In this document: piece by piece, positions 1 to 64,000 of the stretch
Position numbering within the stretch: the stretch's first letter is position 1
Layout: each line of letters begins with the position of its first letter
Origin: Labedella gwakjiensis
GTDB taxonomy: Bacteria; Actinomycetota; Actinomycetes; Actinomycetales; Microbacteriaceae
Reading direction: 5' to 3'
NCBI RefSeq assembly: GCF_003014675.1
Contig: NZ_PYAU01000001.1
Location: forward strand, 1,302,001 to 1,366,000
DNA: 64,000 nucleotides
Translations under genes and position numbers: made by a program
Notes under the pieces: model-generated
What the model saw: the letters and a program-made list of their open reading frames with translations, nothing else
Databases searched by the model: none
What the model was told of the DNA's origin: nothing

Positions 1-119
1 AGGGCGGAGAGCCGCGCGGCGAGGCCGGCGTCGAAGAGATCGGAGTACGCCGCATCGCCCATCACGACGAGAGCGGGTGGACGACGGATCGACGGTGACG
101 ACGACGCGGGAGGAGCCAT
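1..119 (-). CDS. N-terminus of a hydroxyacid-dehydrogenase-like protein (partial)
   Basis: The minus strand opens with ATG at 119 and stays open to the window edge. The visible 39 or so residues contain the stretch PALVVMGDAAYSDLFDAGLA. This resembles the first beta strand and helix of D-2-hydroxyacid dehydrogenase-like proteins that often neighbour sugar importers in Microbacteriaceae. It is divergent from the ABC operon starting at 325, so the two may share a control region. Only the extreme N-terminus is visible and no NAD-binding or catalytic motif can be checked, so the family is a guess. That a gene starts here is more certain than its product. Confidence 0.4.
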   Translation of the reverse strand, partial: MAPPASSSPSIRRPPALVVMGDAAYSDLFDAGLAARLSA

Positions 120-324
120 GTGAGCGATTCGACCACAGTCGGTTCAAGTTCACAAGACTTAAACCTTGCATTTCTCTTTTGTTATTTTCTATTGCTTTTC
201 GTGTGAAGTGGTCCCACTATGGTCGAGGACGCACACCGACGTGCTCGGGATCTCCTCCCGAACCGGAACTCGTGCCGACACCCGACGCTGCGAGAGAGCA
301 GCCGACATCCTCTGGAGGAGAACG
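120..324 (+). promoter_or_regulatory. Divergent promoter region of the first sugar ABC operon
   Basis: This 205-base gap is conspicuously AT-rich between about 140 and 200 compared with its surroundings, as expected for a promoter. A TTGCAT at about 166 followed by a TATTTTCTATTG stretch is a possible -35/-10 region. Just downstream at 207-218 is a short inverted repeat, AGTGG-TC-CCACT, that could be an operator for a GntR- or LacI-type regulator. The binding-protein gene has a clear ribosome site (ggaggag) at about 313. No regulator gene for this operon is visible in the window. Confidence 0.4.
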
Positions 325-1695
325 ATGAAGAATCGCACGCGATCGGCCATCGCGGCCATCGTCGCGGTCCCGCTGGTCCTGGGCACGGCGTCGTGCAGCC
401 AGGACGCCGGTGGGGACGACGGCGACATCACCACGATCGAGATCATGGGCAAGCCCGCCGCCACCAACACGGCAGCCCTCGAGCTGTTCGAGAAGCAGGT
501 GGCGGAGTTCGAGGACCTCAACCCGGACATCCGCATCGAGGCGTCCGACGTGCCCTGGGACGCGAAGACCTTCGTGACCCGGCTCGCCGGCGGCAGCGCA
601 CCCACCCTGCTCCGGGTGCCGCTCACGGAACCGCCGTCGCTCATCGAGCGCGGGCAGGTGGCCGACCTCTCCGCCGAGCTCGCCGACGTCGAGAGCTTCG
701 ACGCGCTCAACCCGCGCGTCATGGAGTTCCTCGAGGAGGACGGCGCGGTCTACGGCATCCCGGAGAAGAGCTACGCGTTCGGACTCGTCTACAACCGCAC
801 GCTCTTCGAGCAGGCCGGTCTCGACCCCGACGCCCCGCCCACCACGTGGGACGAGGTGCGCGAGGCGGCCAAGGCCATCACCGAGAAGACCGGGAAGGTC
901 GGGTTCGGGGAGATCACGACGAACAACTCGGGCGGCTGGCACCTCACCGGCTACACCTACACGTATGGCGGCAGCGTCATCGAGCAGGGCTCCGACGGAA
1001 CCTGGACGGCATCGTTCAACGACGAGCCCACCAAGGACGTCCTCGAGTGGTGGAAGCAGATGCGGTGGGAGGACGACTCACTCGGCGACAACGTGCTCGG
1101 CAAGCAGGAGGACCTCGTCGCCGAATTCACCGCCGGCAACGTGGGCATGTGGATCTCTGCCCCACCGGACGTCTACCCGAACTACATCGCCTCCGGCGGC
1201 GACCCCGAGGCCTTCGGCGCCGGTGCCATGCCGCAGGGCGGAGCGGACGCCACCCTGGCCGGCGCGACCGTGCTCATGGTGAACGCGAAGGCGACGGACG
1301 CCGAGCGCGCAGCCGCCGTGAAGTGGATGGACTACCGCGCCCTGCGTCCCAACTACGACACGGAGGTCGCGGCCGAGACCGCGAAGGCGAGCGCCGCTGA
1401 CGGCCTGCCCGTCGGTGTACCGGTACTGCCGATCTTCGACGACAAGACCTACGCCTCCTACACGGATGCGATCTCCGAGTACGTCAACGTGGACGTCGAC
1501 CACTTCGCGTCGTACGTCGACTCGCTCGGCTCGCTCGAATACGTGGCCGAACCGCCCGTGGCCTCGCAGGAGATCTACGCGGCACTCGATCCGCTCGTCC
1601 AGGCCATCCTGACCGATGAGTCGGCGGACATCGATTCCCTGCTCGACGACGCGGAGACCCGCGTCAACGCGATCCTGGCGCAGAACGCATCATGA
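325..1695 (+). CDS. Sugar ABC transporter substrate-binding lipoprotein (CUT1)
   Basis: This 456-residue extracellular solute-binding protein (family 1) captures a sugar and delivers it to the two permeases encoded next. A lipoprotein signal is visible: a charged start, a hydrophobic stretch and a lipobox ending GTASC at about residue 26. The mature part has the usual family features, including FEKQVAEFEDLNPDI near the N-terminus and YGIPEKSYAFGLVYN around residue 140. The start at 325 is chosen over an upstream in-frame extension because ggaggag precedes it and the signal peptide begins there. The stop overlaps the next ATG (ATGA). No ATPase is encoded nearby, so a shared MsiK-type ATPase is likely. 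The substrate is unknown. Confidence 0.9.
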   Translation: MKNRTRSAIAAIVAVPLVLGTASCSQDAGGDDGDITTIEIMGKPAATNTAALELFEKQVAEFEDLNPDIRIEASDVPWDAKTFVTRLAGGSAPTLLRVPLTEPPSLIERGQVADLSAELADVESFDALNPRVMEFLEEDGAVYGIPEKSYAFGLVYNRTLFEQAGLDPDAPPTTWDEVREAAKAITEKTGKVGFGEITTNNSGGWHLTGYTYTYGGSVIEQGSDGTWTASFNDEPTKDVLEWWKQMRWEDDSLGDNVLGKQEDLVAEFTAGNVGMWISAPPDVYPNYIASGGDPEAFGAGAMPQGGADATLAGATVLMVNAKATDAERAAAVKWMDYRALRPNYDTEVAAETAKASAADGLPVGVPVLPIFDDKTYASYTDAISEYVNVDVDHFASYVDSLGSLEYVAEPPVASQEIYAALDPLVQAILTDESADIDSLLDDAETRVNAILAQNAS

Positions 1696-2657
1696 CGATC
1701 GCGCCACCCGGCCTCCGCGACGCGCCTGCTCCGCGCGTCGCGGAGGCGACCGCGCCTCCCCCCGCCCGTCGCCGGGGCCGGGGGAGCGCGCGTCGCCGCG
1801 CGGCCGTCGCCGGCGCCGTCTTCCTGCTGCCATCGCTCGTCCTCTTCGGATACTTCGCATGGTGGCCGATCGGCCGCAGCGTGGTGCTCGCGTTCCAGCG
1901 CACGAACCTCGTCTCCCCCGCCGAGTGGGTGGGAACCGCGAACTTCGACGCCCTCTTCGCCGACCCGCTCCTTCCCACGGCCGCACTCAACACGCTGTGG
2001 TTCTCGGTGCTGTCCCTCGCGATCGGTCTCCCGATCCCCCTGCTGTGCGCCGTCCTCATCTCCGAGCTGCGCCGCGGCGGCACTCTCGCACGCGTGCTGT
2101 CCTACCTCCCGGTCGTCGTGCCCCCTGTGGTCTCGGTCCTCCTGTGGAAGACCTTCTTCAACCCCGGTGAGGGCGGCGTCGTCAACAGCCTGCTCGGACT
2201 GGTCGGGATCGGCCCCCTCCCCTGGCTGCAGTCGCCCGAGCTCGCGATGCCGAGCCTCGTGATCGTCGCGACCTGGTCGGGTGCGGGTACCGCGATCCTC
2301 ATCTACCTCGCCGCCCTCTCGGGTGTGCCGTCCGAGCAGTACGAGGCCGCCGAGCTCGACGGCGCATCGGTGTGGCAGCGCGTGCGGTTCGTCACCCTCC
2401 CCCGACTCCGCGGTGTGATCCTCGTGCTGCTGCTCCTCCAGATCATCGGAGCGCTCCAGGTGTTCACCGAGCCCTACGTCATGACGGACGGCGGGCCGGC
2501 GAACGCGACCGTCACGATCCTCCTCATGATCTACCGCTACGCCTTCCTCTTCGGAAACTACGGCGTGGCCACGGCGCTCAGCGTGCTCCTGGCCGGGGTG
2601 CTCGTCGTCGTCTCCGCCGTCTACCTCCGCGTGACCCGTTCCTGGAGTACCTCATGA
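1692..2657 (+). CDS. Sugar ABC transporter permease (MalF/UgpA type)
   Basis: This 321-residue integral membrane permease belongs to the binding-protein-dependent transport family. After a proline/arginine-rich cytoplasmic N-terminus it has about six hydrophobic segments. The cytoplasmic EAA loop is clear in the C-terminal half (EAAELDGASVWQRVRFVTLP), the site that docks the ATPase. It overlaps the binding protein upstream and the second permease downstream by four bases each (ATGA), indicating translational coupling in one operon. It forms a heterodimer with the product of the next gene. Family assignment is secure; sugar specificity cannot be read from it. Confidence 0.9.
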   Translation: MTIAPPGLRDAPAPRVAEATAPPPARRRGRGSARRRAAVAGAVFLLPSLVLFGYFAWWPIGRSVVLAFQRTNLVSPAEWVGTANFDALFADPLLPTAALNTLWFSVLSLAIGLPIPLLCAVLISELRRGGTLARVLSYLPVVVPPVVSVLLWKTFFNPGEGGVVNSLLGLVGIGPLPWLQSPELAMPSLVIVATWSGAGTAILIYLAALSGVPSEQYEAAELDGASVWQRVRFVTLPRLRGVILVLLLLQIIGALQVFTEPYVMTDGGPANATVTILLMIYRYAFLFGNYGVATALSVLLAGVLVVVSAVYLRVTRSWSTS

Positions 2658-3625
2658 CCGCGACAGCCCCGCCCACTCCGATCCCGACGCCCGTGGCCGA
2701 CCCCGCTCCCCCGGCGTCGTCGTCCAGGCGCACGGCCACCCCTCGGCCGGAACGTGCGCGGAGCATCCTGTCGACGTTCGACTGGAAGCGACGCTCGACG
2801 CGTATCGGGTGGCGCTCGATGCACACGGTGCTCCTCGTCGCCCTCGTCGCGCTCGGCGCCGTGCCCCTCCTCTGGATGGTGCGGGCGGCCATCTCGACGA
2901 CGACCGATCTGGTCAACCGCCCGCTGAGCCTCATCCCCGACCCCGCCCGCTGGTCGAACATCGTCGACGCGTGGAACCTGCTCGGGATCGGCCAGTACCT
3001 GGCCAACACCGTCGGTCTCGTCGCGGGATCCTGGGCGGTCCAGCTGATCGTCGCGACGACGGCCGGCTTCGCGCTCGCGATCATCCGTCCGTTCTACGGA
3101 CGGATCGTCTACGGCGGATTCCTCGTGACGCTCTTCGTGCCCGGCACCGTGACGCTCATCGCCCTCTACCTGACGATCCTCGACCTGCCGGGGCTCGGCA
3201 TCTCCCTCGCCGATTCCTGGTGGGCTGTGTGGTTGCCCGCCGGAGCGCACGCGTTCAACATCCTCCTGGTGCGGCAGTTCTTCGACGAGATCCCACGGGA
3301 GCTCTTCGAGGCCGCCCAGATCGACGGCGCCGGATGGTTCACGATCTTCTGGCGCATCGTGCTGCCCCTGTCGAAGCCGATCCTCGCGGTCGTGTCGCTG
3401 CTGTCGATCATGACGGCGTGGAAGGACTTCCTGTGGCCGCTCATCGTGTTGTCGGATCCCGCGACCCAGCCCCTCGCCGTCGCACTGCCACGACTCGCGC
3501 AGAACACCGATCCCGCGTTCCTGATCGCGGGACTCCTCATCGCCACGATCCCGCCCATCCTGATCTTCCTCGCCTTCCAGCGACAGATCGTGAGCGGCAT
3601 CGGGTTCTCGGGGCTCAAGGGCTGA
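2654..3625 (+). CDS. Sugar ABC transporter permease (MalG/UgpE type)
   Basis: This 323-residue permease is the second half of the channel. A roughly 55-residue basic, proline-rich cytoplasmic N-terminus precedes six hydrophobic segments. The EAA loop reads EAAQIDGAGWFTIFWRIVLP. MalG-type features include the RAAISTTTDL stretch after the first membrane segment. The start ATG at 2654 overlaps the stop of the upstream permease. A longer in-frame reading from 2372 lies inside the preceding gene and is not credible. A secreted glycosidase-like gene follows after 61 bases and is probably co-transcribed. Confidence 0.9.
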   Translation: MTATAPPTPIPTPVADPAPPASSSRRTATPRPERARSILSTFDWKRRSTRIGWRSMHTVLLVALVALGAVPLLWMVRAAISTTTDLVNRPLSLIPDPARWSNIVDAWNLLGIGQYLANTVGLVAGSWAVQLIVATTAGFALAIIRPFYGRIVYGGFLVTLFVPGTVTLIALYLTILDLPGLGISLADSWWAVWLPAGAHAFNILLVRQFFDEIPRELFEAAQIDGAGWFTIFWRIVLPLSKPILAVVSLLSIMTAWKDFLWPLIVLSDPATQPLAVALPRLAQNTDPAFLIAGLLIATIPPILIFLAFQRQIVSGIGFSGLKG

Positions 3626-3686
3626 CTGCCGTCAGCGCCCGCCCGTCACTCCCGTCCGCTCCGGACACGTCTCTCTTGGAGGAACC

Positions 3687-4988
3687 ATGTCACGCCATCC
3701 CCGGTCCCGGTTCATGCGGCTCGCCGCCCTCGCGGCGGCAGGCGCACTCGCTCTCGGAGCGACGGTGACGGAGTACAGTCCGCCGTCGGCAGTCGCGCTC
3801 GCTCCTCTCCCGGTGTTCACGGAGGTCGGCGAGATTACCGTGGACTCGCAGCTCACCTACAACCCCACCGGCGAGCAGATCTTCCCGAGCGTCCTGCACG
3901 CATCCGAGTACTTCGCGAACCCGCTGGGCGAGTGGTACCTCTACTACGCACCCCACGAGAACCCCGGCGGAATCTCCCTCATGTACGCCGACGACCTCGA
4001 CGGACCCTGGACCGAACACACCGCCAACCCGGTCGTCGCCAACGTCTGGCAACCCCACTACTCCACCTACCACGTCTCCAGCCCCGACGTCATCTGGAAC
4101 ACCCAAGCCGACAAGCTCTTCCTCTACTTCCACGGCGGAAACGACGTCACCCGCATCGCCTCCTCCGACGACGGCATCACCTTCGACTACGAGAAGATCG
4201 CCGTCGACAACGCGGCGAGCGGTACGGGCGTCACGGAGACCTCCTACGCGCGTGTCTTCCCGCACCCCGACCCCGCGTCGATCTACGAGTACGCCATGTT
4301 CTACATGGACAAGCTCGGCAACAAACGGCGCATCCGCGTGGCGGAGTCCGTGGACGGACTCGACTGGGTCGTCCGTCCCACCCCGCTTGTCGGAGGCGGC
4401 TCCGACGGCGACAACGTGTCCGGAGGGAACCTCTGGGAGTGGGAGGGACAGCTGTACGTGATCTACCACGCCGGTTCCGGTCGCATCCATTCGCGCACCG
4501 TGGATCCCACCCTCACGACCACCGGGCCGCTCGTCGCGCTCTACGGCCTTCCCGACCCGGCAGACCCGACGAAGCTCATCCGCGCGGCGGCCCCCGAGAT
4601 CGTCTCGGCCGAAGGCAAGACGTACCTCTTCTATGAGCAGGGCGACCGTCTGAACGCCACCATCTCCCTCGCCGTGTCGGACGCCTACCCGAGCGATCAG
4701 CCGTTCGACGTGGACGCGACGGCCACGTCGACGTGCGCGAACGGCGTGGCCCGCGTCACGGTTCGTGCTCACAACGAGTCGGGACGGGCTGTCGACATCG
4801 GGATCGCGACGTCGTACGGGGGCCGCCAGTTCAACGGGGTCGCCGACGGCGCCACCGTCGCACCCACGCTCTCGTCCGGCGGGGCGTCGATCCCCTCGGG
4901 AACCGCGACCATCACGCTCGTCGTGCGTCCGAACGGTGTCGCCACATCCGCGACGATCACCGCCCCCTATACGGCGATCACCTGCTGA
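3687..4988 (+). CDS. Secreted five-bladed beta-propeller glycosidase-like protein
   Basis: This 433-residue secreted protein has a Sec signal peptide at residues 1-38 (LAALAAAGALALGATV core). The body has the repeated pattern of GH43/GH117-like five-bladed propellers: WYLYYAPHENPGG at about residue 88, then SSPDVIWNTQADKLFLYFHG, YARVFPHPD and RIRVAESVDGLDW. These are blades that typically read as patient, context-dependent sugar-cleaving folds. The last 90 or so residues form a beta-rich tail with two cysteines (STCANG and the terminal ITC), perhaps a binding module. A strong site, ttggagga, precedes the ATG. Sitting behind a sugar importer, it may release the imported sugar outside the cell. 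Catalytic residues were not identified with confidence, so activity is inferred. Confidence 0.65.
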   Translation: MSRHPRSRFMRLAALAAAGALALGATVTEYSPPSAVALAPLPVFTEVGEITVDSQLTYNPTGEQIFPSVLHASEYFANPLGEWYLYYAPHENPGGISLMYADDLDGPWTEHTANPVVANVWQPHYSTYHVSSPDVIWNTQADKLFLYFHGGNDVTRIASSDDGITFDYEKIAVDNAASGTGVTETSYARVFPHPDPASIYEYAMFYMDKLGNKRRIRVAESVDGLDWVVRPTPLVGGGSDGDNVSGGNLWEWEGQLYVIYHAGSGRIHSRTVDPTLTTTGPLVALYGLPDPADPTKLIRAAAPEIVSAEGKTYLFYEQGDRLNATISLAVSDAYPSDQPFDVDATATSTCANGVARVTVRAHNESGRAVDIGIATSYGGRQFNGVADGATVAPTLSSGGASIPSGTATITLVVRPNGVATSATITAPYTAITC

Positions 4989-5024
4989 TCCACCTCCGCA
5001 CCCCGCACCCTCCACCCCCGCCAT

Positions 5025-5084
5025 ATGCCGCGTTTGAGCGTGTTTGCACCGGTACAACGGTGCAAACACGCTCAAACGCGGCAT
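5025..5084. repeat. 60-bp perfect palindrome, copy A of the 27-6-27 family
   Basis: Two 27-base arms (5025-5051 and 5058-5084) are exact reverse complements around a 6-base centre, gtacaa. The arm core reads cgtttgagcgtgtttgcacc. It lies between the convergent ends of the propeller gene (4988) and the GH3 gene (5155), where it could terminate transcription both ways. There is no uridine tract. Three other copies with the same arm and spacer lengths occur at 60397, 60928 and 63068. Confidence 0.9.
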
Positions 5085-5154
5085 GTGGTGGAGGGCGGGA
5101 GGGCGGCCAGGTGAAGAGGGCGGGAGGGCGGCGAGGTGAAGCGGGCGGGGGGCG

Positions 5155-7479
5155 TCAGCCCGCGAGGGCCGCTGGCGAGGTGCGCTCAACGGAGACCTCC
5201 ACGTAGCGCTCGTCCGCCGTGGTCACGCGGTATTCCACGCCCGTGACGTCGATGGTCGCGGTGGTCTCCACATCCGACGGGGTGCCCACCCAGAGGTCGA
5301 CCGTTCCCGGCTCCACGATCCGTCCGCCGCGGATGCCCGTGAACGCGAGCCGCGGCGTCGGCACGGTGAAGCGCACCACCGCCTCCTCGCCCGGCTCGAG
5401 CGCGATGCGCGCGTAGCCGAGAAGCTGAGCGACGGGGCGCGTCACCTGGGCGAAGAGGTCGTGCCCGTAGAGCTGGACGACGTCGACGCCGGCACGGTCG
5501 CCCGCGTTGCAGACGCGAACGGTCGCGGAGAACGCCGCCCCCGCGTCGACGCTCTCGTCCACCGCGAGGTCGCTGTGCACGAACCGCGTGTACGACAGCC
5601 CGAACCCGAACGGACGCACCGGGGTGACGTCGGCGCTCGTGATCTCCGACGAGCCCCCGAGGATCGGATGCAGGTAGGTGAAGGGCTGGGCGCCCGCGGA
5701 TCGCGGAAGGGAGACGGGCAGCCGGCCCGAGGGCTGGACGCGCCCCGACAGCACGCCCGCGAGCGCCCGTCCCCCCTCCTCGCCGGGGAAGAACGCCTGC
5801 ACGACGGCCCCCGGCGCTCCGGCCGAGTCGAGCGCCCACCCAATGGCGTACGGCCGGCCGGAGAGCACCACGAGTACGACCGGGGTCCCGGTGGCGAGCA
5901 CAGCCTCGACGAGATGCCGCTGCACGCCGGGGAGTTCGAGCGACTCCACGTCGTTGCCCTCCCCCACGGTGCCGCGCCCGAAGAGCCCGGCACGATCGCC
6001 GACCACGACGACGGCGAGATCGGCGGCCGCCGCCACCGCCTCCGCCTCGGCGAACCCGGAACGGTCGTCCCCCTCCACTGCGCACCCAACAGAATGAGTC
6101 ACGACCGTTCCGGGCATCTCGTCGCGCAACGACTCGAGCACGCTCGGCAGGGCGATGCCCGCCTCCACGCCCGGGTGGTGCGCGAGCACATGGTTCACGA
6201 ACGAGTAGCAGCCCATGAGCGCATCGGACGAGTCGGCGTTCGGCCCGATCACGGCGATGGTCGCGGGTGCCGATGTCGAGCCGGCGAGCGGGAGGACGCC
6301 GTCGTTCGCGAGCAGGATCACCGACTCCTCGGCGAGCCGCAGTGCAATCGCGCGGTGCTCGGGGGTGTCGAGGTCGATCGCCGTGGGCGCCTCGTCGAAG
6401 CGGGCGTCGAGGAGCCCGAGCTCGTCCTTCTGCGCGAGCACTCGCAGCACGGCGCGATCCACGAGGGCTTCGTCGACACGTCCGTCGCGGACGCGCTCGG
6501 CGAGCGGCTCGAGGAACGCGTCGCCCGTCGGCAGCTCCACGTCGATGCCCGCGGCGAGCGCGAGCGCGGCGGCCTCGCCGCGGTCGGCGGCGACGGCGTG
6601 CATGAGGTGGAGGAAGGCGACGGAGAAGTAGTCGGACACGACGGTGCCGTCGAATCCCCAGCGCTCCCGGAGGACCTCGGTGAGGTAGGTGGGGTCGGCG
6701 CCGACGGGGACACCGTCGATCTCCGCGTACGAGTTCATGACCGAGCGGACCTCGCCGTCGAGCACGGCCATCTCGAACGGCGGCAGCAGCACGTCGTTGA
6801 TCTCCCGCGCTCCGGCGTGCACCGGCGCGTGGTTACGGCCGGCCTGCGACGCGGAGTACCCGACGAAGTGCTTGAGCGTGGCATGCACTCCGCTGGACTG
6901 CAGCCCACGGACATACGCGGTGCCGATGGTGCCGACGACGTAGGGGTCTTCCGCGATGCACTCGTCGACGCGGCCCCATCGCGGGTCGCGGATGACGTCC
7001 AGCACGGGGGCGAGCCCCTGGTGCACGCCGATCTCGCGCATCGACCGTCCGATGAACGCGGCCATCTCCTCCACGAGCTCGGGGTCGAACGACGCCCCCC
7101 ACGCGAGAGGTGTCGGGAACGTGGCCGCCTGCCAGGCGGCGAGTCCCGTGAGGCACTCCTCGTGCACGAGGGCCGGGATCCCGAGTCGCGTCTCGGCGAC
7201 GAGCCGACGCTGCTCCTCCCAGAGCCACGCCGCCCGCTCCACGGGGTCCACGGGACGCGTCCCGTACACCCGCGTGAGCTGACCGAGACCGTGCCGCGTG
7301 AACTCCTCGTAGCGCGTACTCGTGGCCATCTCGCCGGCGAGCGGGGCCACGACCTCGTCGCCCTGGTCCACCCAGAATCCGACGAGCTGCGCGAGCTTCT
7401 CGTCCAGGGTCATGCGTGAGAGCAGGTCACGGACCCGCTCGGAGTACTCGTGCACGGACAGGGTCCTTTCGGCGGTCAT
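5155..7479 (-). CDS. Glycoside hydrolase family 3 beta-glucosidase
   Basis: This 774-residue GH3 enzyme probably hydrolyses terminal beta-glucosides or xylosides imported by the adjacent transporter. The N-terminal barrel carries RWGRVDECIAEDPYVVG and the substrate-binding TLKHFVGY. The nucleophile region is GTVVSDYFSV, where the aspartate of SDY is the expected nucleophile. The second domain contains VGEGNDVESLELPG, the region that supplies the acid/base glutamate. A fibronectin-III-like domain closes the protein. There is no signal peptide, so it is cytoplasmic. The start at 7479 overlaps the permease stop by four bases. A much longer open frame to 8511 is only permease antiframe. It is the last gene of a four-gene operon. 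Confidence 0.92.
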   Translation of the reverse strand: MTAERTLSVHEYSERVRDLLSRMTLDEKLAQLVGFWVDQGDEVVAPLAGEMATSTRYEEFTRHGLGQLTRVYGTRPVDPVERAAWLWEEQRRLVAETRLGIPALVHEECLTGLAAWQAATFPTPLAWGASFDPELVEEMAAFIGRSMREIGVHQGLAPVLDVIRDPRWGRVDECIAEDPYVVGTIGTAYVRGLQSSGVHATLKHFVGYSASQAGRNHAPVHAGAREINDVLLPPFEMAVLDGEVRSVMNSYAEIDGVPVGADPTYLTEVLRERWGFDGTVVSDYFSVAFLHLMHAVAADRGEAAALALAAGIDVELPTGDAFLEPLAERVRDGRVDEALVDRAVLRVLAQKDELGLLDARFDEAPTAIDLDTPEHRAIALRLAEESVILLANDGVLPLAGSTSAPATIAVIGPNADSSDALMGCYSFVNHVLAHHPGVEAGIALPSVLESLRDEMPGTVVTHSVGCAVEGDDRSGFAEAEAVAAAADLAVVVVGDRAGLFGRGTVGEGNDVESLELPGVQRHLVEAVLATGTPVVLVVLSGRPYAIGWALDSAGAPGAVVQAFFPGEEGGRALAGVLSGRVQPSGRLPVSLPRSAGAQPFTYLHPILGGSSEITSADVTPVRPFGFGLSYTRFVHSDLAVDESVDAGAAFSATVRVCNAGDRAGVDVVQLYGHDLFAQVTRPVAQLLGYARIALEPGEEAVVRFTVPTPRLAFTGIRGGRIVEPGTVDLWVGTPSDVETTATIDVTGVEYRVTTADERYVEVSVERTSPAALAG

Positions 7480-8369
7480 CCCTTGACCGCTCCGGTGAGG
7501 CCGCCGACGATACGGCGTTCGAAGAAGGCGAAGAACAGCAGGGCCGGGATCATCGACAGCGATGTGAACGCGAGCACCCTGGCGGTGTCCACCGAGTACT
7601 GCGACGAGAACGCCTGCACGCCGAGGGGCAGCGTGAACGTCTCCTGGTTGTTCAGGATGAACAGGGGCAGCAGGTAGCTGTTCCAGCTCGCGATGAAGGC
7701 GAGGATGCCCACCGTGATGACGCCGGGCATCGCGAGCGGCACGACCATGCGCCAGAAGAAGCCGAGGCGGCTGCAACCGTCGATGAACGCGGCCTCCTGG
7801 ATCTCGTCCGGGATGGCCCGCAGGAACGGCACGAGGATGATGATCGTCGTGGGCAGCGCGAACGCGATCTGCGGAAGGATGATCCCGCCGAGCGAGTTCA
7901 TGAGGCCCAGGTTCTTGATGAGGATGTAGAGCGGCGTGATGGCCACGGTCATCGGGAACATGAGACCGGCGGCGAACGTCGCGTAGAGGGCGCCGCGTCC
8001 GCGGAAGTCGTAGCGGGCGAGGACGTAGCTCGCCATGAGGCCCAGCACGACCACGCCGAGGGTCGTCGCCGCCCCCGCGATCGTGGAGTTGAGCACCTGC
8101 CGCCAGAAGACGCCGCCTGTGAGCACGTCGAGGTAGTTGCCGATGTTCCAGACCGTCGGCAGCCCAGCGGGGTCCGTCGTGATCTCGCTGTTCGACCGGA
8201 ATCCGCCGATGATGATGAACGCGACGGGCGCGAGCATCGCGACGATGATGACGACGGCCGCGACGTAGCCGAAGGGCCGGCCGAGTCCACGTCGGATCGG
8301 CGCCTTGCTCGGTCCTGGGCCGCGCGGGCTGACGCCCGGCATGTTGACGGTCTCGAGTGTGGCGGTCAT
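7476..8369 (-). CDS. Sugar ABC transporter permease (MalG type)
   Basis: This 297-residue permease has six hydrophobic segments and the EAA loop EAAFIDGCSRLGFFWRMVVP near residue 205. It follows the MalF-type permease with a four-base overlap and itself overlaps the GH3 start. It pairs with the product of 8366-9394 to form the import channel for a beta-linked oligosaccharide. That substrate is inferred from the GH3 neighbour. No dedicated ATPase is present, as is usual for actinobacterial CUT1 systems. Confidence 0.9.
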   Translation of the reverse strand: MTATLETVNMPGVSPRGPGPSKAPIRRGLGRPFGYVAAVVIIVAMLAPVAFIIIGGFRSNSEITTDPAGLPTVWNIGNYLDVLTGGVFWRQVLNSTIAGAATTLGVVVLGLMASYVLARYDFRGRGALYATFAAGLMFPMTVAITPLYILIKNLGLMNSLGGIILPQIAFALPTTIIILVPFLRAIPDEIQEAAFIDGCSRLGFFWRMVVPLAMPGVITVGILAFIASWNSYLLPLFILNNQETFTLPLGVQAFSSQYSVDTARVLAFTSLSMIPALLFFAFFERRIVGGLTGAVKG

Positions 8370-9394
8370 CGTCCGGCCTTTCCGGTGATCGCCCCGGCGG
8401 TGTCGCGCCGGAGCACGTACCGCTGATAGATGAGGGCGACGACGAGTGAGATGAGGAACAGCACGACGGCGACGGCGTTGCCGTACCCGAAGTTGCCCGA
8501 GTTGCGACCATTCGTGACGAGGTAGGTCGCCATCGTGGAGGTCCCAGCCGTCGACGAGACGTACTGGCCCCAGATGATGTAGACGAGGTCGAACAGCTGG
8601 AGCGCTCCGATGATGGAGAGGAACGCCCAGATGCGCAGCGTCGGAGCGAGCAGCGGCAGGACGATGAGCCGCTGGATCTGCCAGTAGGAGGCGCCGTCGA
8701 TCGCCGCGGCCTCCGACAGCTCCTCGGGGATGCCCTGCAGTCCCGCGAGGAACAGGATCACCGCGAAGCCGATGTACTTCCAGGTGATGATCGCCATGAG
8801 TGTCCAGATGGCGATGTCGGGGTTCGAGAGCCAGTCCTGCTGGGCCGACTCGAGACCGAGCTTCTCGAGCAGTCCGTTGACGGCGCCGTTCGTCTGGAGC
8901 ATGAGGCTCCAGCCCGTTCCCACGACGACCTCGGAGATCACGTACGGCACGAAGATGAGGACGCGGATGATCGACTGTCCGCGCAGCTTCTGGTTGAGGA
9001 GGAGCGCGAGCAGGATGGCGACGGGCCCCTGGAGCACGAGCGAGAGCACGACGATGATCGCGTTGTGACGGAGCGCGTCGTGGAACGTGGGGTCCTGCAG
9101 GATCGTCAGGTAGTTGCGGAACCCCACGAAGTCGGTGGGTACGCCGAAGCCCTGCCAGCTGAAGAAGCCGTAGTAGGCGGCCATCACGATCGGGAAGATC
9201 ACGAAGCCGAGGAAGACGATGAGGGCGGGGCCGACGAGCACCGCGATCTCGAGCCGGGCGCCCCAGGCGCGGCCGCGCACCCCGACGGGGCTGGGCGGCG
9301 GCGACTGGGGACCCGCGCCCCGGAGGGCGCCGCCAGTGGCGACGCCCGCCGGGGTGTTCGCCTCGTTCGACGAACCGACCGGGGTCTGCAACAT
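8366..9394 (-). CDS. Sugar ABC transporter permease (MalF type)
   Basis: This 342-residue membrane permease has a proline/glycine-rich cytoplasmic lead of about 45 residues, then six hydrophobic segments. The EAA loop is EAAAIDGASYWQIQRLIVLP. The typical MalF-like stretch FYGFFSWQGFG-like (AAYYGFFSWQGFG) follows the first membrane segment. Only five bases separate it from the binding-protein gene upstream. It overlaps the second permease by four bases, so the operon is tightly coupled. Confidence 0.9.
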   Translation of the reverse strand: MLQTPVGSSNEANTPAGVATGGALRGAGPQSPPPSPVGVRGRAWGARLEIAVLVGPALIVFLGFVIFPIVMAAYYGFFSWQGFGVPTDFVGFRNYLTILQDPTFHDALRHNAIIVVLSLVLQGPVAILLALLLNQKLRGQSIIRVLIFVPYVISEVVVGTGWSLMLQTNGAVNGLLEKLGLESAQQDWLSNPDIAIWTLMAIITWKYIGFAVILFLAGLQGIPEELSEAAAIDGASYWQIQRLIVLPLLAPTLRIWAFLSIIGALQLFDLVYIIWGQYVSSTAGTSTMATYLVTNGRNSGNFGYGNAVAVVLFLISLVVALIYQRYVLRRDTAGAITGKAGR

Positions 9395-9399
9395 GAGCG

Positions 9400-10689
9400 C
9401 TATGCCTTCGCCGCGGCGGCGTTGACGGCTTCCACGAGCTGCTCAGGCGTGCTCTTGCCCGCCAGGAGGTCGACGACGCCCACGTTCAGCGCGTTGCCGA
9501 CGTTGAGGCCGTAGACCGTGTCGAGCCACTGCGAGACGTACGGGGCCGCGTTGTACGACTCCAGGATGGACTGCAGGTACGGCTCGGTGACGGCTTCCTG
9601 GGCGACCGTGTTCACGGGCGGCGCATTGAACGCCTTGTAGTAGTTCTCCTGCACGTCGCTCGTGGCGAGGTAGTTCAGGAAGTCCGCGCACTCCGTGGGA
9701 GCGGTCGCCGAGCAGGAGTAGCCGTCGACGCCACCGAGGATCGCGCCCTCGCCACCGTCACCGCCCTCGACCTCGGGGAACGGGAACCAGGAGAGGTCGG
9801 GGAGCGGCTGCTCGTCCGGGGTCAGCGAGGCGATCACGCCGGGGTTCCAGGCACCCATGAGCTCCATACCGGCCTGGTGGTTGGCGAGGAGTCCTGCAGA
9901 GCTTCCGGCGCCCTGCTGGGCGGCGGTCGTGAGGAAGCCCTCGTTGAAGGGCTCGGTAGCGGCGAAGTCCTCGAGGTCCTCGCCTGCGCGGACCCAGCAG
10001 TCGTCGTCGAAGTTCATCGTGTCGGCTGCCTCGGCGAGCGTGTCCTGGCTGCACTCGCGGAGAGCGAAGAAGTAGTACCAGTGCGCGGCGGGCCAAGCGT
10101 CCTTCGCACCGAGGGCGATCGGCTGCACGCCGGAGTCCTTGAGCGCCGAGACGGCGTCGTCGAGCTCGTCCATCGTCGTCGGCGCCGCGGTGATGCCGGC
10201 GTCGTCGAAGAGGTCCTGGCTGTAGAAGATGCCGCCGGGGAGAACGGCGACGGGCATCGCGTAGACCTTGTCGTCGAGCGAGTTCGCGGAGAACGAGCCC
10301 TCGGGGATCTCGGTCGTCGCCTCGTCCGAGAGGAGGTCGGTGAGGTCCATGAGCTGACCGGCCGCGACCATCGCGGCCATCTTGCCGCCGCCGCGCTGGA
10401 GGAAGACGTCGGGGGCGTCGCCCGAGTTGAGGGCGGTCTGGAGCTTGCCGTCGAGGTCTTCGTTCTGGATCGCCTGGGCTTCGATCGTGACGCCCGGGTT
10501 CTCCGCCTCGAAGTCGGCGATGGTCTGGTCCCAGAATTCCTGTCCCGGACCAGTGGTGGAGTTCTGCCAGAGCGTCATCGAGACGCTGCCGTCGGAGGAC
10601 CCGCCGCCGTCGTCCGTGGAACACGCACTGAGCGCGAGTCCCGCGAGGAGGAGGGCGGAGGATCCGGCGAGGATCTTGGTGGCCTTCAT
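9400..10689 (-). CDS. Sugar ABC transporter substrate-binding lipoprotein
   Basis: This 429-residue family-1 solute-binding lipoprotein has a signal peptide with lipobox ALSAC at about residue 24, followed by a flexible Ser/Gly/Asp linker. Recognisable parts include SMTLWQNSTTGPGQEFWDQT at the mature N-terminus and QRGGGKMAAMVAAGQL. As first gene of the GH3 operon it recruits the sugar that the GH3 enzyme later cleaves. The start at 10689 is fixed by the signal peptide. The open frame continues upstream through the divergent repressor and is not used. It is likely repressed by the LacI protein encoded divergently. Confidence 0.92.
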   Translation of the reverse strand: MKATKILAGSSALLLAGLALSACSTDDGGGSSDGSVSMTLWQNSTTGPGQEFWDQTIADFEAENPGVTIEAQAIQNEDLDGKLQTALNSGDAPDVFLQRGGGKMAAMVAAGQLMDLTDLLSDEATTEIPEGSFSANSLDDKVYAMPVAVLPGGIFYSQDLFDDAGITAAPTTMDELDDAVSALKDSGVQPIALGAKDAWPAAHWYYFFALRECSQDTLAEAADTMNFDDDCWVRAGEDLEDFAATEPFNEGFLTTAAQQGAGSSAGLLANHQAGMELMGAWNPGVIASLTPDEQPLPDLSWFPFPEVEGGDGGEGAILGGVDGYSCSATAPTECADFLNYLATSDVQENYYKAFNAPPVNTVAQEAVTEPYLQSILESYNAAPYVSQWLDTVYGLNVGNALNVGVVDLLAGKSTPEQLVEAVNAAAAKA

Positions 10690-10856
10690 GAATGTTTCGA
10701 CCTGTTCTCTTCGTTGAGCGGTGTGTCCCGGGGGATCACCAAGGGGGGAGTGAATCCGTGCCCTCTCGGGCGGCGCTGTCCGGGCGGGCGCCGGCAACTC
10801 TGCTGTGGGCGTCCCCTCGGACGGTGAAAGTCTCACCCGGCCAGAAAATAGTGTCA

Positions 10857-10874
10857 AACGTTTTCGAAAACATT
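10857..10874. promoter_or_regulatory. LacI-type operator between GH3 operon and repressor
   Basis: An 18-base inverted repeat, AACGTTTTC-GAAAACATT, has one mismatch and a central CG, the form typical of LacI/GalR operators. It lies in an AT-rich island of the 198-base divergent region, 14 bases before the repressor start and about 170 bases before the binding-protein gene. It probably controls both directions, giving autoregulation of the repressor and induction of the beta-glucoside operon. Confidence 0.75.
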
Positions 10875-10887
10875 TTCCAAAGGGCGT

Positions 10888-11898
10888 ATGGTGACCTCCA
10901 TGCCACCTCGCCCCACGATCCACGACGTCGCAGCGGCCGCCGGCGTCTCCGTCGCCACGGTGTCGAAGGCGGTCAACGGCCGCTACGGGATCGCCGCGGC
11001 CACCGCGCAGAGGGTCCTCGACGCCGTGCAGGAGCTCGGATACGAGTCGAGTCTCGTGGCGAGCTCGATGCGATCGCACCGGACGGGCGTCATCGGGGTG
11101 CTCGTGGCCGACTTCGAGCCGTTCAGCGCCGAGATCCTCAAGGGCGTCGGCGCCGCGCTGCACGATTCGCGCTACGACCTGCTCGCCTACAGCGGCACCC
11201 GCCAGCGCGACAGCGAGGGCTGGGAGCGGCGCTCCCTCAGCCGATTGAGCGGCACCCTCATCGACGGCGCGATCATGGTGACGCCCACCGTCGTGGGGGC
11301 GTCGACCGAGATCCCCGTCGTGGCGATCGACCCGCACACCGGCCGCGCCGACCTTCCCACCGTGGAGTCGGACAGCTTCACAGGAGCGATGCAGGCGACC
11401 CGGCATCTCATCGAACTCGGGCACCGTCGCATCGGATTCCTCGCCGGACGCCCGGACCTGCGGTCGTCGATCGCGCGCGACGCCGGCTACCGGCGCGCGC
11501 TCGTGGAGGCGGGCATCCCCGTGGATCCGGCGCTCATCCGCGTGGGCATGTACCTGCAGGACGCCTCTCGCGAACCGGCCGAGGCTCTCCTGTCGCTCCC
11601 CGACCGACCGACCGCCGTGTTCGCCGCGAACGACCTCATGGCCATCGCGACCATCGAGGTGGCGTCTCGGCGTGGACTCGCGGTTCCGCACGACCTGTCC
11701 GTCGTGGGGTTCGACGACGTCCCGGAGGCGTCGCGACTGAACCCGGCGCTCACCACGATCCGCCAGCCCATGCAGAACCTCGGCGGCACCGCCGTGCAGA
11801 TGCTCATCGCCCTCATGGCCGGAGAGCAGCCCGACCACCTGCACGTCCGCCTCCCCACCCGTCTGGTCCGTCGTGCGACGACGGCTCCACCCGCCTGA
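10888..11898 (+). CDS. LacI-family transcriptional repressor
   Basis: This 336-residue regulator has an N-terminal helix-turn-helix (TIHDVAAAAGVSVATVSKAV) and a hinge helix ending at LVASSMRSHRTG. A periplasmic-binding-like sugar-sensing domain carries the family patterns FLAGRPDL, PTAVFAANDLMAIA and VVGFDDVPEA. It is divergent from the beta-glucoside operon with a palindromic operator close to its own start. GTG at 10891 or ATG at 10900 are alternative starts, given the short distance from aaaggg to 10888. It probably senses a beta-glucoside or its breakdown product. Confidence 0.9.
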   Translation: MVTSMPPRPTIHDVAAAAGVSVATVSKAVNGRYGIAAATAQRVLDAVQELGYESSLVASSMRSHRTGVIGVLVADFEPFSAEILKGVGAALHDSRYDLLAYSGTRQRDSEGWERRSLSRLSGTLIDGAIMVTPTVVGASTEIPVVAIDPHTGRADLPTVESDSFTGAMQATRHLIELGHRRIGFLAGRPDLRSSIARDAGYRRALVEAGIPVDPALIRVGMYLQDASREPAEALLSLPDRPTAVFAANDLMAIATIEVASRRGLAVPHDLSVVGFDDVPEASRLNPALTTIRQPMQNLGGTAVQMLIALMAGEQPDHLHVRLPTRLVRRATTAPPA

Positions 11899-11957
11899 CC
11901 GTCCTCGAACGGTCCGTCGCCGCGCGCGTCGACGCCGGAACCGGACACAATGAGACG

Positions 11958-12575
11958 GTGACGACACCACCAGCACTTGCCCCTCGTCGGCACCGCATGT
12001 GGGTCCTCCCCCTGCTCGCCATCCCGGCGGTCATCCTCGCGGCGGTGGTCGTCACCCTCGCGCTCCGCTCCGTCGGTCCACCGCGCGAGCTGACCAGGGC
12101 CGTCTTCGTCATGATGCTCGTCGGCATCGCCGCGGCCCTCGTCGTCCTCGTCGTGTCGATCGTGAGGTTCGCGCGCAGGCCGCCGACACCGCGTGCCGTC
12201 CGTCCGCCCGGTCTCTCCCAGAAGCTGTCGGCGGAAGACGCGGAGCGGCGCGGCCTCACACCCGAGGAGTACGGCGTCTACAAGGGCGACGTCGGCAGCA
12301 TCGTCACACCGGTCAACTCGGCGGGCGGCCTGCTGTTCCTCGCGGTCCTCCTGTCCGTCATCAACGCCTTCGTCCTCGTGCTCGTCGGCGTCCTCATCGC
12401 CCAGGCGAACGGGATCCTCGCGCGGAACCCGGACGACAGCGATCTGGGTCCGGTCGAGTGGGGCTTCCTCGTGCTCTCGCTGCTCTCGGTCCCGGTCGCG
12501 TGGCGCTACTACCTCATCGAACGCCGGGCGCAGAAGCTGCGCGTCTCACGCGGTCTGCCGCCGATCCTCCGCTGA
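11958..12575 (+). CDS. Small integral membrane protein of unknown function
   Basis: This 205-residue protein has four hydrophobic segments: two near the N-terminus (LPLLAIPAVILAAVVVTLAL and a following one) and two near the C-terminus. A conserved-looking soluble stretch lies between (EDAERRGLTPEEYGVYKGDV). A GTG start at 11958 gives a full-length protein; ATG at 11998 would remove 13 residues. It follows the LacI gene by 59 bases but has no evident link with sugar use. No family was recognised. Confidence 0.65.
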   Translation: MTTPPALAPRRHRMWVLPLLAIPAVILAAVVVTLALRSVGPPRELTRAVFVMMLVGIAAALVVLVVSIVRFARRPPTPRAVRPPGLSQKLSAEDAERRGLTPEEYGVYKGDVGSIVTPVNSAGGLLFLAVLLSVINAFVLVLVGVLIAQANGILARNPDDSDLGPVEWGFLVLSLLSVPVAWRYYLIERRAQKLRVSRGLPPILR

Positions 12576-12596
12576 CACTCCGGAGACAGCGCCGGG

Positions 12597-12755
12597 TCAC
12601 GGCGCTACGCATTCCTCGTCGGTCACGTCCACGTCGAGGCTGATCTTCGTGATGTCCTTGTCCCAGATGTCGATGACCGCTCCGTCCTCGCCGGCCGCGC
12701 TCAGCCGCCGCCCTCGACCCCCGCGTCCGTTGAACGGTCCTGTGTTCACGTCCAT
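12597..12755 (-). CDS. Small hypothetical protein, 52 residues
   Basis: A short open frame runs from ATG at 12755 to TGA at 12597, with a ggggggaa stretch about eight bases before the ATG as a possible ribosome site. The peptide begins MDVNTGPFNGRGGRGRRLS and ends in an acidic, beta-like stretch (ITKISLDVDVTDEECVAP). It is convergent with the membrane protein gene and fills most of an otherwise empty 354-base gap. Codon third positions are strongly GC in this frame. No family was recognised, and it may be a chance frame. Confidence 0.42.
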   Translation of the reverse strand: MDVNTGPFNGRGGRGRRLSAAGEDGAVIDIWDKDITKISLDVDVTDEECVAP

Positions 12756-12840
12756 CGCCGACTTCCCCCCGACCGTCCGATTCCGTCCCCGACGCGTATC
12801 GGCCGCACGGGTCGTCGCGACCGTTCAGGTCGACGAGGTC

Positions 12841-12880
12841 TTGACAAGCGATATTCGGCGATATATCTTTGAGCTATCGC
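12841..12880 (+). promoter_or_regulatory. PadR gene promoter with overlapping palindromic operator
   Basis: A consensus-like TTGACA at 12841-12846 is followed after 15-16 bases by TATATC/ATATCT at about 12862-12868. The same stretch holds repeated gcgatat motifs, with agcgatatt, gcgatatat and the inverted gctatcgc. This looks like the symmetric AT-rich operator used by PadR proteins. A repressor bound here would block its own promoter. A ribosome site, gaaagga, lies at about 12917. Confidence 0.65.
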
Positions 12881-12929
12881 GACCGGGTCGGTCGCGATCC
12901 CAAAACCACTTCGACCGAAAGGAGCGCTC

Positions 12930-13556
12930 ATGCGCCCCCACACCCACGACCACAACGACAGCCATGACAACGAACACGACGACCGTCGCGCCTTCGGCTT
13001 CCGTCCCGGCCACCCCCGCAGGGGACCCGGCGGACCCCAGGGCGGCTTCGGCTTCGGTCCCGGATTCGGCGGCTTCGGCCCCGGATTCGGTCCCGGCCGC
13101 CCGGGCCGCGGACGCGGACGGGCCCGCCGCGGCGACGTCCGGCTCGCGATCCTGTCCCTCCTCTCCGACGGTCCCTCGAACGGCTACGGCCTGATCAAGA
13201 GCATCGCCGACCGCAGCGAGGGCACCTGGCGTCCGAGCCCCGGCTCCGTCTACCCCACGCTGCAGCAGCTCGTCGACGAGGACCTCATCGTCGCCGACGA
13301 GTCGGGCTCGAAGAGCGTCTACGCGCTCAGCGAGGCCGGCACCGCCTACGTCGCCGAGAACGCTGAGGCGATCGAAGCGGCCTGGGCCGCCACCACCGAC
13401 AAGACGGAGGGTGAGGACGCGTTCCAGACCAGCCTCATGAAGCTCATGGGCGTCGTGAAGCCGCTCATGCACGACGCGACCGACGCCCAGCGCACGGCCG
13501 CGGCGGAGAAGCTCGACGAGACCCGTCGTGCCCTCTACGCGATCCTCGCCGACTGA
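12930..13556 (+). CDS. PadR-family regulator with His- and Gly-rich N-terminus
   Basis: This 208-residue protein has a winged helix-turn-helix of the PadR family at about residues 68-150 (AILSLLSDGPSNGYGLIKSI, then PSPGSVYPTLQQL and the acidic wing). A C-terminal helical dimerisation part follows. The first 65 residues are unusual. They begin with a His/Asp-rich string (HTHDHNDSHDNEHDD) and continue with Gly-Phe-Pro repeats such as FGFGPGFGGFGPG. Such histidine clusters can bind metal ions, but that is inference. PadR regulators repress stress or efflux genes, and here none is adjacent except itself. The gene is probably autoregulated. Confidence 0.88.
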   Translation: MRPHTHDHNDSHDNEHDDRRAFGFRPGHPRRGPGGPQGGFGFGPGFGGFGPGFGPGRPGRGRGRARRGDVRLAILSLLSDGPSNGYGLIKSIADRSEGTWRPSPGSVYPTLQQLVDEDLIVADESGSKSVYALSEAGTAYVAENAEAIEAAWAATTDKTEGEDAFQTSLMKLMGVVKPLMHDATDAQRTAAAEKLDETRRALYAILAD

Positions 13557-13595
13557 CCCTCGGCCCCGGCGGTGACCCCGCCGAGCGCTACACAT

Positions 13596-13635
13596 ACAGC
13601 CGAGCGCGCCACGATCTCGTGGCGCGCTCGGCTGT
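13596..13635. terminator. Bidirectional hairpin between convergent PadR and pdxY genes
   Basis: A perfect 40-base palindrome has 19-base arms (acagccgagcgcgccacga) around TC. It sits midway between the ends of padR (13556) and pdxY (13666). No strong uridine tract follows on either side, so it would act as a GC-rich bidirectional terminator or an mRNA end-protecting hairpin. Confidence 0.75.
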
Positions 13636-13665
13636 TCCTGTCGCGCTCGGCGACGTCCGGCCGGG

Positions 13666-14517
13666 TCAGCGGACGCGGGCCGCCGTGAACTGCATGCGCG
13701 GGTTCGCGTAGAACTCCTGCGCCTCCACGAGCTGCAGCTCGCGCTCACCCGAGCGGTACGTCAGGTCGATGAGGTCGAAGATGCTCGACGCCGTGCGCTC
13801 GAGAGCGGTCTGCGCCGAGCCCGTCTCGCGGTAGTGGGCCGTGAAGAGCGCAGCCGTCACATCGCCCGAGCCGTTCGCCTTGATCGGCAGCTGCGGCGTC
13901 GCCACGAGCCAGGCGCCGTCGTCGTCCACCGCGAGCATCTCGATCGTCTCCGGATCGCGGTCCGGACGCTCGACGCTCGTCACGAGCACGATCGACGGAC
14001 CCATCGCGCGGGCGAGATCCACGGATTCGAGCGTCGATTCGAGGTCCGCCGGCTCCGTGCCGGTGAGGAACCCGAGCTCGAACTGGTTCGGCGTGATGAG
14101 GTCGGCGGCCGGTACCACGCGCTCGCGCAGGAGGATCGGGATCTCAGGAGCGACGAAGCAGCCGGACTTCGCGTTGCCCATGACGGGGTCGCAGGCATAG
14201 ATCGCCGAGGGGTTCGCCTCCTTCACCCGGCGGACCGCATCCACGATCACGTCGCCGATGCCGACGCCACCCTGGTACCCGGACAGCACGGCGTCGATCT
14301 GCGGGAACACGCCCCGGTCCTCGATGCCCGTGATCACGTCGGCGACCTGCTCCGGCGAGATGAGCGGCCCGCGCCACGCGCCGTATCCGGTGTGGTTCGA
14401 GAAGTTGACGGTGTAGACCGGCAGCACCTCCACGCCGATGCGCTGGAGGGGGAACACGGCGGCCGAGTTGCCGACGTGCCCGTAGGCGACGGCCGACTGG
14501 ATCGACAGGATCTTCAT
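13666..14517 (-). CDS. pdxY: Pyridoxal kinase PdxY
   Basis: This 283-residue kinase phosphorylates pyridoxal with ATP to give pyridoxal 5'-phosphate in the B6 salvage pathway. Family patterns are the N-terminal ILSIQSAVAYGHVGNSAA, then FSNHTGYGAWRG and YACDPVMGNAKSGCFV. ITPNQFELGFLTG follows, and the anion-hole/catalytic-base motif KANGSGDVTAALF has the aspartate expected to activate the substrate hydroxyl. Length is normal for the family. It appears to be monocistronic with its own aaggacc ribosome site and a strong hairpin after its stop. Confidence 0.93.
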   Translation of the reverse strand: MKILSIQSAVAYGHVGNSAAVFPLQRIGVEVLPVYTVNFSNHTGYGAWRGPLISPEQVADVITGIEDRGVFPQIDAVLSGYQGGVGIGDVIVDAVRRVKEANPSAIYACDPVMGNAKSGCFVAPEIPILLRERVVPAADLITPNQFELGFLTGTEPADLESTLESVDLARAMGPSIVLVTSVERPDRDPETIEMLAVDDDGAWLVATPQLPIKANGSGDVTAALFTAHYRETGSAQTALERTASSIFDLIDLTYRSGERELQLVEAQEFYANPRMQFTAARVR

Positions 14518-14664
14518 GAGTGCGGGTCCTTCATCACGAGGCGAGCGCCGGTGAGCGGTGACTCACGGGCTGAGAAAAACCCTACGCCCTTCCTGAACCA
14601 CGGCGCTCTCCGCCGCCGTACCGCTTCCACGGTGATCTCGCAGAACCAACGGCGAGAGGGCCGG

Positions 14665-15060
14665 TCACGCGGAGGCGGGCCGCGCGCTCCAGGCCGGCTT
14701 ACCGCCGGCGGCGTTGGACGTGATCGACGTTCCCAGGATGAGGAAGCGCGCCTCGTCCGGCGCGATCGGGCAGTGCTCCACACCGCGCGGCACGATGAAC
14801 ATCTCGCCCGGGTCGAGGGTCACGTCGCGGTCCCGCAGCTGGACGACGAGGCGCCCCGACATCACGAGGAACGTCTCGTCCTGGTCGTCGTGGCTGTGCC
14901 ACAGCGTCGAGCCGGTGCCCTTCGCGACCTTGAGGAGCGTGCCGTTCGCCTCCCCCACGACGCGCTGCGACCAGAATTCGTCGAGGCCGTCGAGCACGGC
15001 CGCGAGATCGACCTTCTCGACCCGGGCGTCGTGCAGATCGGAGGGGGTCGGGTCGGTCAC
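14665..15060 (-). CDS. Cupin-domain protein
   Basis: This 131-residue single-domain cupin has motif 1, LWHSHDDQDETFLVMSGRL, with the expected two histidines and glutamate of a metal site. Motif 2 is PGEMFIVPRGVEHCP, with the third histidine. The fold binds a metal and can be an enzyme or a sensor. It starts with GTG at 15060 preceded by aaggcagga. The 147-base gap to pdxY downstream means co-transcription is uncertain. The reaction is unknown. Confidence 0.85.
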   Translation of the reverse strand: MTDPTPSDLHDARVEKVDLAAVLDGLDEFWSQRVVGEANGTLLKVAKGTGSTLWHSHDDQDETFLVMSGRLVVQLRDRDVTLDPGEMFIVPRGVEHCPIAPDEARFLILGTSITSNAAGGKPAWSARPASA

Positions 15061-15152
15061 GGCGTCCTGCCTTCATCTCGTCGGAACATCCATCGAGCCT
15101 CCCCGCCGTTCAGCGACGGGACAAGAGCCAATCGCGCACCACCGGCTCCATC

Positions 15153-16163
15153 TCAGGACGCGCGGTCGACGCTGCGGCGGACGTGGGAACGGGTCGCAGC
15201 GAAAGCGGCACGGTGCACCTCGTCGATCCCCGGGTATTCGGCGTGTCCGGCGGGCTGCACGTCGAGCTCCAGCTCGGCCCCGTCCCCCCGCTCCTCGGCG
15301 AGCGCAACAGCGTTCGCGACAGCGAACTGCCCGGGAGGCGGGACGGATCGGTCGCGGAGGGCGCACTCCACGCGCACGGGCACGCGCGCGAACGCGGCCG
15401 CGGTCGAGGCGTCGAAGAACCGCAGCACGTCGCGCGCCCCGGGGTGCTCCGCCACGTGGTGTCGAACGCGTTCGCCGCTGCCCTCGCACGGCAGGGCCAA
15501 GCGGATGTCGTACTGGCCGAAGCTCGGCACGATCAACGTGGCGCCGACGACGCGGTCGTCCCACGGGAGTGCGAGCGCTCCGATCCCGCCGCCGAAGCTC
15601 TCTCCGATCGAGTAGAGCGGGAGGTGCGAGCCCGCGATCGCGTGGAGCGCCGACGCGGCGTGCCACAGGTCGACGGCGCACCGGCCAAGCGCGTAGGCGT
15701 CGACCGACTCGATGCCGAAGAGGACGTGGCCGCCCTCGGGCGTCGGGGCGCCGACTCCGGCGTTGAGCGACCCGAGACCGCGAGCCAGGGGGAAGAACGC
15801 GACGGCGTCGTCGGGAACGCGCTCGAAGCCGGGTGCCGCGCGTCCCCCGTAGCCGTGGCCGTGCACGATCCCGACGGCCGCCTCGACCCCGCCGACGGTG
15901 CCGGCGAACCACCCCCGCAGCCGCAGTCCATCCGCCACGACGTGGTCGACGACCGAGACCTCCCGCCCGCCGATCCGGCCGATCGGCGCCGATAGCGGGT
16001 CCGGGTCGACCGCGCGCGCCTCGTCGAACCAGGTCCGCCACCGCTCCTCGAATCCCCTGGGCGGCGGCACAGGCGGCACGGCGAGAAGCGCCGCGAGGTC
16101 GTATCCGTAACCGCCGTCGCCGAGTCCGTCGTCCTGGGGCTCACCACCGATGGGGTCGTTCAT
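15153..16163 (-). CDS. Acetylxylan esterase-family alpha/beta hydrolase
   Basis: This 336-residue protein resembles the acetylxylan esterase/cephalosporin-C deacetylase family (CE7). It has IVHGHGYGGRAAPGFERVPD (a variant of the family RGQG region), the nucleophile elbow SIGESFGGG with the GxSxG serine, a D-containing VECALRDRSVPP segment and a late histidine in PAGHAEYPG. It lacks a signal peptide, so it would act on imported acetylated sugars. It could equally be another short-chain acyl esterase. It is followed by the cupin after 92 bases. Confidence 0.78.
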   Translation of the reverse strand: MNDPIGGEPQDDGLGDGGYGYDLAALLAVPPVPPPRGFEERWRTWFDEARAVDPDPLSAPIGRIGGREVSVVDHVVADGLRLRGWFAGTVGGVEAAVGIVHGHGYGGRAAPGFERVPDDAVAFFPLARGLGSLNAGVGAPTPEGGHVLFGIESVDAYALGRCAVDLWHAASALHAIAGSHLPLYSIGESFGGGIGALALPWDDRVVGATLIVPSFGQYDIRLALPCEGSGERVRHHVAEHPGARDVLRFFDASTAAAFARVPVRVECALRDRSVPPPGQFAVANAVALAEERGDGAELELDVQPAGHAEYPGIDEVHRAAFAATRSHVRRSVDRAS

Positions 16164-16221
16164 GGTCGTCCAGCCTCACGGCTCGGGCGGGTCTCGTCAA
16201 TCGTCCACCAGGGGAACGACG

Positions 16222-16259
16222 AGGACGCGGGCCCGGCTCGAGAGCCGGACCCGCGTCCT
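16222..16259. terminator. GC-rich hairpin after amtB
   Basis: Arms aggacgcggg-ccggctc and its near-complement form a 38-base stem-loop 25 bases beyond the amtB stop. It is suited to end amtB transcription and lies before the esterase gene on the same strand. No uridine tract is visible. Confidence 0.65.
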
Positions 16260-16283
16260 GGAGATGTGTCGTACGAGTGGTGA

Positions 16284-17549
16284 CTAGCGTCCGTCGCTCA
16301 GGACGTAGCCCTCTTCGCCGTGCACGACGGTGTCGATACCGGCGACCTCGTCCTCGTTCTTCACGCGGAAGCCCATGGTCTTCTGGATGACCCAGCCGAT
16401 GGCGAACGCGAGGACGAACGAGTAGATGAGGACCGCGAAGGCCGCGATGGCCTGCACGAGGAGCTGCGACGCGTCGCCGCCCATGAAGAGGCCGGTGCCG
16501 CGGGCGAAGAAGCCGAGGTACAGCGTTCCGATGAGGCCACCGACGAGGTGGATGCCCACCACGTCGAGCGAGTCGTCGAAGCCGAGCTTGAACTTCAGGT
16601 CGATCGCGAGGGCGCAGACCGCACCGGCGAGGAGGCCGAGGACGACGGCCCAGATCGGGTCGAGCGAGCCACAGGCCGGGGTGATCGCGACGAGACCGGC
16701 GACGGCACCAGACGCGGCACCGATCGAGGTCGGCTTGCCGTCCTTGATCTTCTCGACGATCAGCCAGGCGAGGAGCGCAGCGGCGGGAGCGGCGATCGTG
16801 TTGACGAACGCGAGCGCCGCGGTGTTGTCCGCCGCGAGCTCGGAGCCCGCGTTGAAGCCGAACCAGCCGAACCACAGGAGGCCGGCGCCGAGGAGCACGA
16901 ACGGCGGGTTGTGGGGGACGTGCACGCCCTTCTGGAATCCGACGCGACGGCCGAGGACGAGCGCGAGGGCGAGGGCAGCGGCACCGGCGTTGATGTGCAC
17001 GGCGGTTCCACCGGCGAAGTCGATGACGCCGACGCCGAAGATGTCCTGCAGACCGTGCGTGATCCAGCCGCCGTAGGCGAAGGATCCGTCGTCGGCGAGG
17101 CCGAAGTTGAAGACCCAGCTCGCGACGGGGAAGTAGACGAGCGTCGCCCAGACACCGGCGAAGACCATCCACGCACCGAACTTCGCGCGGTCGGCGATGG
17201 CACCGGACACGAGGGCGACGGTGATGATCGCGAACGTCGCCTGGAAGGCCACGAAGGCGAGCGGCGGGAACGATGCACCCTCAGGCGTCTCGAGCACGTT
17301 GGTGAGGCCGATGGCTCCACCGTCGATCGACCACGGGAAGAGAGTGCCCTCGGCGCCGGGGAACGCGATCGCGTACCCGTACAGCACCCAGAGCACGGCG
17401 ATGAGGCCCATGGCGCCGAAGCTCATCATCATCATGCTGATGACGCTCTTGGCCTTGACCAGTCCGCCGTAGAAGAACGCCAGGCCCGGTGTCATGAGCA
17501 GCACGAGGGCGGCAGCGATCAGAATGAACGCAGTATTTCCTTGATCCAT
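16284..17549 (-). CDS. amtB: Ammonium transporter
   Basis: This 421-residue Amt/Mep/Rh channel conducts ammonium/ammonia across the membrane. It has eleven hydrophobic segments and signature stretches FFYGGLVKAKSV, DFAGGTAVHINAG (with the channel histidine) and the second pore histidine in VVGIHLVGGLIGTLY. The aspartate of DFAGG near residue 160 stabilises the substrate site. The start at 17549 (MDQGNTAF) is preferred because agggg lies nine bases upstream. A 16-codon upstream extension lacks a site. No glnK follows, which is a little unusual for amtB. The promoter lies inside the tail of the upstream lipoprotein gene. Confidence 0.95.
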   Translation of the reverse strand: MDQGNTAFILIAAALVLLMTPGLAFFYGGLVKAKSVISMMMMSFGAMGLIAVLWVLYGYAIAFPGAEGTLFPWSIDGGAIGLTNVLETPEGASFPPLAFVAFQATFAIITVALVSGAIADRAKFGAWMVFAGVWATLVYFPVASWVFNFGLADDGSFAYGGWITHGLQDIFGVGVIDFAGGTAVHINAGAAALALALVLGRRVGFQKGVHVPHNPPFVLLGAGLLWFGWFGFNAGSELAADNTAALAFVNTIAAPAAALLAWLIVEKIKDGKPTSIGAASGAVAGLVAITPACGSLDPIWAVVLGLLAGAVCALAIDLKFKLGFDDSLDVVGIHLVGGLIGTLYLGFFARGTGLFMGGDASQLLVQAIAAFAVLIYSFVLAFAIGWVIQKTMGFRVKNEDEVAGIDTVVHGEEGYVLSDGR

Positions 17550-17568
17550 TGAGAAGACCCCTAATTCG

Positions 17569-18666
17569 CTAACGCGACATCGTGACGCGTGCCTCACATG
17601 GTGTCGGACTCATGTTTCGGCCGTTGTCGCGACCGTGTTTCGCGCTCGTTACGAATTCCACAGGCTGTGCCACGGACCCGGCGCGGCGCCGCGACGTGCG
17701 GGCTTCGGTCCCCTCTGGGGCGGTTCCGGCGTCGAGAGTCCGCACATCGGCGGGTGGGGAGGGGGCGATCGACGCCGTCAGCGGGGGGTCGTCGCCGAGG
17801 GTGCCAGCGATGTAGGTCGGGCCGTCGGCGCCGGTGACCGTGAGTTGGAACTGCTGGGCGAAACCCTCGGGGTCGGCGTCGGCGAGGTCGGGTTCGCGGA
17901 GGCGGGCGTCGAGCGTGGCGCCCTGCTGCGCATCGAGCCCGGCCACGAGCAGGTGCGGCCATTGCGGGCCCTCCTCCGTGGCCTGGAGGAGGAACTCCGA
18001 GGTCGGGTAGTCGGCCGCGATCGCGATGATCGTCTGCACGGCCTCGACCGTCGTCCGCTTCGCGACATGCACGATCGTGAGGTGCTCGCCGCCGCCGGAT
18101 CTGTAGGTGCCGCCGTCCGCGAAGAGCTCGGTCTGCGCGATGCGGGCGACGGCATCACCGAGGTCGACGGCCGGGTCGACCATGACGCTCGGCCAGTGGG
18201 AGCTCACGAAGAGGCTCGTGCCGAGGCCGAGGTCCTCGACCTCGAGCGCGCCCGCGAGTCGACGCTCGGCCTCGTCCGGATCCGCGGTGAGCACGTCGAC
18301 GCTCCACGGCTCGACGGGCAGCATGTCGGTCTCCGTCGGGATCCCCTCGCCGACGCGGTTGAGCATGATCCGCCCCTCACGACCCTCGCGCATCGCGGCC
18401 GCGTTCACGGCCGCCCCGATGTCGAGGACCTCGGCGTCGGTCGCGTCGGCGGCGATGCGGACGACCAGCTCGGAGGTGTAGTCGTCGACGGAGTCGACGC
18501 CCGGCATGTCCACGACCCCGTCGAGCGACTCCAGGATCGTCGTCGCGCCCGCTCCACCGCCATCGCCACCATCACCGGCACTCGTGCACCCCGACAGCAG
18601 CAGGAGCAGCACCCCCGCGACCAACCCCGTCGCACCCGGTCGCTTCGCCATCCCCGATGCCCTCAT
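17569..18666 (-). CDS. Lipoprotein of unknown function
   Basis: This 365-residue lipoprotein has a signal ending LLLLSGCTSAGDGGDG, with the cysteine at about residue 27. The mature protein is acidic and alternates alpha/beta-like segments; it has no recognised domain. A ggaggat site precedes ATG at 18666. The last 65 or so residues change character to basic, Ser/Arg-rich sequence (TSRRRAGSVAQP onward) and run to within 20 bases of the amtB start. They also cover a stretch resembling the palindrome at 56246. The tail may be an extension created by loss of an earlier stop. Confidence 0.7.
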   Translation of the reverse strand: MRASGMAKRPGATGLVAGVLLLLLSGCTSAGDGGDGGGAGATTILESLDGVVDMPGVDSVDDYTSELVVRIAADATDAEVLDIGAAVNAAAMREGREGRIMLNRVGEGIPTETDMLPVEPWSVDVLTADPDEAERRLAGALEVEDLGLGTSLFVSSHWPSVMVDPAVDLGDAVARIAQTELFADGGTYRSGGGEHLTIVHVAKRTTVEAVQTIIAIAADYPTSEFLLQATEEGPQWPHLLVAGLDAQQGATLDARLREPDLADADPEGFAQQFQLTVTGADGPTYIAGTLGDDPPLTASIAPSPPADVRTLDAGTAPEGTEARTSRRRAGSVAQPVEFVTSAKHGRDNGRNMSPTPCEARVTMSR

Positions 18667-18693
18667 CCCCCGATCCTCCCAGACTCGTGCGGG

Positions 18694-19215
18694 TCAGCCG
18701 TGGGCGAGGAGTTCGAGGCCGATCACGGCGAGGCCGAGGACCGCTTCGGCGAGGAGCACGATGAGGCGTTGGGCGATGGGAAGCCGTACGCGTCGGATCG
18801 CGAAGAAGCCCACGGCGACGAGGCTCGCGATGAGGGCGATGGACGCGGCGAGGAGCGCCCCGTCGACCGTCCACGCGTCGAGGCCCGCGAGCGCCAGGAA
18901 GATCATCGGGAGGATGAGCACGCCGAGCGCGCTCGCGGTGACGCCGATCATGTGACGGAGTTCCGCCCGGTCGGGCATCCGCTCGTGCACCGCGATGTGG
19001 GAGACGAAGTCGGCCACGAAGACGGCGAGGAGCGTGCCGACCACGGCGATCGCGAGCGTCGTCGCGGCCTCGCCCGCGGTGGTCTCGCTCGCGTGGGAGC
19101 GCAGCGCGAGCACGATCGCGAGGGCGGTGAACGTGACGTACACCCGCTCCTTGAGCTGTTCGGCGCGGACCTCGCGCTCGTCGTCGGAGAGTTCGGGTCG
19201 TGTCCGTTTCGCCAT
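18694..19215 (-). CDS. Integral membrane protein of unknown function
   Basis: This 173-residue protein has an N-terminal charged stretch (KRTRPELSDDEREVRAEQLK) followed by about five hydrophobic segments and a conserved-looking VADFVSHIAVHERMPDRAEL loop with two histidines. The start ATG at 19215 is preferred to the much longer open frame, which runs into the divergent promoter. It precedes the lipoprotein gene by 27 bases on the same strand, so the two may be co-transcribed. No function was recognised. Confidence 0.7.
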   Translation of the reverse strand: MAKRTRPELSDDEREVRAEQLKERVYVTFTALAIVLALRSHASETTAGEAATTLAIAVVGTLLAVFVADFVSHIAVHERMPDRAELRHMIGVTASALGVLILPMIFLALAGLDAWTVDGALLAASIALIASLVAVGFFAIRRVRLPIAQRLIVLLAEAVLGLAVIGLELLAHG

Positions 19216-19248
19216 TCCAGCAGCGTACGCCCGCGCCGGAATCCGCTC

Positions 19249-19337
19249 TTGACACCGTGTGGAGGGCGTCGCTACCGTATCGCTCATACGTAGTAGCACC
19301 GCGTGTATCGCGCGGCCTCGCCGGTCATACGTATGAG
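19249..19337 (+). promoter_or_regulatory. Promoter and paired LacI operators of the SBP5 operon
   Basis: TTGACA at 19249 and TACCGT at 19273 form a promoter with an 18-base spacer. Downstream are two related sites 41 bases apart: TCATACGTAGTA at 19284-19295 and the perfect palindrome TCATACGTATGA at 19325-19336, each followed by gcacc. Two operators about four helical turns apart suit a LacI-family dimer or tetramer. The LacI gene at 25160 within the same operon is the obvious candidate. Confidence 0.72.
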
Positions 19338-19382
19338 CACCACCCGGAACACCGGCGGCACATCCAGTCAAGGGAGACAGGA

Positions 19383-21026
19383 ATGTCCAGAACGTCACGC
19401 ACCGTCGCCGCGGTCGCGGCCCTCGCGCTCGTCGCGAGCGTGAGCGCCTGCTCGTCGAGCGGCACGACCACGAGCGCCCGCACCGATACGATCGTCTACG
19501 GCAAGTCAGACGGCGGCACGACCTACGTGCGCAACTACAACGTGCTCGGGCCGGCCACGGAGAAGGCCCCGAACGCCGAGCTCATCTACGAGCCCCTCGC
19601 TCGCGTCGACTACAGCGACGGAGCACTCGTGAAGCCGTGGCTCGCGGAGTCCCTCGACTTCGACGACGCCGGCACGACGCTCACGATCAGCCTGCGCGAC
19701 GACGTGACGTTCTCCGACGGCGACGCCTTCGACGCCGACGACGCGGCCTACTCCCTCTCCCTCCCCCTCGAGAAGCCCGAGCTGAACCTCGCGGGAGTCA
19801 CCTACACGTCGGTCGAGAAGGTCGACGATCTCACGGTGGCCGTGGGCTTCGACTCCCCCTCCTTCGCCGCGCTCAACCAGTTCGCCTCGAGCTCCCTGCC
19901 GATGGTGCCCGAGCACATCTGGGCGGAACAGGACCTCACGACGTGGACGAACCCCGACCCGATCGGCACCGGCCCGTTCACCCTCGACGCGTTCGCGGCC
20001 CAGCAGGTCACGCTCAAGGCGCGCGACGACTACTGGGGCGGCGAGATGCCGATGACCTACTTCAAGATCCTCGCGACCAACGGCGAGACGGTGAAGGCTC
20101 AGCTGCTCCGCGGCGACGTGGACTGGGCGCCCGCCGGCTGGCCGGGTGCCGAGGAGGAGTTCGTGGCCAAGAACCCGGAGACGAACCTCTACCAGCTCTA
20201 CGCCACGGGCGGCGCGTACTCGATGATGTACAACACCGCGCAGGCGCCGTTCGACGACGCAGACCTTCGCAAGGCCCTCGCCCTCTCGATCCCGCGCTCC
20301 GACATCACCGCCACACTCAACCGCCCCGGTACCGAGGCGGGCCCGACGGGCCTCGTCGACCAGATCTACGAGGACTGGATCGACCCCGAGTACCGCGGCG
20401 TCGTGCAGGACGTGGACGAGGACGCCGCGAAGGCGGCGCTCGATGCGAGCGGCTACGAGGTGGTCGACGGTGCTCTCGTGAAGGACGGTCAGACCTACAA
20501 CCCGCGCCTGTCGTTCAACCAGGACTTCGGCTGGAACGCCTACGCGGACATCATGATCAACAGCTGGAAGAAGGTGCTCGGCATCACCGTCGCACCGGCT
20601 GGAGCCCCCGGTGCCACGCTCTACGACCAGCAGAAGACGGGCGAGTTCGACCTCACGATCGCCACGACCGGTGGAGCGGGCGTCTACGGCGTCTACAGCT
20701 TCCTCGACAGCCGCTACGTCGAGCCGATCGGCACCTCGGCCGCCACCAACATCGGCCGCTGGAGCGACCCGGAGACGGATGAGATCCTCACGGGCATGAC
20801 GGAGGCCTCCGACGAGGAGACCATGAAGGCTCTCGCCCTCGACATGCAGAAGATCGTCGTGGACGAGGTGCCGTTCACCCCGCTCTACAACTCCTACTGG
20901 TTCGTGGACGTGAACGCGTCGAACTGGACCGGCTGGCCGACGCCCGAGGACTTCACGGCCGTACCGTTCCCGAGCCTCGGCCCGGACACCGTCCTGACGC
21001 TGCTCGCGCTCGAGCCCGCATCATGA
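19383..21026 (+). CDS. SBP family 5 substrate-binding lipoprotein
   Basis: This 547-residue family-5 extracellular binding protein belongs to a dipeptide/oligosaccharide ABC importer. A lipoprotein signal ends SVSACSSSG at about residue 23. Family patterns include LAESLDFDDAGTTLTISLRD, VTFSDGDAFDADDAAYSL and FGWNAYADIMINSWKKVLGI. Although called peptide-binding, members of this family with LacI regulators and glycosidases nearby often carry cello- or other oligosaccharides. The GH5 gene at the end of the locus supports that. It is the first gene of a seven-gene operon. Confidence 0.9.
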   Translation: MSRTSRTVAAVAALALVASVSACSSSGTTTSARTDTIVYGKSDGGTTYVRNYNVLGPATEKAPNAELIYEPLARVDYSDGALVKPWLAESLDFDDAGTTLTISLRDDVTFSDGDAFDADDAAYSLSLPLEKPELNLAGVTYTSVEKVDDLTVAVGFDSPSFAALNQFASSSLPMVPEHIWAEQDLTTWTNPDPIGTGPFTLDAFAAQQVTLKARDDYWGGEMPMTYFKILATNGETVKAQLLRGDVDWAPAGWPGAEEEFVAKNPETNLYQLYATGGAYSMMYNTAQAPFDDADLRKALALSIPRSDITATLNRPGTEAGPTGLVDQIYEDWIDPEYRGVVQDVDEDAAKAALDASGYEVVDGALVKDGQTYNPRLSFNQDFGWNAYADIMINSWKKVLGITVAPAGAPGATLYDQQKTGEFDLTIATTGGAGVYGVYSFLDSRYVEPIGTSAATNIGRWSDPETDEILTGMTEASDEETMKALALDMQKIVVDEVPFTPLYNSYWFVDVNASNWTGWPTPEDFTAVPFPSLGPDTVLTLLALEPAS

Positions 21027-22102
21027 CGACCAGCACGGGAGCGGCGGCGCCGGCCGTCGCCGCTTCCGGTCCTCTCGAGGTGACGCGCCGGAGGAGGAAG
21101 CGGAAGAGCGGGCGTTTCCTCCTCCGCCGCCTCGGCTTCTACCTCGTGGCCGCGTGGTCGGCGATCACCCTGAACTTCGTGATCCCTCGCCTCATGCCGG
21201 GCGACCCGTCGGCCGCGATCATCGATCAGCTCGAGCGCGTGAGCGGGCAGTCGCTGCCGCCCGCGACACTCGTCTCGATCCAGGGGCTCTTCGGCAACCC
21301 GGACGACAACCTGTTCGAGCAGTACATCGCGTACCTCGGCCAGCTGGCCCGCTTCGACCTCGGCGTCTCCATCGTGAACTTCCCGGTGCCCGTCGCGGAC
21401 CTCGTGGCGACGGGACTCCCCTGGACCCTGCTCCTCGTCGGCACCACGACCATCGTCGCGTTCCTCCTCGGGACGGCGCTCGGTGTGGCCGCGGGATGGC
21501 GGGCCGGCACGCGTTTCGACGCTATCGTCACGCCGCTCACGACGTTCCTCTCCTCCGTCCCCTACTTCTGGGTGGCGCTCCTCGCCCTCTGGGCGTTCGG
21601 CTTCCTGCTCGGCTGGTTCCCGCTCGCTGGCGGCTACGACCCGAACCTCCCGATCTCGTTCGACCCCGCGTTCATCGCGAGCGTGCTGCAGTACGGCGCC
21701 CTCCCCGCGGCGACGATCGTCTTCTCGGCCTTCGGCGGGTGGATGCTCGGCATGCGCAACATGACCGTGACGACGGTGGGAGAGGACTACGTGCTCCTCG
21801 CCCAGGCGAAAGGCCTCTCCCCCGCCCGCGTGCGCTGGCGCTACGCCGCCCGCAACGCGATGCTGCCGCAGTTCACGGGCTTCGCGATGGCGCTCGGAGG
21901 AGTGGTGGGCGGCGCCCTCCTCACGGAGATCGTCTTCAGCTACCCGGGCATCGGGTACCTCCTCTTCTCCGCGCTGCAGAAGCGCGACTACCCCGTCATG
22001 CAGGGCGTGTTCCTGCTCGTCACCTTCACGGTGCTCATCGCGAACCTCATCGCCGACTCCGTCTACGTGTGGCTCGATCCCCGCGTGCGAGAGGAGGGCT
22101 GA
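21023..22102 (+). CDS. ABC transporter permease (DppB type)
   Basis: This 359-residue permease has a basic cytoplasmic N-terminus (TRRRRKRKSGRFLLRRL) and six hydrophobic segments. The family stretch NFVIPRLMPGDPSAAIIDQL follows the first segment. A permease loop, EDYVLLAQAKGLSPARVRWR, precedes the C-terminal segments. It overlaps the binding-protein stop by four bases. With the next gene it builds the membrane channel. Confidence 0.92.
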   Translation: MTTSTGAAAPAVAASGPLEVTRRRRKRKSGRFLLRRLGFYLVAAWSAITLNFVIPRLMPGDPSAAIIDQLERVSGQSLPPATLVSIQGLFGNPDDNLFEQYIAYLGQLARFDLGVSIVNFPVPVADLVATGLPWTLLLVGTTTIVAFLLGTALGVAAGWRAGTRFDAIVTPLTTFLSSVPYFWVALLALWAFGFLLGWFPLAGGYDPNLPISFDPAFIASVLQYGALPAATIVFSAFGGWMLGMRNMTVTTVGEDYVLLAQAKGLSPARVRWRYAARNAMLPQFTGFAMALGGVVGGALLTEIVFSYPGIGYLLFSALQKRDYPVMQGVFLLVTFTVLIANLIADSVYVWLDPRVREEG

Positions 22103-22106
22103 GGAC

Positions 22107-23015
22107 ATGAAGTACAACATCTTCGGCAACGGCAAGGTCACGTTCGGCGTGATCGTGCTCGGCTTCTTCGTGCTGCTCGCGCTGTTCGGGCCCTGGTTCA
22201 CGAGCACGGTGCTCGGCCTCGATGCCCGCGCCAACGACATCTCGGCGATCTCCGCTCCTCCGAGTGCCGAGCACCCGCTCGGCACCACGCAGTTCGGGCA
22301 GGACGTGCTCGCCCAGGTGATCGAGGGCGCTCGCGGGTCGATGTTCGTCGGCTTCCTCGGCGCGATCGTCGGAACGGTCATCTCGGTGCTCGTCGGCGTC
22401 CCCGCCGGGTACTTCGGGGGCACCACGGGCAACCTGCTGAACTTCCTCACCAACCTGTTCCTCGTGATGCCGGTGCTGCCGCTCATCTTCGTGCTCGCCG
22501 GCTACCTCCAGGGGACCGGGCTCGTGATGATCGCCTTCATCATCGGAGTGTTCGGCTGGGCCGGCGGCGCGCGGACCCTGCGCGCCCAGGCGATGAGCGT
22601 GAGCAACCGCGACTTCGTGCAGGTCATGCGCATGCTCGGCGAGTCGAACCGCCGCCTCATCTTCACCGAGGTCATGCCGCACCTCTACGGCTGGATCGCC
22701 TCCATGTTCCTCGGCGGTCTCATCGGGGCCGTCATGGCCGAGGCGGGACTCGCCTTCCTCGGCGTCTCCGACTCCTCCGCGATCAGCTGGGGCACGATGA
22801 TCCAGGCGGCGCAGCAGCAGAGCGCCGTCCTCCGCGGGCTGTGGTGGTGGTTCGTGCCGCCAGGGCTCTGCATCGCGCTCGTCGGCACCGCCGCCGCCCT
22901 CATCAACTTCGGCGTGGACGAGCTCGCCAACCCGAAGCTCCGCTCGGCGTCCCGCCGCGTGGCCAAGCGCACGGCCGCCGTGCGCCGCGCCGCCCTCGCA
23001 CCGGAAGGGGCCTGA
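22107..23015 (+). CDS. ABC transporter permease (DppC type)
   Basis: This 302-residue permease has a short N-terminus and family signatures HPLGTTQFGQDVLAQVIEGA and SNRDFVQVMRMLGESNRRLI (the ATPase-contacting loop). Six hydrophobic segments are visible. It begins four bases after the DppB-type stop and ends one base before the first ATPase gene. It is typical in length and layout. Confidence 0.92.
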   Translation: MKYNIFGNGKVTFGVIVLGFFVLLALFGPWFTSTVLGLDARANDISAISAPPSAEHPLGTTQFGQDVLAQVIEGARGSMFVGFLGAIVGTVISVLVGVPAGYFGGTTGNLLNFLTNLFLVMPVLPLIFVLAGYLQGTGLVMIAFIIGVFGWAGGARTLRAQAMSVSNRDFVQVMRMLGESNRRLIFTEVMPHLYGWIASMFLGGLIGAVMAEAGLAFLGVSDSSAISWGTMIQAAQQQSAVLRGLWWWFVPPGLCIALVGTAAALINFGVDELANPKLRSASRRVAKRTAAVRRAALAPEGA

Positions 23016-23016
23016 G

Positions 23017-24089
23017 ATGACGAACACGGCCGACATGACCGTCACCCGGACCAGACGCGGCGACGAGCCCGTCGCGACACCGTCGGAGATCGTCCTCGAC
23101 GTCGACGGACTGTCCGTCGAGTACGCGGGCGCCGGCGCCCCCGTCCGGGCGTGCACCGACGTGACGTTCCAACTCCGACGCGGCGAGATCCTCGGCGTCG
23201 TGGGCGAGTCCGGTTCGGGCAAGTCCACGCTCATCACAGCGCTCACCCGCCTGCAGCGGCCCCCGGCCGTGACCACGAGCGGTCGCGTCGTGTTCCACCC
23301 GCAGTCGGGAGAGCCGGGCATCGACCTCGTGCAGCTGAAGCCGCGCGCGCTGCGGGCGCTCCGCTGGACGAGCCTCTCGATCGTGCTGCAGAGCGCGATG
23401 GACGCCCTCAATCCCGTGATGCGGCTGGGCGCGCAGTTCGTCGACGTGCTGCGTGTGCACGACCGCTCGATGAGTAGAGCCGCCGCGTGGGAGGAGGCGA
23501 GGCGCCTGCTCGGCCTCGTCGGCATCTCCGCCGACCGCGCGCGCAGCTACCCCCACGAGCTCTCGGGCGGCATGCGCCAGCGTGCCACGATCGCCCTCGC
23601 GCTCGCGTGCCGGCCGGAACTCGTCGTGATGGACGAGCCGACCACCGCCGTCGACGTCGTGATGCAGCGGCAGATCCTCGCCCAGGTGCTGCGGCTCCGG
23701 CGCGAATTCGGCTTCGCCGTCGTCTTCGTGACCCACGACCTCTCGCTCCTGCTCGAGCTCGCCGACCGGATCGCCGTCATGTACGCGGGCCGGATCGTGG
23801 AGCTCGCCTCCGCAGGGGACCTCTACCGCACGCCGATGCACCCGTACACGCGGGGACTGCGCGACTCGTTCCCCCCGCTGCACGCGCCCGTCGAACGGCT
23901 CGAGGGAATCCCCGGCACGCCGCCCGACCTGCGCGCGCTCCCCGCCGGGTGCCCCTTCGCGCCGCGCTGCCCCGCGGTGATGGACCGCTGCCGCGAGGAG
24001 CTCCCGCTCCTCGTCTCGCACGACGGCAGCGGGCCGGAGCAGGGCGGCCGATCGGTCGCCTGCCATCTCCACGACGAGGAGGTCGTCCG

Positions 24090-24093
<4 letters not shown>
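23017..24093 (+). CDS. ABC transporter ATPase (DppD type)
   Basis: This 358-residue ATP-binding protein has Walker A GESGSGKST, a glutamine loop near SIVLQSAMDALNP, signature ELSGGMRQRA, Walker B LVVMDEPTTAVD and switch histidine VFVTHDLSLL. The C-terminal oligopeptide-type extension carries the cysteine pattern CPFAPRCPAVMDRC, expected to bind an iron-sulfur cluster in this family. It energises import by the two permeases and overlaps the next ATPase by four bases. Confidence 0.93.
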
Positions 24094-25159
<1,066 letters not shown>

Positions 25160-25163
<4 letters not shown>

Positions 25164-26284
25164 CCCGCACCAACGGTCCGACCCGCACCAACGGTCCGAC
25201 CAACACCAACGGGCGCCAGCGCGCGGCCAGGCAATCGGACGTCGCGGCCCTCGCCGGGGTCTCCCAGTCGGCGGTCTCCCGAGTGATCAGCGGCGACGCC
25301 GACTCGCGGATCCCCGAGGAGACGCGCAAGCGCATCCTCGACGCCATCGCGACGCTCGGCTACGTGCCGAACCCGATCGCCCGGAACCTCCGCGGCAAGC
25401 GCACCCAGCTGCTGGGCGTGCACACCTTCGAGGCCCTCTTCCCGAACGCCCGCGAGAGCTTCTACTTCGAGTTCCTGCTCGGCATCGAGGAACGCGCGGA
25501 GGAGACCCGGCACGACCTCGTGCTGTTCAGCTCGACCGGCGACGGAGCGGGCGCTCGCAAGATCTACCGCGACGAGACCAACCGGCTCACGATCGCCGAC
25601 GGCAGCGTGCTGCTCGGCATGTCACCCGACCGCGACGAGCTCGCGCGGCTGTGGCACGAGGGCTACCCCTTCGTGCACATCGGTCGACGCGAGGTGCTCG
25701 GTGCCCCGTTCCCGTGCATCATCCCCGACTACCGCCGGGCCTCCGCCGAGATCGTGCGCCGGCTGCACGACCACGGCCACCGCTCCTTCGCCTTCGTCCG
25801 CGAGTCGATCGAGGGCGAGCCGTACGAGGATCGCCGCGACGGCTATCGCGCAGCGGTGACGGAGCTCGGCATCCGCGACTCCTCCCCCGGGTTCCTGTAC
25901 GACGAGAGCGGACTATCCGACGCCGTCATCGAGAGCTTCGTCGACGGTTCGGTCACCGCAGCGGTCGTCGAGAGCGAGCGGATCGCCGAGACCCTGCGTG
26001 CGGAACTCTCCGCCCGTGGACTCTCGATCCCGGGGGACGTCTCCGTCGCCGTGCTCGAGGACACCTCGGGCGCCGGCGTGCGCTGGGACGACCTGCGCAT
26101 CCCGCGCAAGGAGATCGGACGGATCGCCGTCGAGCGCCTCATCGAGATGGTCGAGGACCCGGACGCCCCGCGCGAGAGCGTGCTCGTCGCGTGCACCGTC
26201 ATGGCGGGCGAGACGATCGGGGCCGCCAGGAGCACCGTTCCGGGCGGCACGGCGACGGGCGCACACGACGGGAGCGCCCGATGA
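25160..26284 (+). CDS. LacI-family regulator inside the SBP5 operon
   Basis: This 374-residue regulator has helix-turn-helix SDVAALAGVSQSAVSRVISG, a hinge (PNPIARNLRGKRTQLLG) and a periplasmic-binding-like effector domain. The N-terminus carries an odd TRTNGPTRTNGPTNTNG repeat encoded by an 18-base tandem repeat. The effector domain departs somewhat from the usual GalR pattern (SVAVLEDTSGAGVRWDDLRI), typical of a diverged clade. It probably binds the two TCATACGTA-type sites at 19284 and 19325 and responds to the imported sugar. Confidence 0.9.
25163..25213 (+). repeat. Tandem repeat in the LacI N-terminal coding sequence
   Basis: An 18-base unit, acccgcaccaacggtccg, occurs twice in a row (25163-25180, 25181-25198), followed by a degenerate third unit. 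It encodes TRTNGP repeats before the DNA-binding domain. Copy number could vary by slippage. Confidence 0.85.
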
Positions 26285-27912
26285 CGCGCCCTACCCCCGA
26301 TCTGCTCGTGATCGGCGGCGGCATCGGCGGGGTCGCCGCGGCCCTCACCGCTGTGCGCCTCGGCCGTCGCGTGGTCCTCACGGAGCAGACCGACTGGCTC
26401 GGCGGGCAGCTCACGAGCCAGGCCGTGCCGCCCGACGAGAACGCGTGGATCGAGGGGCCGGCGACCGGTCCCGGCTACACCGAGTTCCGTCGCCGCGTGC
26501 GCGACTACTACCGCCGCAACTACCCGCTCACGGCCGCCGCGGCCGCCGAACGGGACATCAATCCGGGGCTCGGCGTCGTGAGCCGGCTGTGCCACGAACC
26601 GCGCGTGGCGCTCGCCGTGATCGAGGAGATGCTCGCGCCGTGGATCGCGTCCGGCCGGCTCGAGGTGCTCCTCGAGCACCGTCCTGTGGCCGTGGAGATG
26701 CGCGGCGACGAGGTGGCCTCGGTCACCGTCCGCCGCCCCGACGGGGCCGAGCGTGAGCTCTCCGCGCCGATCGTGGTCGACGCGACCGAGCTCGGCGACC
26801 TGCTCGCCCTCGGCGACGTGGAGCACGTGATCGGCGCGGAGGGTCGCGACGACACGGGCGAGCTGCACGCACCCGAGACGGCGAACCCGCTCGACCAGCA
26901 GGCGATCTCGTGGTGCTTCGCGCTCGAGCACCGGCCGGGTGAGGACCACGTGGGTGACCGCCCCGAACGCTACGAGCACTGGCTCACCCACGTCGCTCCG
27001 TTCTGGCCAGGGCCGCAGCTGTCGTGGACCGACGTCGACCCGATCAGCCTGCGCGTGCACACCCGTCCGCTCTTCCAACTGCAGCCCACGCGCGAGGTGC
27101 CCTTCGACCTCTGGAGATTCCGCCGCATCCTCGCGGCCGAGAACTTCCGCGAGGGCACGATCGACTCCGACGTGACGATCGTCAACTGGCCCCAGATCGA
27201 CTACTGGGAGGCACCCATCCTCGGCGTCGATGAGGAGTCGGCCGCACGCGCGCTGACGGCGAGCCGTGAGCTGTCCGCGTCCTTCCTGTATTGGATGCAG
27301 ACCGAGGCGCCGCGCGAGGACGGGGGCACCGGCTACCGCGGGCTCCGCCTCCGCGGCGACGTGACGGGCACGGACGACGGCTACGCGAAGGCTCCGTACA
27401 TCCGCGAGGCCCGCCGCGCCCTCACCGAGTTCCGCGTGCTCGAGCAGCACGTGGGCGTGGAGGCGCGCGGCGCCGGCGTGGGGAGCGAGATCTTCGACGA
27501 CAGCGTGGGGATCGGCCACTACCGGATCGACCTGCACCCGAGCACCTCGGGGCGCACATACGTGGACATCGAGGCGTACCCGTTCCAGATCCCGCTCGGC
27601 GCGCTCCTGCCGGTGCGGGTCGACAACCTGCTGCCCGCGGCGAAGAACATCGGCTCGACGCACATCACCAACGGCTGCTACCGCCTGCACCCCGTGGAGT
27701 GGGCGATCGGGGAGGCCGTCGGCGCGCTCGCGTCCTTCGCCCTCGATCATGGCGTCCCGCCCCGCGCGGTCCGCGCGGAGCCGGCGCTGCTCGACGACTA
27801 CAGACGTCTCCTCACCGATCGCCTCGGCGTCACGCTGCAGTGGTCGGAGGAGGTGCGCACGCATCACTGGAAGCCCGAACCGGTGGATGCCGAAGACGTC
27901 CCGGTCCGCTGA
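26281..27912 (+). CDS. FAD-dependent oxidoreductase in a sugar-uptake operon
   Basis: This 543-residue flavoprotein has N-terminal dinucleotide-binding motif LLVIGGGIGGVAAALTAVRL followed by TEQTDWLGGQLTSQ, the start of the FAD-dependent oxidoreductase family PF12831. A late FAD-contact region reads NLLPAAKNIGSTHITNGCYR. The protein has no signal peptide and its substrate is unknown. It overlaps the LacI gene by four bases and is the last gene of the SBP5 operon before a hairpin and the GH5 gene. Members occur in carbohydrate clusters of actinobacteria, so sugar or polyol oxidation is a possibility but not shown. Confidence 0.82.
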   Translation: MTRPTPDLLVIGGGIGGVAAALTAVRLGRRVVLTEQTDWLGGQLTSQAVPPDENAWIEGPATGPGYTEFRRRVRDYYRRNYPLTAAAAAERDINPGLGVVSRLCHEPRVALAVIEEMLAPWIASGRLEVLLEHRPVAVEMRGDEVASVTVRRPDGAERELSAPIVVDATELGDLLALGDVEHVIGAEGRDDTGELHAPETANPLDQQAISWCFALEHRPGEDHVGDRPERYEHWLTHVAPFWPGPQLSWTDVDPISLRVHTRPLFQLQPTREVPFDLWRFRRILAAENFREGTIDSDVTIVNWPQIDYWEAPILGVDEESAARALTASRELSASFLYWMQTEAPREDGGTGYRGLRLRGDVTGTDDGYAKAPYIREARRALTEFRVLEQHVGVEARGAGVGSEIFDDSVGIGHYRIDLHPSTSGRTYVDIEAYPFQIPLGALLPVRVDNLLPAAKNIGSTHITNGCYRLHPVEWAIGEAVGALASFALDHGVPPRAVRAEPALLDDYRRLLTDRLGVTLQWSEEVRTHHWKPEPVDAEDVPVR

Positions 27913-27922
27913 GGCCGGGGCT

Positions 27923-27948
27923 CGTCCGGCGCAACGAGGCGCCGGACG
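27923..27948 (+). terminator. Hairpin between FAD oxidoreductase and GH5 genes
   Basis: Arms cgtccggcgc and gcgccggacg form a perfect 10-base-pair stem with a six-base loop (aacgag) within the 52-base gap. It could partly end the operon transcript or set the level of GH5 mRNA. The GH5 ribosome site agaggga follows at once. Confidence 0.6.
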
Positions 27949-27964
27949 GACGAGAGGGAAAACA

Positions 27965-29431
27965 ATGTTCAGACCACATCGATCACGTCGGACGGCGCTC
28001 GCGCTGACCGGCCTCGTCGCCGCGGCGCTCGCACTGGGGGCGATCCCCGCCACAGCGACGGCCGCCCCCACGGGGAGCGCTCCGGCCCTGCAGGTGGACG
28101 GCAACTGGATCCGCGACGCGAACGGCAACGGCGTCACGCTCCAGGGCGTCTCCGTGCTCGCCCCCGAGCAGAACGACCTGTGCGAGTACTGCAACTCCAA
28201 ACCCACGTCGGAGCTCATCGACCTGGCCGCCGACACCGCTGCGGGCTGGAACTCCGACGTCGTGCGCCTGCCCGTCACCGAGATCAGCTCCACCACCGAC
28301 CTCGCCGCCTACGACGCCCAGTACATCGCGCCGTACGTGGACCAGGCCGTCGACCTCGGCATCTACCTGATCATCGACCTGCACCTCGTGCGCGACTACG
28401 GAGACGCGGCCGGCGCCGTGCCCCAGTCGATGGTGAAGCGGTTCTGGGACTACATCGCCCCCATCTACGGCGGCACGTCGAACGTGATCTTCGAAGTCTT
28501 CAACGAGCCGATCAACCCGGCGAACTGGAACACCTGGAAGGACTACATCCAGCCCGTCGTGGACTCCATCCGCACGACGGCTCCCGACACGCTGCTCCTG
28601 ATGGGGTCGCCGCAGTGGAGCACGATGCTGAACGGCGCTCTCGCGAACCCCGTCGAGGACGACAACCTCGCGTACGTCTACCACATCTACCCCAACCAGG
28701 GCTCGCCGACCGAGGCGCTGCTCGACTCGAAGTTCGGGAACGCCGCCGACCAGATCCCCGTGGTGATCACGGAGTTCGGGTGGAACCCTCCCGGCGAGTT
28801 CTCCGACGTGATCACGAACGGCACCACGTCGAACTGGGGCGTCCCGTTCCGCGAGTACGTGGACGCGCACCCGTGGATCGGGTGGCAGGCGTGGATCCTC
28901 GACAACTTCTGGAAGCCGCAGATGTTCGACTACGACTGGAACCTGATGGGCGGCGAATATCAGGGACAGTTCATCAAGTCGTGGCTCGCGGGCGAGCCGA
29001 ACGTGTCTCCGTGCGAGACGCACGACGCCGTCGGTGCGAGCGTGCAGGTGTCCTCCGTGTACCAGTCCTTTACGGGCGACAACCTGACGGACGGCGACTG
29101 CACGAACGCTGGACGGTGGATCTCGGCGGTGGGCGACACGACGCCGACGGCGACCGTGACGCTCGCCTCCGCGCAGGACGTCTCCTCCGTCGGCGTGTAC
29201 AGCGGGTACAGCGGAGGGACGGGCGTCGTGCTCGTGGACTTCACGATCGAGGTCCACACCTCGGCCGGCTGGCAGCAGGTGGCCGCGATCACGGGCAACA
29301 CGCAGGCCGCCCGTGATGTGACGGTGGGCGTGAGCGGGGTGGACCAGATCCGCCTCGTGGTCACGAACCCGTCCGCCTCCACGACGGAGGCGAAGATCGC
29401 GCGCGTCTACGAGCTGGCCGTGCGCGGCTGA
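27965..29431 (+). CDS. Secreted GH5 endoglucanase with C-terminal discoidin-like domain
   Basis: This 488-residue secreted protein has a Sec signal peptide (residues 1-34, ending ATATAAP). The GH5 barrel contains the acid/base motif VIFEVFNEP at about residue 180 and the nucleophile motif VVITEFGWNP at about residue 272. It also has the upstream VVRLPVTEI and IDLHLVRD segments. The last 135 residues form a beta-sandwich resembling F5/8-type C (CBM32-like) domains (QSFTGDNLTDGDCTNAGRW). It should cut beta-1,4-linked glucan or a similar polysaccharide outside the cell. The products would be natural substrates for the SBP5 importer. Confidence 0.87.
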   Translation: MFRPHRSRRTALALTGLVAAALALGAIPATATAAPTGSAPALQVDGNWIRDANGNGVTLQGVSVLAPEQNDLCEYCNSKPTSELIDLAADTAAGWNSDVVRLPVTEISSTTDLAAYDAQYIAPYVDQAVDLGIYLIIDLHLVRDYGDAAGAVPQSMVKRFWDYIAPIYGGTSNVIFEVFNEPINPANWNTWKDYIQPVVDSIRTTAPDTLLLMGSPQWSTMLNGALANPVEDDNLAYVYHIYPNQGSPTEALLDSKFGNAADQIPVVITEFGWNPPGEFSDVITNGTTSNWGVPFREYVDAHPWIGWQAWILDNFWKPQMFDYDWNLMGGEYQGQFIKSWLAGEPNVSPCETHDAVGASVQVSSVYQSFTGDNLTDGDCTNAGRWISAVGDTTPTATVTLASAQDVSSVGVYSGYSGGTGVVLVDFTIEVHTSAGWQQVAAITGNTQAARDVTVGVSGVDQIRLVVTNPSASTTEAKIARVYELAVRG

Positions 29432-29450
29432 CGCCCTCCATCGGAGGGCC

Positions 29451-29490
29451 GGCGGCTCGGGGGAAGCGGACACGCTTCCCCCGAGCCGCC
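29451..29490. terminator. Bidirectional hairpin between GH5 and hipA
   Basis: A perfect 18-base-pair stem (arm ggcggctcgggggaagcg) with loop gaca lies between the convergent GH5 stop (29431) and hipA stop (29492). A smaller hairpin, ccctccatcggaggg, precedes it at 29434. It should end both transcripts. Confidence 0.8.
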
Positions 29491-29491
29491 G

Positions 29492-30724
29492 TCATGCGGT
29501 GCGCTTCAGCCGCCCGACTATGTCAGGCGTGGCGGTGCGCGTCAGCAAGAGATCCTTCTCGTGCGGCAGCATCTCGGCCACCTCGGCCGCATCCGCGCGG
29601 TGCGCCTTCACCACGTCGACCATGTGCTCGGCGATGTCGACGGACTCGCTCCGCGAGACGTTGTAATAGTGATGCCGGGCGGTGAGAGCTTCGAGGCTGA
29701 ACTCGCGGCTCCCCTCTCCGATGTCGGTGAGTCCGATGGGTGTGCCCACGAGGTCTGGAGAGAGGTCGAATGCCGGAGTGAACTCCGCGTGACTCCCGTC
29801 CCAGAAGAAGGCGACGTTCCGCAGATGATCGTCGTCGACGCGCATCGCGATGCGGAATGCGAGCCGCTGGAAGAGTTCCCGACCGACTGCGTCCGGATTC
29901 CGTGCGAGGCCTCGAAGCTTCTCGACCAGCCTCGGATAGGAGGCGTTCATCGTCGAGTGCTCCTCTGCGACCGTCATGCCGGAGATCACCATCCGTCGTC
30001 CCTCTCCGCGACGATCAAACCGTTCGGTGAGAAGCACGAGGTCGTTCGGATTGCGGGCCGTGGTGATGCGGACGAGCTGCGCGGCCGGCACATCCAGACC
30101 GGCCTGCTCAGCTACGTGGAGGGCAGCGCGCTCCGCCTTGATGAGAGGGGACGTTTTGTCGTAAGACGTCTGAAACTTGGCCAACCAGGACCGCCCACCG
30201 AACAAGACGAACGCCTTCGGCCGCGAACCGCCTGCCGATGTCAGCGTGTTGCGCACGGCGTTGAGCAAGCCCGATCCCACTGGCTCATGGTCGTCGATGG
30301 CCGTTGCGACGTCTCCCACTTCTCTCAATGTGCCGCCACTGAGGCGAGCCTCGTACGTCGTCGGACTGGCCTGGAAGTCCAGCGCTCCGACCCGGTCGCT
30401 GCCGGATCGGAGCATGTACTGCACGTCAGGGAGCGCGTCCTCCACATCGCGCCCGAGATCCAGATTGATGACCTGCCGCCCCCACCCGTCCGGCATCGCA
30501 TCACGAATGGATGATGGCATCCCATGCCCGACAGCGGGAGGGAATGTCCGATCCGTGAGTTCGAGATCCGGTCCGAGTGACAGCGGATTGTCGTGAGCGA
30601 GATAGCTGTTGGCGTAGCGGAATGCGAGCCCGCGGCCGGAGACTGACCGGCCGAGCACTCCGGCGACGACCGGTTCTCTCGCGCCGGGAAGGAACACCCA
30701 GACGAACGCGTCAGAAGTCGCCAT
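29492..30724 (-). CDS. hipA: HipA-family serine/threonine kinase toxin
   Basis: This 410-residue HipA-type kinase has an N-terminal HipA domain (SGRGLAFRYANSYLAHDNPL) and the central kinase lobe beginning TSAGGSRPKAFV, the ATP-loop region. The catalytic motif is RVDDDHLRNVAF, and the metal-binding aspartate is in PAFDLSPD. In known systems HipA phosphorylates a tRNA synthetase to cause dormancy and is neutralised by HipB. The gene overlaps the antitoxin gene by 14 bases. GC content is visibly lower than its neighbours (about 60% by eye), consistent with acquisition. Confidence 0.9.
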   Translation of the reverse strand: MATSDAFVWVFLPGAREPVVAGVLGRSVSGRGLAFRYANSYLAHDNPLSLGPDLELTDRTFPPAVGHGMPSSIRDAMPDGWGRQVINLDLGRDVEDALPDVQYMLRSGSDRVGALDFQASPTTYEARLSGGTLREVGDVATAIDDHEPVGSGLLNAVRNTLTSAGGSRPKAFVLFGGRSWLAKFQTSYDKTSPLIKAERAALHVAEQAGLDVPAAQLVRITTARNPNDLVLLTERFDRRGEGRRMVISGMTVAEEHSTMNASYPRLVEKLRGLARNPDAVGRELFQRLAFRIAMRVDDDHLRNVAFFWDGSHAEFTPAFDLSPDLVGTPIGLTDIGEGSREFSLEALTARHHYYNVSRSESVDIAEHMVDVVKAHRADAAEVAEMLPHEKDLLLTRTATPDIVGRLKRTA

Positions 30725-31031
30725 CGAGTTCCCGCTCTCGTCTGTTGCGCACGTTCGACGGAACCAGGGTCAGAGCCTGCTCACCTTGCTGGCGCATGCG
30801 GGAGAGCGTCTTCGGATCTGTGATGTCGAAGAGCGGCACTCCGGCGTGGGTGGCAGCGTTCAGAACATTTCCGAGCGAAACGGCGGGGTCTCCGCGCTCG
30901 ATGAGGGTGATGACGCGGGGCGACACGTCGACGAGCTCGGCGAGTCGCGCCGCCGTCATTCGGTTGGCGTGACGCGCGAGTCGGATCTGCTGACCAAGGA
31001 TGCGCGCGGCGTCCGCCGCCTGAGCGGTCAT
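30711..31031 (-). CDS. hipB: HipB-like antitoxin
   Basis: This 106-residue XRE-family helix-turn-helix protein contains ARHANRMTAARLAELVDVSP and RVITLIERGDPAVSLGNVLN, typical of HipB antitoxins. It should bind HipA and repress the operon. The start at 31031 (MTAQAADAARI) is chosen because ggaaga lies seven bases upstream. ATG codons at 31052 and 31085 are in frame but lack a ribosome site. It is the first gene of the hipBA pair. Confidence 0.85.
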   Translation of the reverse strand: MTAQAADAARILGQQIRLARHANRMTAARLAELVDVSPRVITLIERGDPAVSLGNVLNAATHAGVPLFDITDPKTLSRMRQQGEQALTLVPSNVRNRRERELDGDF

Positions 31032-31190
31032 CACAATCTTCCGTCGAGACATGTCGATAAAAGTACACTGAAACGGTTTCATCACCTATCTATCTACATC
31101 ACGGATGCACTCTTTCTCATGATCGCGTCGGTGTTACTCCGGGTCGGCTTCTCCGGGTTGGAGACGTGGTTGCCGGTCAGCGGGCCGTAA
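31032..31190 (-). promoter_or_regulatory. hipBA upstream region
   Basis: The AT-richer gap between hipB and the dehydrogenase gene holds a short palindrome, GAAAC-G-GTTTC (31070-31080), and a tactttta stretch that would serve as -10 on the minus strand. The palindrome lies about 40 bases before the hipB start and could be the HipB operator. Repeated tatcta elements lie beside it at about 31085. The rest shows no feature. Confidence 0.45.
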
Positions 31191-32309
31191 TCACAGCGTG
31201 ACCACGAGCTTCTCCGCCGAGACGCCCCCGCGCACGAGGTCGATCGCGGTCTGGACGCTCGCGAGCCCGTCGCCGACGACACGCGGCGCGGGGTAGGGAC
31301 GGTGCGTGCCGGCGGCAAGCGCCGTGGGCAGGTGGTCCCGCCACAGCGCCGAGCCCACGGCGCTGTCGGCGATGGCACTCCCCCAGACGAAGCGAGCGCG
31401 CACGCCGCGGATGGCGCAGCGCGACTGCAGGGCGATGTTCGACGCGACGAGCCGCACGAGCAGGCGGGTGCGCCGCACCGAGAAGCCGCCGCGCCGCGGC
31501 TGGTCGTAGAACGAGACGGACGGGCTCGTGAGCGCGACTCGTCGCGCACCGGTCCTCGCGGCGATCGTCACGCACGGCTCGGCCGATCCCACGGCGATCG
31601 CGACGACGCCGGCGACACGCGAGCCGCCGACAGCCTCGACGATCCGATCCACGACGGCCGGGTCGCGGTAGTCGAACGCCGCCGCCGCGCCGAGTGCGAG
31701 AAGACGCTCGTGGTTGCGCGGCGACGCCGTGGTGATGACGCGGTACCCGGCCGCCCGCGCGAGCTGGATCGCGTTCCCGCCGACGCTCGTCGCGCCTCCC
31801 CAGATCACGACGACCTCGCCCCGCTCCACGCCGGAACCGAGCCCGTCGACGGGGAGCGCGAGCTGTCCGACCTCGAAGAGGGCGGCGGCGGCCGTGGACA
31901 CGGCGAGCGGCAGGACGGCGGCCTCCTCGTGGCTCATCCGCTCGGGGACGGCCGCAGCGAGCGCCTCCTCCACGACGACGTACTCCTGGAACCCGCCCTC
32001 GGCGACGGCGTCCCTCCCCTTCTCGATACCCATCGCGTAGGCGACGATGCGATCGGCCACCGCGAAGCGCTCCACTCCCGGTCCGACGGCGACGACCTCA
32101 CCGCTCACGTCCTCGCCGAGGATCGCCGGGTAGGCGAGCCAGCGGTACATGAGCCGGCCGTTCGACTGCACGATCGCGTCGAGCGGGTTCACGGCCACGG
32201 CACGCACCCGGACGAGCAGCTGCCCGGGGCCGACGGCGGGATACGGGGAGTCGCGCACGACGACATCGGCGTAGGGGGCATCGATCCACGCGGCGGTGTT
32301 CCGGGTCAT
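31191..32309 (-). CDS. Zinc-independent alcohol dehydrogenase/quinone oxidoreductase family protein
   Basis: This 372-residue medium-chain dehydrogenase has a GroES-like N-terminal domain (RAVAVNPLDAIVQSNG) and the nucleotide-binding domain with VVIWGGATSVGGNAIQLARA. It lacks the cysteine/histidine pattern of zinc enzymes and so is closer to zinc-binding-like reductases of the enoyl/quinone type. A ggaggag site precedes ATG at 32309. The divergent TetR gene and two palindromes between them indicate local repression. The substrate is unknown. Confidence 0.82.
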   Translation of the reverse strand: MTRNTAAWIDAPYADVVVRDSPYPAVGPGQLLVRVRAVAVNPLDAIVQSNGRLMYRWLAYPAILGEDVSGEVVAVGPGVERFAVADRIVAYAMGIEKGRDAVAEGGFQEYVVVEEALAAAVPERMSHEEAAVLPLAVSTAAAALFEVGQLALPVDGLGSGVERGEVVVIWGGATSVGGNAIQLARAAGYRVITTASPRNHERLLALGAAAAFDYRDPAVVDRIVEAVGGSRVAGVVAIAVGSAEPCVTIAARTGARRVALTSPSVSFYDQPRRGGFSVRRTRLLVRLVASNIALQSRCAIRGVRARFVWGSAIADSAVGSALWRDHLPTALAAGTHRPYPAPRVVGDGLASVQTAIDLVRGGVSAEKLVVTL

Positions 32310-32341
32310 GAGCAGGCTCCTCCATCGTCCGGCCCCATCAA

Positions 32342-32397
32342 GTGATGACATGCCGTGTCATCACTATACGCGCCATGACGACATGTCGTGTCATCAT
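32342..32397. promoter_or_regulatory. Tandem TetR operators
   Basis: Two related palindromes lie 33 bases apart. Site 1 (32342-32364) has perfect arms gtgatgaca/tgtcatcac around tgccg. Site 2 (32375-32397) has the same layout with a few changes (atgacgaca/tgtcatcat). They lie between the dehydrogenase and TetR starts, and site 2 is only seven bases from the TetR ATG. Binding would repress both genes. Confidence 0.85.
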
Positions 32398-32403
32398 GGG
32401 GAG

Positions 32404-32964
32404 ATGACGCGTTGGTCCCCCGATGCCGCCCTCCGCCTCGAGGAGGCCGCGATGTCCCTGTTCGCCGAGCAGGGATACGCGTCGACGACGGTTCCGCAGA
32501 TCGCCGCGCGCGCCGAACTCACGACGCGCACGTTCTTCCGTCACTTCGCCGACAAGCGCGACGTGCTCTTCCTCCGCGACCGCGAGTTCCCCGACGTCGT
32601 GCGCGCCGTGCTCGACGGCCTCCCCGACGATCTCGCGGGCATGACCCTCGTCCGTACCGGCCTCCGGCGCGCGGGCGCCGAGATCGAGCGGTGGCGCGAC
32701 CCCATCGCGCGGCGCCAGCGCATCATCGGCGGGGAGGAACAGCTACGGGAACGGGAACTCCTGAAGCACGAACACCTGTCGAACGCCGTCCGTGCGGCGC
32801 TCGTCGAGCGCGGCGTCGAGGCACGCCAGGCGGAGGCCCTCGCACGCGTGTCCGCCGTCGTCTTCGACACGGCCGTCCAACGCTGGATCGACGCCGATCC
32901 CGACACCTCACTCACCGACGAGCTCGACATCGCCTGGGGCGATCTCGACCGCCTGTTCGGCTGA
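32404..32964 (+). CDS. TetR-family repressor
   Basis: This 186-residue regulator has an N-terminal DNA-binding domain (AAMSLFAEQGYASTTVPQIA then TTRTFFRHFADKRDVLF) and an all-helical ligand domain. ATG at 32404 is preferred over an in-frame extension to 32296 because the extension passes through the operators and into the divergent gene. Sited divergently from the dehydrogenase, it is the likely reader of the two GTGATGACA sites and represses itself as well. The ligand is unknown. Confidence 0.88.
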   Translation: MTRWSPDAALRLEEAAMSLFAEQGYASTTVPQIAARAELTTRTFFRHFADKRDVLFLRDREFPDVVRAVLDGLPDDLAGMTLVRTGLRRAGAEIERWRDPIARRQRIIGGEEQLRERELLKHEHLSNAVRAALVERGVEARQAEALARVSAVVFDTAVQRWIDADPDTSLTDELDIAWGDLDRLFG

Positions 32965-33032
32965 CATACCAGCGGACGCCGCGCACGCGACAGCACGGTC
33001 GTCCGGTCCGGCCTCGGGGCTACCGTGGGAGC

Positions 33033-33899
33033 ATGTCGACTCTCTCCTCCCCGTCCCTCGCCCTCACCGGTGTCACCGGCGCACTCGGCGGCATGGTCGC
33101 CCGCTCGCTCGCAGCGGACGGCGTCCCGTTCCGGGCCGTGGCCCGCACGCCCTCGAAGCTGCCAGGGAGGCTCGCCGCGGACGTCCGCCAGGCGGAGTTC
33201 GGCGATCGCGGCGCCGTCGAGGCCGCGCTCCAGGGCATCGAGACCGTTCTGATGGTGTCCGGATCGGAGAGCGCCGACCGGCTCGAGCAGCACAGGACCT
33301 TCGTCGACGCCGCAGCGGCCGCGGGAGTGCGGCACGTCGTCTACACGTCGTTCGTCGGCGCGGCAGCCGACGCCGTCTTCACCCTCGCCCGCGATCACGG
33401 CGCCACCGAGGAGCACATCCGCGCGTCCGGGATGCAGTGGACCTTCCTGCGCGACAGCTTCTACATGGACGTCATGGAGCCCTTTGCGGGAGAGGACGGG
33501 GTGATCCGCGGGCCCGCGGGCGATGGACGCTGCGCCCTCGTGGCGCGGAGCGACGTGGCCCGTTCGGCCGCCGCCGTGCTGCGGGACCCGGCGGCGCACG
33601 CGGGTGCGACCTACGACATGACCGGCCCGGAGGCCCTCTCGCTCACCGACGTCGCCCGCATCATCACCGAGGTACGCGGGCGCGAGGTGCGCTTCCAGGA
33701 CGAGACGATCGAGGAGGCCTACGCCTCACGCGCCGTCTACGGCGCCCCCGACTGGCAGGTCGATGCCTGGGTGAGCACCTACACGGCGATCGGGAGCGGC
33801 GGCATGGCCACGGTGAGCGACGCCGTCGAACGCCTCACGAGCGAGCCGCCCCTGTCGTTCGAGGCGTTCCTCCGCACCGCGTCCACTTCCCGCCTGTAG
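33033..33899 (+). CDS. NmrA-like NAD(P)-binding protein
   Basis: This 288-residue atypical short-chain dehydrogenase has N-terminal nucleotide-binding motif ALTGVTGALGGMVARSLA, a conserved HVVYTSFVGA stretch in place of the usual catalytic serine region, and MTGPEALSLTDVARII near residue 220. Members act as NAD(P)H:quinone reductases (QorB-like) or redox sensors. It starts at ATG 33033, 68 bases after the TetR gene, and could be part of its regulon. A small ggccc/gggcc hairpin follows the stop at 33909. Confidence 0.83.
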   Translation: MSTLSSPSLALTGVTGALGGMVARSLAADGVPFRAVARTPSKLPGRLAADVRQAEFGDRGAVEAALQGIETVLMVSGSESADRLEQHRTFVDAAAAAGVRHVVYTSFVGAAADAVFTLARDHGATEEHIRASGMQWTFLRDSFYMDVMEPFAGEDGVIRGPAGDGRCALVARSDVARSAAAVLRDPAAHAGATYDMTGPEALSLTDVARIITEVRGREVRFQDETIEEAYASRAVYGAPDWQVDAWVSTYTAIGSGGMATVSDAVERLTSEPPLSFEAFLRTASTSRL

Positions 33900-33939
33900 G
33901 ATCGCGACGGCCCACTCTCGGGCCACGGAACACGACGAA

Positions 33940-34085
33940 GGCAGGTGACGCTCGATGGCAGGTGACCATTCCGACGCGAGCCGCCTCCCGACCTCCGGAT
34001 TCGGCGTTCTCGCTCGATGACCTGCAGTCCGCCCACCGCGGACACGTCCTGCACGACCTGCCTCACCCGACGGTGAGGAGCATTC
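33940..34085 (+). promoter_or_regulatory. Structured leader of corA with possible attenuator
   Basis: The 186-base gap before corA holds two copies of ggcaggtgac (33940 and 33957), a short open frame (33955-34020) and a stem gtccgc/gcggac (34027-34043). Another stem, CTCACC-cgac-GGTGAG (34062-34077), overlaps the ribosome site ggtgaggag. The element acctgcc at 34056-34062 can pair with either ggcaggt copy, which would compete with the ribosome-site stem. This looks like a translation-control leader. A magnesium link is inferred only from the gene it precedes. Confidence 0.45.
33955..34020 (+). CDS. Putative 21-residue leader peptide upstream of corA
   Basis: ATG at 33955 has caggtg eight bases upstream and opens a frame ending TGA at 34018. 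The peptide reads MAGDHSDASRLPTSGFGVLA plus a final Arg. It lies within a leader that also contains alternative pairings. Translation of such a peptide could tip the balance between structures. Nothing but position and spacing supports it, and it may be a chance frame. Confidence 0.3.
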   Translation: MAGDHSDASRLPTSGFGVLAR

Positions 34086-35150
34086 ATGGCGCTGATCGAC
34101 AACGGCATCTACCGGAACGGGCATCGCGTCGCCGATCCCGCGAGCCTCGAGCAGACCTTCGACGCCCTCGACGACCGAGGCGGCCTGGCGTGGATCGGGT
34201 TGTATCGTCCGACGAACGAGGAGCTCACCGCCGTCGCCCGGGAGTTCAGCCTGCACCCTCTCGCCGTGGAGGACGCCCGCAAGGGCCACCAGCGCGCCAA
34301 GCTCGAGCGTTATGGAGACACCCTCTTCGCCGTCCTCCGCCCGGCGTGGTACGACGAGGAGAACGAGAGCGTCGAATTCGGTGAGATCCACATCTTCACC
34401 GGCCCCACGTTCGTCGTCACCGTGCGGCACGCGTCGAAGCCGGCCCTCGCAGACGTCCGCAAGCGCCTCGAAGGCCGGCCCGGCTACCTGGCGGCGGGAT
34501 CGGAAGCGGTACTGACGGCGATCCTCGACGAGATCATCGACGGCTACTCTCCGGTCGTCGCCGGCGTGCAGGACGACATCGACGAGATCGAGGACGACCT
34601 GTTCGATGGTCAGGTCGACCCCGAATCCTCGAAGCGCATCTACCAGCTTCTCTCCGAGGTGATCGGATTCCAGCGCGCCATCGGGCCGTTGAGCGGCATG
34701 CTCGACGCGCTCCTCCGCGGCGCGGCCAAGTACGGAACCAACGAGGACGTGCAGGACCAGCTGCGGAACGTGTACGACCACGCCATCCGCATCACCGAGC
34801 GGGTGGACACCTTCCGCGCCCTCCTCGAGAACGCCCTCACCCTGCACTCGACGCTCGTGACGCAGGAGCAGAACGACGCGATGCGGCGGATGACCCGCGC
34901 GAGCCTCGCGCAAGGGGAGGAGAGCCGGCAGCTCACGCGGGCCTCCATCGCTCAGGGCGAGGAGGTGAAGAAGATCTCGTCGTGGGCAGCCATCCTGTTC
35001 GCCCCGACACTCATCGCGTCAATCTACGGCATGAACTTCGACCACATGCCGGAGCTGCACTGGGTGTTCGGCTACCCCTTCGCCGTGGGACTGATGGTCG
35101 TCCTCGGAGTCGTCCTCTGGACGATCTTCAAGCGGAGGAACTGGCTGTGA
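34086..35150 (+). CDS. corA: CorA-family divalent-cation channel
   Basis: This 354-residue magnesium/cobalt transporter of the CorA family has a large acidic cytoplasmic domain (NEELTAVAREFSLHPLAVED at the start) and long helices. Two C-terminal membrane segments are joined by the diagnostic selectivity loop YGMNFDHMPEL. The basic C-terminus KRRNWL is typical. A repeated motif in the stalk helix, RASLAQGEESRQLTRASIAQ, precedes the first membrane segment. The ribosome site tgaggag overlaps a hairpin, suggesting translation control through the leader. Confidence 0.94.
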   Translation: MALIDNGIYRNGHRVADPASLEQTFDALDDRGGLAWIGLYRPTNEELTAVAREFSLHPLAVEDARKGHQRAKLERYGDTLFAVLRPAWYDEENESVEFGEIHIFTGPTFVVTVRHASKPALADVRKRLEGRPGYLAAGSEAVLTAILDEIIDGYSPVVAGVQDDIDEIEDDLFDGQVDPESSKRIYQLLSEVIGFQRAIGPLSGMLDALLRGAAKYGTNEDVQDQLRNVYDHAIRITERVDTFRALLENALTLHSTLVTQEQNDAMRRMTRASLAQGEESRQLTRASIAQGEEVKKISSWAAILFAPTLIASIYGMNFDHMPELHWVFGYPFAVGLMVVLGVVLWTIFKRRNWL

Positions 35151-35166
35151 CGGGCACCCGGCCCGG

Positions 35167-36453
35167 TCACGCCCCGGCGTAGAAGGCGGTCGCGGCCGCG
35201 GCGAGCGCCGTCACGTCGTCGACGTGCACGAGCTCGCGGGCGGAGTGCATCGACAGGAGCGGCACGCCGACGTCGACCGTGCGGATGCCGAGGCGTGTGG
35301 CCGTGAGCGGACCGATCGTCGATCCGCACGGAACGGTGTTGTTGGAGACGAACTCCTGGAACGGCACGCCGGCCGCGTCGCTCGCCCGCGCCCACAGCGC
35401 CGCACCGTGCGCGTCGGTGGAGTAGCGCTGGTTGGCGTTGATCTTCAGGAGCGGGCCGCGGCCGGCGAGCGGACGCACGACGGGGTCGTGCTTCTCGGGA
35501 TAGTTGGGGTGCACGGCGTGACCGGCGTCGGCCGAGACCACCCACGAGGCGGCGAAGGCGCGCGCGAGCTCCGAGGGCGCGGCTCCGAGGGCTCCGCCGA
35601 CGCGCGACAGCACGTCGGCGAGGAACGGGCCGCTCGCGCCGGACCGCGACTCCGAGCCGAGCTCCTCGTGGTCAAACGCCGCGAGCACCAGGACGGCCTC
35701 CCCGTCCGAGCCGGAGTCCGCGGCGGAGAGCAGCGCCGTCAGTCCGGCGTGCACCGAACTGAGATTGTCGAGCCGACCGGACGCGAACAGGGCGTCCCCC
35801 TGCCCGAAGGTCCGCGGCTCCTGCGTGTCCGCGGTGAGGAGGTCGTAGCCGAGCACGTCGGCGGAGTCGACGCCCGCGAGCTCGGCGAACAGGCCCACGA
35901 GGTCGCCGGCTGTCGGCTCCCCCGTTCCGAACACGGGCTGGACGTGGCGCTGGCGGTCGAGAGCGAGCCCGGCGTTCGCATCGCGGTCGAGGTGGATCGC
36001 GAGCTGCGGGATGCGCAGGTACGGGCCCGTGCGCACGAGGCGCTCGGCTCCGTCCCGCGTCACGATGCGCCCGGCGAGCTCGAGCTCCCGGTCGAGCCAC
36101 GAGTTGAGGAGGGGACCGCCGTAGATCTCGACGCCGGCCTGCAGCCAGCCGGCCGCCGCCGTGGTGGGCTTCGGCTTCAGCTTGAAGCCGGGAGAGTCCG
36201 TGTGTGCGCCGACGATGCGGAACGGCGTCGTGGCCGTCGCGCCCTCGGGGACGGCGACGACGATGACGGCGCCGTCGCGCACGACGGCGATCCGCGCGCC
36301 GGGGGTGACCACCCCGGCCCAGTCCGTCGTCTCATCGAGCACCGTGAAGCCGGCAGCCGTCGCGCGCACCGCCACCTCGCGCGCAGCGTGGTACGACGAC
36401 GGCGAGGCGGTGACGAAGCGGGCGAGATCGGCGACGTGTGCGGCGGAATCCAT
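35167..36453 (-). CDS. M18-family aspartyl aminopeptidase
   Basis: This 428-residue cytoplasmic aminopeptidase removes N-terminal acidic residues from peptides. Metal-binding and catalytic segments of the M18 family are present: VGAHTDSPGFKLKPKP, AFDHEELGSESRSGASGP, VSADAGHAVHPNYPEKHDP and the C-terminal PLLSMHSARELVHVDD. Together these supply the histidines, aspartates and glutamates for two zinc ions. The start at 36453 gives normal length; the open frame extends far upstream without support. It is divergent from the small gene at 36522. Confidence 0.92.
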   Translation of the reverse strand: MDSAAHVADLARFVTASPSSYHAAREVAVRATAAGFTVLDETTDWAGVVTPGARIAVVRDGAVIVVAVPEGATATTPFRIVGAHTDSPGFKLKPKPTTAAAGWLQAGVEIYGGPLLNSWLDRELELAGRIVTRDGAERLVRTGPYLRIPQLAIHLDRDANAGLALDRQRHVQPVFGTGEPTAGDLVGLFAELAGVDSADVLGYDLLTADTQEPRTFGQGDALFASGRLDNLSSVHAGLTALLSAADSGSDGEAVLVLAAFDHEELGSESRSGASGPFLADVLSRVGGALGAAPSELARAFAASWVVSADAGHAVHPNYPEKHDPVVRPLAGRGPLLKINANQRYSTDAHGAALWARASDAAGVPFQEFVSNNTVPCGSTIGPLTATRLGIRTVDVGVPLLSMHSARELVHVDDVTALAAAATAFYAGA

Positions 36454-36521
36454 GCCCCCATCCAACCACCGCCCCCGCACAACGCGTGGGCGTCGGGCAC
36501 GGGACACGGCAGGATGGAGGG

Positions 36522-36818
36522 GTGAACGCGGCTGAGCATCTGACGGCGGACCTCGAGGAACGACGCGGGAACCGCGTCGTGAAGGGCGCGCGGTTCCTCG
36601 CCAACCTCGTGCTCGCGGGCGCGGGCGCCGGACTCGACAACATCGCCGACGTCGACCTCGTGGTGCGTCGACGCGACTCGGGTCGCGAGGTGCTGCGGAC
36701 CCCCGCCGACATGGGCGATCCCGAGTTCCTCCTGCACCAGGTGCGCCGGGACCTCGAGTCGAAGACCGTCGAGGAGTTCGTCGCCGAATGGCGCCTGCCC
36801 GACACCCCCTCCGCCTGA
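36522..36818 (+). CDS. Small conserved hypothetical protein
   Basis: This 98-residue protein begins with GTG at 36522, preceded by ggatggagg. It is soluble and charged, with the stretch KGARFLANLVLAGAGAGLDN followed by DVDLVVRRRDSGREVLR. The end resembles a helix (DPEFLLHQVRRDLESKTVEE). It sits in the 150-base divergent space of the aminopeptidase and upstream of the bacteriocin operon. No family was recognised, but size, frame and site support a real gene. Confidence 0.7.
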   Translation: MNAAEHLTADLEERRGNRVVKGARFLANLVLAGAGAGLDNIADVDLVVRRRDSGREVLRTPADMGDPEFLLHQVRRDLESKTVEEFVAEWRLPDTPSA

Positions 36819-36899
36819 CGATCGCTCCGCCCGGCACCCCCTCCGTCTGACCGATCGCGCCCCGACCCGGCATCTCACCTCGACACCTCGGTGTCCGAT

Positions 36900-36927
36900 T
36901 TGTCCACACCCCGATCCGATCTAGTAT
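36900..36927 (+). promoter_or_regulatory. Promoter of the bacteriocin operon
   Basis: TTGTCC at 36900 and TAGTAT at 36922 are separated by 16 bases in an AT-richer stretch 75 bases before the bacteriocin ATG. A very strong ribosome site, aaagggaggg, lies just before the start. Confidence 0.6.
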
Positions 36928-37002
36928 CTGTATGGGTACTTTCGCTATGGTCGTTGTGAACCGGGTCGCTCGGCTCGGTACCGAAGGGAAAGGGAGGGAT
37001 CC

Positions 37003-37320
37003 ATGAATCGCTGGAAGAGCGCCGGTCTGAAGGGACTGGCTGCCGCGGGGGTCGCACTGACGGTCGTCCTCACGCCGATGGCGGGAGCTGAGGCCGGCAC
37101 GACCACGAAGAAGGCGGGTGGCGGTCTGTGGGAGTACGGCGTGGAATCCGTCGTCTTCTCGCACTACCACCACGCGAAGAAGTACCACTCCGCCACGGCC
37201 TGCGACGGCGGCATCGTGATGCACTGCAGCAAGAAGAGCGCCGCACCGGGCTCCTGGGCCAAGGCCTCCACGGGCAAGACCTACATCGGCGGCAACACGG
37301 CGTACTGGGACACCTACTGA
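37003..37320 (+). CDS. Lactococcin 972-like bacteriocin precursor
   Basis: This 105-residue secreted peptide has a Sec signal (residues 1-30, core AAAGVALTVVLTPMAGAEA). The mature part carries the lactococcin 972 family layout: GGGLWEYGVESVVFSHYHH, then KYHSATACDG, then SWAKASTGKTYIGGNTAYW. Family members bind lipid II and block septum formation in related Gram-positives. Two cysteines (ACDG and HCSK) in the middle are not in lactococcin 972 itself and could form a disulfide. The gene has a strong ribosome site and heads a three-gene operon. The usual immunity membrane protein and ABC transporter genes are absent. Confidence 0.85.
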   Translation: MNRWKSAGLKGLAAAGVALTVVLTPMAGAEAGTTTKKAGGGLWEYGVESVVFSHYHHAKKYHSATACDGGIVMHCSKKSAAPGSWAKASTGKTYIGGNTAYWDTY

Positions 37321-37325
37321 TCCCG

Positions 37326-37928
37326 ATGCGCACACGGAAGCGACGCGCCCGGATCGTCCTCGGTCTCGGTGCCATCGCCCTCACCTGCTCGGCCGCCGGA
37401 TGCACGACTGCGTCCGACGGCCGGGCGGTCTCGGACGACCCGACGTCCATCGCTGCCGCCCCTCCCACCCCGTTCAGCGGACCGTGGGCCGAACTGCTCA
37501 CGATGACCTACGGCGAGGTCGGTCCGGTGGAGCAGGACGCCCTCGAGGACGGCGTCATCGACGAACAGGAGTACGCCTACTTCTCCGACCGGATCGTGGA
37601 GTGCCTCGCCGACCTGGGTGTAGAGGCTTCCTTCTCGGACGGATCGACACTCGACTACACGACCCCGGACTCCGTGGGCGAGGAGCGCATCGACGCATGC
37701 CTGGCCGACAACGGCATCAAGCTCCTCACCGCCCACGACGCGATCGAGCGCAACCCGGAGAACCTCGACGAGTCGACCATCATGGTCGAATGCCTGCAGC
37801 GGGTCGGGCTCGTGGGGCGCGACTACACGCCTGACGACTACGACGACGGAATCGACCTCACGGCGATGTCCGACGACGAGGACTTCGAGGGCTGTCTCGC
37901 CGATCCGCTCGCCTACAGGGAGGGATGA
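37326..37928 (+). CDS. Lipoprotein downstream of the bacteriocin gene
   Basis: This 200-residue acidic lipoprotein has a signal ending ALTCSAAGCTTA, with the cysteine at about residue 26. The mature part contains two similar-looking halves with the pattern IVECLADLGVEA and MVECLQRVGLVG, each followed by acidic residues. This suggests an internal repeat with paired cysteines. It starts five bases after the bacteriocin stop, lacks a clear ribosome site and is probably translationally coupled. An immunity role on the cell surface is an inference from position. Confidence 0.75.
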   Translation: MRTRKRRARIVLGLGAIALTCSAAGCTTASDGRAVSDDPTSIAAAPPTPFSGPWAELLTMTYGEVGPVEQDALEDGVIDEQEYAYFSDRIVECLADLGVEASFSDGSTLDYTTPDSVGEERIDACLADNGIKLLTAHDAIERNPENLDESTIMVECLQRVGLVGRDYTPDDYDDGIDLTAMSDDEDFEGCLADPLAYREG

Positions 37929-38098
37929 CCGCCGTGGACATCGTCTCGACCCTGGTCGCCGTCGCCCTGACCGCGGCCGTCGTCATCCCCCTGATCGTGG
38001 TGGTCGTCCTCGTCCGGCAGCTCGTCGCTATTGCGCGATCAACGCGTCGCCGACGGGATCAGGACGATGAGAGGGACCGGGCGGACCTCGACGAATGA
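37925..38098 (+). CDS. 57-residue single-pass membrane peptide in bacteriocin operon
   Basis: ATG at 37925 overlaps the lipoprotein stop (ATGA) and agggagg lies just upstream. The product has one strong hydrophobic helix of about 28 residues (VALTAAVVIPLIVVVVLV core) followed by a basic then acidic tail (RSTRRRRDQDDERDRADLDE). The layout suggests an N-out, tail-in membrane peptide. As third gene of the operon it could aid immunity or secretion. It is too short for common gene finders and may be missed in annotations. Confidence 0.72.
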   Translation: MTAVDIVSTLVAVALTAAVVIPLIVVVVLVRQLVAIARSTRRRRDQDDERDRADLDE

Positions 38099-38113
38099 CC
38101 GGAGCCCGAGCGA

Positions 38114-38989
38114 TCACCGCGGCGTCATGTCCTCTCGGGGAGCCATCGAGATGCCCAGCAATCCGATGCGCACGCCGCGCGCTCGATCCCACTCGGCGCC
38201 ATCGATCAGTCCGCGCTCAGCGAGAACCTCCAGCGCACCCTGGAGATCGGCGGAGACGCGCGCGCGTTCCGCGGGCGGCATCGATTCGACGGCCTCCTCC
38301 AGTCGCTTCAGGTTCCGGCGCCACCTGTCGCTCCCCCTGTGGGCGGGGCCTCGGAACAGGAGGAAATGGAGGAGCCCGACGACGACGTCCGCCACGAGCC
38401 CGAGAACGCCGAACGCTCCCGCGGCGGCCTCTTCGCTGATCGCGAGAACCGCGACCCCGGCCGCCAGGACCGAGGGGATGAGGTGCAGTGCCCCCAGAAG
38501 CCGGTGGATGCCGGGATCGGTCCCGAGCGACTCCCGGACCTCGGTGATGAGGCCGTTTCCCCCGAGCACGGCGGCGATGCCGGCGAGAATTCCGGCGACG
38601 CCGACCTGCGCGATGTCGTCGCGGTCGAACACCCACGGCACGATGAGCAGGAAGGCGATGATCGGGAGGACGAAACTCGCGATGTGCGAGAGGGTCACGA
38701 GACATCCCCAGGCCGGCGCGACACTCGCGCCGAGATCCCTCCAGGCAGCGGACGGCGCGAAGAACGCGAGTGCCCGTCGCAATCGCGGGAGGTGGTGCAG
38801 CGCTCGGGCTTCGAGCTTCCACCAGTCCAGCGGCGCCCACTCTCGGGCCGCACGGGCATAGGAGGTCGCCGGCGTGGAGTTCAGTTCCGCCACAGCACGT
38901 TCCGCTCCTCGTGATGTGATCTCACCCGCACCGACCTCCCACAGCTCGACATGTCCCACGCCGACTCGCTCGTCGACGATGATTCGCAC
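38114..38989 (-). CDS. Multi-pass membrane protein of unknown function
   Basis: This 291-residue protein starts with GTG at 38989. The first 95 residues are soluble with a WAPLDWWKLEARALHHLPRL stretch. Four hydrophobic segments follow. A cytoplasmic tail ends with a helix-rich region (MPPAERARVSADLQGALEVL). It is convergent with the bacteriocin operon, only 15 bases apart, and divergent from a lipoprotein gene. No family was recognised. Confidence 0.65.
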   Translation of the reverse strand: MRIIVDERVGVGHVELWEVGAGEITSRGAERAVAELNSTPATSYARAAREWAPLDWWKLEARALHHLPRLRRALAFFAPSAAWRDLGASVAPAWGCLVTLSHIASFVLPIIAFLLIVPWVFDRDDIAQVGVAGILAGIAAVLGGNGLITEVRESLGTDPGIHRLLGALHLIPSVLAAGVAVLAISEEAAAGAFGVLGLVADVVVGLLHFLLFRGPAHRGSDRWRRNLKRLEEAVESMPPAERARVSADLQGALEVLAERGLIDGAEWDRARGVRIGLLGISMAPREDMTPR

Positions 38990-39069
38990 CGCTCATCCGG
39001 ACCTCGCGCACGTCTTCGACGACAATGGCTACACCGATGACCCCACGATCGAGGGAACGAGTGACGTAC

Positions 39070-39573
39070 ATGCGACAGATTCGGCGACGAACATCGATCA
39101 CCCTAACGGTGTTGATCGGATCGCTGCTCACCGTCAACGTTACGGGGTGCGCCACCGCGACCCCCGACCCCGAGAAGACCACCGAGGAGGCTCCCGTCGT
39201 GGAGTACGGAGACCTGTCAGAGGCGCTGTCGACGGCTGTCCCGCGGATCGTCGGCGTCGAGGACCTGGGGCGATCAGGCAACGGTGCCGGCTACCGCCTC
39301 GACGCGACCCTGGTGCTCGATTCGGCTGAACCGTTCACAGGCGACGAACTCGACGCGGCGGCGGAGGCCATCTGGCGCACACTGCCGTGGGAGCCCAACG
39401 CGATCGCGCTCGTCGCCGGGGTCGACGGCGCGGACGGGGACGGGCCGGAAGCCGTCGACCTCCGAGCAGCCGCCGCCGACCTCTCGCCGATGGGGCACAC
39501 GGACGTCGGTCAGGGCGGGGTGAGCCTCTTCGACATGGACGAGCGCTACGGCGAGTGGACCGCGCCCGAGTGA
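39070..39573 (+). CDS. Small lipoprotein of unknown function
   Basis: This 167-residue lipoprotein has signal SITLTVLIGSLLTVNVTGC, with the cysteine at about residue 27. The mature part has an alternating beta-alpha pattern (GYRLDATLVLDSAEPFTGDE, then ALVAGVDGADGD) without known domains. The start at 39070 gives a standard signal; GTG at 39061 would add three residues. It lies divergently from the membrane protein at 38989, with about 80 bases of shared upstream DNA. Confidence 0.7.
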   Translation: MRQIRRRTSITLTVLIGSLLTVNVTGCATATPDPEKTTEEAPVVEYGDLSEALSTAVPRIVGVEDLGRSGNGAGYRLDATLVLDSAEPFTGDELDAAAEAIWRTLPWEPNAIALVAGVDGADGDGPEAVDLRAAAADLSPMGHTDVGQGGVSLFDMDERYGEWTAPE

Positions 39574-39731
39574 GCGGTCGTGAGCTCCGCTTCCGACTCC
39601 CGGGAGATGGTCCTCGGTGGATCTGCACGATGGCGGCGTGACGAGACCCGGTGTCCCGATGGACACGCGCTAGTCGATGGACGGCGGGCATGCCACGGGG
39701 CGCATCGTGCGCACGCAGTCCCTAGCGTCGA

Positions 39732-40229
39732 ATGGTGCAGACCTTCCTCCCCTTCGCCGACTTCGCCCGCAGCGCGCGGACGCTCGATACGAAGCGCCTC
39801 GGCAAGCAGCGCGTCGAGACGCTTCAGGTGATGCGCGCCCTCACCGTGGAGGGCTACGGCTGGCGCAACCATCCAGCCGCCCGAATGTGGGAGGGGCATC
39901 GGCCGAGCCTCATGGCCTACCAGGATGCGACGTGCGACGAGTGGGAACGGCGCGGGTTCACCGACACGTGCCGGGAGAAGACGCTCGAGGTCCTCGCTCT
40001 TCCGTCCACCCTCTTCCGCCGCTCGCTCTCCCTGCCGGCCGTCGACGAGCTCCGCCTCTACCGCGCGGGCGAGACATCGCCACCGTCATGGCTCGGCCGC
40101 GAGGACGTGCACGCGAGCCACCGCTCAAACCTCGTCCGCAAGGATCCCGAACACTACATGCCGCTCTTCCCCGGGACGCCGCCCGACCTCGACTACGTGT
40201 GGCCGGTGTCCGGAGCAGAGGCCCGCTAG
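39732..40229 (+). CDS. MSMEG_6728-family protein (pyrimidine-dimer glycosylase-like)
   Basis: This 165-residue protein opens MVQTFLPFADFARSARTLDT followed by KRLGKQRVETLQVMRAL. This is the pattern of a family named after mycobacterial MSMEG_6728 and distantly related to T4 endonuclease V-type DNA repair proteins. A later WRNHPAARMWEGH stretch is also typical. Whether it cuts damaged DNA is not known. Its stop shares the palindromic CTAG with the stop of the convergent hydrolase gene. Confidence 0.8.
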   Translation: MVQTFLPFADFARSARTLDTKRLGKQRVETLQVMRALTVEGYGWRNHPAARMWEGHRPSLMAYQDATCDEWERRGFTDTCREKTLEVLALPSTLFRRSLSLPAVDELRLYRAGETSPPSWLGREDVHASHRSNLVRKDPEHYMPLFPGTPPDLDYVWPVSGAEAR

Positions 40230-40996
40230 CCGCCGAGGGTCTCCGCGAGGAAGTCGACGAAGACACTCCAGCTGCGACGATCGGCCGCCTCGCGGTAGTT
40301 CGGGCCGGGGAGGGTGAATGCGTGAGGTGCCCCGCTGTAGACGGAGACCTGCCAGTCGATGTCGTCGTTCGTGCGGAGCTCGTCCTGGAATGCGGCGACG
40401 GCCTCGTCCGGCACGATCGGGTCGCTTCCGCCGGTGAGGACCAGCAGCGGGGCTGCGATGAGCGCGACGTCGGCCGGCTCGTGCGCCGTGAGGATGCCGT
40501 GGAACGACGCGAAGCCGCGCGCGGGAGCCCCGATGCGTGCGAGCTCCAGGGTGACGGAACCGCCGAAGCAGTAGCCCGCCACAACGATGCGCCCCGCGTC
40601 GACCTCCGGCAGCGACGCGGCGAGGTCGAAGCCCGCGCGCACGCGACCGCGGAGGAGCTGCGTGTCGCCGTAGTAGCGGCCGGCCTCGGCCGATGCGCCC
40701 TCCATGTCGTCGTCGGCGAAGCGCACGCCCACGCCGTAGATGTCGATCGCGACCGCCGTGTAGCCGAGGCGGGCGAGCATGTGCGCGCGGGCCACGGGGT
40801 ACTCGCGCAGCCCGGTCCAGTCGTGCACGATCACGACCGTGGGTCGCGGACCGGACACGTTCGCGTCGGTGACGACGACGGCCTCGAGGGACACGCCGTC
40901 GTGCTCGTACGCGACGGTCCTCTCCACGACGTCCGCGCCCTCGGGCAGCGGAACGGAGTCGACGAGGGCGCGGTGGGGGGAAGAGAAGTCGGTCAT
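40226..40996 (-). CDS. Dienelactone hydrolase family protein
   Basis: This 256-residue alpha/beta hydrolase has the cysteine nucleophile elbow VVAGYCFGGSVTLELA. The aspartate is expected in VLTGGSDPIVPDEA and the histidine in SGAPHAFTLPG, which completes the dienelactone hydrolase triad. The N-terminal part has IVHDWTGLREYPVARAHMLA with the oxyanion region. The start at 40996 (MTDFSSPHRALV) gives normal length. The true substrate may be any small lactone or ester. It is convergent with the preceding gene with overlapping stops. Confidence 0.88.
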   Translation of the reverse strand: MTDFSSPHRALVDSVPLPEGADVVERTVAYEHDGVSLEAVVVTDANVSGPRPTVVIVHDWTGLREYPVARAHMLARLGYTAVAIDIYGVGVRFADDDMEGASAEAGRYYGDTQLLRGRVRAGFDLAASLPEVDAGRIVVAGYCFGGSVTLELARIGAPARGFASFHGILTAHEPADVALIAAPLLVLTGGSDPIVPDEAVAAFQDELRTNDDIDWQVSVYSGAPHAFTLPGPNYREAADRRSWSVFVDFLAETLGG

Positions 40997-41012
40997 GCCG
41001 CGAACACTACTC

Positions 41013-41044
41013 GGGGAACCCGACACCGTGGTGAAGGGTTCCCC
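41013..41044. terminator. Hairpin between exported-protein gene and hydrolase
   Basis: Arms ggggaaccc and gggttcccc form a nine-base-pair stem with a 14-base loop, 20 bases after the stop of the 41065 gene. It would end the four-gene SipW cassette transcript before the hydrolase gene. Confidence 0.6.
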
Positions 41045-41064
41045 GCGTAGCGTTCCGACCGCGC

Positions 41065-42876
41065 TCAGGACGCGGTCGGCAACCCGTTCGACCCCGCGAT
41101 CGACGTCGCGAACTCCACGAACGCGACACCACCTCCCGGGGCCACCTCGTCGAGGAGGCCGACCCGCAGGGCGCTCACCGAGAACTCGCCGCTCGTGGTG
41201 GCCGTCGGCCCCTCGAACGTCGATCCGGGGGGCGCGTCCGGCTGGTCGGGCTGCACGTTGACCACGAGCGAGACGACCGACGGGAGCGCCTCGACCACGT
41301 CGCCGAGCAGGACGACGACCGGAGCGGTGACCGCGGCGAGCGCTGTCCCGGCCGTGGTCAGCGGGGTGATGAGCGACGTCGTCACCCGGTTGGCGACAGC
41401 GGTCAGCACGGTTCCCGAGAGCCCGTTCAGCGTGGAGATGAGGCCCGTGATGCTGAGACCGAGTGGCGACAGGAGACCGTTCAGGAGCGTGAGGTTGCCT
41501 CCCGGCACGAGCGCTGCGTTGACCGCGAGCGACGCGGTCCCACCCGTGAGCTGGCCGATCGTCGAGGTCGAGTCGATGTCGACGGTGACGAGGGCCGTGC
41601 TTCCGAGACTCACCCTCGTGGCGAGGTCGATGACCACGGTGGCCGTCTGGATCTCGGCGCGGAGGGCGTCGATGACGTCCGTCGTCCACCCGTCGAGGAG
41701 GACGCCGGCCCGTGCGGTGATGTCGTTCACCACGTCGCTGTTCAGCACGAGCTCGGTGTTGGGGTCGAGCTCGTTGAGGCCGCCGGCGCCGTCGCCCAGC
41801 AGGTAGGCGAGGTCCACCGAGATCGACCCGGTCGAGGGATCGATCGTGACCACGTCGTCCGAGAGGGGCGTGGAGAGCAAGGGCTCGACCGCTCCTTCCA
41901 GATCGAGACCCGTGATCGAGACCGTGCCCGTGAACGACCCGAGCGACAGCGCCGGCAGGATCCCGCCGATGAGCGAGCTCCGGATCACGCCGCTGATCAG
42001 TCCGTTCGGACCGGTCAGTGCCGTGGCCGCGGTGTCGAGATTCGTCACCGTGGTGTCGACCTGGTCGCTCAGCGCCGCGACGAGCGGGCTGTCGACGTCG
42101 AGATCGAGGCTCGCGATGCCGTAGTCGCGGTCGACTCCCGAGACGGAACCGTCGCCCCACTCGTCGCTGAGCGCCGCTGCGCAGAAGTCGAGCGTCGATT
42201 GCGATCCCACGGCGCCCACCTCGAGGGCCGCGTCGGTGACGCCGCCGATCCCCGGGAGGATGCCGTCGAGCGACAAGCGCGCCGGTTCGGGGAGCTCGTC
42301 CGGCGGGGTGTCCGCCGAGACGAGGACCGACCCGGTGTTGTCGACGAGGCCGGATGCGGCCGTCGAGACGCCCGTGGTCTGCACGCGCCCGAACTGGTTC
42401 ACGGCTCCGACCGACGTGCCCGGCAACCCCACGGTGAGACCCGTGAGGTCGAGCCCAACGATGCCGCCGAGGGCCGAGACCACGAGGGGCCTCGCGTAGG
42501 TGTCACGCCCGGGGTCGCCGTCGCCGGCACCCAGGTCGACGGCGTTCGCCGGCGACACCACGACGGGGTCGTCGCCCGAGCGCTCGAGCACGAGAGGCTC
42601 GAGCTCCGCGACGGTGCCGAGGTCCTGACCGAGGAGCGCGCCCCGGAGGAACGCCGACTCGGCCCGCACGGCGTATCCCGTGTCGACGCCGCAGTCGAAG
42701 CTCGACGTGCCCACGGTCGCGTTCGTCCACTCGGAGTCGTCCCACGCGGCGAGCGTCGAGGAGACGCCGGACGGCACCACGACGACCGCGGCGAGCGCGA
42801 CGGCGAGACTCGCGGCGGACCGCGCACGCATCGTCTTGTGCGAGTGCGACCGGCGCCTCGGGTCGGGCAGCTTCAT
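41065..42876 (-). CDS. Choice-of-anchor G family exported protein
   Basis: This 603-residue surface protein resembles the choice-of-anchor G family. The N-terminus is basic and a hydrophobic stretch leads to LAAWDDSEW, the same motif as in the SipW-type substrate at 44289. The body is a long series of beta-rich repeats of valine, threonine and aspartate (SVDLAYLLGDGAGGLNELDP, DITARAGVLLDGWTTDVIDA). No C-terminal anchor was found. It is coupled by a four-base overlap to the upstream gene and is probably processed by the signal peptidase of the cassette. A cell-surface role is likely. Confidence 0.75.
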   Translation of the reverse strand: MKLPDPRRRSHSHKTMRARSAASLAVALAAVVVVPSGVSSTLAAWDDSEWTNATVGTSSFDCGVDTGYAVRAESAFLRGALLGQDLGTVAELEPLVLERSGDDPVVVSPANAVDLGAGDGDPGRDTYARPLVVSALGGIVGLDLTGLTVGLPGTSVGAVNQFGRVQTTGVSTAASGLVDNTGSVLVSADTPPDELPEPARLSLDGILPGIGGVTDAALEVGAVGSQSTLDFCAAALSDEWGDGSVSGVDRDYGIASLDLDVDSPLVAALSDQVDTTVTNLDTAATALTGPNGLISGVIRSSLIGGILPALSLGSFTGTVSITGLDLEGAVEPLLSTPLSDDVVTIDPSTGSISVDLAYLLGDGAGGLNELDPNTELVLNSDVVNDITARAGVLLDGWTTDVIDALRAEIQTATVVIDLATRVSLGSTALVTVDIDSTSTIGQLTGGTASLAVNAALVPGGNLTLLNGLLSPLGLSITGLISTLNGLSGTVLTAVANRVTTSLITPLTTAGTALAAVTAPVVVLLGDVVEALPSVVSLVVNVQPDQPDAPPGSTFEGPTATTSGEFSVSALRVGLLDEVAPGGGVAFVEFATSIAGSNGLPTAS

Positions 42877-43670
42877 CGTTCCCTCTCCTCTGTGTTCCCC
42901 GAGCGTGCCGGGTTCCCCGGACGTGCGAGCTGCGAAGCCCCCTCAGACCCCACAGTGCGCAGCGCCGGGGACCGTCGTGCGCGCGACACGAGCAGTGCCG
43001 CGCCGAGTCCGACCGCGCCGAAGGCGGCCAGGATGAGCCCCAGCGGGTCGACGCCGGTCACCGCGAGGCCGCCGCCGGGCGGCGGCGAAGGCCGTCCCGG
43101 TTCCTCGGGGGTGACGGGGTCGACGGCGGCGGCCGTGAGGCCGAGGCCCATGTCGCCCTCGAGGCCCATGAGGGTCTCATCGCCGCTGTCCTCGGCGACG
43201 AGGCTCAGCGCCACGAGCAGGTGCGTGCCATCGGCGTCGACGCCGTCCAGGTCGAAGACGGGGCTCGACGTCGTGTAGTCGTCGTCGGGCGTCGCGCTCG
43301 CCACGGCTGCGCGGCCCGCTGCGCACTGCGGTGCGTCGGGCACTCCCGTCCACGCGGTGTCGCAGCGCTCGATGGTCATCACGAGTCCGTCCGGCCGCTC
43401 GACGAGCTCCCCGTCCTTCCTCACCTCGAGCACGAGCGACGCCTGCGTCGCACCCTCGATCGTGGCCGTGACCTGCCAGTAGCGCACGACCCCCGGCTGC
43501 AGGTCGAGGAACTCCGCCGGGTACGGGTCGGAGAGGAGGACGAGGCGTCCGGGGTCTCCGGTCTCGGGGACCGGCTGGAAGGCGGCCTGCGCCGACGTGG
43601 CGAGGAGCGAGAGTCCGCCCACGAGGACGCCGGCGGACACGACGGTGAGTCCGCGGATCGCGCCGCTCAT
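42873..43670 (-). CDS. Exported protein with LPXTG-like C-terminal anchor
   Basis: This 265-residue protein has an N-terminal signal (LTVVSAGVLVGGLSLLATSA core) ending near SAQAAF and a beta-rich domain with two cysteines (IERCDTAW and APQCAAG). A Pro-rich linker (PEEPGRPSPPPGGG) precedes the C-terminal LAVTGVDPLG, a hydrophobic helix and basic residues. The LAVTG-helix-RARR layout resembles a sortase sorting signal, as in many actinobacterial surface proteins. It overlaps the signal peptidase gene upstream and the choice-of-anchor gene downstream by four bases. Confidence 0.7.
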   Translation of the reverse strand: MSGAIRGLTVVSAGVLVGGLSLLATSAQAAFQPVPETGDPGRLVLLSDPYPAEFLDLQPGVVRYWQVTATIEGATQASLVLEVRKDGELVERPDGLVMTIERCDTAWTGVPDAPQCAAGRAAVASATPDDDYTTSSPVFDLDGVDADGTHLLVALSLVAEDSGDETLMGLEGDMGLGLTAAAVDPVTPEEPGRPSPPPGGGLAVTGVDPLGLILAAFGAVGLGAALLVSRARRSPALRTVGSEGASQLARPGNPARSGNTEERER

Positions 43671-44281
43671 TCGTCGCTCGCCATCGGGGCGTCCGCGTCG
43701 TCGGCGCCGGCTTCCGCGTCCGTCCCGTTCCGGCGCTGGGCCGGCCAGAAGGACCAGAGGAGGCCCATGACGACGACGGCCGCCGCGAGGCCCACCCCGA
43801 ACGGGCTCTGGGCCACGCCGATGACGCGACCGGCGCCGGGAACGGCGACGAGCACGCGCTCGACCTGCTCGACGACGTACGGCTCGCGATCGTTCGCATC
43901 GTTCGCGTCGCCGCGGAGGACGAGCGAACGGGCCGACGTGTCACCGTCGACGGTGGAGACGGACACGACCCGGTGTGTCACCGGGAGGGTCTGTCCGGGA
44001 CGAGGCACTGTCACGACATCTCCGATCTTCACGGTGGAGGCGTCGATGCGCTCCACGATCGCGGCGGTTCCAGCCGGCATCGTCGGGGCCATCGACCCGG
44101 TGGCGAAGACCAGGACGGATAACCCGAATATCCATCCGATGGCGACGCACGCGAGGACGGTTCCTCCGACGATGCCGGCAATTCTGATCTGCGTCTGGAC
44201 GACGCCGATGGTCTGCGCCTCCGGGGCGCCGTCGTGGTCGTCGACCACGACGGCGGGCCCGTCAGCGAAGGTGTGGGACAC
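43667..44281 (-). CDS. SipW-type signal peptidase I
   Basis: This 204-residue membrane-bound signal peptidase of the S26B (ER/archaeal-like) type has a membrane helix followed by VFATGSMAPTMPAGTAAIV, holding the catalytic serine. THRVVSVSTV comes later, with the histidine that replaces the bacterial lysine, and LRGDANDANDREP is the conserved acidic stretch. A second hydrophobic helix lies near the C-terminus. SipW-like enzymes cleave exported proteins with unusual signals such as TasA. It lies seven bases after the substrate gene at 44289 and overlaps the next by four. Confidence 0.87.
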   Translation of the reverse strand: MSHTFADGPAVVVDDHDGAPEAQTIGVVQTQIRIAGIVGGTVLACVAIGWIFGLSVLVFATGSMAPTMPAGTAAIVERIDASTVKIGDVVTVPRPGQTLPVTHRVVSVSTVDGDTSARSLVLRGDANDANDREPYVVEQVERVLVAVPGAGRVIGVAQSPFGVGLAAAVVVMGLLWSFWPAQRRNGTDAEAGADDADAPMASDE

Positions 44282-44288
44282 GTCCGGG

Positions 44289-44984
44289 TCAGAACGACTC
44301 GGCCTCGAACTCCCAGGCGGGGGCGACGGTCAGACCCATGAGGTCATCGAGCGTCGCGCCGGCAGGGAGCGTGGGGTCCTCGGGCAGCGTGACCTCGAAG
44401 CAGTAGTACTGCACGGATCCGGCGTCGGCCAGGAGCGCCTGCTCCGCCGTGGCTCCCGTGGCTCCGAGGGTGCCGTCGGCGATCACGGCCGGGGCTCCCG
44501 GAGCACCGGTGAACGCGTCGACGTCGCAGTCGAAGGCGGCGTCGTCGGTGGCGACGCGGACGTCGAGGGCGTCGAAGAGATAGCCGTCCGCGTCGTCCGT
44601 CGCGATGCCGTCGGCGGGGACGGCGGGCTGGAGGAGCACCTCGCCCTCCACCGACTCGGGGGCCGTACGCAGTGCGACCGCCGCGTAGACGGAGTCGCCG
44701 GGCGAGAGTGCGAGGGCGTCGAGACCGAAGGTGATCTCCCCTCCGGGGTTCTCCTCCTCGTTCGTGAAAGTACCGGCGGCGAACGGGGCGACGGTGTTCT
44801 GCTCGACCTCGAAGGTCGAGGTGCCGACGCCGGGCCCGCCGGCGCCGTTTCCGCCGAAGACCCATTCGGTGTCGGTCCAGGCGGCGAGCGTCGCGGTGAC
44901 CGCGACCCCGACGAGGGTGCCACCCGCGAGGATCGCGTAGGTCTTGGTGCGGCGCGAGGAGGCCGCTGAACGAGTGCGTGTCAT
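44289..44984 (-). CDS. SipW-dependent (alternate-signal) exported protein
   Basis: This 231-residue exported protein is of the TasA/camelysin-like kind. It has a basic N-terminus (TRTRSAASSRRTKTYAI), a hydrophobic core and the alternate-signal motif ATLAAWTDTEWVFGG. The mature part is acidic, beta-rich and has paired cysteines (AFDCDVDAF, YYCFEVTLP). It is the first gene of the cassette, followed by the dedicated signal peptidase. Such proteins form surface fibres or scaffolds in other Gram-positives. Here that is inference. Confidence 0.82.
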   Translation of the reverse strand: MTRTRSAASSRRTKTYAILAGGTLVGVAVTATLAAWTDTEWVFGGNGAGGPGVGTSTFEVEQNTVAPFAAGTFTNEEENPGGEITFGLDALALSPGDSVYAAVALRTAPESVEGEVLLQPAVPADGIATDDADGYLFDALDVRVATDDAAFDCDVDAFTGAPGAPAVIADGTLGATGATAEQALLADAGSVQYYCFEVTLPEDPTLPAGATLDDLMGLTVAPAWEFEAESF

Positions 44985-45433
44985 GGTCGTCTTTCTCTCA
45001 TCGGTGAGGCGCCGGAGCTGGAGGTTCCCGGCCTGTGAGGTCGAAGTTAGGCAGCGCGAGCGCCGATCTCACCGCTGGTCGCCCCTTTCCGGTAGTCGCC
45101 CCGTGGACGACCCGTGGTCGTTCCGTGCGCTCGGTGGGGCACGCAACACCCGTTCGAGGGGAATGCAGACCCGAGCTCGCCGCGCAAGGTCCCCACAAGG
45201 GGTCCGACTCGTCGACGAACGTCCGAGAAGTGGGCCGAACGCCTGGAATCGACGCGGATCCGGACGCCGTCCGGCACTGGTCTTCTACTGGCCGGCACTA
45301 CGGGGAGACCAGCGCGCGCAGGGGATCGCGAACCACCGACCTGCGCAACCCGGTAGCGGATCGCGTCACGAGACCCAACGATGGAGATACGTGGAGTCCC
45401 TGAGGGGGGACTTGCTGAGGGAGGCCACGGGCG
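44985..45433 (+). other. 449-base gene-free region between SipW cassette and LuxR gene
   Basis: No convincing coding frame, long palindrome or RNA gene was seen. The minus-strand cassette and the plus-strand LuxR gene diverge from here, so promoters for both are expected. A gagggaggcc ribosome site lies before the LuxR ATG. A short tcgaggggaatgc element is the only notable pattern. The length suggests a complex promoter or a long 5' untranslated leader. Confidence 0.5.
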
Positions 45434-48106
45434 ATGGTGATCGATGAGATTCTGACGGGTCGCAAGTCGACGACGAGTCCGTCCAGGCCCGTTGTGGGCG
45501 CCGACCGGAGCACCGCGACGATCGCCGCCTCGCTCGCCCGCGGGCGCAGCGTGATCGTGGCCGGCACCCTCGGATCCGGCAAGTCGTATCTGGTGGACGC
45601 TGTGGCCCACGCGCTTGCGATGGACGGCCGGTCGACGACCATCGTGCGCGCCGCCGGCCCGCTCACGTCGACACCCTTCGGTGCGCTCCGCAGCAACGAC
45701 GTCGTCGCTGCGCTACTCGACCGGCCAGCGGGCGAGGCGCCCTCCTCCACCATCGTCCTCATCGACGACGGACACCTGCTCGACACCGACTCCACGCGCT
45801 GGATCTCCCGCGAGATCCATGCTCGCCGACTGACCACGCTCGTCGTGGGAGCGCCCAGCTCCTCTCCCGAATCACGACGGGCCGACCCGCAGACCCTGTC
45901 GGAGATCGACGAGCTCTGGCTCAGCGGCCGCGCCGAGCGCATCGACCTGCGCCCCCTCACCTTCCGCGAGGCCGAGGACCTCATCCGGCAGGAGGTCGGC
46001 CCGGGCATCATCGACCGCATCAGGCGGGTCGACCTCTTCAAGGCCTCAGGGGGCTCCCGCCTCTTCCTCCTGGAGATGGCGCGGGACCTCGCAGGGCGAA
46101 GCGACCGCGAGGTCGATCGCGCGCCGATCACCACCCGCATCCGCGACGTGCTGCGGTACCAGCTCGGCGATCTGAGCCGGAGCGAGCGCCTGTGTGTCGC
46201 CCTCGTCAGCCGACTCGGAGGCATCACCCGACCCCGGATCGCCCGCGTCCTCGACGCGCGCGCCGCCGAGCGGTTGCTCGCGAAGGGGCACCTCGCGACG
46301 GATGCCCGGACCCCGGACATGCTGCGGGCGTCCAGCATCTTCGCGACGTTCCTCGAGACGTCGGGCGAACTCGACGAGGTGGAGAGGCTCGTCGACGCAC
46401 TCGCGCAGATCCTTCCACCCGACGCCGTCCTGAGCAGTGTCGAGTCCGCCGACCTCGCGACGCGGTGGTCCTTCGACGGGCAGCTCGCCTCCGCCGTGGA
46501 CCACCACGGCGCTGACCTCGTCCGACGAACGATCCTCGTCGCATCGACGGAGGCGTTCGAGCACGGACGGTTCCGGGATGCTCTCGATCTCGCCCGGAAG
46601 GCGGACTCGATCGGTCCGACCGCCGACGCCCAGGTCGCCGTCTCTCGTGCCCTCTCGGGACTGCGCCGCGACGAGGAGGCGCTCGACGCACTCGCCGGGG
46701 CGGTCCCGCTCCTCCGCGACGACGCGGAGGCGCTTCGACTCTTCCAGTGGTGGACGTCGCTCCTCATCGGTCTCGGGAACTATGAGGACCTCGACCCGCT
46801 GTACGCCGAGGCGGGCGGGTGGCCGGCCTCCGGCCCGATGGTACGCGGCGAGATCCGCGCGGCACGGCTCCAGACGGCCTATGCCTTCATGCAGTGGGAG
46901 GACGTCGAGACGGAGGGACTCGACATCGCGAACGACGCGCAGTGCGCCCTGACCACCCGCGTGCGGGCGGCCGTCGAGGCGGCCACCGCCCTCATCTATC
47001 GCGGCGACGTTCCGGGCGCCCTCCGGACGCTGCGCCTCGCACGCCGCATCAACACGGACCCGGTGAGCGGTGCCGCGATCGACGAGATCGCGCACATCTC
47101 GATCCTCACGGGGGACGCTCTCGTGCGCTTCACGTCGGGGGCGGGGTTCTGCGACCTCCTCACCGAGGCGGAGGCCGTCCTCACCCGCGAGAGCGATCGT
47201 CCGACGCCGGCGGCCCTGGGGTTCCTCGGCTACGTCGGTGCCGTGGCCGACATCTTCCGCGGCGACCTGCGTGCGGCCGACCACGAGTACCGCGCGGCGG
47301 TCGCGCGTTTCACGACCGCCGAGTCGTCGGGATGGCGCAGCGGCATCCACAGCGAGCACGCCCTCGTGCTCGCCCTCCTGGACGATCCGTCCGCCGCGAC
47401 CGAAGCCCTCCGTCAGGCCGAAGATCTCGCGGCCGGGAGGAGTCCCCTCACCCGCCACCTCTTCACGCGCGCTCAGCTCGTCACGTCCGCGCAATCCGGC
47501 AGCGGCGACACCGCGGCCCTCGCGCGGGAGCTGCTCACCCTCTCGTCCGAGTCGCCCGGCCTCCGGGCGGTCGACCTCTACCTCGTGCTCCTCTTCGGAG
47601 AGGGCTCCCCCGACGACCGGGACGCGCTGCGGCACCTCACGGCCTCGCTCGACCTCCCCCTCGGACGCCTCCTCGAACGCCACCTCACGGCGCGCGAGGG
47701 CGGCGACCCGAAGGAACTGGAGCGCGTCGCGGCCGACTCCGCGACGGCCGGCACATACCTGCTCGCGCTCCACGCGCAGCGCGACGCCGTCGAGGCCTAC
47801 GAGCGGGAGGGCAACGCCCTCCGGCTTGCGCAGTCCCGCCGACAGCTGGACGACTACGGCACGCTCTCCCGCCGAGCGAACAGTGTCTCGGCCGACCCCA
47901 CCGTCGCGCGACTCTCCGACCGCGAGCGCCAGGTGGCGGCGTTCGTCGCGCAGGGACTCAGCAACCGGGAGATCGCGGACCGGCTGTTCCTGTCCGTGCG
48001 CACGGTCGAGTCGCACATCTATCAGGCGCGACTGAAACTCGGCGCGACGAGCCGACGCGGCATCGGCGACGTCCTCGACCTCGCCGCGTGGTCGCAGCCC
48101 GGGTGA
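45434..48106 (+). CDS. Large ATP-binding LuxR-family regulator (LAL type)
   Basis: This 890-residue regulator of the MalT/LAL kind has an N-terminal AAA-like ATPase with Walker A VAGTLGSGKSYLVDAVA at about residue 42 and Walker B TIVLIDDGHLLD at about residue 108. A long helical-repeat (TPR-like) middle is followed by the C-terminal LuxR DNA-binding domain (LSDRERQVAAFVAQGLSNRE, then SVRTVESHIYQARLKL). It binds DNA on sensing an inducer and ATP. The target is unknown; the divergent SipW cassette is the nearest candidate. Confidence 0.92.
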   Translation: MVIDEILTGRKSTTSPSRPVVGADRSTATIAASLARGRSVIVAGTLGSGKSYLVDAVAHALAMDGRSTTIVRAAGPLTSTPFGALRSNDVVAALLDRPAGEAPSSTIVLIDDGHLLDTDSTRWISREIHARRLTTLVVGAPSSSPESRRADPQTLSEIDELWLSGRAERIDLRPLTFREAEDLIRQEVGPGIIDRIRRVDLFKASGGSRLFLLEMARDLAGRSDREVDRAPITTRIRDVLRYQLGDLSRSERLCVALVSRLGGITRPRIARVLDARAAERLLAKGHLATDARTPDMLRASSIFATFLETSGELDEVERLVDALAQILPPDAVLSSVESADLATRWSFDGQLASAVDHHGADLVRRTILVASTEAFEHGRFRDALDLARKADSIGPTADAQVAVSRALSGLRRDEEALDALAGAVPLLRDDAEALRLFQWWTSLLIGLGNYEDLDPLYAEAGGWPASGPMVRGEIRAARLQTAYAFMQWEDVETEGLDIANDAQCALTTRVRAAVEAATALIYRGDVPGALRTLRLARRINTDPVSGAAIDEIAHISILTGDALVRFTSGAGFCDLLTEAEAVLTRESDRPTPAALGFLGYVGAVADIFRGDLRAADHEYRAAVARFTTAESSGWRSGIHSEHALVLALLDDPSAATEALRQAEDLAAGRSPLTRHLFTRAQLVTSAQSGSGDTAALARELLTLSSESPGLRAVDLYLVLLFGEGSPDDRDALRHLTASLDLPLGRLLERHLTAREGGDPKELERVAADSATAGTYLLALHAQRDAVEAYEREGNALRLAQSRRQLDDYGTLSRRANSVSADPTVARLSDRERQVAAFVAQGLSNREIADRLFLSVRTVESHIYQARLKLGATSRRGIGDVLDLAAWSQPG

Positions 48107-48146
48107 CGTCGGCCCGTGCCCGACCGTCCGTCGCACGGACCGCCGG

Positions 48147-49166
48147 TCAGGACTCCGTCGGGCGTCGCGTCGGGTGTTCCGTCGACGCGGCGGACGACGC
48201 CGCAACGGCCCGCGTGAGCCGCACGGCCGTGTCCCGCGCGGCGGCGAGGAACTCCGGGCTGCCCTCGAGGCGGTACTCGACGCCCGCGGGGATCCACACG
48301 AGCGACGAGAGCATCACCTCGATCGCGTCCGCCGCGATCGGCCACCGCACGTGCTCATCATCGACGGCCTCGGCACCGCGCGCATAGGGGCCGAACCATT
48401 CGAGCATGCGCTCGATCGGCATGGTGAGCACCGCGGCGCAGGGCGGGGAACCCGGTTCGGCCCAGACCGAGGCGAGCCTCTGCCGGACGTACTCCGCCGC
48501 GTCGTCGTACGGGAGGTCGCGTTCGGGGAACGTCACACGCGTTCGGAGGAGGGCGTCCATGCGATCGACGCGGAACGTGCGCCAGTCCTCCCGCCGCACA
48601 TCCCAGGCCACGAGGTACCACGCGCGTTCCGCCGAGACGAGGGTCGCGGGTTCGGCGACACGTTCGCTCTCCGCGCCGTCCGCCGCCGTGTACCGGAAGC
48701 GGAGGCGCTCCCGGTCGCGGCACGCGAGAGCGAGCCGGCCGAGCAGGTCGGTCGAGACGCCCTGGGCGCGCGGCGATCGCGCCTCGACGTGGCCGCCGAG
48801 AGCGTTGACGCGCTCCCGCAGGGCCGACGGAAGCACCTGCTCGAATTTCGCGAGAGCCGAGAGGGTCGTGTCCTCGCCGTCGGTGAGCCCGAGGGACGCT
48901 GCCACGCGGAGACCGATCGCCGTCGTGACCGCCTCGGCGTCCGAGAGGAGGAGCGGCGGCAGGCGCTCCCCCGGCTCCAGCCTGTAGCCTCCGGCCGCGC
49001 CGCGAGCCGCACCGATGCGGTAGCCGAGTTCGCGGAGACGCTCGACGTCGCGACGCAGCGTGCGCGGCGTCACGTCGAGGCGCCGAGCCAGCTCCGTGCC
49101 CGACCACTGCCGGTGCGTCTGCAGGAGGGACAGGAGCGCGAGCACTCGGTTCGTCGTCTCGGCCAT
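48147..49166 (-). CDS. WYL-domain transcriptional regulator (YafY type)
   Basis: This 339-residue regulator has an N-terminal helix-turn-helix (ELARRLDVTPRTLRRDVERL) and the conserved GYRIGAARGAAGGYRLEPGE wing. A WYL domain of about 100 residues in the middle contains RAWYLVAWDVRREDWRTFRV. A C-terminal helical extension follows. The divergent VOC gene with a palindrome between suggests that it controls that gene. Related proteins bind nucleotides or other small ligands through the WYL domain. Confidence 0.9.
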   Translation of the reverse strand: MAETTNRVLALLSLLQTHRQWSGTELARRLDVTPRTLRRDVERLRELGYRIGAARGAAGGYRLEPGERLPPLLLSDAEAVTTAIGLRVAASLGLTDGEDTTLSALAKFEQVLPSALRERVNALGGHVEARSPRAQGVSTDLLGRLALACRDRERLRFRYTAADGAESERVAEPATLVSAERAWYLVAWDVRREDWRTFRVDRMDALLRTRVTFPERDLPYDDAAEYVRQRLASVWAEPGSPPCAAVLTMPIERMLEWFGPYARGAEAVDDEHVRWPIAADAIEVMLSSLVWIPAGVEYRLEGSPEFLAAARDTAVRLTRAVAASSAASTEHPTRRPTES

Positions 49167-49188
49167 TCAGCCATTCTGCTCCGGATAG

Positions 49189-49205
49189 AGGACAGATCGC
49201 GTCCT
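49189..49205. promoter_or_regulatory. Possible operator between WYL and VOC genes
   Basis: AGGAC and GTCCT are separated by seven bases in the 102-base gap, about 65 bases before the VOC ATG. The inverted repeat suits a WYL regulator of the adjacent gene. Confidence 0.4.
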
Positions 49206-49268
49206 GAATGCCTCCTACGGTTCGTAGCAGAGCAGAACAGACGAGCCGATCAGACGAAGGAGAAGCAC

Positions 49269-49682
49269 ATGGACTGGAAGATCGAACTCATCCCCGTGCC
49301 GGTCACGGACATCGACCGCGCGAAGGCGTTCTACGTCGATCAGGTCGGTTTCCACGACGATCACGATCACACCGTGAGCGACGAGCTCCGCTTCGTGCAG
49401 CTGACCCCGCCCGGTTCCGCGTGCTCGATCGTGCTCGACAAGACCCTCACGGACATGCCGGCCGGAAGCCTGCGCGGACTGCAGATCGTGGTCGGCTCGG
49501 CGGACGAGGCGCGGCGACACCTGCTCGCGAACGGTGTCGACGCATCGGAGGTGGACGACCAGCCGTGGGGCCGCTTCGTATTCTTCGCGGACCCGGATGG
49601 CAACACGTGGTCGCTCCAGGAGCTGCCCGAGTGGAGCGCGGGGGCCGGCGGCTCGGGCGAGAACCCGACTCCCCTCCCCTGA
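49269..49682 (+). CDS. VOC (glyoxalase)-family protein
   Basis: This 137-residue vicinal-oxygen-chelate protein has KIELIPVPVTDIDRAKAFYV at the start and RFVFFADPDGNTWSLQELPE at the end, the two beta-alpha-beta-beta-beta halves of the fold. Metal ligands expected in the family (His/Gln and Glu) are partly visible. It is not a typical glyoxalase I and may be a resistance or catabolic enzyme. ATG at 49269 has an agacgaaggaga site just upstream. It is divergent from the WYL regulator. Confidence 0.85.
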   Translation: MDWKIELIPVPVTDIDRAKAFYVDQVGFHDDHDHTVSDELRFVQLTPPGSACSIVLDKTLTDMPAGSLRGLQIVVGSADEARRHLLANGVDASEVDDQPWGRFVFFADPDGNTWSLQELPEWSAGAGGSGENPTPLP

Positions 49683-49729
49683 CCCCGCCCCACCCTCACC
49701 CCACCCCGCCTCATCCACCTCCCAGACAC

Positions 49730-49783
49730 CAAAAAGATTCCGATACGGCACGAAATTTCGGGCTGTATCGGAATCTTTTTGGG
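49730..49783. repeat. 54-bp near-perfect palindrome between convergent genes
   Basis: Two 27-base arms meet at cgaaatttcg with no spacer and two mismatches only. The outer part reads ccaaaaagattccgatac and its complement ends in ctttttgg, giving short T and A runs on both sides. It lies between the VOC gene (end 49682) and the semialdehyde dehydrogenase gene (end 49821). Probably a bidirectional terminator; sequence differs from the other palindromes in the window. Confidence 0.85.
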
Positions 49784-49820
49784 GTATTGGTGGTGGGCGG
49801 GGGGGCGAGGGAGGAGGGGG

Positions 49821-51197
49821 TCAGCCGTTGATGCGGATGAGCTTCTTGTTGACGAACTCCTCGAGCGCGAAGCGGCCCATCTCGCGGCCCGAGCCGGAAC
49901 GCTTCACGCCGCCGAACGGCAGCTCGGCCGAGTCGCCGAGCACGATGTTGACCCAGACCATGCCGGCGTCGATCTGGTCGGCCACGCGCAGCGCCTGCTC
50001 GTCGTCCGTCGTGTACACGTAGGAGCCGAGGCCGAACGGGGTGTCGTTCGCGAGTGCCACCGCCTCCTCCTCCGACGACACCTTGTAGAGCGCGGCCACC
50101 GGTCCGAAGAACTCCTCGTGGAACGCGTCCATCTCGGGCGTCACGTCGGTGATCACGGCCGGGGGGAAGAAGTTGCCGCTCGTCTCACCCTTCGCGAGCA
50201 CCGTCGCACCCTGGGCGATCGCGCGGTCGAGCTGCTCCTGGAGCCGATCCGTCGCGGCCTTCGAGGACAGCGGGCCGAGCACCGTGTCGTCGGCCGTCGG
50301 GTCGGCCGGCTGGCTGGCCGTGAACGCCTCCACGAACTTCTGCTGGAACTCGTCGAACAGCTCGTCGAGCACGATGAAGCGCTTGGCCGCGTTGCAGGAC
50401 TGACCGTTGTTGTCGATGCGCGCGCTCACCGCATCCTGCACGGCCCCGTCGAGGTCGTCCGTCGAGAGCAGGATGAACGGGTCGGAACCGCCCAGCTCGA
50501 GCACGACCTTCTTGAGGTTGCGTCCGGCGATCTCCGCCACGGCGGCTCCCGCCCGCTCGGAGCCCGTGACGGACACACCCTGAACGCGCGGGTCCGCGAT
50601 GATCGTGGCCGCCTGCTCGTTGGTCGCGTACACGTTGACGTAGACGCCGGCGTGAGCGCCGAGCTCCTTGGTGGCGGTGTCGAAGATGTCGGCGATCGCG
50701 GCGGCCGACTCGGGGCACTGCGGGGCGTGCTTGAGGACGATCGTGTTGCCGACGACCACGTTGGGACCCGCGAAACGCGCCACCTGGTAGTAGGGGAAGT
50801 TCCACGGCATGATGCCGAGCAGCACGCCGAGGCCCGCGCGACGGATGAACGCCGAGCCGCCCCCGTCGGCGAGTTCGATGGTCTCGTCGGCGAGGAATTC
50901 CGGGCCGTTGTCGGCGTAGTACTGGTAGATCGCCGCGGCGAAGTCGACCTCGCCGAGGGCCTGCTCGACCGGCTTGCCCATCTCGCGCACGATGATGTCG
51001 GCGAGCTCCTCGCGACGCTCCGTGTGGAGGGCGGCGACGCGGGCGATGAGGGCGGCGCGGTCGGCCACGGGCACGCGTCGCGACCACTCGCTGAACGCGC
51101 TGTGCGCCGACGAGATCGCCTCGCCGACTCCCTCATCCGAGATGGTCGGGTACTCGCGGAGGGTCTCCCCCGTTGCTGGATTGACGACGGCGTACAT
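49821..51197 (-). CDS. gabD: Succinate-semialdehyde dehydrogenase (NAD(P)-dependent)
   Basis: This 458-residue aldehyde dehydrogenase oxidises succinate semialdehyde to succinate in GABA breakdown or a related aldehyde pathway. It has the nucleotide-binding fold with GVSVTGSERAGAAVAEIAGR and the catalytic glutamate in VVLELGGSDPFI. The catalytic cysteine is in NNGQSCNAAKRFIV, and the conserved GVLLGIMPWNFPYYQV stretch is present. The start at 51197 (MYAVVNPATGE) is normal for the family. An 11-codon extension has no support. The exact aldehyde is not certain. Confidence 0.9.
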   Translation of the reverse strand: MYAVVNPATGETLREYPTISDEGVGEAISSAHSAFSEWSRRVPVADRAALIARVAALHTERREELADIIVREMGKPVEQALGEVDFAAAIYQYYADNGPEFLADETIELADGGGSAFIRRAGLGVLLGIMPWNFPYYQVARFAGPNVVVGNTIVLKHAPQCPESAAAIADIFDTATKELGAHAGVYVNVYATNEQAATIIADPRVQGVSVTGSERAGAAVAEIAGRNLKKVVLELGGSDPFILLSTDDLDGAVQDAVSARIDNNGQSCNAAKRFIVLDELFDEFQQKFVEAFTASQPADPTADDTVLGPLSSKAATDRLQEQLDRAIAQGATVLAKGETSGNFFPPAVITDVTPEMDAFHEEFFGPVAALYKVSSEEEAVALANDTPFGLGSYVYTTDDEQALRVADQIDAGMVWVNIVLGDSAELPFGGVKRSGSGREMGRFALEEFVNKKLIRING

Positions 51198-51230
51198 GCG
51201 TTGAGGCTCCTCGTGTCGGGATCGAATCAC

Positions 51231-51268
51231 GTAATCCCCTCATCATCGTGGATGAGACGGAGGATTAC
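51231..51268. terminator. Hairpin between helR and semialdehyde dehydrogenase genes
   Basis: Outer arms gtaatcc/ggattac and inner arms ctcatc/gatgag build an interrupted 38-base stem-loop 43 bases after the helR stop. It is consistent with a terminator or regulatory element ahead of gabD, on the same strand. Confidence 0.5.
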
Positions 51269-51310
51269 CACCGTCGAGAGTGGTCCATTCCGCGGATTCC
51301 GCAGGCTCGA

Positions 51311-53503
51311 TCACCGGGGGGCGAGGAGGACGAGGCGCTGGGTCGCGCGCGTCATCGCGACGTAGCGATCGACCGTCCCCACGACGCCCCCACCGAAGCG
51401 CTCCGGGTCGAGGAGTACGACGAGGTCGAACTCGAGCCCCTTCGCGAGCTCCGGAGTGAGCCACTGGACGCCCGCACGCGACCGGTCCGGGACGACGCCG
51501 GCGTCGGGGGCGTGGATCACGCACGCCACCCCGTCCCCCTCCTCCGCGAGCCACGCGTCGAGCACGTCCCCGAGCTCCGCTGGCATGCCGCGATACACCG
51601 GCACCCCGGAACGGCGCACCGATGTGGGCACGTTCGCGTCCGGCAGCACCGTGCGGATGACGGGCTCGGCCGCCTCCATCACCTCGAGCGGGGTGCGGTA
51701 GTTGATGGTGAGCGTCGAGACCTCCGCACGCGACAGCCCCACCCGCGCGAGCCGCTCGCCCCAGCTCTCGATGAATGGACGACGAGCCTGCGCGCGGTCA
51801 CCCACGATCGTGAGGCTGCGCGATGGGCAGCGGCGGACGAGCATCCCCCACTCGGCGTCGGTGAGTTCCTGCGCCTCGTCCACGACGATGTGCGCGAACG
51901 GTCCGGCCAGGAGGTCGGCGTCAACGACGGGGCGCGCCTCGACCGTCGCGAGGCTGTTGCGGGCGTCGTCTCCGCGCAGGATCGACATGAGGCCGAGCTC
52001 CGAATCGTCCGACGCGATGAGCTCGTCCATCACCCGATCCCGCTGCTCGCGCTCCGATGCGGTGGCCACCTCGGCCTCGCGGGCACGACGGGCCGCACCC
52101 GGGTCGCCGATGCGGGCGCGGGCGGCGTCGAGGAACGGGAGATCGGACACCGTCCAGGCACGCGGGTCCTCCCGCTGGAGTGTCTGCACCTGCGCAGCGG
52201 AGAGGCCGGGCGCGCAGAGCCGCAGGTACGCCGGCACCGACCAGAGGTCGGCCACGACGCCGAGCGGATCGAGCGTCGGCCACGCGCGGGCGAAGGTCCG
52301 CGTGAGGTCCTCGTCGGCCGTGAGCGCGCGACGCACCTGGTGAGGCGGTGCCGCGTCGCCGAGCCGGTCCTGGATGATCTCGAGCAGCGCCTCCCACACC
52401 TCGGCGCGTGCATCGTTGTGACTCGTGTCACCGTCGGGGGCGTCGAACGCCTCGGCCCAGTCGGCGTCGTCGAGCTCGATGTCGGCCCACGGCGTCTCCA
52501 CGACACGGCCGGCTGGCGGGCGCTCGTAGTACCGGACGGCGGCCTCGACGATTCCGGCGACGTCAGCGTCCGCCTTCAGCGCCGCCACGGCGGGATCACG
52601 CTCGTCGCCGAGCGCCGAGCCGCCGGGAACGAGATCGCGGAGCGTGCACGTGAGAACCCCCTCCTCGCCGAGGCTCGGCAGCACGTCCTCGACGTAGGCG
52701 AGGTATCCGTCGTTCGGCCCGACGAAGAGGACGCCACCGTGCGAGCGGGACAGCCGCGGATCCGAGTAGAGGAGGTAGGCGGTGCGGTGCAGCGCGACGA
52801 CCGTCTTCCCCGTACCCGGTCCGCCGTCCACGACGAGTGCGCCGCGCGAGGAGGCCCGGATGATCGCGTCCTGGTCGGACTGGATCGTGCCGAGCACGTC
52901 GCGCATCCGGCTGGTGCGGTTCTGACCGAGGCTCGCGATGAAGGCGGACTCGTCATCGAGGGCCGCCGCGCTCCCCTCCACCCCCGCGTCGGTGAACGCC
53001 TCGTCCCAGTAGTCGGTGATCCGGCCGCGGCTCCACCTGTAGCGGCGCCTGCTCGCGAGACCGTTCGGCTCGGCGCGCGTCGCGGCGAAGAACGGGGCGG
53101 CGGCCGGGGAACGCCAGTCGAGGAGGAGGGGATCGCCCGACTCGTCCGTCAGACCGAACCGGCCGACGAACGAGATCGCGCCGTCCTGGGCGACCATGCG
53201 CCCGAGGCACGCGTCGAGGGAGAACCGGCCGAGGGCGCGGAGCCGGGAGGAGAGGCGGTGGATCTCGAGGTCGCGCTCGAGGGCCTGCTGACCGCCGCCG
53301 CCCGGCGCGCGTCGCTCGGACGCGAGGCGGGACGTCAGCTCGGCGGTGGAGCGCTCGAGGTGCTCGGCGATGCGGGAGAAATGCCGCGTGTCGGCGGCGA
53401 TGAGGCGCTCGTCGCGTTTCGCGGCGAGGCGGTCCGGCAGGTCGAAGGGGCCGGGTGCTGGAGCGCCGGCCGGCGTGGGATCGGGGGCATTCGTCGGGGT
53501 CAC
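51311..53503 (-). CDS. helR: HelR/HelD-type RNA polymerase recycling helicase (rifamycin resistance)
   Basis: This 730-residue superfamily-1 helicase-like ATPase has Walker A VVDGGPGTGKTVVALH, Walker B IVVDEAQELTDAEWG, motif LTIVGDRAQARRPFIESWG and the C-terminal VGTVDRYVAMTRATQRLVLL. The N-terminal coiled arm inserts into RNA polymerase in known HelD/HelR proteins. HelR of actinobacteria displaces rifamycins from polymerase and lets cells tolerate the drug. A GTG start at 53503 is chosen since the only longer start (TTG at 53542) lies inside a rifamycin-associated element. It is monocistronic. Confidence 0.88.
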   Translation of the reverse strand: MTPTNAPDPTPAGAPAPGPFDLPDRLAAKRDERLIAADTRHFSRIAEHLERSTAELTSRLASERRAPGGGGQQALERDLEIHRLSSRLRALGRFSLDACLGRMVAQDGAISFVGRFGLTDESGDPLLLDWRSPAAAPFFAATRAEPNGLASRRRYRWSRGRITDYWDEAFTDAGVEGSAAALDDESAFIASLGQNRTSRMRDVLGTIQSDQDAIIRASSRGALVVDGGPGTGKTVVALHRTAYLLYSDPRLSRSHGGVLFVGPNDGYLAYVEDVLPSLGEEGVLTCTLRDLVPGGSALGDERDPAVAALKADADVAGIVEAAVRYYERPPAGRVVETPWADIELDDADWAEAFDAPDGDTSHNDARAEVWEALLEIIQDRLGDAAPPHQVRRALTADEDLTRTFARAWPTLDPLGVVADLWSVPAYLRLCAPGLSAAQVQTLQREDPRAWTVSDLPFLDAARARIGDPGAARRAREAEVATASEREQRDRVMDELIASDDSELGLMSILRGDDARNSLATVEARPVVDADLLAGPFAHIVVDEAQELTDAEWGMLVRRCPSRSLTIVGDRAQARRPFIESWGERLARVGLSRAEVSTLTINYRTPLEVMEAAEPVIRTVLPDANVPTSVRRSGVPVYRGMPAELGDVLDAWLAEEGDGVACVIHAPDAGVVPDRSRAGVQWLTPELAKGLEFDLVVLLDPERFGGGVVGTVDRYVAMTRATQRLVLLAPR

Positions 53504-53528
53504 GGTCCCCGATTCTGGGCCGTCAGGG

Positions 53529-53547
53529 GGGTCTTGCGGCAAGCCCC
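53529..53547. promoter_or_regulatory. Rifamycin-associated element (RAE) upstream of helR
   Basis: The 19-base sequence gggtcttgcggcaagcccc matches the known actinobacterial RAE (ggggcttgcggcaaggccc) at 17 positions and keeps its cttgc-g-gcaag inverted repeat. It lies 26 bases before the chosen GTG start, with a TATGAC/CACTAT -10-like element at about 53555-53563. In other actinobacteria the element precedes rifamycin-resistance genes and mediates induction by the drug. Confidence 0.85.
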
Positions 53548-53572
53548 CGCACGCGTCATAGTGTTAAAAGGG

Positions 53573-53598
53573 AAGGGAGACGAGAGTCTCCCTTTTTT
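53573..53598. terminator. Hairpin terminator after the TetR gene
   Basis: Arms aagggagac and gtctccctt with loop gaga are followed by tttttt on the plus strand and by a short T run on the minus strand. It ends the TetR transcript (gene stop at 53635) and insulates the helR promoter. Confidence 0.75.
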
Positions 53599-53634
53599 GG
53601 TGCCCGCCCGCCGCCGTGGGGCACAGGCTGCAGG

Positions 53635-54228
53635 TCAGCGGAGGTGGGTGAACCACCACGACGGCGACGCCGCGAGGATCGCGCGGGCCGCGTCGTCGGC
53701 GTCGGCCGGGTCGTCGTCGGCGAGCCACACCTCGATCGCCCCGATCGTGCCAGAGGCTGCGTAGGCCGCGAACATCCGGTGACGCTTGCCGACATCGAGT
53801 CCCGACGGGCCGTCCGGCGCGATCTCGGGGTGCCGGTCGAGGATCTCGACGAGCGAGCTCTCGATACTCTCCACGAGCATGTCGCGGAGCGCCGGTGTGA
53901 GTCTCGGCGTCATCGCCCCGCGATAGATCGCCCGGTGCTCGAGTACGTGCCGCAGGAGAGCCCGCTCGGCGACGTCGAAGACCGTGCGGCCTCCGCCTTC
54001 CGCCTCTGCGTTCCGCTGGAACTCGGCCCGCAGCGCATCGAGCTCGTCGCGGAGGACGTGCGCGAGAAGCTCCGCCGGACCGGCGGCATGACGGTAGAAC
54101 GTGTCGCGCGTGATGTCGGCGCGGCGGGCCAGTTCGGCGACGCTCACCGTGTCGATCGGCGTCTCCGAGGCCACCTCGTGCACGACGTCGACGAGTCGCG
54201 ACCATGTGCGCACCTGCCGGGGATCCAT
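53635..54228 (-). CDS. TetR-family repressor of the butanediol module
   Basis: This 197-residue regulator has DNA-binding helices VSVAELARRADITRDTFYRH and a helical ligand domain. ATG at 54228 is chosen; ATG at 54252 would start two bases from the operator and add eight residues (MVRCDHGQ). The palindrome at 54254 and the divergent SDR/dehydrogenase operon indicate that it represses both. The acetoin/butanediol link makes acetoin or a similar diol or ketone a possible ligand (inference). Confidence 0.85.
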   Translation of the reverse strand: MDPRQVRTWSRLVDVVHEVASETPIDTVSVAELARRADITRDTFYRHAAGPAELLAHVLRDELDALRAEFQRNAEAEGGGRTVFDVAERALLRHVLEHRAIYRGAMTPRLTPALRDMLVESIESSLVEILDRHPEIAPDGPSGLDVGKRHRMFAAYAASGTIGAIEVWLADDDPADADDAARAILAASPSWWFTHLR

Positions 54229-54253
54229 CTGCCCATGATCGCACCGAACCATC

Positions 54254-54273
54254 TATCAAACACCTGTCTGATA
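54254..54273. promoter_or_regulatory. TetR operator
   Basis: TATCAAACA-CC-TGTCTGATA is a 20-base palindrome with one mismatch. It lies between the TetR and SDR starts, overlapping the likely minus-strand promoter. It is the probable binding site of the TetR protein encoded next to it. Confidence 0.8.
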
Positions 54274-54325
54274 AGCGTAGGGTGGAGATCGGGCCCACCA
54301 ACGTCGGGGGTCTGGAAGGAGAACC

Positions 54326-55105
54326 ATGTCCACCCGTTTCGAGAACCGCGTCGCGGTCGTGACCGGAGGCGTCTCCGGCATCGGCGCGAAGATCACCGAA
54401 CGACTCGTCGCCGAAGGTGCGCGTGTGGTCGTCGCCGACATCAACGAGGAACTCGTCGCCTCCGCGCGCGACACGTTCGGCGACGCCGTCACCGGCGTGC
54501 GCGCCGACGTGACGAAGGAGGAGGACGTGCAGGCCGTGGTCGACGCGGCCGTCGACGCGCACGGCACACTCGACGCGATGTTCAACGTGGCCGGCGGCTC
54601 CCGCGCCGGCGGTCTCCTCGACCTCAGCGCCGAGGACTGGGACTTCACCGTGCGACTCAACCTCTACAGCGCCTTCTACGGCACCCGCTCGGCGGCGCGG
54701 CAGTTCATCGCGGACGGGAAACCCGGATCCATCGTGACGATCGCCTCCCTCAACTCGCTCGTGCCGATGTTCTTCGGCGCCGGGTACACGGCGTCGAAGG
54801 CCGGCGCCGTGATGCTCGTGAAGCAAGCGGCCCTCGAGCTCGCCGAGCACCGTATCCGCGTCAACGCGGTGTCTCCCGGGCTGGTCTCCACCCCGATGAC
54901 CGGCGGACTCCGCGAGATCCCCGGCGTCGACGACGCCTACATGGATCGCATCCCGATGAAGCGCGCGGCGGAACCCGCCGAGATCGCCGCGGCCGCGCTC
55001 TTCCTCGCGAGTGACGACGCGTCGTACATCTCGGGCGACAACCTCGTGGTCGACGGCGCGTGGGCGACGTCCGGCTACCCGGACCTGCGCCCGTTCCTCG
55101 GTTGA
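54326..55105 (+). CDS. Short-chain dehydrogenase/reductase
   Basis: This 259-residue SDR has the NAD-binding motif VVTGGVSGIGAKITERL and acid motif DVTKEEDVQAVVD. Asn is in MFNVAGGSR and the catalytic Ser region in SIVTIASLNS. The Tyr/Lys pair is in GAGYTASKAGAVML. The C-terminal VVDGAWATSGY is typical. Beside a butanediol-type dehydrogenase it may be a diacetyl/acetoin reductase. A ggaagga site precedes the ATG. It is the first gene of the two-gene operon under the TetR protein. Confidence 0.88.
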   Translation: MSTRFENRVAVVTGGVSGIGAKITERLVAEGARVVVADINEELVASARDTFGDAVTGVRADVTKEEDVQAVVDAAVDAHGTLDAMFNVAGGSRAGGLLDLSAEDWDFTVRLNLYSAFYGTRSAARQFIADGKPGSIVTIASLNSLVPMFFGAGYTASKAGAVMLVKQAALELAEHRIRVNAVSPGLVSTPMTGGLREIPGVDDAYMDRIPMKRAAEPAEIAAAALFLASDDASYISGDNLVVDGAWATSGYPDLRPFLG

Positions 55106-55148
55106 GAAGCCCCTCCACATGCCATCCCCCCACTCGAAAGGATCGATC

Positions 55149-56204
55149 ATGAAAGCCGCCGTCTTCCACGCGAAAGAGGACCTCCGCATCGAGGATGTCG
55201 CCGAGCCCTCGCCAGGCCCCGGAATGGTGAAGCTCCGGAACGCCTACGCCGGGATCTGCGGGTCCGACCTCCACGTCTACTACTCGCCCGAGGCGTCCGG
55301 TCTCGACTTCACGAAGCCGCACCCTGTGACCGGGTCGCTCCCGCCGCAGATCCTCGGACACGAGTTCTCGGGCACCGTCGTCGAGCTCGGCGACGGTGTC
55401 ACCTCGGTGTCCGTGGGCGACAGGGTCGCGGTCTGGCCCGTCTACTACTGCGGCGAGTGCGCCGCGTGCCGCAAGGGCGCGTTCAACGCATGCACGAAGA
55501 TCGGCTTCCACGGTCTCACGTCCGACGGCGGCGGCATGGCCGAGTTCACGACCGTCCCCGCGGAGAAGCTCCACGTGCTGCCGGAGAACGTCGACCTCAC
55601 GCTCGGCGCCCTCGTCGAACCGATGGCCGTGGCGTGGCACGCGGTCGAGCGCAGCGGTGTGAAGCCGGGCCAGACGGCGCTCATCGCGGGCGCCGGGCCG
55701 ATCGGCATCGGGGTCTGGTTCGCCCTCCGCGCGCACGGTGTCGAGACGATCATCGTGTCGGAGCCGAGCGAGTCGCGGCGGAACGCGATCGCCGCGGTGG
55801 GCGCGACGACCCTCGTCGACCCGATGTCGGAGGACCTCGCCGCGGCCGTGTCCGCGGCGACAGGTGGCGACGGCGTCGACGTGGCGTTCGACGCCGCGGG
55901 CGCCGGCCCGGCCGTGACCTCGTCGATCGCGAACCTCACGCCGCTCGGCCGAATGGTCGTGGTGGCGCTCCACGAGCGCGGATTCGAGTTCAATCCCACC
56001 CTGCTCGTGATGGCCGAGACGGAGATCGCCGGAACCCTCGGATACACGCAAGCGGACTTCGACGCGGTCATCGCGGCGATGGCCGACGGCGCGTACGACA
56101 CCACGGGGTGGGTCGCGACCGTGGGCCTCGACGCCGTCGTCGACACGCTTGCGGAGCTGCGCGCCGGTCGCGGCATGAAGGTGCTCGTCTCGGCCGAGGC
56201 CTGA
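55149..56204 (+). CDS. Zinc-containing (R,R)-butanediol dehydrogenase-like enzyme
   Basis: This 351-residue medium-chain dehydrogenase has the catalytic-zinc ligands in YAGICGSDLHVYY and GHEFSGTVVELG. The structural-zinc cysteines are in YYCGECAACRKGAFNACTKI, and the nucleotide-binding motif is ALIAGAGPIGIGVWFALR. The pattern fits 2,3-butanediol/sorbitol dehydrogenases. It follows the SDR gene by 43 bases with its own gaaagga site. The two enzymes plus the TetR protein form a likely acetoin-butanediol interconversion module. Confidence 0.87.
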   Translation: MKAAVFHAKEDLRIEDVAEPSPGPGMVKLRNAYAGICGSDLHVYYSPEASGLDFTKPHPVTGSLPPQILGHEFSGTVVELGDGVTSVSVGDRVAVWPVYYCGECAACRKGAFNACTKIGFHGLTSDGGGMAEFTTVPAEKLHVLPENVDLTLGALVEPMAVAWHAVERSGVKPGQTALIAGAGPIGIGVWFALRAHGVETIIVSEPSESRRNAIAAVGATTLVDPMSEDLAAAVSAATGGDGVDVAFDAAGAGPAVTSSIANLTPLGRMVVVALHERGFEFNPTLLVMAETEIAGTLGYTQADFDAVIAAMADGAYDTTGWVATVGLDAVVDTLAELRAGRGMKVLVSAEA

Positions 56205-56245
56205 CGCCGCCACACCCGACCCGGGCCTGACCCCGCCACCCGCTG

Positions 56246-56305
56246 CCGATGTGCGGACTTTCGTCCCTTCGGAGCACATCCGTAGGACGAATGTCCGCAC
56301 ATCGG
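56246..56305. repeat. 60-bp palindrome between convergent genes (second family)
   Basis: Outer 21-base arms (ccgatgtgcggactttcgtc and its complement) differ at one position. The inner 18 bases form a further six-base stem, ttcgga/tccgta, after a one-base shift. It lies between the butanediol dehydrogenase gene (56204) and a minus-strand gene ending at 56353. Half-like copies of gtccgcacatcggcg occur at about 17738 and 57003. Confidence 0.85.
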
Positions 56306-56352
56306 CGAGGGTGGGGCGATTACCGAGGCCTCAGCGGGCGCGACGCGTCGGC

Positions 56353-56928
56353 TCAGCGGGGCGCGACGCGTCCCTGCGTGAACGCCGCGGTCGCGGCAAG
56401 GATCGTGTCGACCGGCACGTCGATGCCGACCGAACCCAGCTGGAGCCCGCGCTTCACGAGCCGTTGAAAGATCGCCGGTGCAACGTCGCTCGCCACCCCG
56501 GGGGACGACGGCGTCAGGCCGTCGACCAGCCTGTAGGTCAGGATGCGGTGACCGCCCCGACGACGCTCGGACACCGAGGTGACAGCACCCCACGGCACGA
56601 CGAGAACACCCTGCGGGAGCCGCCACTCCATGCCCGTGTCGTCGAGGCGCAGGACGGTTCCCATCGCCACTCGCGATCCGTAGGCGCTCGCCACGCTGAG
56701 CGTCAGAAGAGTGATGATGACGCCGCTCGCGACGAACCCCAGCCCCGCGAGCATCCCGCCGGTGAATCCACCCGTCGACGCCACCAGCGCCGCGATGACG
56801 ACGGCCACGCCGGGGACGATCACCGTCAGTGCCGTGCAGAACCCGATCAGAGGACGATAGGACCGCTTCACGGCGGCCGCATCCGTGCCGACGCTGAGCG
56901 GGGGGAAGGAGGTTCGCGCGTCCGTCAT
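56353..56928 (-). CDS. Membrane protein with PH-like domain, unknown function
   Basis: This 191-residue protein has two hydrophobic segments (LIGFCTALTVIVPGVAVVIA and the following one) and then a soluble, beta-rich part (TVLRLDDTGMEWRLPQGVLV, PWGAVTSVSERRRGG), the layout of small membrane PH-domain proteins. ATG at 56928 is preferred; a longer start adds six residues. It is convergent with the dehydrogenase gene, separated by the palindrome. Confidence 0.65.
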   Translation of the reverse strand: MTDARTSFPPLSVGTDAAAVKRSYRPLIGFCTALTVIVPGVAVVIAALVASTGGFTGGMLAGLGFVASGVIITLLTLSVASAYGSRVAMGTVLRLDDTGMEWRLPQGVLVVPWGAVTSVSERRRGGHRILTYRLVDGLTPSSPGVASDVAPAIFQRLVKRGLQLGSVGIDVPVDTILAATAAFTQGRVAPR

Positions 56929-57148
56929 GCTCCGAGTCTGCCGCAATCCACCCCTCGCGACGCGCGGAATCCCGTCCCCTCGACGCTCGTAGAGGCGGCG
57001 GACGTCCGCACGTCGGCGGGTGAGCGGGGAGGTTTCCCTTGCGCTCGTTACGCCGGGGAAACATGATGGACATCATTCAGATCAATTTGAGCTGTTTGAT
57101 GGGTGCAGCGACGCACCCGCGTCGCCGCGTCCCGAGGAGCACCACGTC
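56929..57148 (+). other. Control region of the nitrilase-like operon
   Basis: The 220-base gap contains a perfect gcggacgtccgc palindrome (56998-57009), a partial copy of the 56246 palindrome beside it, and an AT-rich block (57060-57100) with atcattcagatcaatttga and ctgtttgatg. The AT block is the likely promoter and possible GntR operator of the hydrolase operon. No coding frame was seen. Confidence 0.4.
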
Positions 57149-57928
57149 ATGACCCTGACCATCGCCGGACTCCAGCACGACGGAGTCTCGGGAGACGTCG
57201 ACGCCAACCTCGCGATCATCGCCGAGGCCGCCCGCGAGGCCGCCTCGCGAGGCGCGCGCCTCCTCGTGACCCCGGAGATGTTCGTCACCGGCTACAACAT
57301 CGGCGAGCGCCTCGCCCCCCTCGCCACCGCCGACCTCGTCGACCGGGTCGCCGCCATCGCGGCGGAGGCCGGCATCGGCATCGTCGCCGGCCTGCCCGAG
57401 CCGCTCCCCGACGGCGGAATCGCTAACGCCCTCGTGCTCGTCGACGCCGACGGCGCCGCCCTCCTCCGCTACCGGAAGACCCACCTCTTCGGCGACCTCG
57501 ACCGCTCGCTCTTCGAGGCGGGCGACGCACTGCCCGGCGTCGTCGAGATCGACGGCGTGCGGGTCTCCCTCCTCATCTGCTACGACGTCGAGTTCCCCGA
57601 GACCGTGCGCGCCGCGTCCCTCGCCGCCGCCGACGTCGTCATCGTGCCCACCGCCCAGATGGAGCCGTACGCGCACATCGCGGAACGCCTCATCCCCGTG
57701 CGGGCGTGGGAGAACCAGGTGCACCTCGTCTATGTGAACCGCGTGGGCAGCGAGGGCGACCTCACGTACGTGGGGCGCAGCAGCATGGTCTCCCCTGCGG
57801 GCGAGATCCTCGACTCCCTCGACTCCACCTCCACCGGCCTCATGATCGCCACGATCGATCCGGAGGTCACCAGACGCGCACGGCAGGAGAACCCCTACCT
57901 CGCCGACCGCCGACCCGAGCTCTACTGA
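57149..57928 (+). CDS. Carbon-nitrogen hydrolase (nitrilase superfamily)
   Basis: This 259-residue hydrolase of carbon-nitrogen bonds has the Glu-Lys-Cys triad: LLVTPEMFVTGYNI, RYRKTHLFGD and SLLICYDVEFPETV. The length and pattern resemble omega-amidase or R-amide hydrolases and N-carbamoylputrescine amidase-like enzymes. ATG at 57149 follows gaggagc. It is followed after 23 bases by an APC permease and a GntR regulator, so the module likely takes up and opens an amide or nitrile compound. Confidence 0.88.
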   Translation: MTLTIAGLQHDGVSGDVDANLAIIAEAAREAASRGARLLVTPEMFVTGYNIGERLAPLATADLVDRVAAIAAEAGIGIVAGLPEPLPDGGIANALVLVDADGAALLRYRKTHLFGDLDRSLFEAGDALPGVVEIDGVRVSLLICYDVEFPETVRAASLAAADVVIVPTAQMEPYAHIAERLIPVRAWENQVHLVYVNRVGSEGDLTYVGRSSMVSPAGEILDSLDSTSTGLMIATIDPEVTRRARQENPYLADRRPELY

Positions 57929-57951
57929 CGCATCCTCCCGAAAGTGACCCC

Positions 57952-59418
57952 ATGACCGTCTCCCCCATCGCCGAACCGCGCCAGCGCCTCGACGGACAAC
58001 TCGGAACCGGCGCCATCGTCTTCATGGTGATCGCCGCCGCCGCACCCCTCACCGTCATCGGCGGCAACGTGCCCATCGCGATCGGCACCGGCAACGGCGC
58101 CGGAGCGCCCATCGGCTTCGCGCTCGCCGCCGTCATCCTCCTCGTCTTCTCCGTCGGCTTCGTCACGATGACGCCGTTCGTGCGCGAGGCCGGCGCCTTC
58201 TTCTCCTACGTCACGGCCGGACTCGGCTCGCGGCTCGGACTCGGCTCCGCGTTCACGGCGCTCGTCGCGTACACCGCGATCCAGGTGGGCGTGTACGGCT
58301 ACATGGGCTGGGCGGTCGACGACCTCGTGACCTTCTTCGGCGGCCCGAGCCTGCCGTGGTGGCTGTACTCGTTCGCCACGATGGCGATCGTCGCCGTGCT
58401 CGGATACCGGCACATCGATCTGAGCGCGAAAGTGCTCGGCGTGGCGCTCGCTCTCGAGATCCTCGTCGTCGTCGTGCTCGACATCGTGATCTTCGCGACC
58501 GGCGGAGCGGAGGGGATCGCGGTCGAGACGTTCGACCCGTCGAACATCTTCACGGGCGGGATCGGCGTCGCCGTGCTCTTCGCCCTCACCGGGTTCATCG
58601 GCTTCGAGGCCACGGCCGTGTTCCGCGACGAGGCTCGCACTCCGGAGAAGACCATCCCGCGCGCGACGTACCTCGCGGTTCTCATCATCGGCGTCTTCTA
58701 CGCCATCTCGTGCTGGGCCCTCGTCACGGGCGTGGGCGCGAGCAATGCCGTCGCCGTCGCGCAGCAGACGCTCGCCGGCGACGGCAACCTGCTGCTCGAC
58801 ACGGCCACGACCTACCTCGGCCCGATCATGCGCGACGTGATCCAGGTGCTCCTCATCACGAGCCTGTTCGCGTGCGTGCTGTCGTTCCACAACGTGATCG
58901 CGCGCTACCAGTTCACGCTCGCGCAGAAGTCGGTGCTGCCCGCGCGGCTCGGGCGGCGACACGGCGTCCACCACTCGCCGTCGTTCTCCTCGATCGTCCA
59001 GACCATCACGGCCGTCATCGTCCTCGCGGTGCTCGCCCTGCTCGGCCTCGACCCGCTCGTCGGCGTCTTCGGTTCGATGGCCGGTGTCGCGACCGTCGGG
59101 ATGGTGCTGCTCATGCTCACCACGTCGATCGCTGTACTCGTGTTCTTCGCGCGGCGCCCGGAGCTCGCGGGTGGACGCGTGTGGGGCGCCCGGGTGTTCC
59201 CCATCCTCGCGGTGGTGGGACTCGCGTTCGCGCTGTGGCTCGTGCTGTCGAACTTCACCCTCGTGACCGGCGGAAGCGTCGCCGTGAGCGTGGGGCTCGC
59301 CCTCGTGCCCGTCGCCGCCATGGTGATCGGTATCGTCTTGGGGAGACGCTTCCCGCTCGACGCCGAGCCCGTGGACGAGACCGCGGCGGTTCCCGCCACG
59401 AAGACCGCCGGGAGCTGA
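57952..59418 (+). CDS. APC-family amino-acid or amine permease
   Basis: This 488-residue transporter has twelve hydrophobic segments. The amino-acid/polyamine/organocation family pattern is seen in GAIVFMVIAAAAPLTVIGGN (helix 1) and FALTGFIGFEATAVFRDEAR (helix 6-8 region), with a consensus PEKTIPRATYLAVLI. It probably imports the substrate of the hydrolase encoded just before. The start at 57952 (MTVSPIAEPRQRL) excludes a false upstream extension. The C-terminus is soluble and acidic. Confidence 0.9.
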   Translation: MTVSPIAEPRQRLDGQLGTGAIVFMVIAAAAPLTVIGGNVPIAIGTGNGAGAPIGFALAAVILLVFSVGFVTMTPFVREAGAFFSYVTAGLGSRLGLGSAFTALVAYTAIQVGVYGYMGWAVDDLVTFFGGPSLPWWLYSFATMAIVAVLGYRHIDLSAKVLGVALALEILVVVVLDIVIFATGGAEGIAVETFDPSNIFTGGIGVAVLFALTGFIGFEATAVFRDEARTPEKTIPRATYLAVLIIGVFYAISCWALVTGVGASNAVAVAQQTLAGDGNLLLDTATTYLGPIMRDVIQVLLITSLFACVLSFHNVIARYQFTLAQKSVLPARLGRRHGVHHSPSFSSIVQTITAVIVLAVLALLGLDPLVGVFGSMAGVATVGMVLLMLTTSIAVLVFFARRPELAGGRVWGARVFPILAVVGLAFALWLVLSNFTLVTGGSVAVSVGLALVPVAAMVIGIVLGRRFPLDAEPVDETAAVPATKTAGS

Positions 59419-59471
59419 GCGGACCACAGGCACGACGACGGTCGCGCGACGACCGAAGGAGGGGGACACAC

Positions 59472-60365
59472 ATGGATCTGGCGTCCCCCTCCCTCGGCGC
59501 GATCCGCCGCACGACGGCCGTCGACACGGTGCGTGCGCGCATCTCCCTCGCCGTGGAGCTCGGCATGCTCGCCCCCGGCCAGCGGCTGCCCGCCCCGGAG
59601 GAGACGGCGCGTGCGTTCGAGGTGAGCGAGATGACCGTGCGACGCGCCTACCGCGCGCTCGGCGATGAGGGCGTCGTGGTGCGTCGGCGGGGCAACTCGG
59701 GCGGCACCTTCATCGCCGACACTCCGCCGGCGGGCACCGTGACCGAGATCTACGCGTACCGCGCTGACGCCGCGCACGTGCACGCCCTCATCGACCAGCG
59801 CGCGACGCTCGAGGCCGGACTCGCGGCGATCGTGGCGGGCGGTGCGGCGGGTGGTGCGGCCGCGAACTCTGCGAGCGGCGCGGCGGGCGGCGCGGCAGGT
59901 GGCGCGGCAGGTGGTGCGACCGCGAACTCTGCCGGCGGCGCTTCCACTGCGGCCGGCGCGGCGGGTGTGGCGAGCCGTGCTAGCGGTGCTGCGGGAGACG
60001 CGATGGAGGGGTCGCAAGCCTCATCCGATCGCTTCTCCCGACTCGACGCGCTCGTCGAGACCATGCGGACGGTGCCCGACTGGGCGGGCTTCCGTGAGGC
60101 GGACACCGCCTTCCACGCCGAGCTCGCCGCCCTCGCCGGCCTCCCGGGCACGACGGACCTGCACCATCGCGTCTCGCACGAGCTGTACGCGTACTTCATC
60201 CCGTACCGCATCGACTACCTCCGAGCATCGAACGACGAGCACGTCCTCCTCGTCGACGCCCTCCGCGCGGGCGACGCCGCCACGGCCTCCCGCCTCGCCT
60301 TCACCCACGTCGCGGAACTCCACGACTCGATGTACGTGGGCCTCCCCCACCCGCACTCGCGCTGA
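59472..60365 (+). CDS. GntR/FCD regulator with low-complexity insertion
   Basis: This 297-residue regulator has a winged helix (QRLPAPEETARAFEVSEMTV) and an FCD ligand domain whose metal-site helix reads READTAFHAELAALAG. Between residues 123 and 178 there is an Ala/Gly/Ser/Thr tract (GGAAGGAAANSASGAAGG and relatives) encoded by GC-rich repeats at 59839-60000. The tract splits the FCD helices after AGLAAIVAG. It may be a mobile linker or a slippage expansion. It ends the nitrilase-like operon and probably controls it. Confidence 0.86.
   Translation: MDLASPSLGAIRRTTAVDTVRARISLAVELGMLAPGQRLPAPEETARAFEVSEMTVRRAYRALGDEGVVVRRRGNSGGTFIADTPPAGTVTEIYAYRADAAHVHALIDQRATLEAGLAAIVAGGAAGGAAANSASGAAGGAAGGAAGGATANSAGGASTAAGAAGVASRASGAAGDAMEGSQASSDRFSRLDALVETMRTVPDWAGFREADTAFHAELAALAGLPGTTDLHHRVSHELYAYFIPYRIDYLRASNDEHVLLVDALRAGDAATASRLAFTHVAELHDSMYVGLPHPHSR
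59839..60000 (+). repeat. GC-rich repeat tract in the GntR gene
   Basis: The stretch is built from repeats of ggtgcggcgggtggtgcggc and ggcgcggcaggtggcgcggc, plus two copies of gcgaactctgc. It encodes Ala-Gly-rich protein. The imperfect repetition points to slippage or unequal recombination. Length may differ among strains. Confidence 0.8.
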
Positions 60366-60396
60366 CCCGTCTCGCCCCGCACCCGCCCCTCACCAC

Positions 60397-60456
60397 ATGC
60401 AGCTTTTGAGCGCGTTTACACCGCTATATCGGTGTGAACGCGCTCAAACGCTGCAT
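60397..60456. repeat. 60-bp palindrome, copy B of the 27-6-27 family
   Basis: 27-base arms (core gcttttgagcgcgtttacac) surround ctatat, with two mismatches between arms. It lies between the GntR gene (end 60365) and the VOC gene (end 60534), a convergent pair. The arm core differs from copy A at positions 5 and 17, and both changes are matched on the opposite arm. Confidence 0.9.
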
Positions 60457-60533
60457 CTCCCGGACACGATGCGTGACGTGCGGCCGGCGGGTGTCGCGCC
60501 GAGCGGACGTGCAGCGCGCGGAGGGAGGACGCG

Positions 60534-60878
60534 TCAGCGCGCGGACAGGATGCAGAACTCGTTGCCCTCGGGGTCGGCGAGGACCACCCAGGATTCGTCG
60601 CCCTGACCCACGTCGACACGTGAGGCGCCGAGCGCGAGGAGCCGCGCGACCTCCGCGTCCTGGTCGTCGGGCACGAAGTCGAGATGGATGCGGTTCTTCA
60701 CCGTCTTCGCCTCGGGCACGTTCGCGAACAGGATGGTCGCACCACCCTCCGGGTTCCGGAGTTCCGTCTCGTCCTCGTCGGCGTCGACGACCTCCCAGCC
60801 GAGGACCTCGATCCACCACCGGCTCAGAGCGACCTGGTCACGACAATCGACGACGACCTCTTCCCACCTCAACGACAT
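60534..60878 (-). CDS. Glyoxalase-like VOC protein
   Basis: This 114-residue protein reads LRWEEVVVDCRDQVALSRWW and WVVLADPEGNEFCILSAR at the two ends, as in the glyoxalase-like (PF18029) group. A central DLDFVPDDQ-like part (IHLDFVPDDQDAEVARLLAL) is also characteristic. It is a single-domain protein that may bind a small metabolite. It lies between palindromes B and C. It has no clear functional partner. Confidence 0.86.
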   Translation of the reverse strand: MSLRWEEVVVDCRDQVALSRWWIEVLGWEVVDADEDETELRNPEGGATILFANVPEAKTVKNRIHLDFVPDDQDAEVARLLALGASRVDVGQGDESWVVLADPEGNEFCILSAR

Positions 60879-60927
60879 GGCCCGATCGTACGCGCGCGCC
60901 TCGCCGTCTCGACACCCCGCCCGTCAC

Positions 60928-60987
60928 TTGCAGCTTTTGAGCGTGATCACACCGGTACAACGGTGCAATCACGCTCAAAAGCTGTCT
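60928..60987. repeat. 60-bp palindrome, copy C of the 27-6-27 family
   Basis: Arms have core cagcttttgagcgtgat and centre gtacaa. The extra change a for t at position 19 is matched by t on the other arm. It lies between the glyoxalase-like gene start and the glycosidase gene stop at 61020, so both neighbours are on the minus strand. The outer three base pairs do not match. Confidence 0.88.
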
Positions 60988-61019
60988 GTGGCGGAGGGGT
61001 GGGGGTGCGGGGCGCGGGG

Positions 61020-63041
61020 TCAGCGGGTGATGACGGCGAAGCCCGAGGCCGGGATCGTGATCGTCGTCGTGCCCGTGACCGTGCGGTCCGTGACGCGCTT
61101 GCCGGTCTTGTCGTAGACGTGGACGGTCGACGACTGGCCGGCGACGCCGACCTTGACCTTCTGCGGCAGCAGTCCGGACACCTGCACGATCTCCGTCGCC
61201 CCGCCGTCGCCCGAGAGCTGCAGCCGCGCGACCGTGGGCCGGACGAGCAGCGCGTCGAGCGTCGTCGTCCCCGACACCGCGGAGACGCTCAGCTGCGAGG
61301 TCTTCCCGGATACCGGGAGGAGGAGCGACTGCGGGAGCAGCACGCCGGGCACCGGACTCACGCCCTGCGCACCGGCCTTCGCCGTCACGAGACCGACGGG
61401 CAGCTTGCCCGTCTTCCAGAGCGACGTCGACCGCTGCTCGTTCGAGATCCACAGCACCGGCTCGACGAGTCGCGACGTGCTCGCGGTGCCGAGATCGAAC
61501 GTGGCCTTCTCGCCCCGATCGAGCACGAGGGTGTCGCCCGAATACAGCGATTCCTCCGTCCACGCGGACGCGGGGGTCACGACCTCGCCCGTCGTGCTCG
61601 TGGCCGCCTCAGCCTCCACGAGACGCAGACCGTCGCGCGAGTCGACGCCCGCCACACCGAGGGCGCGCTCGGCGACCTCCGGGTGCGCGTCGAGCGCGAT
61701 CATCGAGAGGAGTCCGTGGATGGTGCTCTCCGCGCCGCTGTTGCGATTCACGGAGCCGTCGGCCTGCAGACCGTCGTACGTGATACCCGTCGCCGGGTCG
61801 TACATCTGCGATCCGGAACGGTTGGCACCGAAGTACCACGCGGCCTGAACCGCGGCGAGCTCGTCGAACGCTTCCGAGCCGGACGCCTCACCGACGGCGA
61901 GCAGTGACTGCAGCCGGGAGTCCGCGCCGTACGCGATCTGGACCTTGTCCGCCGGAGTCGGGAACCAGCCGTTGTCCGGTCCGTCGGAGATGAGCTGCGT
62001 CGTCGTGAAGACGGCCGCGTCCGCCAGGGCCGGCTTCAGGAGTTTCTCGTCGGCGAGCACCGCCGAGGCCTCGGCGAGCGCCGCCGGCATCTGCGAACCC
62101 CACGCGTGCCACATGGACCGCGAATGCGTCCACGGGAGCACCGCGCCGTAGGGCCACGACCTCACATCGCCGCCGCCCATCGCGGCGATCCCCTCGGAGA
62201 GCTTCCGCATCGTCGAGCGGGCGGCGGTGTCGTCGGGAGCCGCCTGCATGTAGGCGGCCAGGCCGAGCACGGCCTCGGCGGACGCGTCGGCACCGTCGAC
62301 GATCAGCCACGCCGGCACCTTCTTGCCGTCGGAGACCTCCCACTCGCCGTAGCGGGCGAGCGACTGGCGGTCGATGGCCTCGCGGGAGAGCGTGAGCCGG
62401 TCGCGCAGGAACGACGCGAACTCGGGGTCCTCGGCGCGGAACGCCGCGTAGCCCTCGCCGAACGCCCACACGGTGCGGGCGAGCCAGTAGCTCTCGTCCG
62501 AGTCGGACGGGTCGGGGAGTTCCACGGGCTCGGCGCTCGGGTTGAGCTCGCCGTCTGGCTGCATCCACAGCACGACGTTGCCGGCGTCCTCCCCGTCGGC
62601 CGTCTGCATGTAGGCGAGCGAGCGGAGCAGCTCGTACGCGGAGTCCTTGCTCGACTCGGCACCCGTCTGCTCGAAGTGGCGGAGGTACACGACGGCGGCG
62701 CGCGAGACGTCGTCGGCGTTGTAGGCGCCCTGACCCCAGTCGCCCGTGGCGGGGTCGAGGGGTCCGCCTCCGACGCGCTCGAACGTGCCGCCGTCGCGGG
62801 CGTCCGCGTAGGTCCACGGGAGGACGAGGTCCGGCTCCTCGGCGAGGCGGTAGGTCGTGTGACCGGGGACCTCGGCGGGGGTCGCCGTGTCGAGGAGGAA
62901 GTCGAGGTGGGCGAGGTTCGTGAGCGGCGCGGGCGCCGCGACGGCGGGGGCCGTGAGGCCGACACCGCCCGTGAGGGCCGCGACGGCGATCGCGGCGGCG
63001 AGGAGGCCGCGCTTCCGTCGCGTGGTGCTGGAGTTCGTCAT
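61020..63041 (-). CDS. Secreted six-hairpin (alpha/alpha) glycosidase-like protein
   Basis: This 673-residue secreted protein has a signal peptide (AAAIAVAALTGGVGL core, cleavage near AVAAPAP). A helical toroid-like body spans residues 40-480. Repeated helix pairs include YNADDVSRAAVVYLRHFEQT, SYWLARTVWAFGEGYAAFR and HSRSMWHAWGSQMPAALAEA. The C-terminal 180 residues are beta-rich (VEAEAATSTTGEVVTPASAW) and may bind carbohydrate. The family was not identified with certainty, and catalytic residues cannot be assigned. The GH130 gene upstream points to mannan or related glycan breakdown. Confidence 0.65.
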   Translation of the reverse strand: MTNSSTTRRKRGLLAAAIAVAALTGGVGLTAPAVAAPAPLTNLAHLDFLLDTATPAEVPGHTTYRLAEEPDLVLPWTYADARDGGTFERVGGGPLDPATGDWGQGAYNADDVSRAAVVYLRHFEQTGAESSKDSAYELLRSLAYMQTADGEDAGNVVLWMQPDGELNPSAEPVELPDPSDSDESYWLARTVWAFGEGYAAFRAEDPEFASFLRDRLTLSREAIDRQSLARYGEWEVSDGKKVPAWLIVDGADASAEAVLGLAAYMQAAPDDTAARSTMRKLSEGIAAMGGGDVRSWPYGAVLPWTHSRSMWHAWGSQMPAALAEASAVLADEKLLKPALADAAVFTTTQLISDGPDNGWFPTPADKVQIAYGADSRLQSLLAVGEASGSEAFDELAAVQAAWYFGANRSGSQMYDPATGITYDGLQADGSVNRNSGAESTIHGLLSMIALDAHPEVAERALGVAGVDSRDGLRLVEAEAATSTTGEVVTPASAWTEESLYSGDTLVLDRGEKATFDLGTASTSRLVEPVLWISNEQRSTSLWKTGKLPVGLVTAKAGAQGVSPVPGVLLPQSLLLPVSGKTSQLSVSAVSGTTTLDALLVRPTVARLQLSGDGGATEIVQVSGLLPQKVKVGVAGQSSTVHVYDKTGKRVTDRTVTGTTTITIPASGFAVITR

Positions 63042-63067
63042 TGAACTGCCTTTCTGTGTGCCCCGAG

Positions 63068-63127
63068 ATGCAGCTTTTGAGCGCGTTTCCTGCGGTATAC
63101 CGGTGCAAACGCGCTCAAAAGCTGGAT
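63068..63127. repeat. 60-bp palindrome, copy D of the 27-6-27 family
   Basis: 27-base arms with core gcttttgagcgcgttt surround the self-complementary gtatac. Mismatches between the arms lie near the loop and the outer end. It lies between the glycosidase gene start (63041) and the GH130 gene stop (63167), both on the minus strand. Confidence 0.88.
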
Positions 63128-63166
63128 CTGGAGGGGGACGGGGAGAGATGCGGGCGGGGGGTGGGG

Positions 63167-64000
63167 TTATGTGTGGTCCAGGCGGGCTACGCCGATCTTG
63201 GAGTCGGCCATTCCGTAGAACACGTAGTGGTGGCCGTCGATCTCCTCGATCGCCGTGGGGAAGACGACGTTCGGCACGATGCCGCTGCGCTCGTCCTCCG
63301 TCTCCGCCTGCAACAGCGGTTCCGAGGTGCGGGCGAGCACGATCGTGGGATCGTCGGCGTCGAGGAGGATCGCGCCGGCCGCGTAGTTCACGTTCTGCTG
63401 CTGCGCGAACGCGTTGTCGATCACGCCCGTGACGCCGTGGTGGAGCAGCAGCCAGCCCTCGGGCACCCGCAGGGGCGCTGGGCCGCCGCCGATCTTCACC
63501 TCCTCGAAGGGGAACTCGGGACCGACGAGGAATCGGCTGTGCTTCCACAGCGTGAGGGCGCTCAGGTCTTCCTTCACGGCATCGACGGGCACGTACGCGA
63601 TCCAGATCGACTGGCGACGGTCGGGCGTCCCCGGGGGAACCCGCACGCCCTGTCCCGGACGGATCTCGCCGATGTCCCACATCGGCCGGTGCAGCACCGC
63701 GAAGCTACGCACGCCGTCCGGCCCGGTCACGGGCTCGGGGAAGAACACCGTGTCCTTGTTGTGGAACAGGTTGAGGTCCGTGTCGAGGGTGTCGTTGTAG
63801 GCGAACAGTGCGGGGCCGAGTCGCCGCCACGAGCGCAGGTCCTCGGAGACGGCGACGGCCGTGCGCGGGCCGAGCGGACCGTACGCGACGTACGTCATGA
63901 CGTGCAGCTCGAGCTCGGCGATCCAGGTGACGCGGGGGTCCTCGACACCCGCGTTGCCCTCGCCGCGCTCCCACGTGCGGTCGGGCTCGAGCACGACGCC
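63167..64000 (-). CDS. GH130-like beta-mannoside phosphorylase (partial)
   Basis: The C-terminal 277 residues of a GH130-type phosphorylase are present; the N-terminus lies beyond the window. Visible family segments include NAGVEDPRVTWIAELELHVM and the substrate-binding FHNKDTVFFPEPV. PAPLRVPEGWLLLHHGVTG and NVVFPTAIEEIDGHHYVFYG follow. The aspartate of VEDPRV is the expected proton donor. Such enzymes cleave beta-mannosides with phosphate inside the cell, or short chains outside. No signal can be seen because the start is missing. It is likely in the same operon direction as the glycosidase gene downstream. Confidence 0.85.
   Translation of the reverse strand, partial: GVVLEPDRTWERGEGNAGVEDPRVTWIAELELHVMTYVAYGPLGPRTAVAVSEDLRSWRRLGPALFAYNDTLDTDLNLFHNKDTVFFPEPVTGPDGVRSFAVLHRPMWDIGEIRPGQGVRVPPGTPDRRQSIWIAYVPVDAVKEDLSALTLWKHSRFLVGPEFPFEEVKIGGGPAPLRVPEGWLLLHHGVTGVIDNAFAQQQNVNYAAGAILLDADDPTIVLARTSEPLLQAETEDERSGIVPNVVFPTAIEEIDGHHYVFYGMADSKIGVARLDHT

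Follow-up and report, generated by a model that had tools for sequence, protein, structure and literature searches.

Results

Four palindromes in the window and their family in the genome

The window analysed here is a stretch of 64,000 nucleotides (positions 1302001-1366000) of the genome of the soil bacterium Labedella gwakjiensis (Microbacteriaceae), which is assembled as one contig of 3,838,939 bp. Next to genes for a GH3 protein, a GntR/FCD regulator, a glyoxalase-like protein and a GH130 protein, it carries four 60-bp palindromes (Table 1). All four had been recorded in the first-pass annotation, and we recovered each of them with TTTGAGCG and a 6-base centre; the contexts given there, two copies between convergent and two between same-strand genes, were reproduced with a simple gene caller. 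That annotation had also described compensating differences between the arms. This is true of arm positions 5, 17 and 19, but other positions are uncompensated (e.g. position 8 of the copy at 60397, T versus C), and the arms are imperfect, with Watson-Crick pairs in 28, 26, 24 and 25 of 29 paired columns (27 arm columns and 2 outside) for the copies at 5025, 60397, 60928 and 63068, respectively. The four copies reach scores of 28, 21, 18 and 20 in a palindrome scan, compared with at most 12 in three shuffles of the window, and their predicted folds range from -46 to -78 kcal/mol. The genome holds 16 matches to the exact core pattern and none to a control with the pattern written backwards; together with the shuffle scans, these counts exclude a chance origin. 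Rfam gave no match to the window at gathering scores, and weaker matches at palindromes in five loci, all to animal and plant microRNA families, were taken as chance.

Table 1. Palindromes of the window and genes located between palindromes
Feature	Position	Size or geometry	Surroundings	Remarks
Copy 1, subfamily A	window 5025..5084	27-6-27	convergent: 424-aa protein with sub-threshold GH43 match / GH3	GCCGCG head
Copy 2, subfamily A	window 60397..60456		convergent: GntR/FCD regulator / glyoxalase-like	
Copy 3, subfamily A	window 60928..60987		same-strand: glyoxalase-like / 673-aa protein without Pfam match	TGAT arm
Copy 4, subfamily A	window 63068..63127		same-strand: 673-aa protein / GH130	inner arm imperfect
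Separate palindrome	window 13579..13652 (wider 13574-13657)	36-2-36	between convergent genes	9-nt GCCGAGCGC repeated at exactly 19 nt
Linked gene, L. gwakjiensis	L050:3130-4125	331 aa	between places 895499 and 896742 (subfamily A); ribosomal protein S6 gene on one side	
Linked gene, G082	L208:1669-2676			homologue of the 331-aa protein
Linked gene, G410	L212:621-1529			homologue of the 331-aa protein

The earlier suggestion of a dispersed structural element is borne out by covariation (see below) and by the genome-wide covariance-model search that had been proposed with it: far from lacking further copies, L. gwakjiensis has the palindrome in at least 40 places, 33 from a first model and 7 from a second, 39 of them full length (place 2781732 is a poor match of 58 nt). 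Three other Labedella genomes, G001, G002 and G003, hold at least 34, 8 and 1 places; these copy numbers are lower bounds, since scoring was restricted to the top candidates (150 per genome in Labedella and the rescored genomes, 89 in one search). A sequence-blind scan of 800 kb more L. gwakjiensis DNA between the known copies (arm of at least 16, score of at least 14) found no extra copy; these limits would miss weaker copies, some of which are present in the known set. The copies fall into three subfamilies of the same geometry, A (GCAGCTTTTGAGCG), B (GTAGAGCGTTTGCGCCGA) and C (GTAGCCCGTTTGCGCGC). The exact core pattern was absent from viral contigs, and a 91-bp stretch containing the element matched nothing among phages and plasmids; in a genome collection that possibly does not include L. 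gwakjiensis, the pattern was found twice in L. endophytica and in two unrelated MAG contigs. Weak or exact-pattern matches outside the 60-bp family were seen at loci L036 (genome G052), L088 and L091. A pair of genes with similar starts (window 3714-4988 and L066:9099-10277) is followed directly by a family copy in each case (1307023 and 1280297), as if gene and palindrome had been duplicated together.

Copies lie behind stop codons and near the origin

A gene 3' end is faced by 36 of the 40 places (18 convergent, 18 tandem, 4 divergent), as judged with a gene caller trained on the codon usage of the window, which was applied to other genera too and is blind to tRNA genes; place 1721617 was reclassified for an adjacent tRNA-Leu gene after a tRNA scan of six loci. 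The 54 distances between element and facing gene end cluster at 10-60 nt (42 ends), with 4 overlaps and 3 distances above 100 nt. None of the 40 places lies wholly within a called gene, and two overlap a gene end on their left side. Two palindromes, those at 1689311 and 1821317, contain the called stop codon of the gene upstream, and their arrival probably altered the last residues of the encoded protein. Gaps of at least 80 bp in the window are 4 convergent, 18 tandem and 8 divergent; relative to these, the places differ in their ratio of convergent to divergent orientation (p 0.01), and the ratio of non-divergent to divergent gives p 0.11.

These positions are what would be expected of bidirectional transcript-end hairpins, that is, a conserved family of terminators or 3'-protecting stem-loops selected as RNA, and the strong predicted folds agree with such a function. 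The sequence beyond the hairpin does not: a U-tract is absent, with 0-2 T in the next 12 nt at 46 of 52 ends and three or more at 6 of 52. The 40 nt before the element have a C content of 0.56 and a G content of 0.21 (52 gene ends) as compared to 0.45 and 0.28 after 29 stop codons of the window; both 52-end counts leave out places 2781732 and 1721617.

The family is also unevenly distributed along the chromosome. With dnaA at 1,653,232, 37 of the 40 places fall into the origin-proximal half (p about 1e-8), as do 19 of 22 clusters once neighbours are merged (p 4e-4), with the origin located by means of dnaA and a weakly pronounced GC skew. Palindromes that differ in sequence from the family are equally frequent in 400 kb far from the origin (20) and 400 kb near it (19), and the tandem copies have no leading or lagging bias (9 to 9). 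Chromosome-organising sites of the Noc or SlmA type, placed near the origin, would account for this clustering. We nevertheless judge it highly improbable that the palindromes are such sites: binding to half-sites has no need for two-sided compensation, the copies sit at gene ends, their subfamily varies between species, and one congener has just one recognised copy.

Pairing of the arms is maintained irrespective of the transcribed strand

The 72 copies from four Labedella species that we aligned (39 of 40 from L. gwakjiensis, without 2781732, 30 of 34 from G001, 2 of 8 from G002 and 1 of 1 from G003) fit without gaps over 64 columns, and the 27-6-27 geometry is fixed. Cells are paired in 86.3% of cases, compared with 69.9% after shuffling; two-sided changes occur in 25 of 29 pairs, and 385 cells are compensated versus 159. 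The covariation signal is present within subfamily A alone and within subfamily B alone; in subfamily A, the count of pairs changed on both sides does not rise above that of shuffles, 214 of 500 of which attained it.

Among 34 tandem copies (places 1721617 and 2781732 excluded), the sense strand has GU and AC mismatches at 26:17 in 18 copies of L. gwakjiensis and at 18:26 in 16 copies of G001, giving 44:43 in total. With no preference for the sense strand, these counts give no support to RNA-hairpin selection as the chief reason for the pairing. Indifference to the RNA strand instead points to the DNA, whether through a hairpin or cruciform, correction of one arm by the other, or copying of whole elements, and pairing thus seems to be kept at the DNA level. 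The first-pass annotation had considered a terminator family, an idea that is favoured by the position of the copies and by unrelated hairpins at some orthologous gene ends (see below), but disfavoured by the missing U-tract and the balanced mismatches. In addition, termination requires neither a conserved sequence nor a fixed length of 60 bp nor three subfamilies. We therefore regard transcript-end hairpins selected as RNA as a rather unlikely explanation for the family.

Labedella species differ in subfamily, copies and adjoining segments

By similarity of their flanks, 25 L. gwakjiensis copies could be paired with one of 30 G001 copies. Other pairing rules gave 24 shared sites, 14 with both flanks kept and 10 with one only, the latter being synteny breaks. 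At these ten sites, the match reaches to 3-144 nt from the L. gwakjiensis element and to 2-140 nt from the G001 element; at 944435 alone, the distance to the G001 element is 905 nt. The subfamily differs at 5 of the 14 two-flank sites: 1239568, 1362395, 1362926 and 2016321 carry A in L. gwakjiensis and B or C in G001, and 1446860 has the reverse.

Two segments of 6.7 kb are each bounded by two elements that match a single element of G001, so that an operon and its 3' palindrome are present or absent as a unit. The segment at 1608632-1615354 is an oligopeptide-ABC operon, and that at 1774163-1780885 a LacI/GH42/ABC operon. The equal spacing of 6722 nt in the two element pairs is a coincidence, as the compared parts have only the element region in common. 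When half of one of these cassette operons was compared with three congeners, the best matches had 67-70% identity and were taken as paralogues. A 34-kb segment (1272874-1307023) is similar in G001, but about 1 kb of other DNA stands on the left side there.

Seven of the 40 sites were examined for what occupies orthologous gaps, with four non-colinear rows dropped. Of 8 orthologous gaps that have no family copy, 5 contained another hairpin (score of at least 14), compared with 5 of 26 non-family gaps of the window, and the gene end at 1690819 has four different hairpins in four species; the enrichment is a further point for a role at transcript ends. At orthologous gene ends of two congeners (L152 in G002 and L166 in G003), palindromes with CTGAGCYTGTCGA arms take the place of the family.

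Dispersal in many copies, subfamilies, location at gene ends, synteny breaks, and operons that are present or absent between species together with a 3' palindrome are all features of decayed non-autonomous transposons of the MITE or REP type, moved by a transposase. A REP-like nature had been raised before and is half right: the copies are extragenic, numerous and at 3' gene ends, but no RAYT was found and the candidate partner gene (see below) is a different one. As for the association with a transposase, which the first-pass annotation had proposed to check, the Y1 family (Y1_Tnp, PF01797), the only one searched, had no match in the four Labedella genomes and was detected in 5 of 14 control genomes. 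We also recognised no target-site duplication in the aligned sites, and several genera have one and the same protein family beside palindromes that are unrelated in sequence. That the family consists of such decayed elements, with the AbiEi-like gene described below as a passenger, is therefore improbable.

Palindromes of five other genera share a 19-nt spacing

Among 398 Microbacteriaceae genomes, for each of which 13 candidates were scored, at least 13 had a match at E 1e-4, four of them Labedella; rescoring of 13 chosen genomes left 11 with matches, two of them Labedella. The palindromes of other genera are 58-71 bp long and genus-specific in sequence, with several copies in G082 and G410 and two each in G023 and G125. 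Most are at gene ends; that of L209 lies inside a called gene and that of L223 between divergent genes.

In G082, G410, G023, G393 and G116, each arm has a motif of 6 to 12 nt that is repeated directly with an offset of exactly 19 nt; the repeat is absent in G125 and in an extra copy of G002. Shuffled arms matched the observed run at offset 19 in 23, 6, 0, 0 and 27 of 20,000 cases for G082, G410, G023, G393 and G116, and at any offset in 101, 68, 1, 3 and 331 of 4,000. The G116 repeat taken alone is modest, and the common 19-nt offset across genera is striking. One 20-kb stretch from each of 17 other genomes (G082 among them) was also scanned, which gave six palindromes, none with a 19-nt repeat. 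Within the 60-bp family of Labedella the spacing is weakly developed: of the three subfamilies, only A has 19 as its best offset (0.47 of positions).

The separate palindrome of the window (Table 1) has the same spacing, its GCCGAGCGC repeat at 19 nt being reached in 1 of 20,000 shuffles, and is possibly a second family of the same kind. A family of palindromes with CGAGCGCTACAG-like sequence occurs at window 13574-13657 and at genome positions 1010853, 1906852 and 2885462, its arms repeating runs of 5-9 nt with a 19-nt offset. Another dispersed palindrome family, with CCCCAAAAAGATNNCGATACNNCACG-like arms, is found at window 49693-49818 and at 281504, 864217, 1910177, 2209869 and 2218544, five of the six at gene ends.

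An AbiEi-like protein is encoded between palindromes

One protein family is encoded between two palindromes in Labedella and in two other genera (linked genes in Table 1). The G082 and G410 proteins are 33-42% identical to the 331-aa protein of L. gwakjiensis, the reading frame of which has a copy about 120 nt upstream; upstream copies are also present in G082 and G410. Of ten palindrome pairs less than 1.6 kb apart (three each in L. gwakjiensis, G001 and G410, one in G082), three enclose the linked gene and seven do not, as judged by tblastn (e.g. 1362395-1362926 and 1689311-1690819).

These three genes came from inspecting the neighbourhoods of palindromes. Free of that bias are four homologues from a plasmid collection, obtained by protein search alone: three from Tsukamurella tyrosinosolvens, on records that look chromosomal by gene content, and one from Collinsella aerofaciens. 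A profile search that included the 800 kb of additional L. gwakjiensis DNA returned just the three genes and these four; in the 29% of the L. gwakjiensis genome that the linked-gene searches covered, no gene linked to subfamily B or C was found. Phages had no match to the protein, and none of 34 stretches with its pattern in viral contigs was confirmed.

All four plasmid-collection genes are flanked by repeats on both sides, clearly so in three (two species) and without significance in L242. The flank units are CGCTGCCG at 19 nt on both sides in L241, GGGGGA at 19-22 nt in L243, inverted pairs of GTTACAGAT in L244 and CCCGCGGGAA in L242. Repeat sharing between the two flanks exceeded all 300 shuffles in six of seven loci, and the plasmid-collection four gave counts of 33, 64, 53 and 5 versus 0-8 in 11 control genes of the same loci; the count of the L. 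gwakjiensis locus, 14, does not fall outside what 57 window genes show (median 4, 90% 11, maximum 23). Inverted repeats inside a single flank are not distinctive relative to control genes. Repeats at offset 19 number 3.0 per flank window of the seven genes versus 0.11 per control window and, summed over the loci, 19 is the commonest of the offsets 10-40 (42 matches, followed by 26 at 15). The L. gwakjiensis and Collinsella loci contribute 0 to the offset-19 count, and L241 has more repeats at 15.

Repeats of this kind also occur away from the genes. A lone Tsukamurella copy of 59 bp (CGCTGCCG-19-CGCTGCCG-inverted) lies about 200 nt behind rpoC and is 77% identical to the gene flank on another record, its own record having a different homologue (L243) about 20 kb away. 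The flank repeat of Collinsella is found in 14 places of its record, and the 50 kb that were read comprise two array clusters, one beside the gene, and one single motif. An array of this repeat at L285:8881-9087 lies about 8 kb from the nuclease-like gene and between divergent genes. Overall, the link between palindromes and this gene family rests on seven loci in three Actinomycetota families, three of them reached from palindromes, and three of the four unbiased ones being clear.

PADLOC models of AbiEi match the N-terminal half of three of four proteins tested, with E down to 3.7e-16, the Collinsella protein being without a match. Pfam gave sub-threshold matches only (AbiEi_4, DUF5548 and, in Collinsella, DUF559), and the PDB gave none. 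Seven linked proteins have in common E206, E210, R214, D242, G252-E253-x-D255-G256 and K259 (L. gwakjiensis numbering), which we read as a PD-(D/E)XK-like pattern in the C-terminal part, making the protein a candidate nuclease. AbiEii was absent from the four called neighbours tested, namely both neighbours of the L. gwakjiensis gene and one each in G082 and G410 (ribosomal protein S6, a solute-binding protein, a lipoamide-dehydrogenase-like protein and an IMPDH protein), and the annotated neighbours of the four plasmid-collection homologues are not described as AbiEii.

Discussion

The family of Labedella palindromes, its geometry and its habits are well established by the data presented here. 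For their origin, we favour the interpretation that the palindromes are operator-like target sites of an AbiEi-nuclease family and have spread in the manner of REP elements, to which we assign a probability of just under one half. Each 60-bp palindrome would then represent two inverted 27-bp sites; similar families in other genera have two copies of a motif per arm, 19 nt apart. The predicted partner is a small protein combining an AbiEi-type DNA-binding part with a C-terminal PD-(D/E)XK-like part; a gene with a palindrome on each side would make up the complete unit, and the solitary copies would be dispersed sites of this unit. This would parallel the relation of REP elements to RAYT proteins, though with a partner that is nuclease-like. 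We infer that the protein might bind the palindromes and cut DNA, and that cutting and repair could copy the element into new sites. Copies would survive just 3' of stop codons, where insertion is presumably harmless and a strong hairpin may also end or protect transcripts.

A more novel proposal, somewhat less probable, is that Actinomycetota might harbour a new selfish or regulatory repeat system, in which a gene for a putative AbiEi-PD-(D/E)XK-like fusion is bracketed by a fast-changing target of about 60 bp (motif, 19 nt, motif, inverted) that is also dispersed at gene ends and marks the boundaries of cassette gain and loss. Simple autoregulation of the linked gene could account for part of the pattern, and a function as transcript-end hairpin may be a side benefit or the reason why copies are retained. 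If the interpretation is correct, RAYT transposases would not be the sole owners of a dispersed palindrome family, and proteins now annotated as lone AbiEi antitoxins would gain a role at the DNA level, their targets being apparent from the sequence beside each gene. Some of the long terminator-like palindromes at gene ends of high-GC actinobacteria and at the edges of gained or lost cassettes would likewise be explained. Among the best matches listed in a literature search of titles and abstract openings, which leaves most subscription papers outside, nothing concerned such palindromes in Microbacteriaceae or repeat-bracketed AbiEi-nuclease genes; this is weak evidence of absence.

Several known systems resemble parts of this arrangement. 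As hairpins behind stop codons, the palindromes are similar to Rho-independent and bidirectional terminators, but the Labedella element has no U-tract, is fixed in length and sequence and lacks strand asymmetry. Integron attC sites are palindromes of about 60 bp at the 3' end of gene cassettes, and whole cassettes are present or absent. The Labedella palindromes share the length, the location at gene 3' ends and the presence or absence of cassettes; in contrast to attC, they are symmetric and dispersed and form no array.

REP and REPIN elements carry a GTAG-type head beside a small hairpin. Copies of subfamilies B and C often start with GTAG, those of A mostly do not. Points of likeness are the dispersal of short palindromes at 3' ends and in convergent gaps, the division into several classes, the many solitary copies and, perhaps, a single partner gene. 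The Labedella element differs in being one continuous 60-bp palindrome and in its candidate partner, which is AbiEi-like with a nuclease-like domain. One article describes the habits of REP elements (PMC1525189), and another covers families of stem-loop repeats in 40 genomes (PMC2267715).

The closest parallel on the protein side is the operator of type IV AbiE toxin-antitoxin systems. AbiEi of S. agalactiae is reported to bind two 23-bp inverted repeats that are 3 bp apart, and Rv2827c binds two pairs with a 13-bp gap (PMC7319586); on these figures, the sites would measure 49 or 59 bp in all. Paired inverted repeats of this size, and an N-terminal part that matches AbiEi models, connect the linked protein with AbiE. 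Such pairs upstream of the AbiEi-like gene are formed by the bracketing copies only, the other L. gwakjiensis copies being solitary. Unlike an AbiE system, the linked gene has no AbiEii among its tested neighbours, its palindromes flank it on either side and recur at other places of the genome, and its product carries an extra C-terminal domain.
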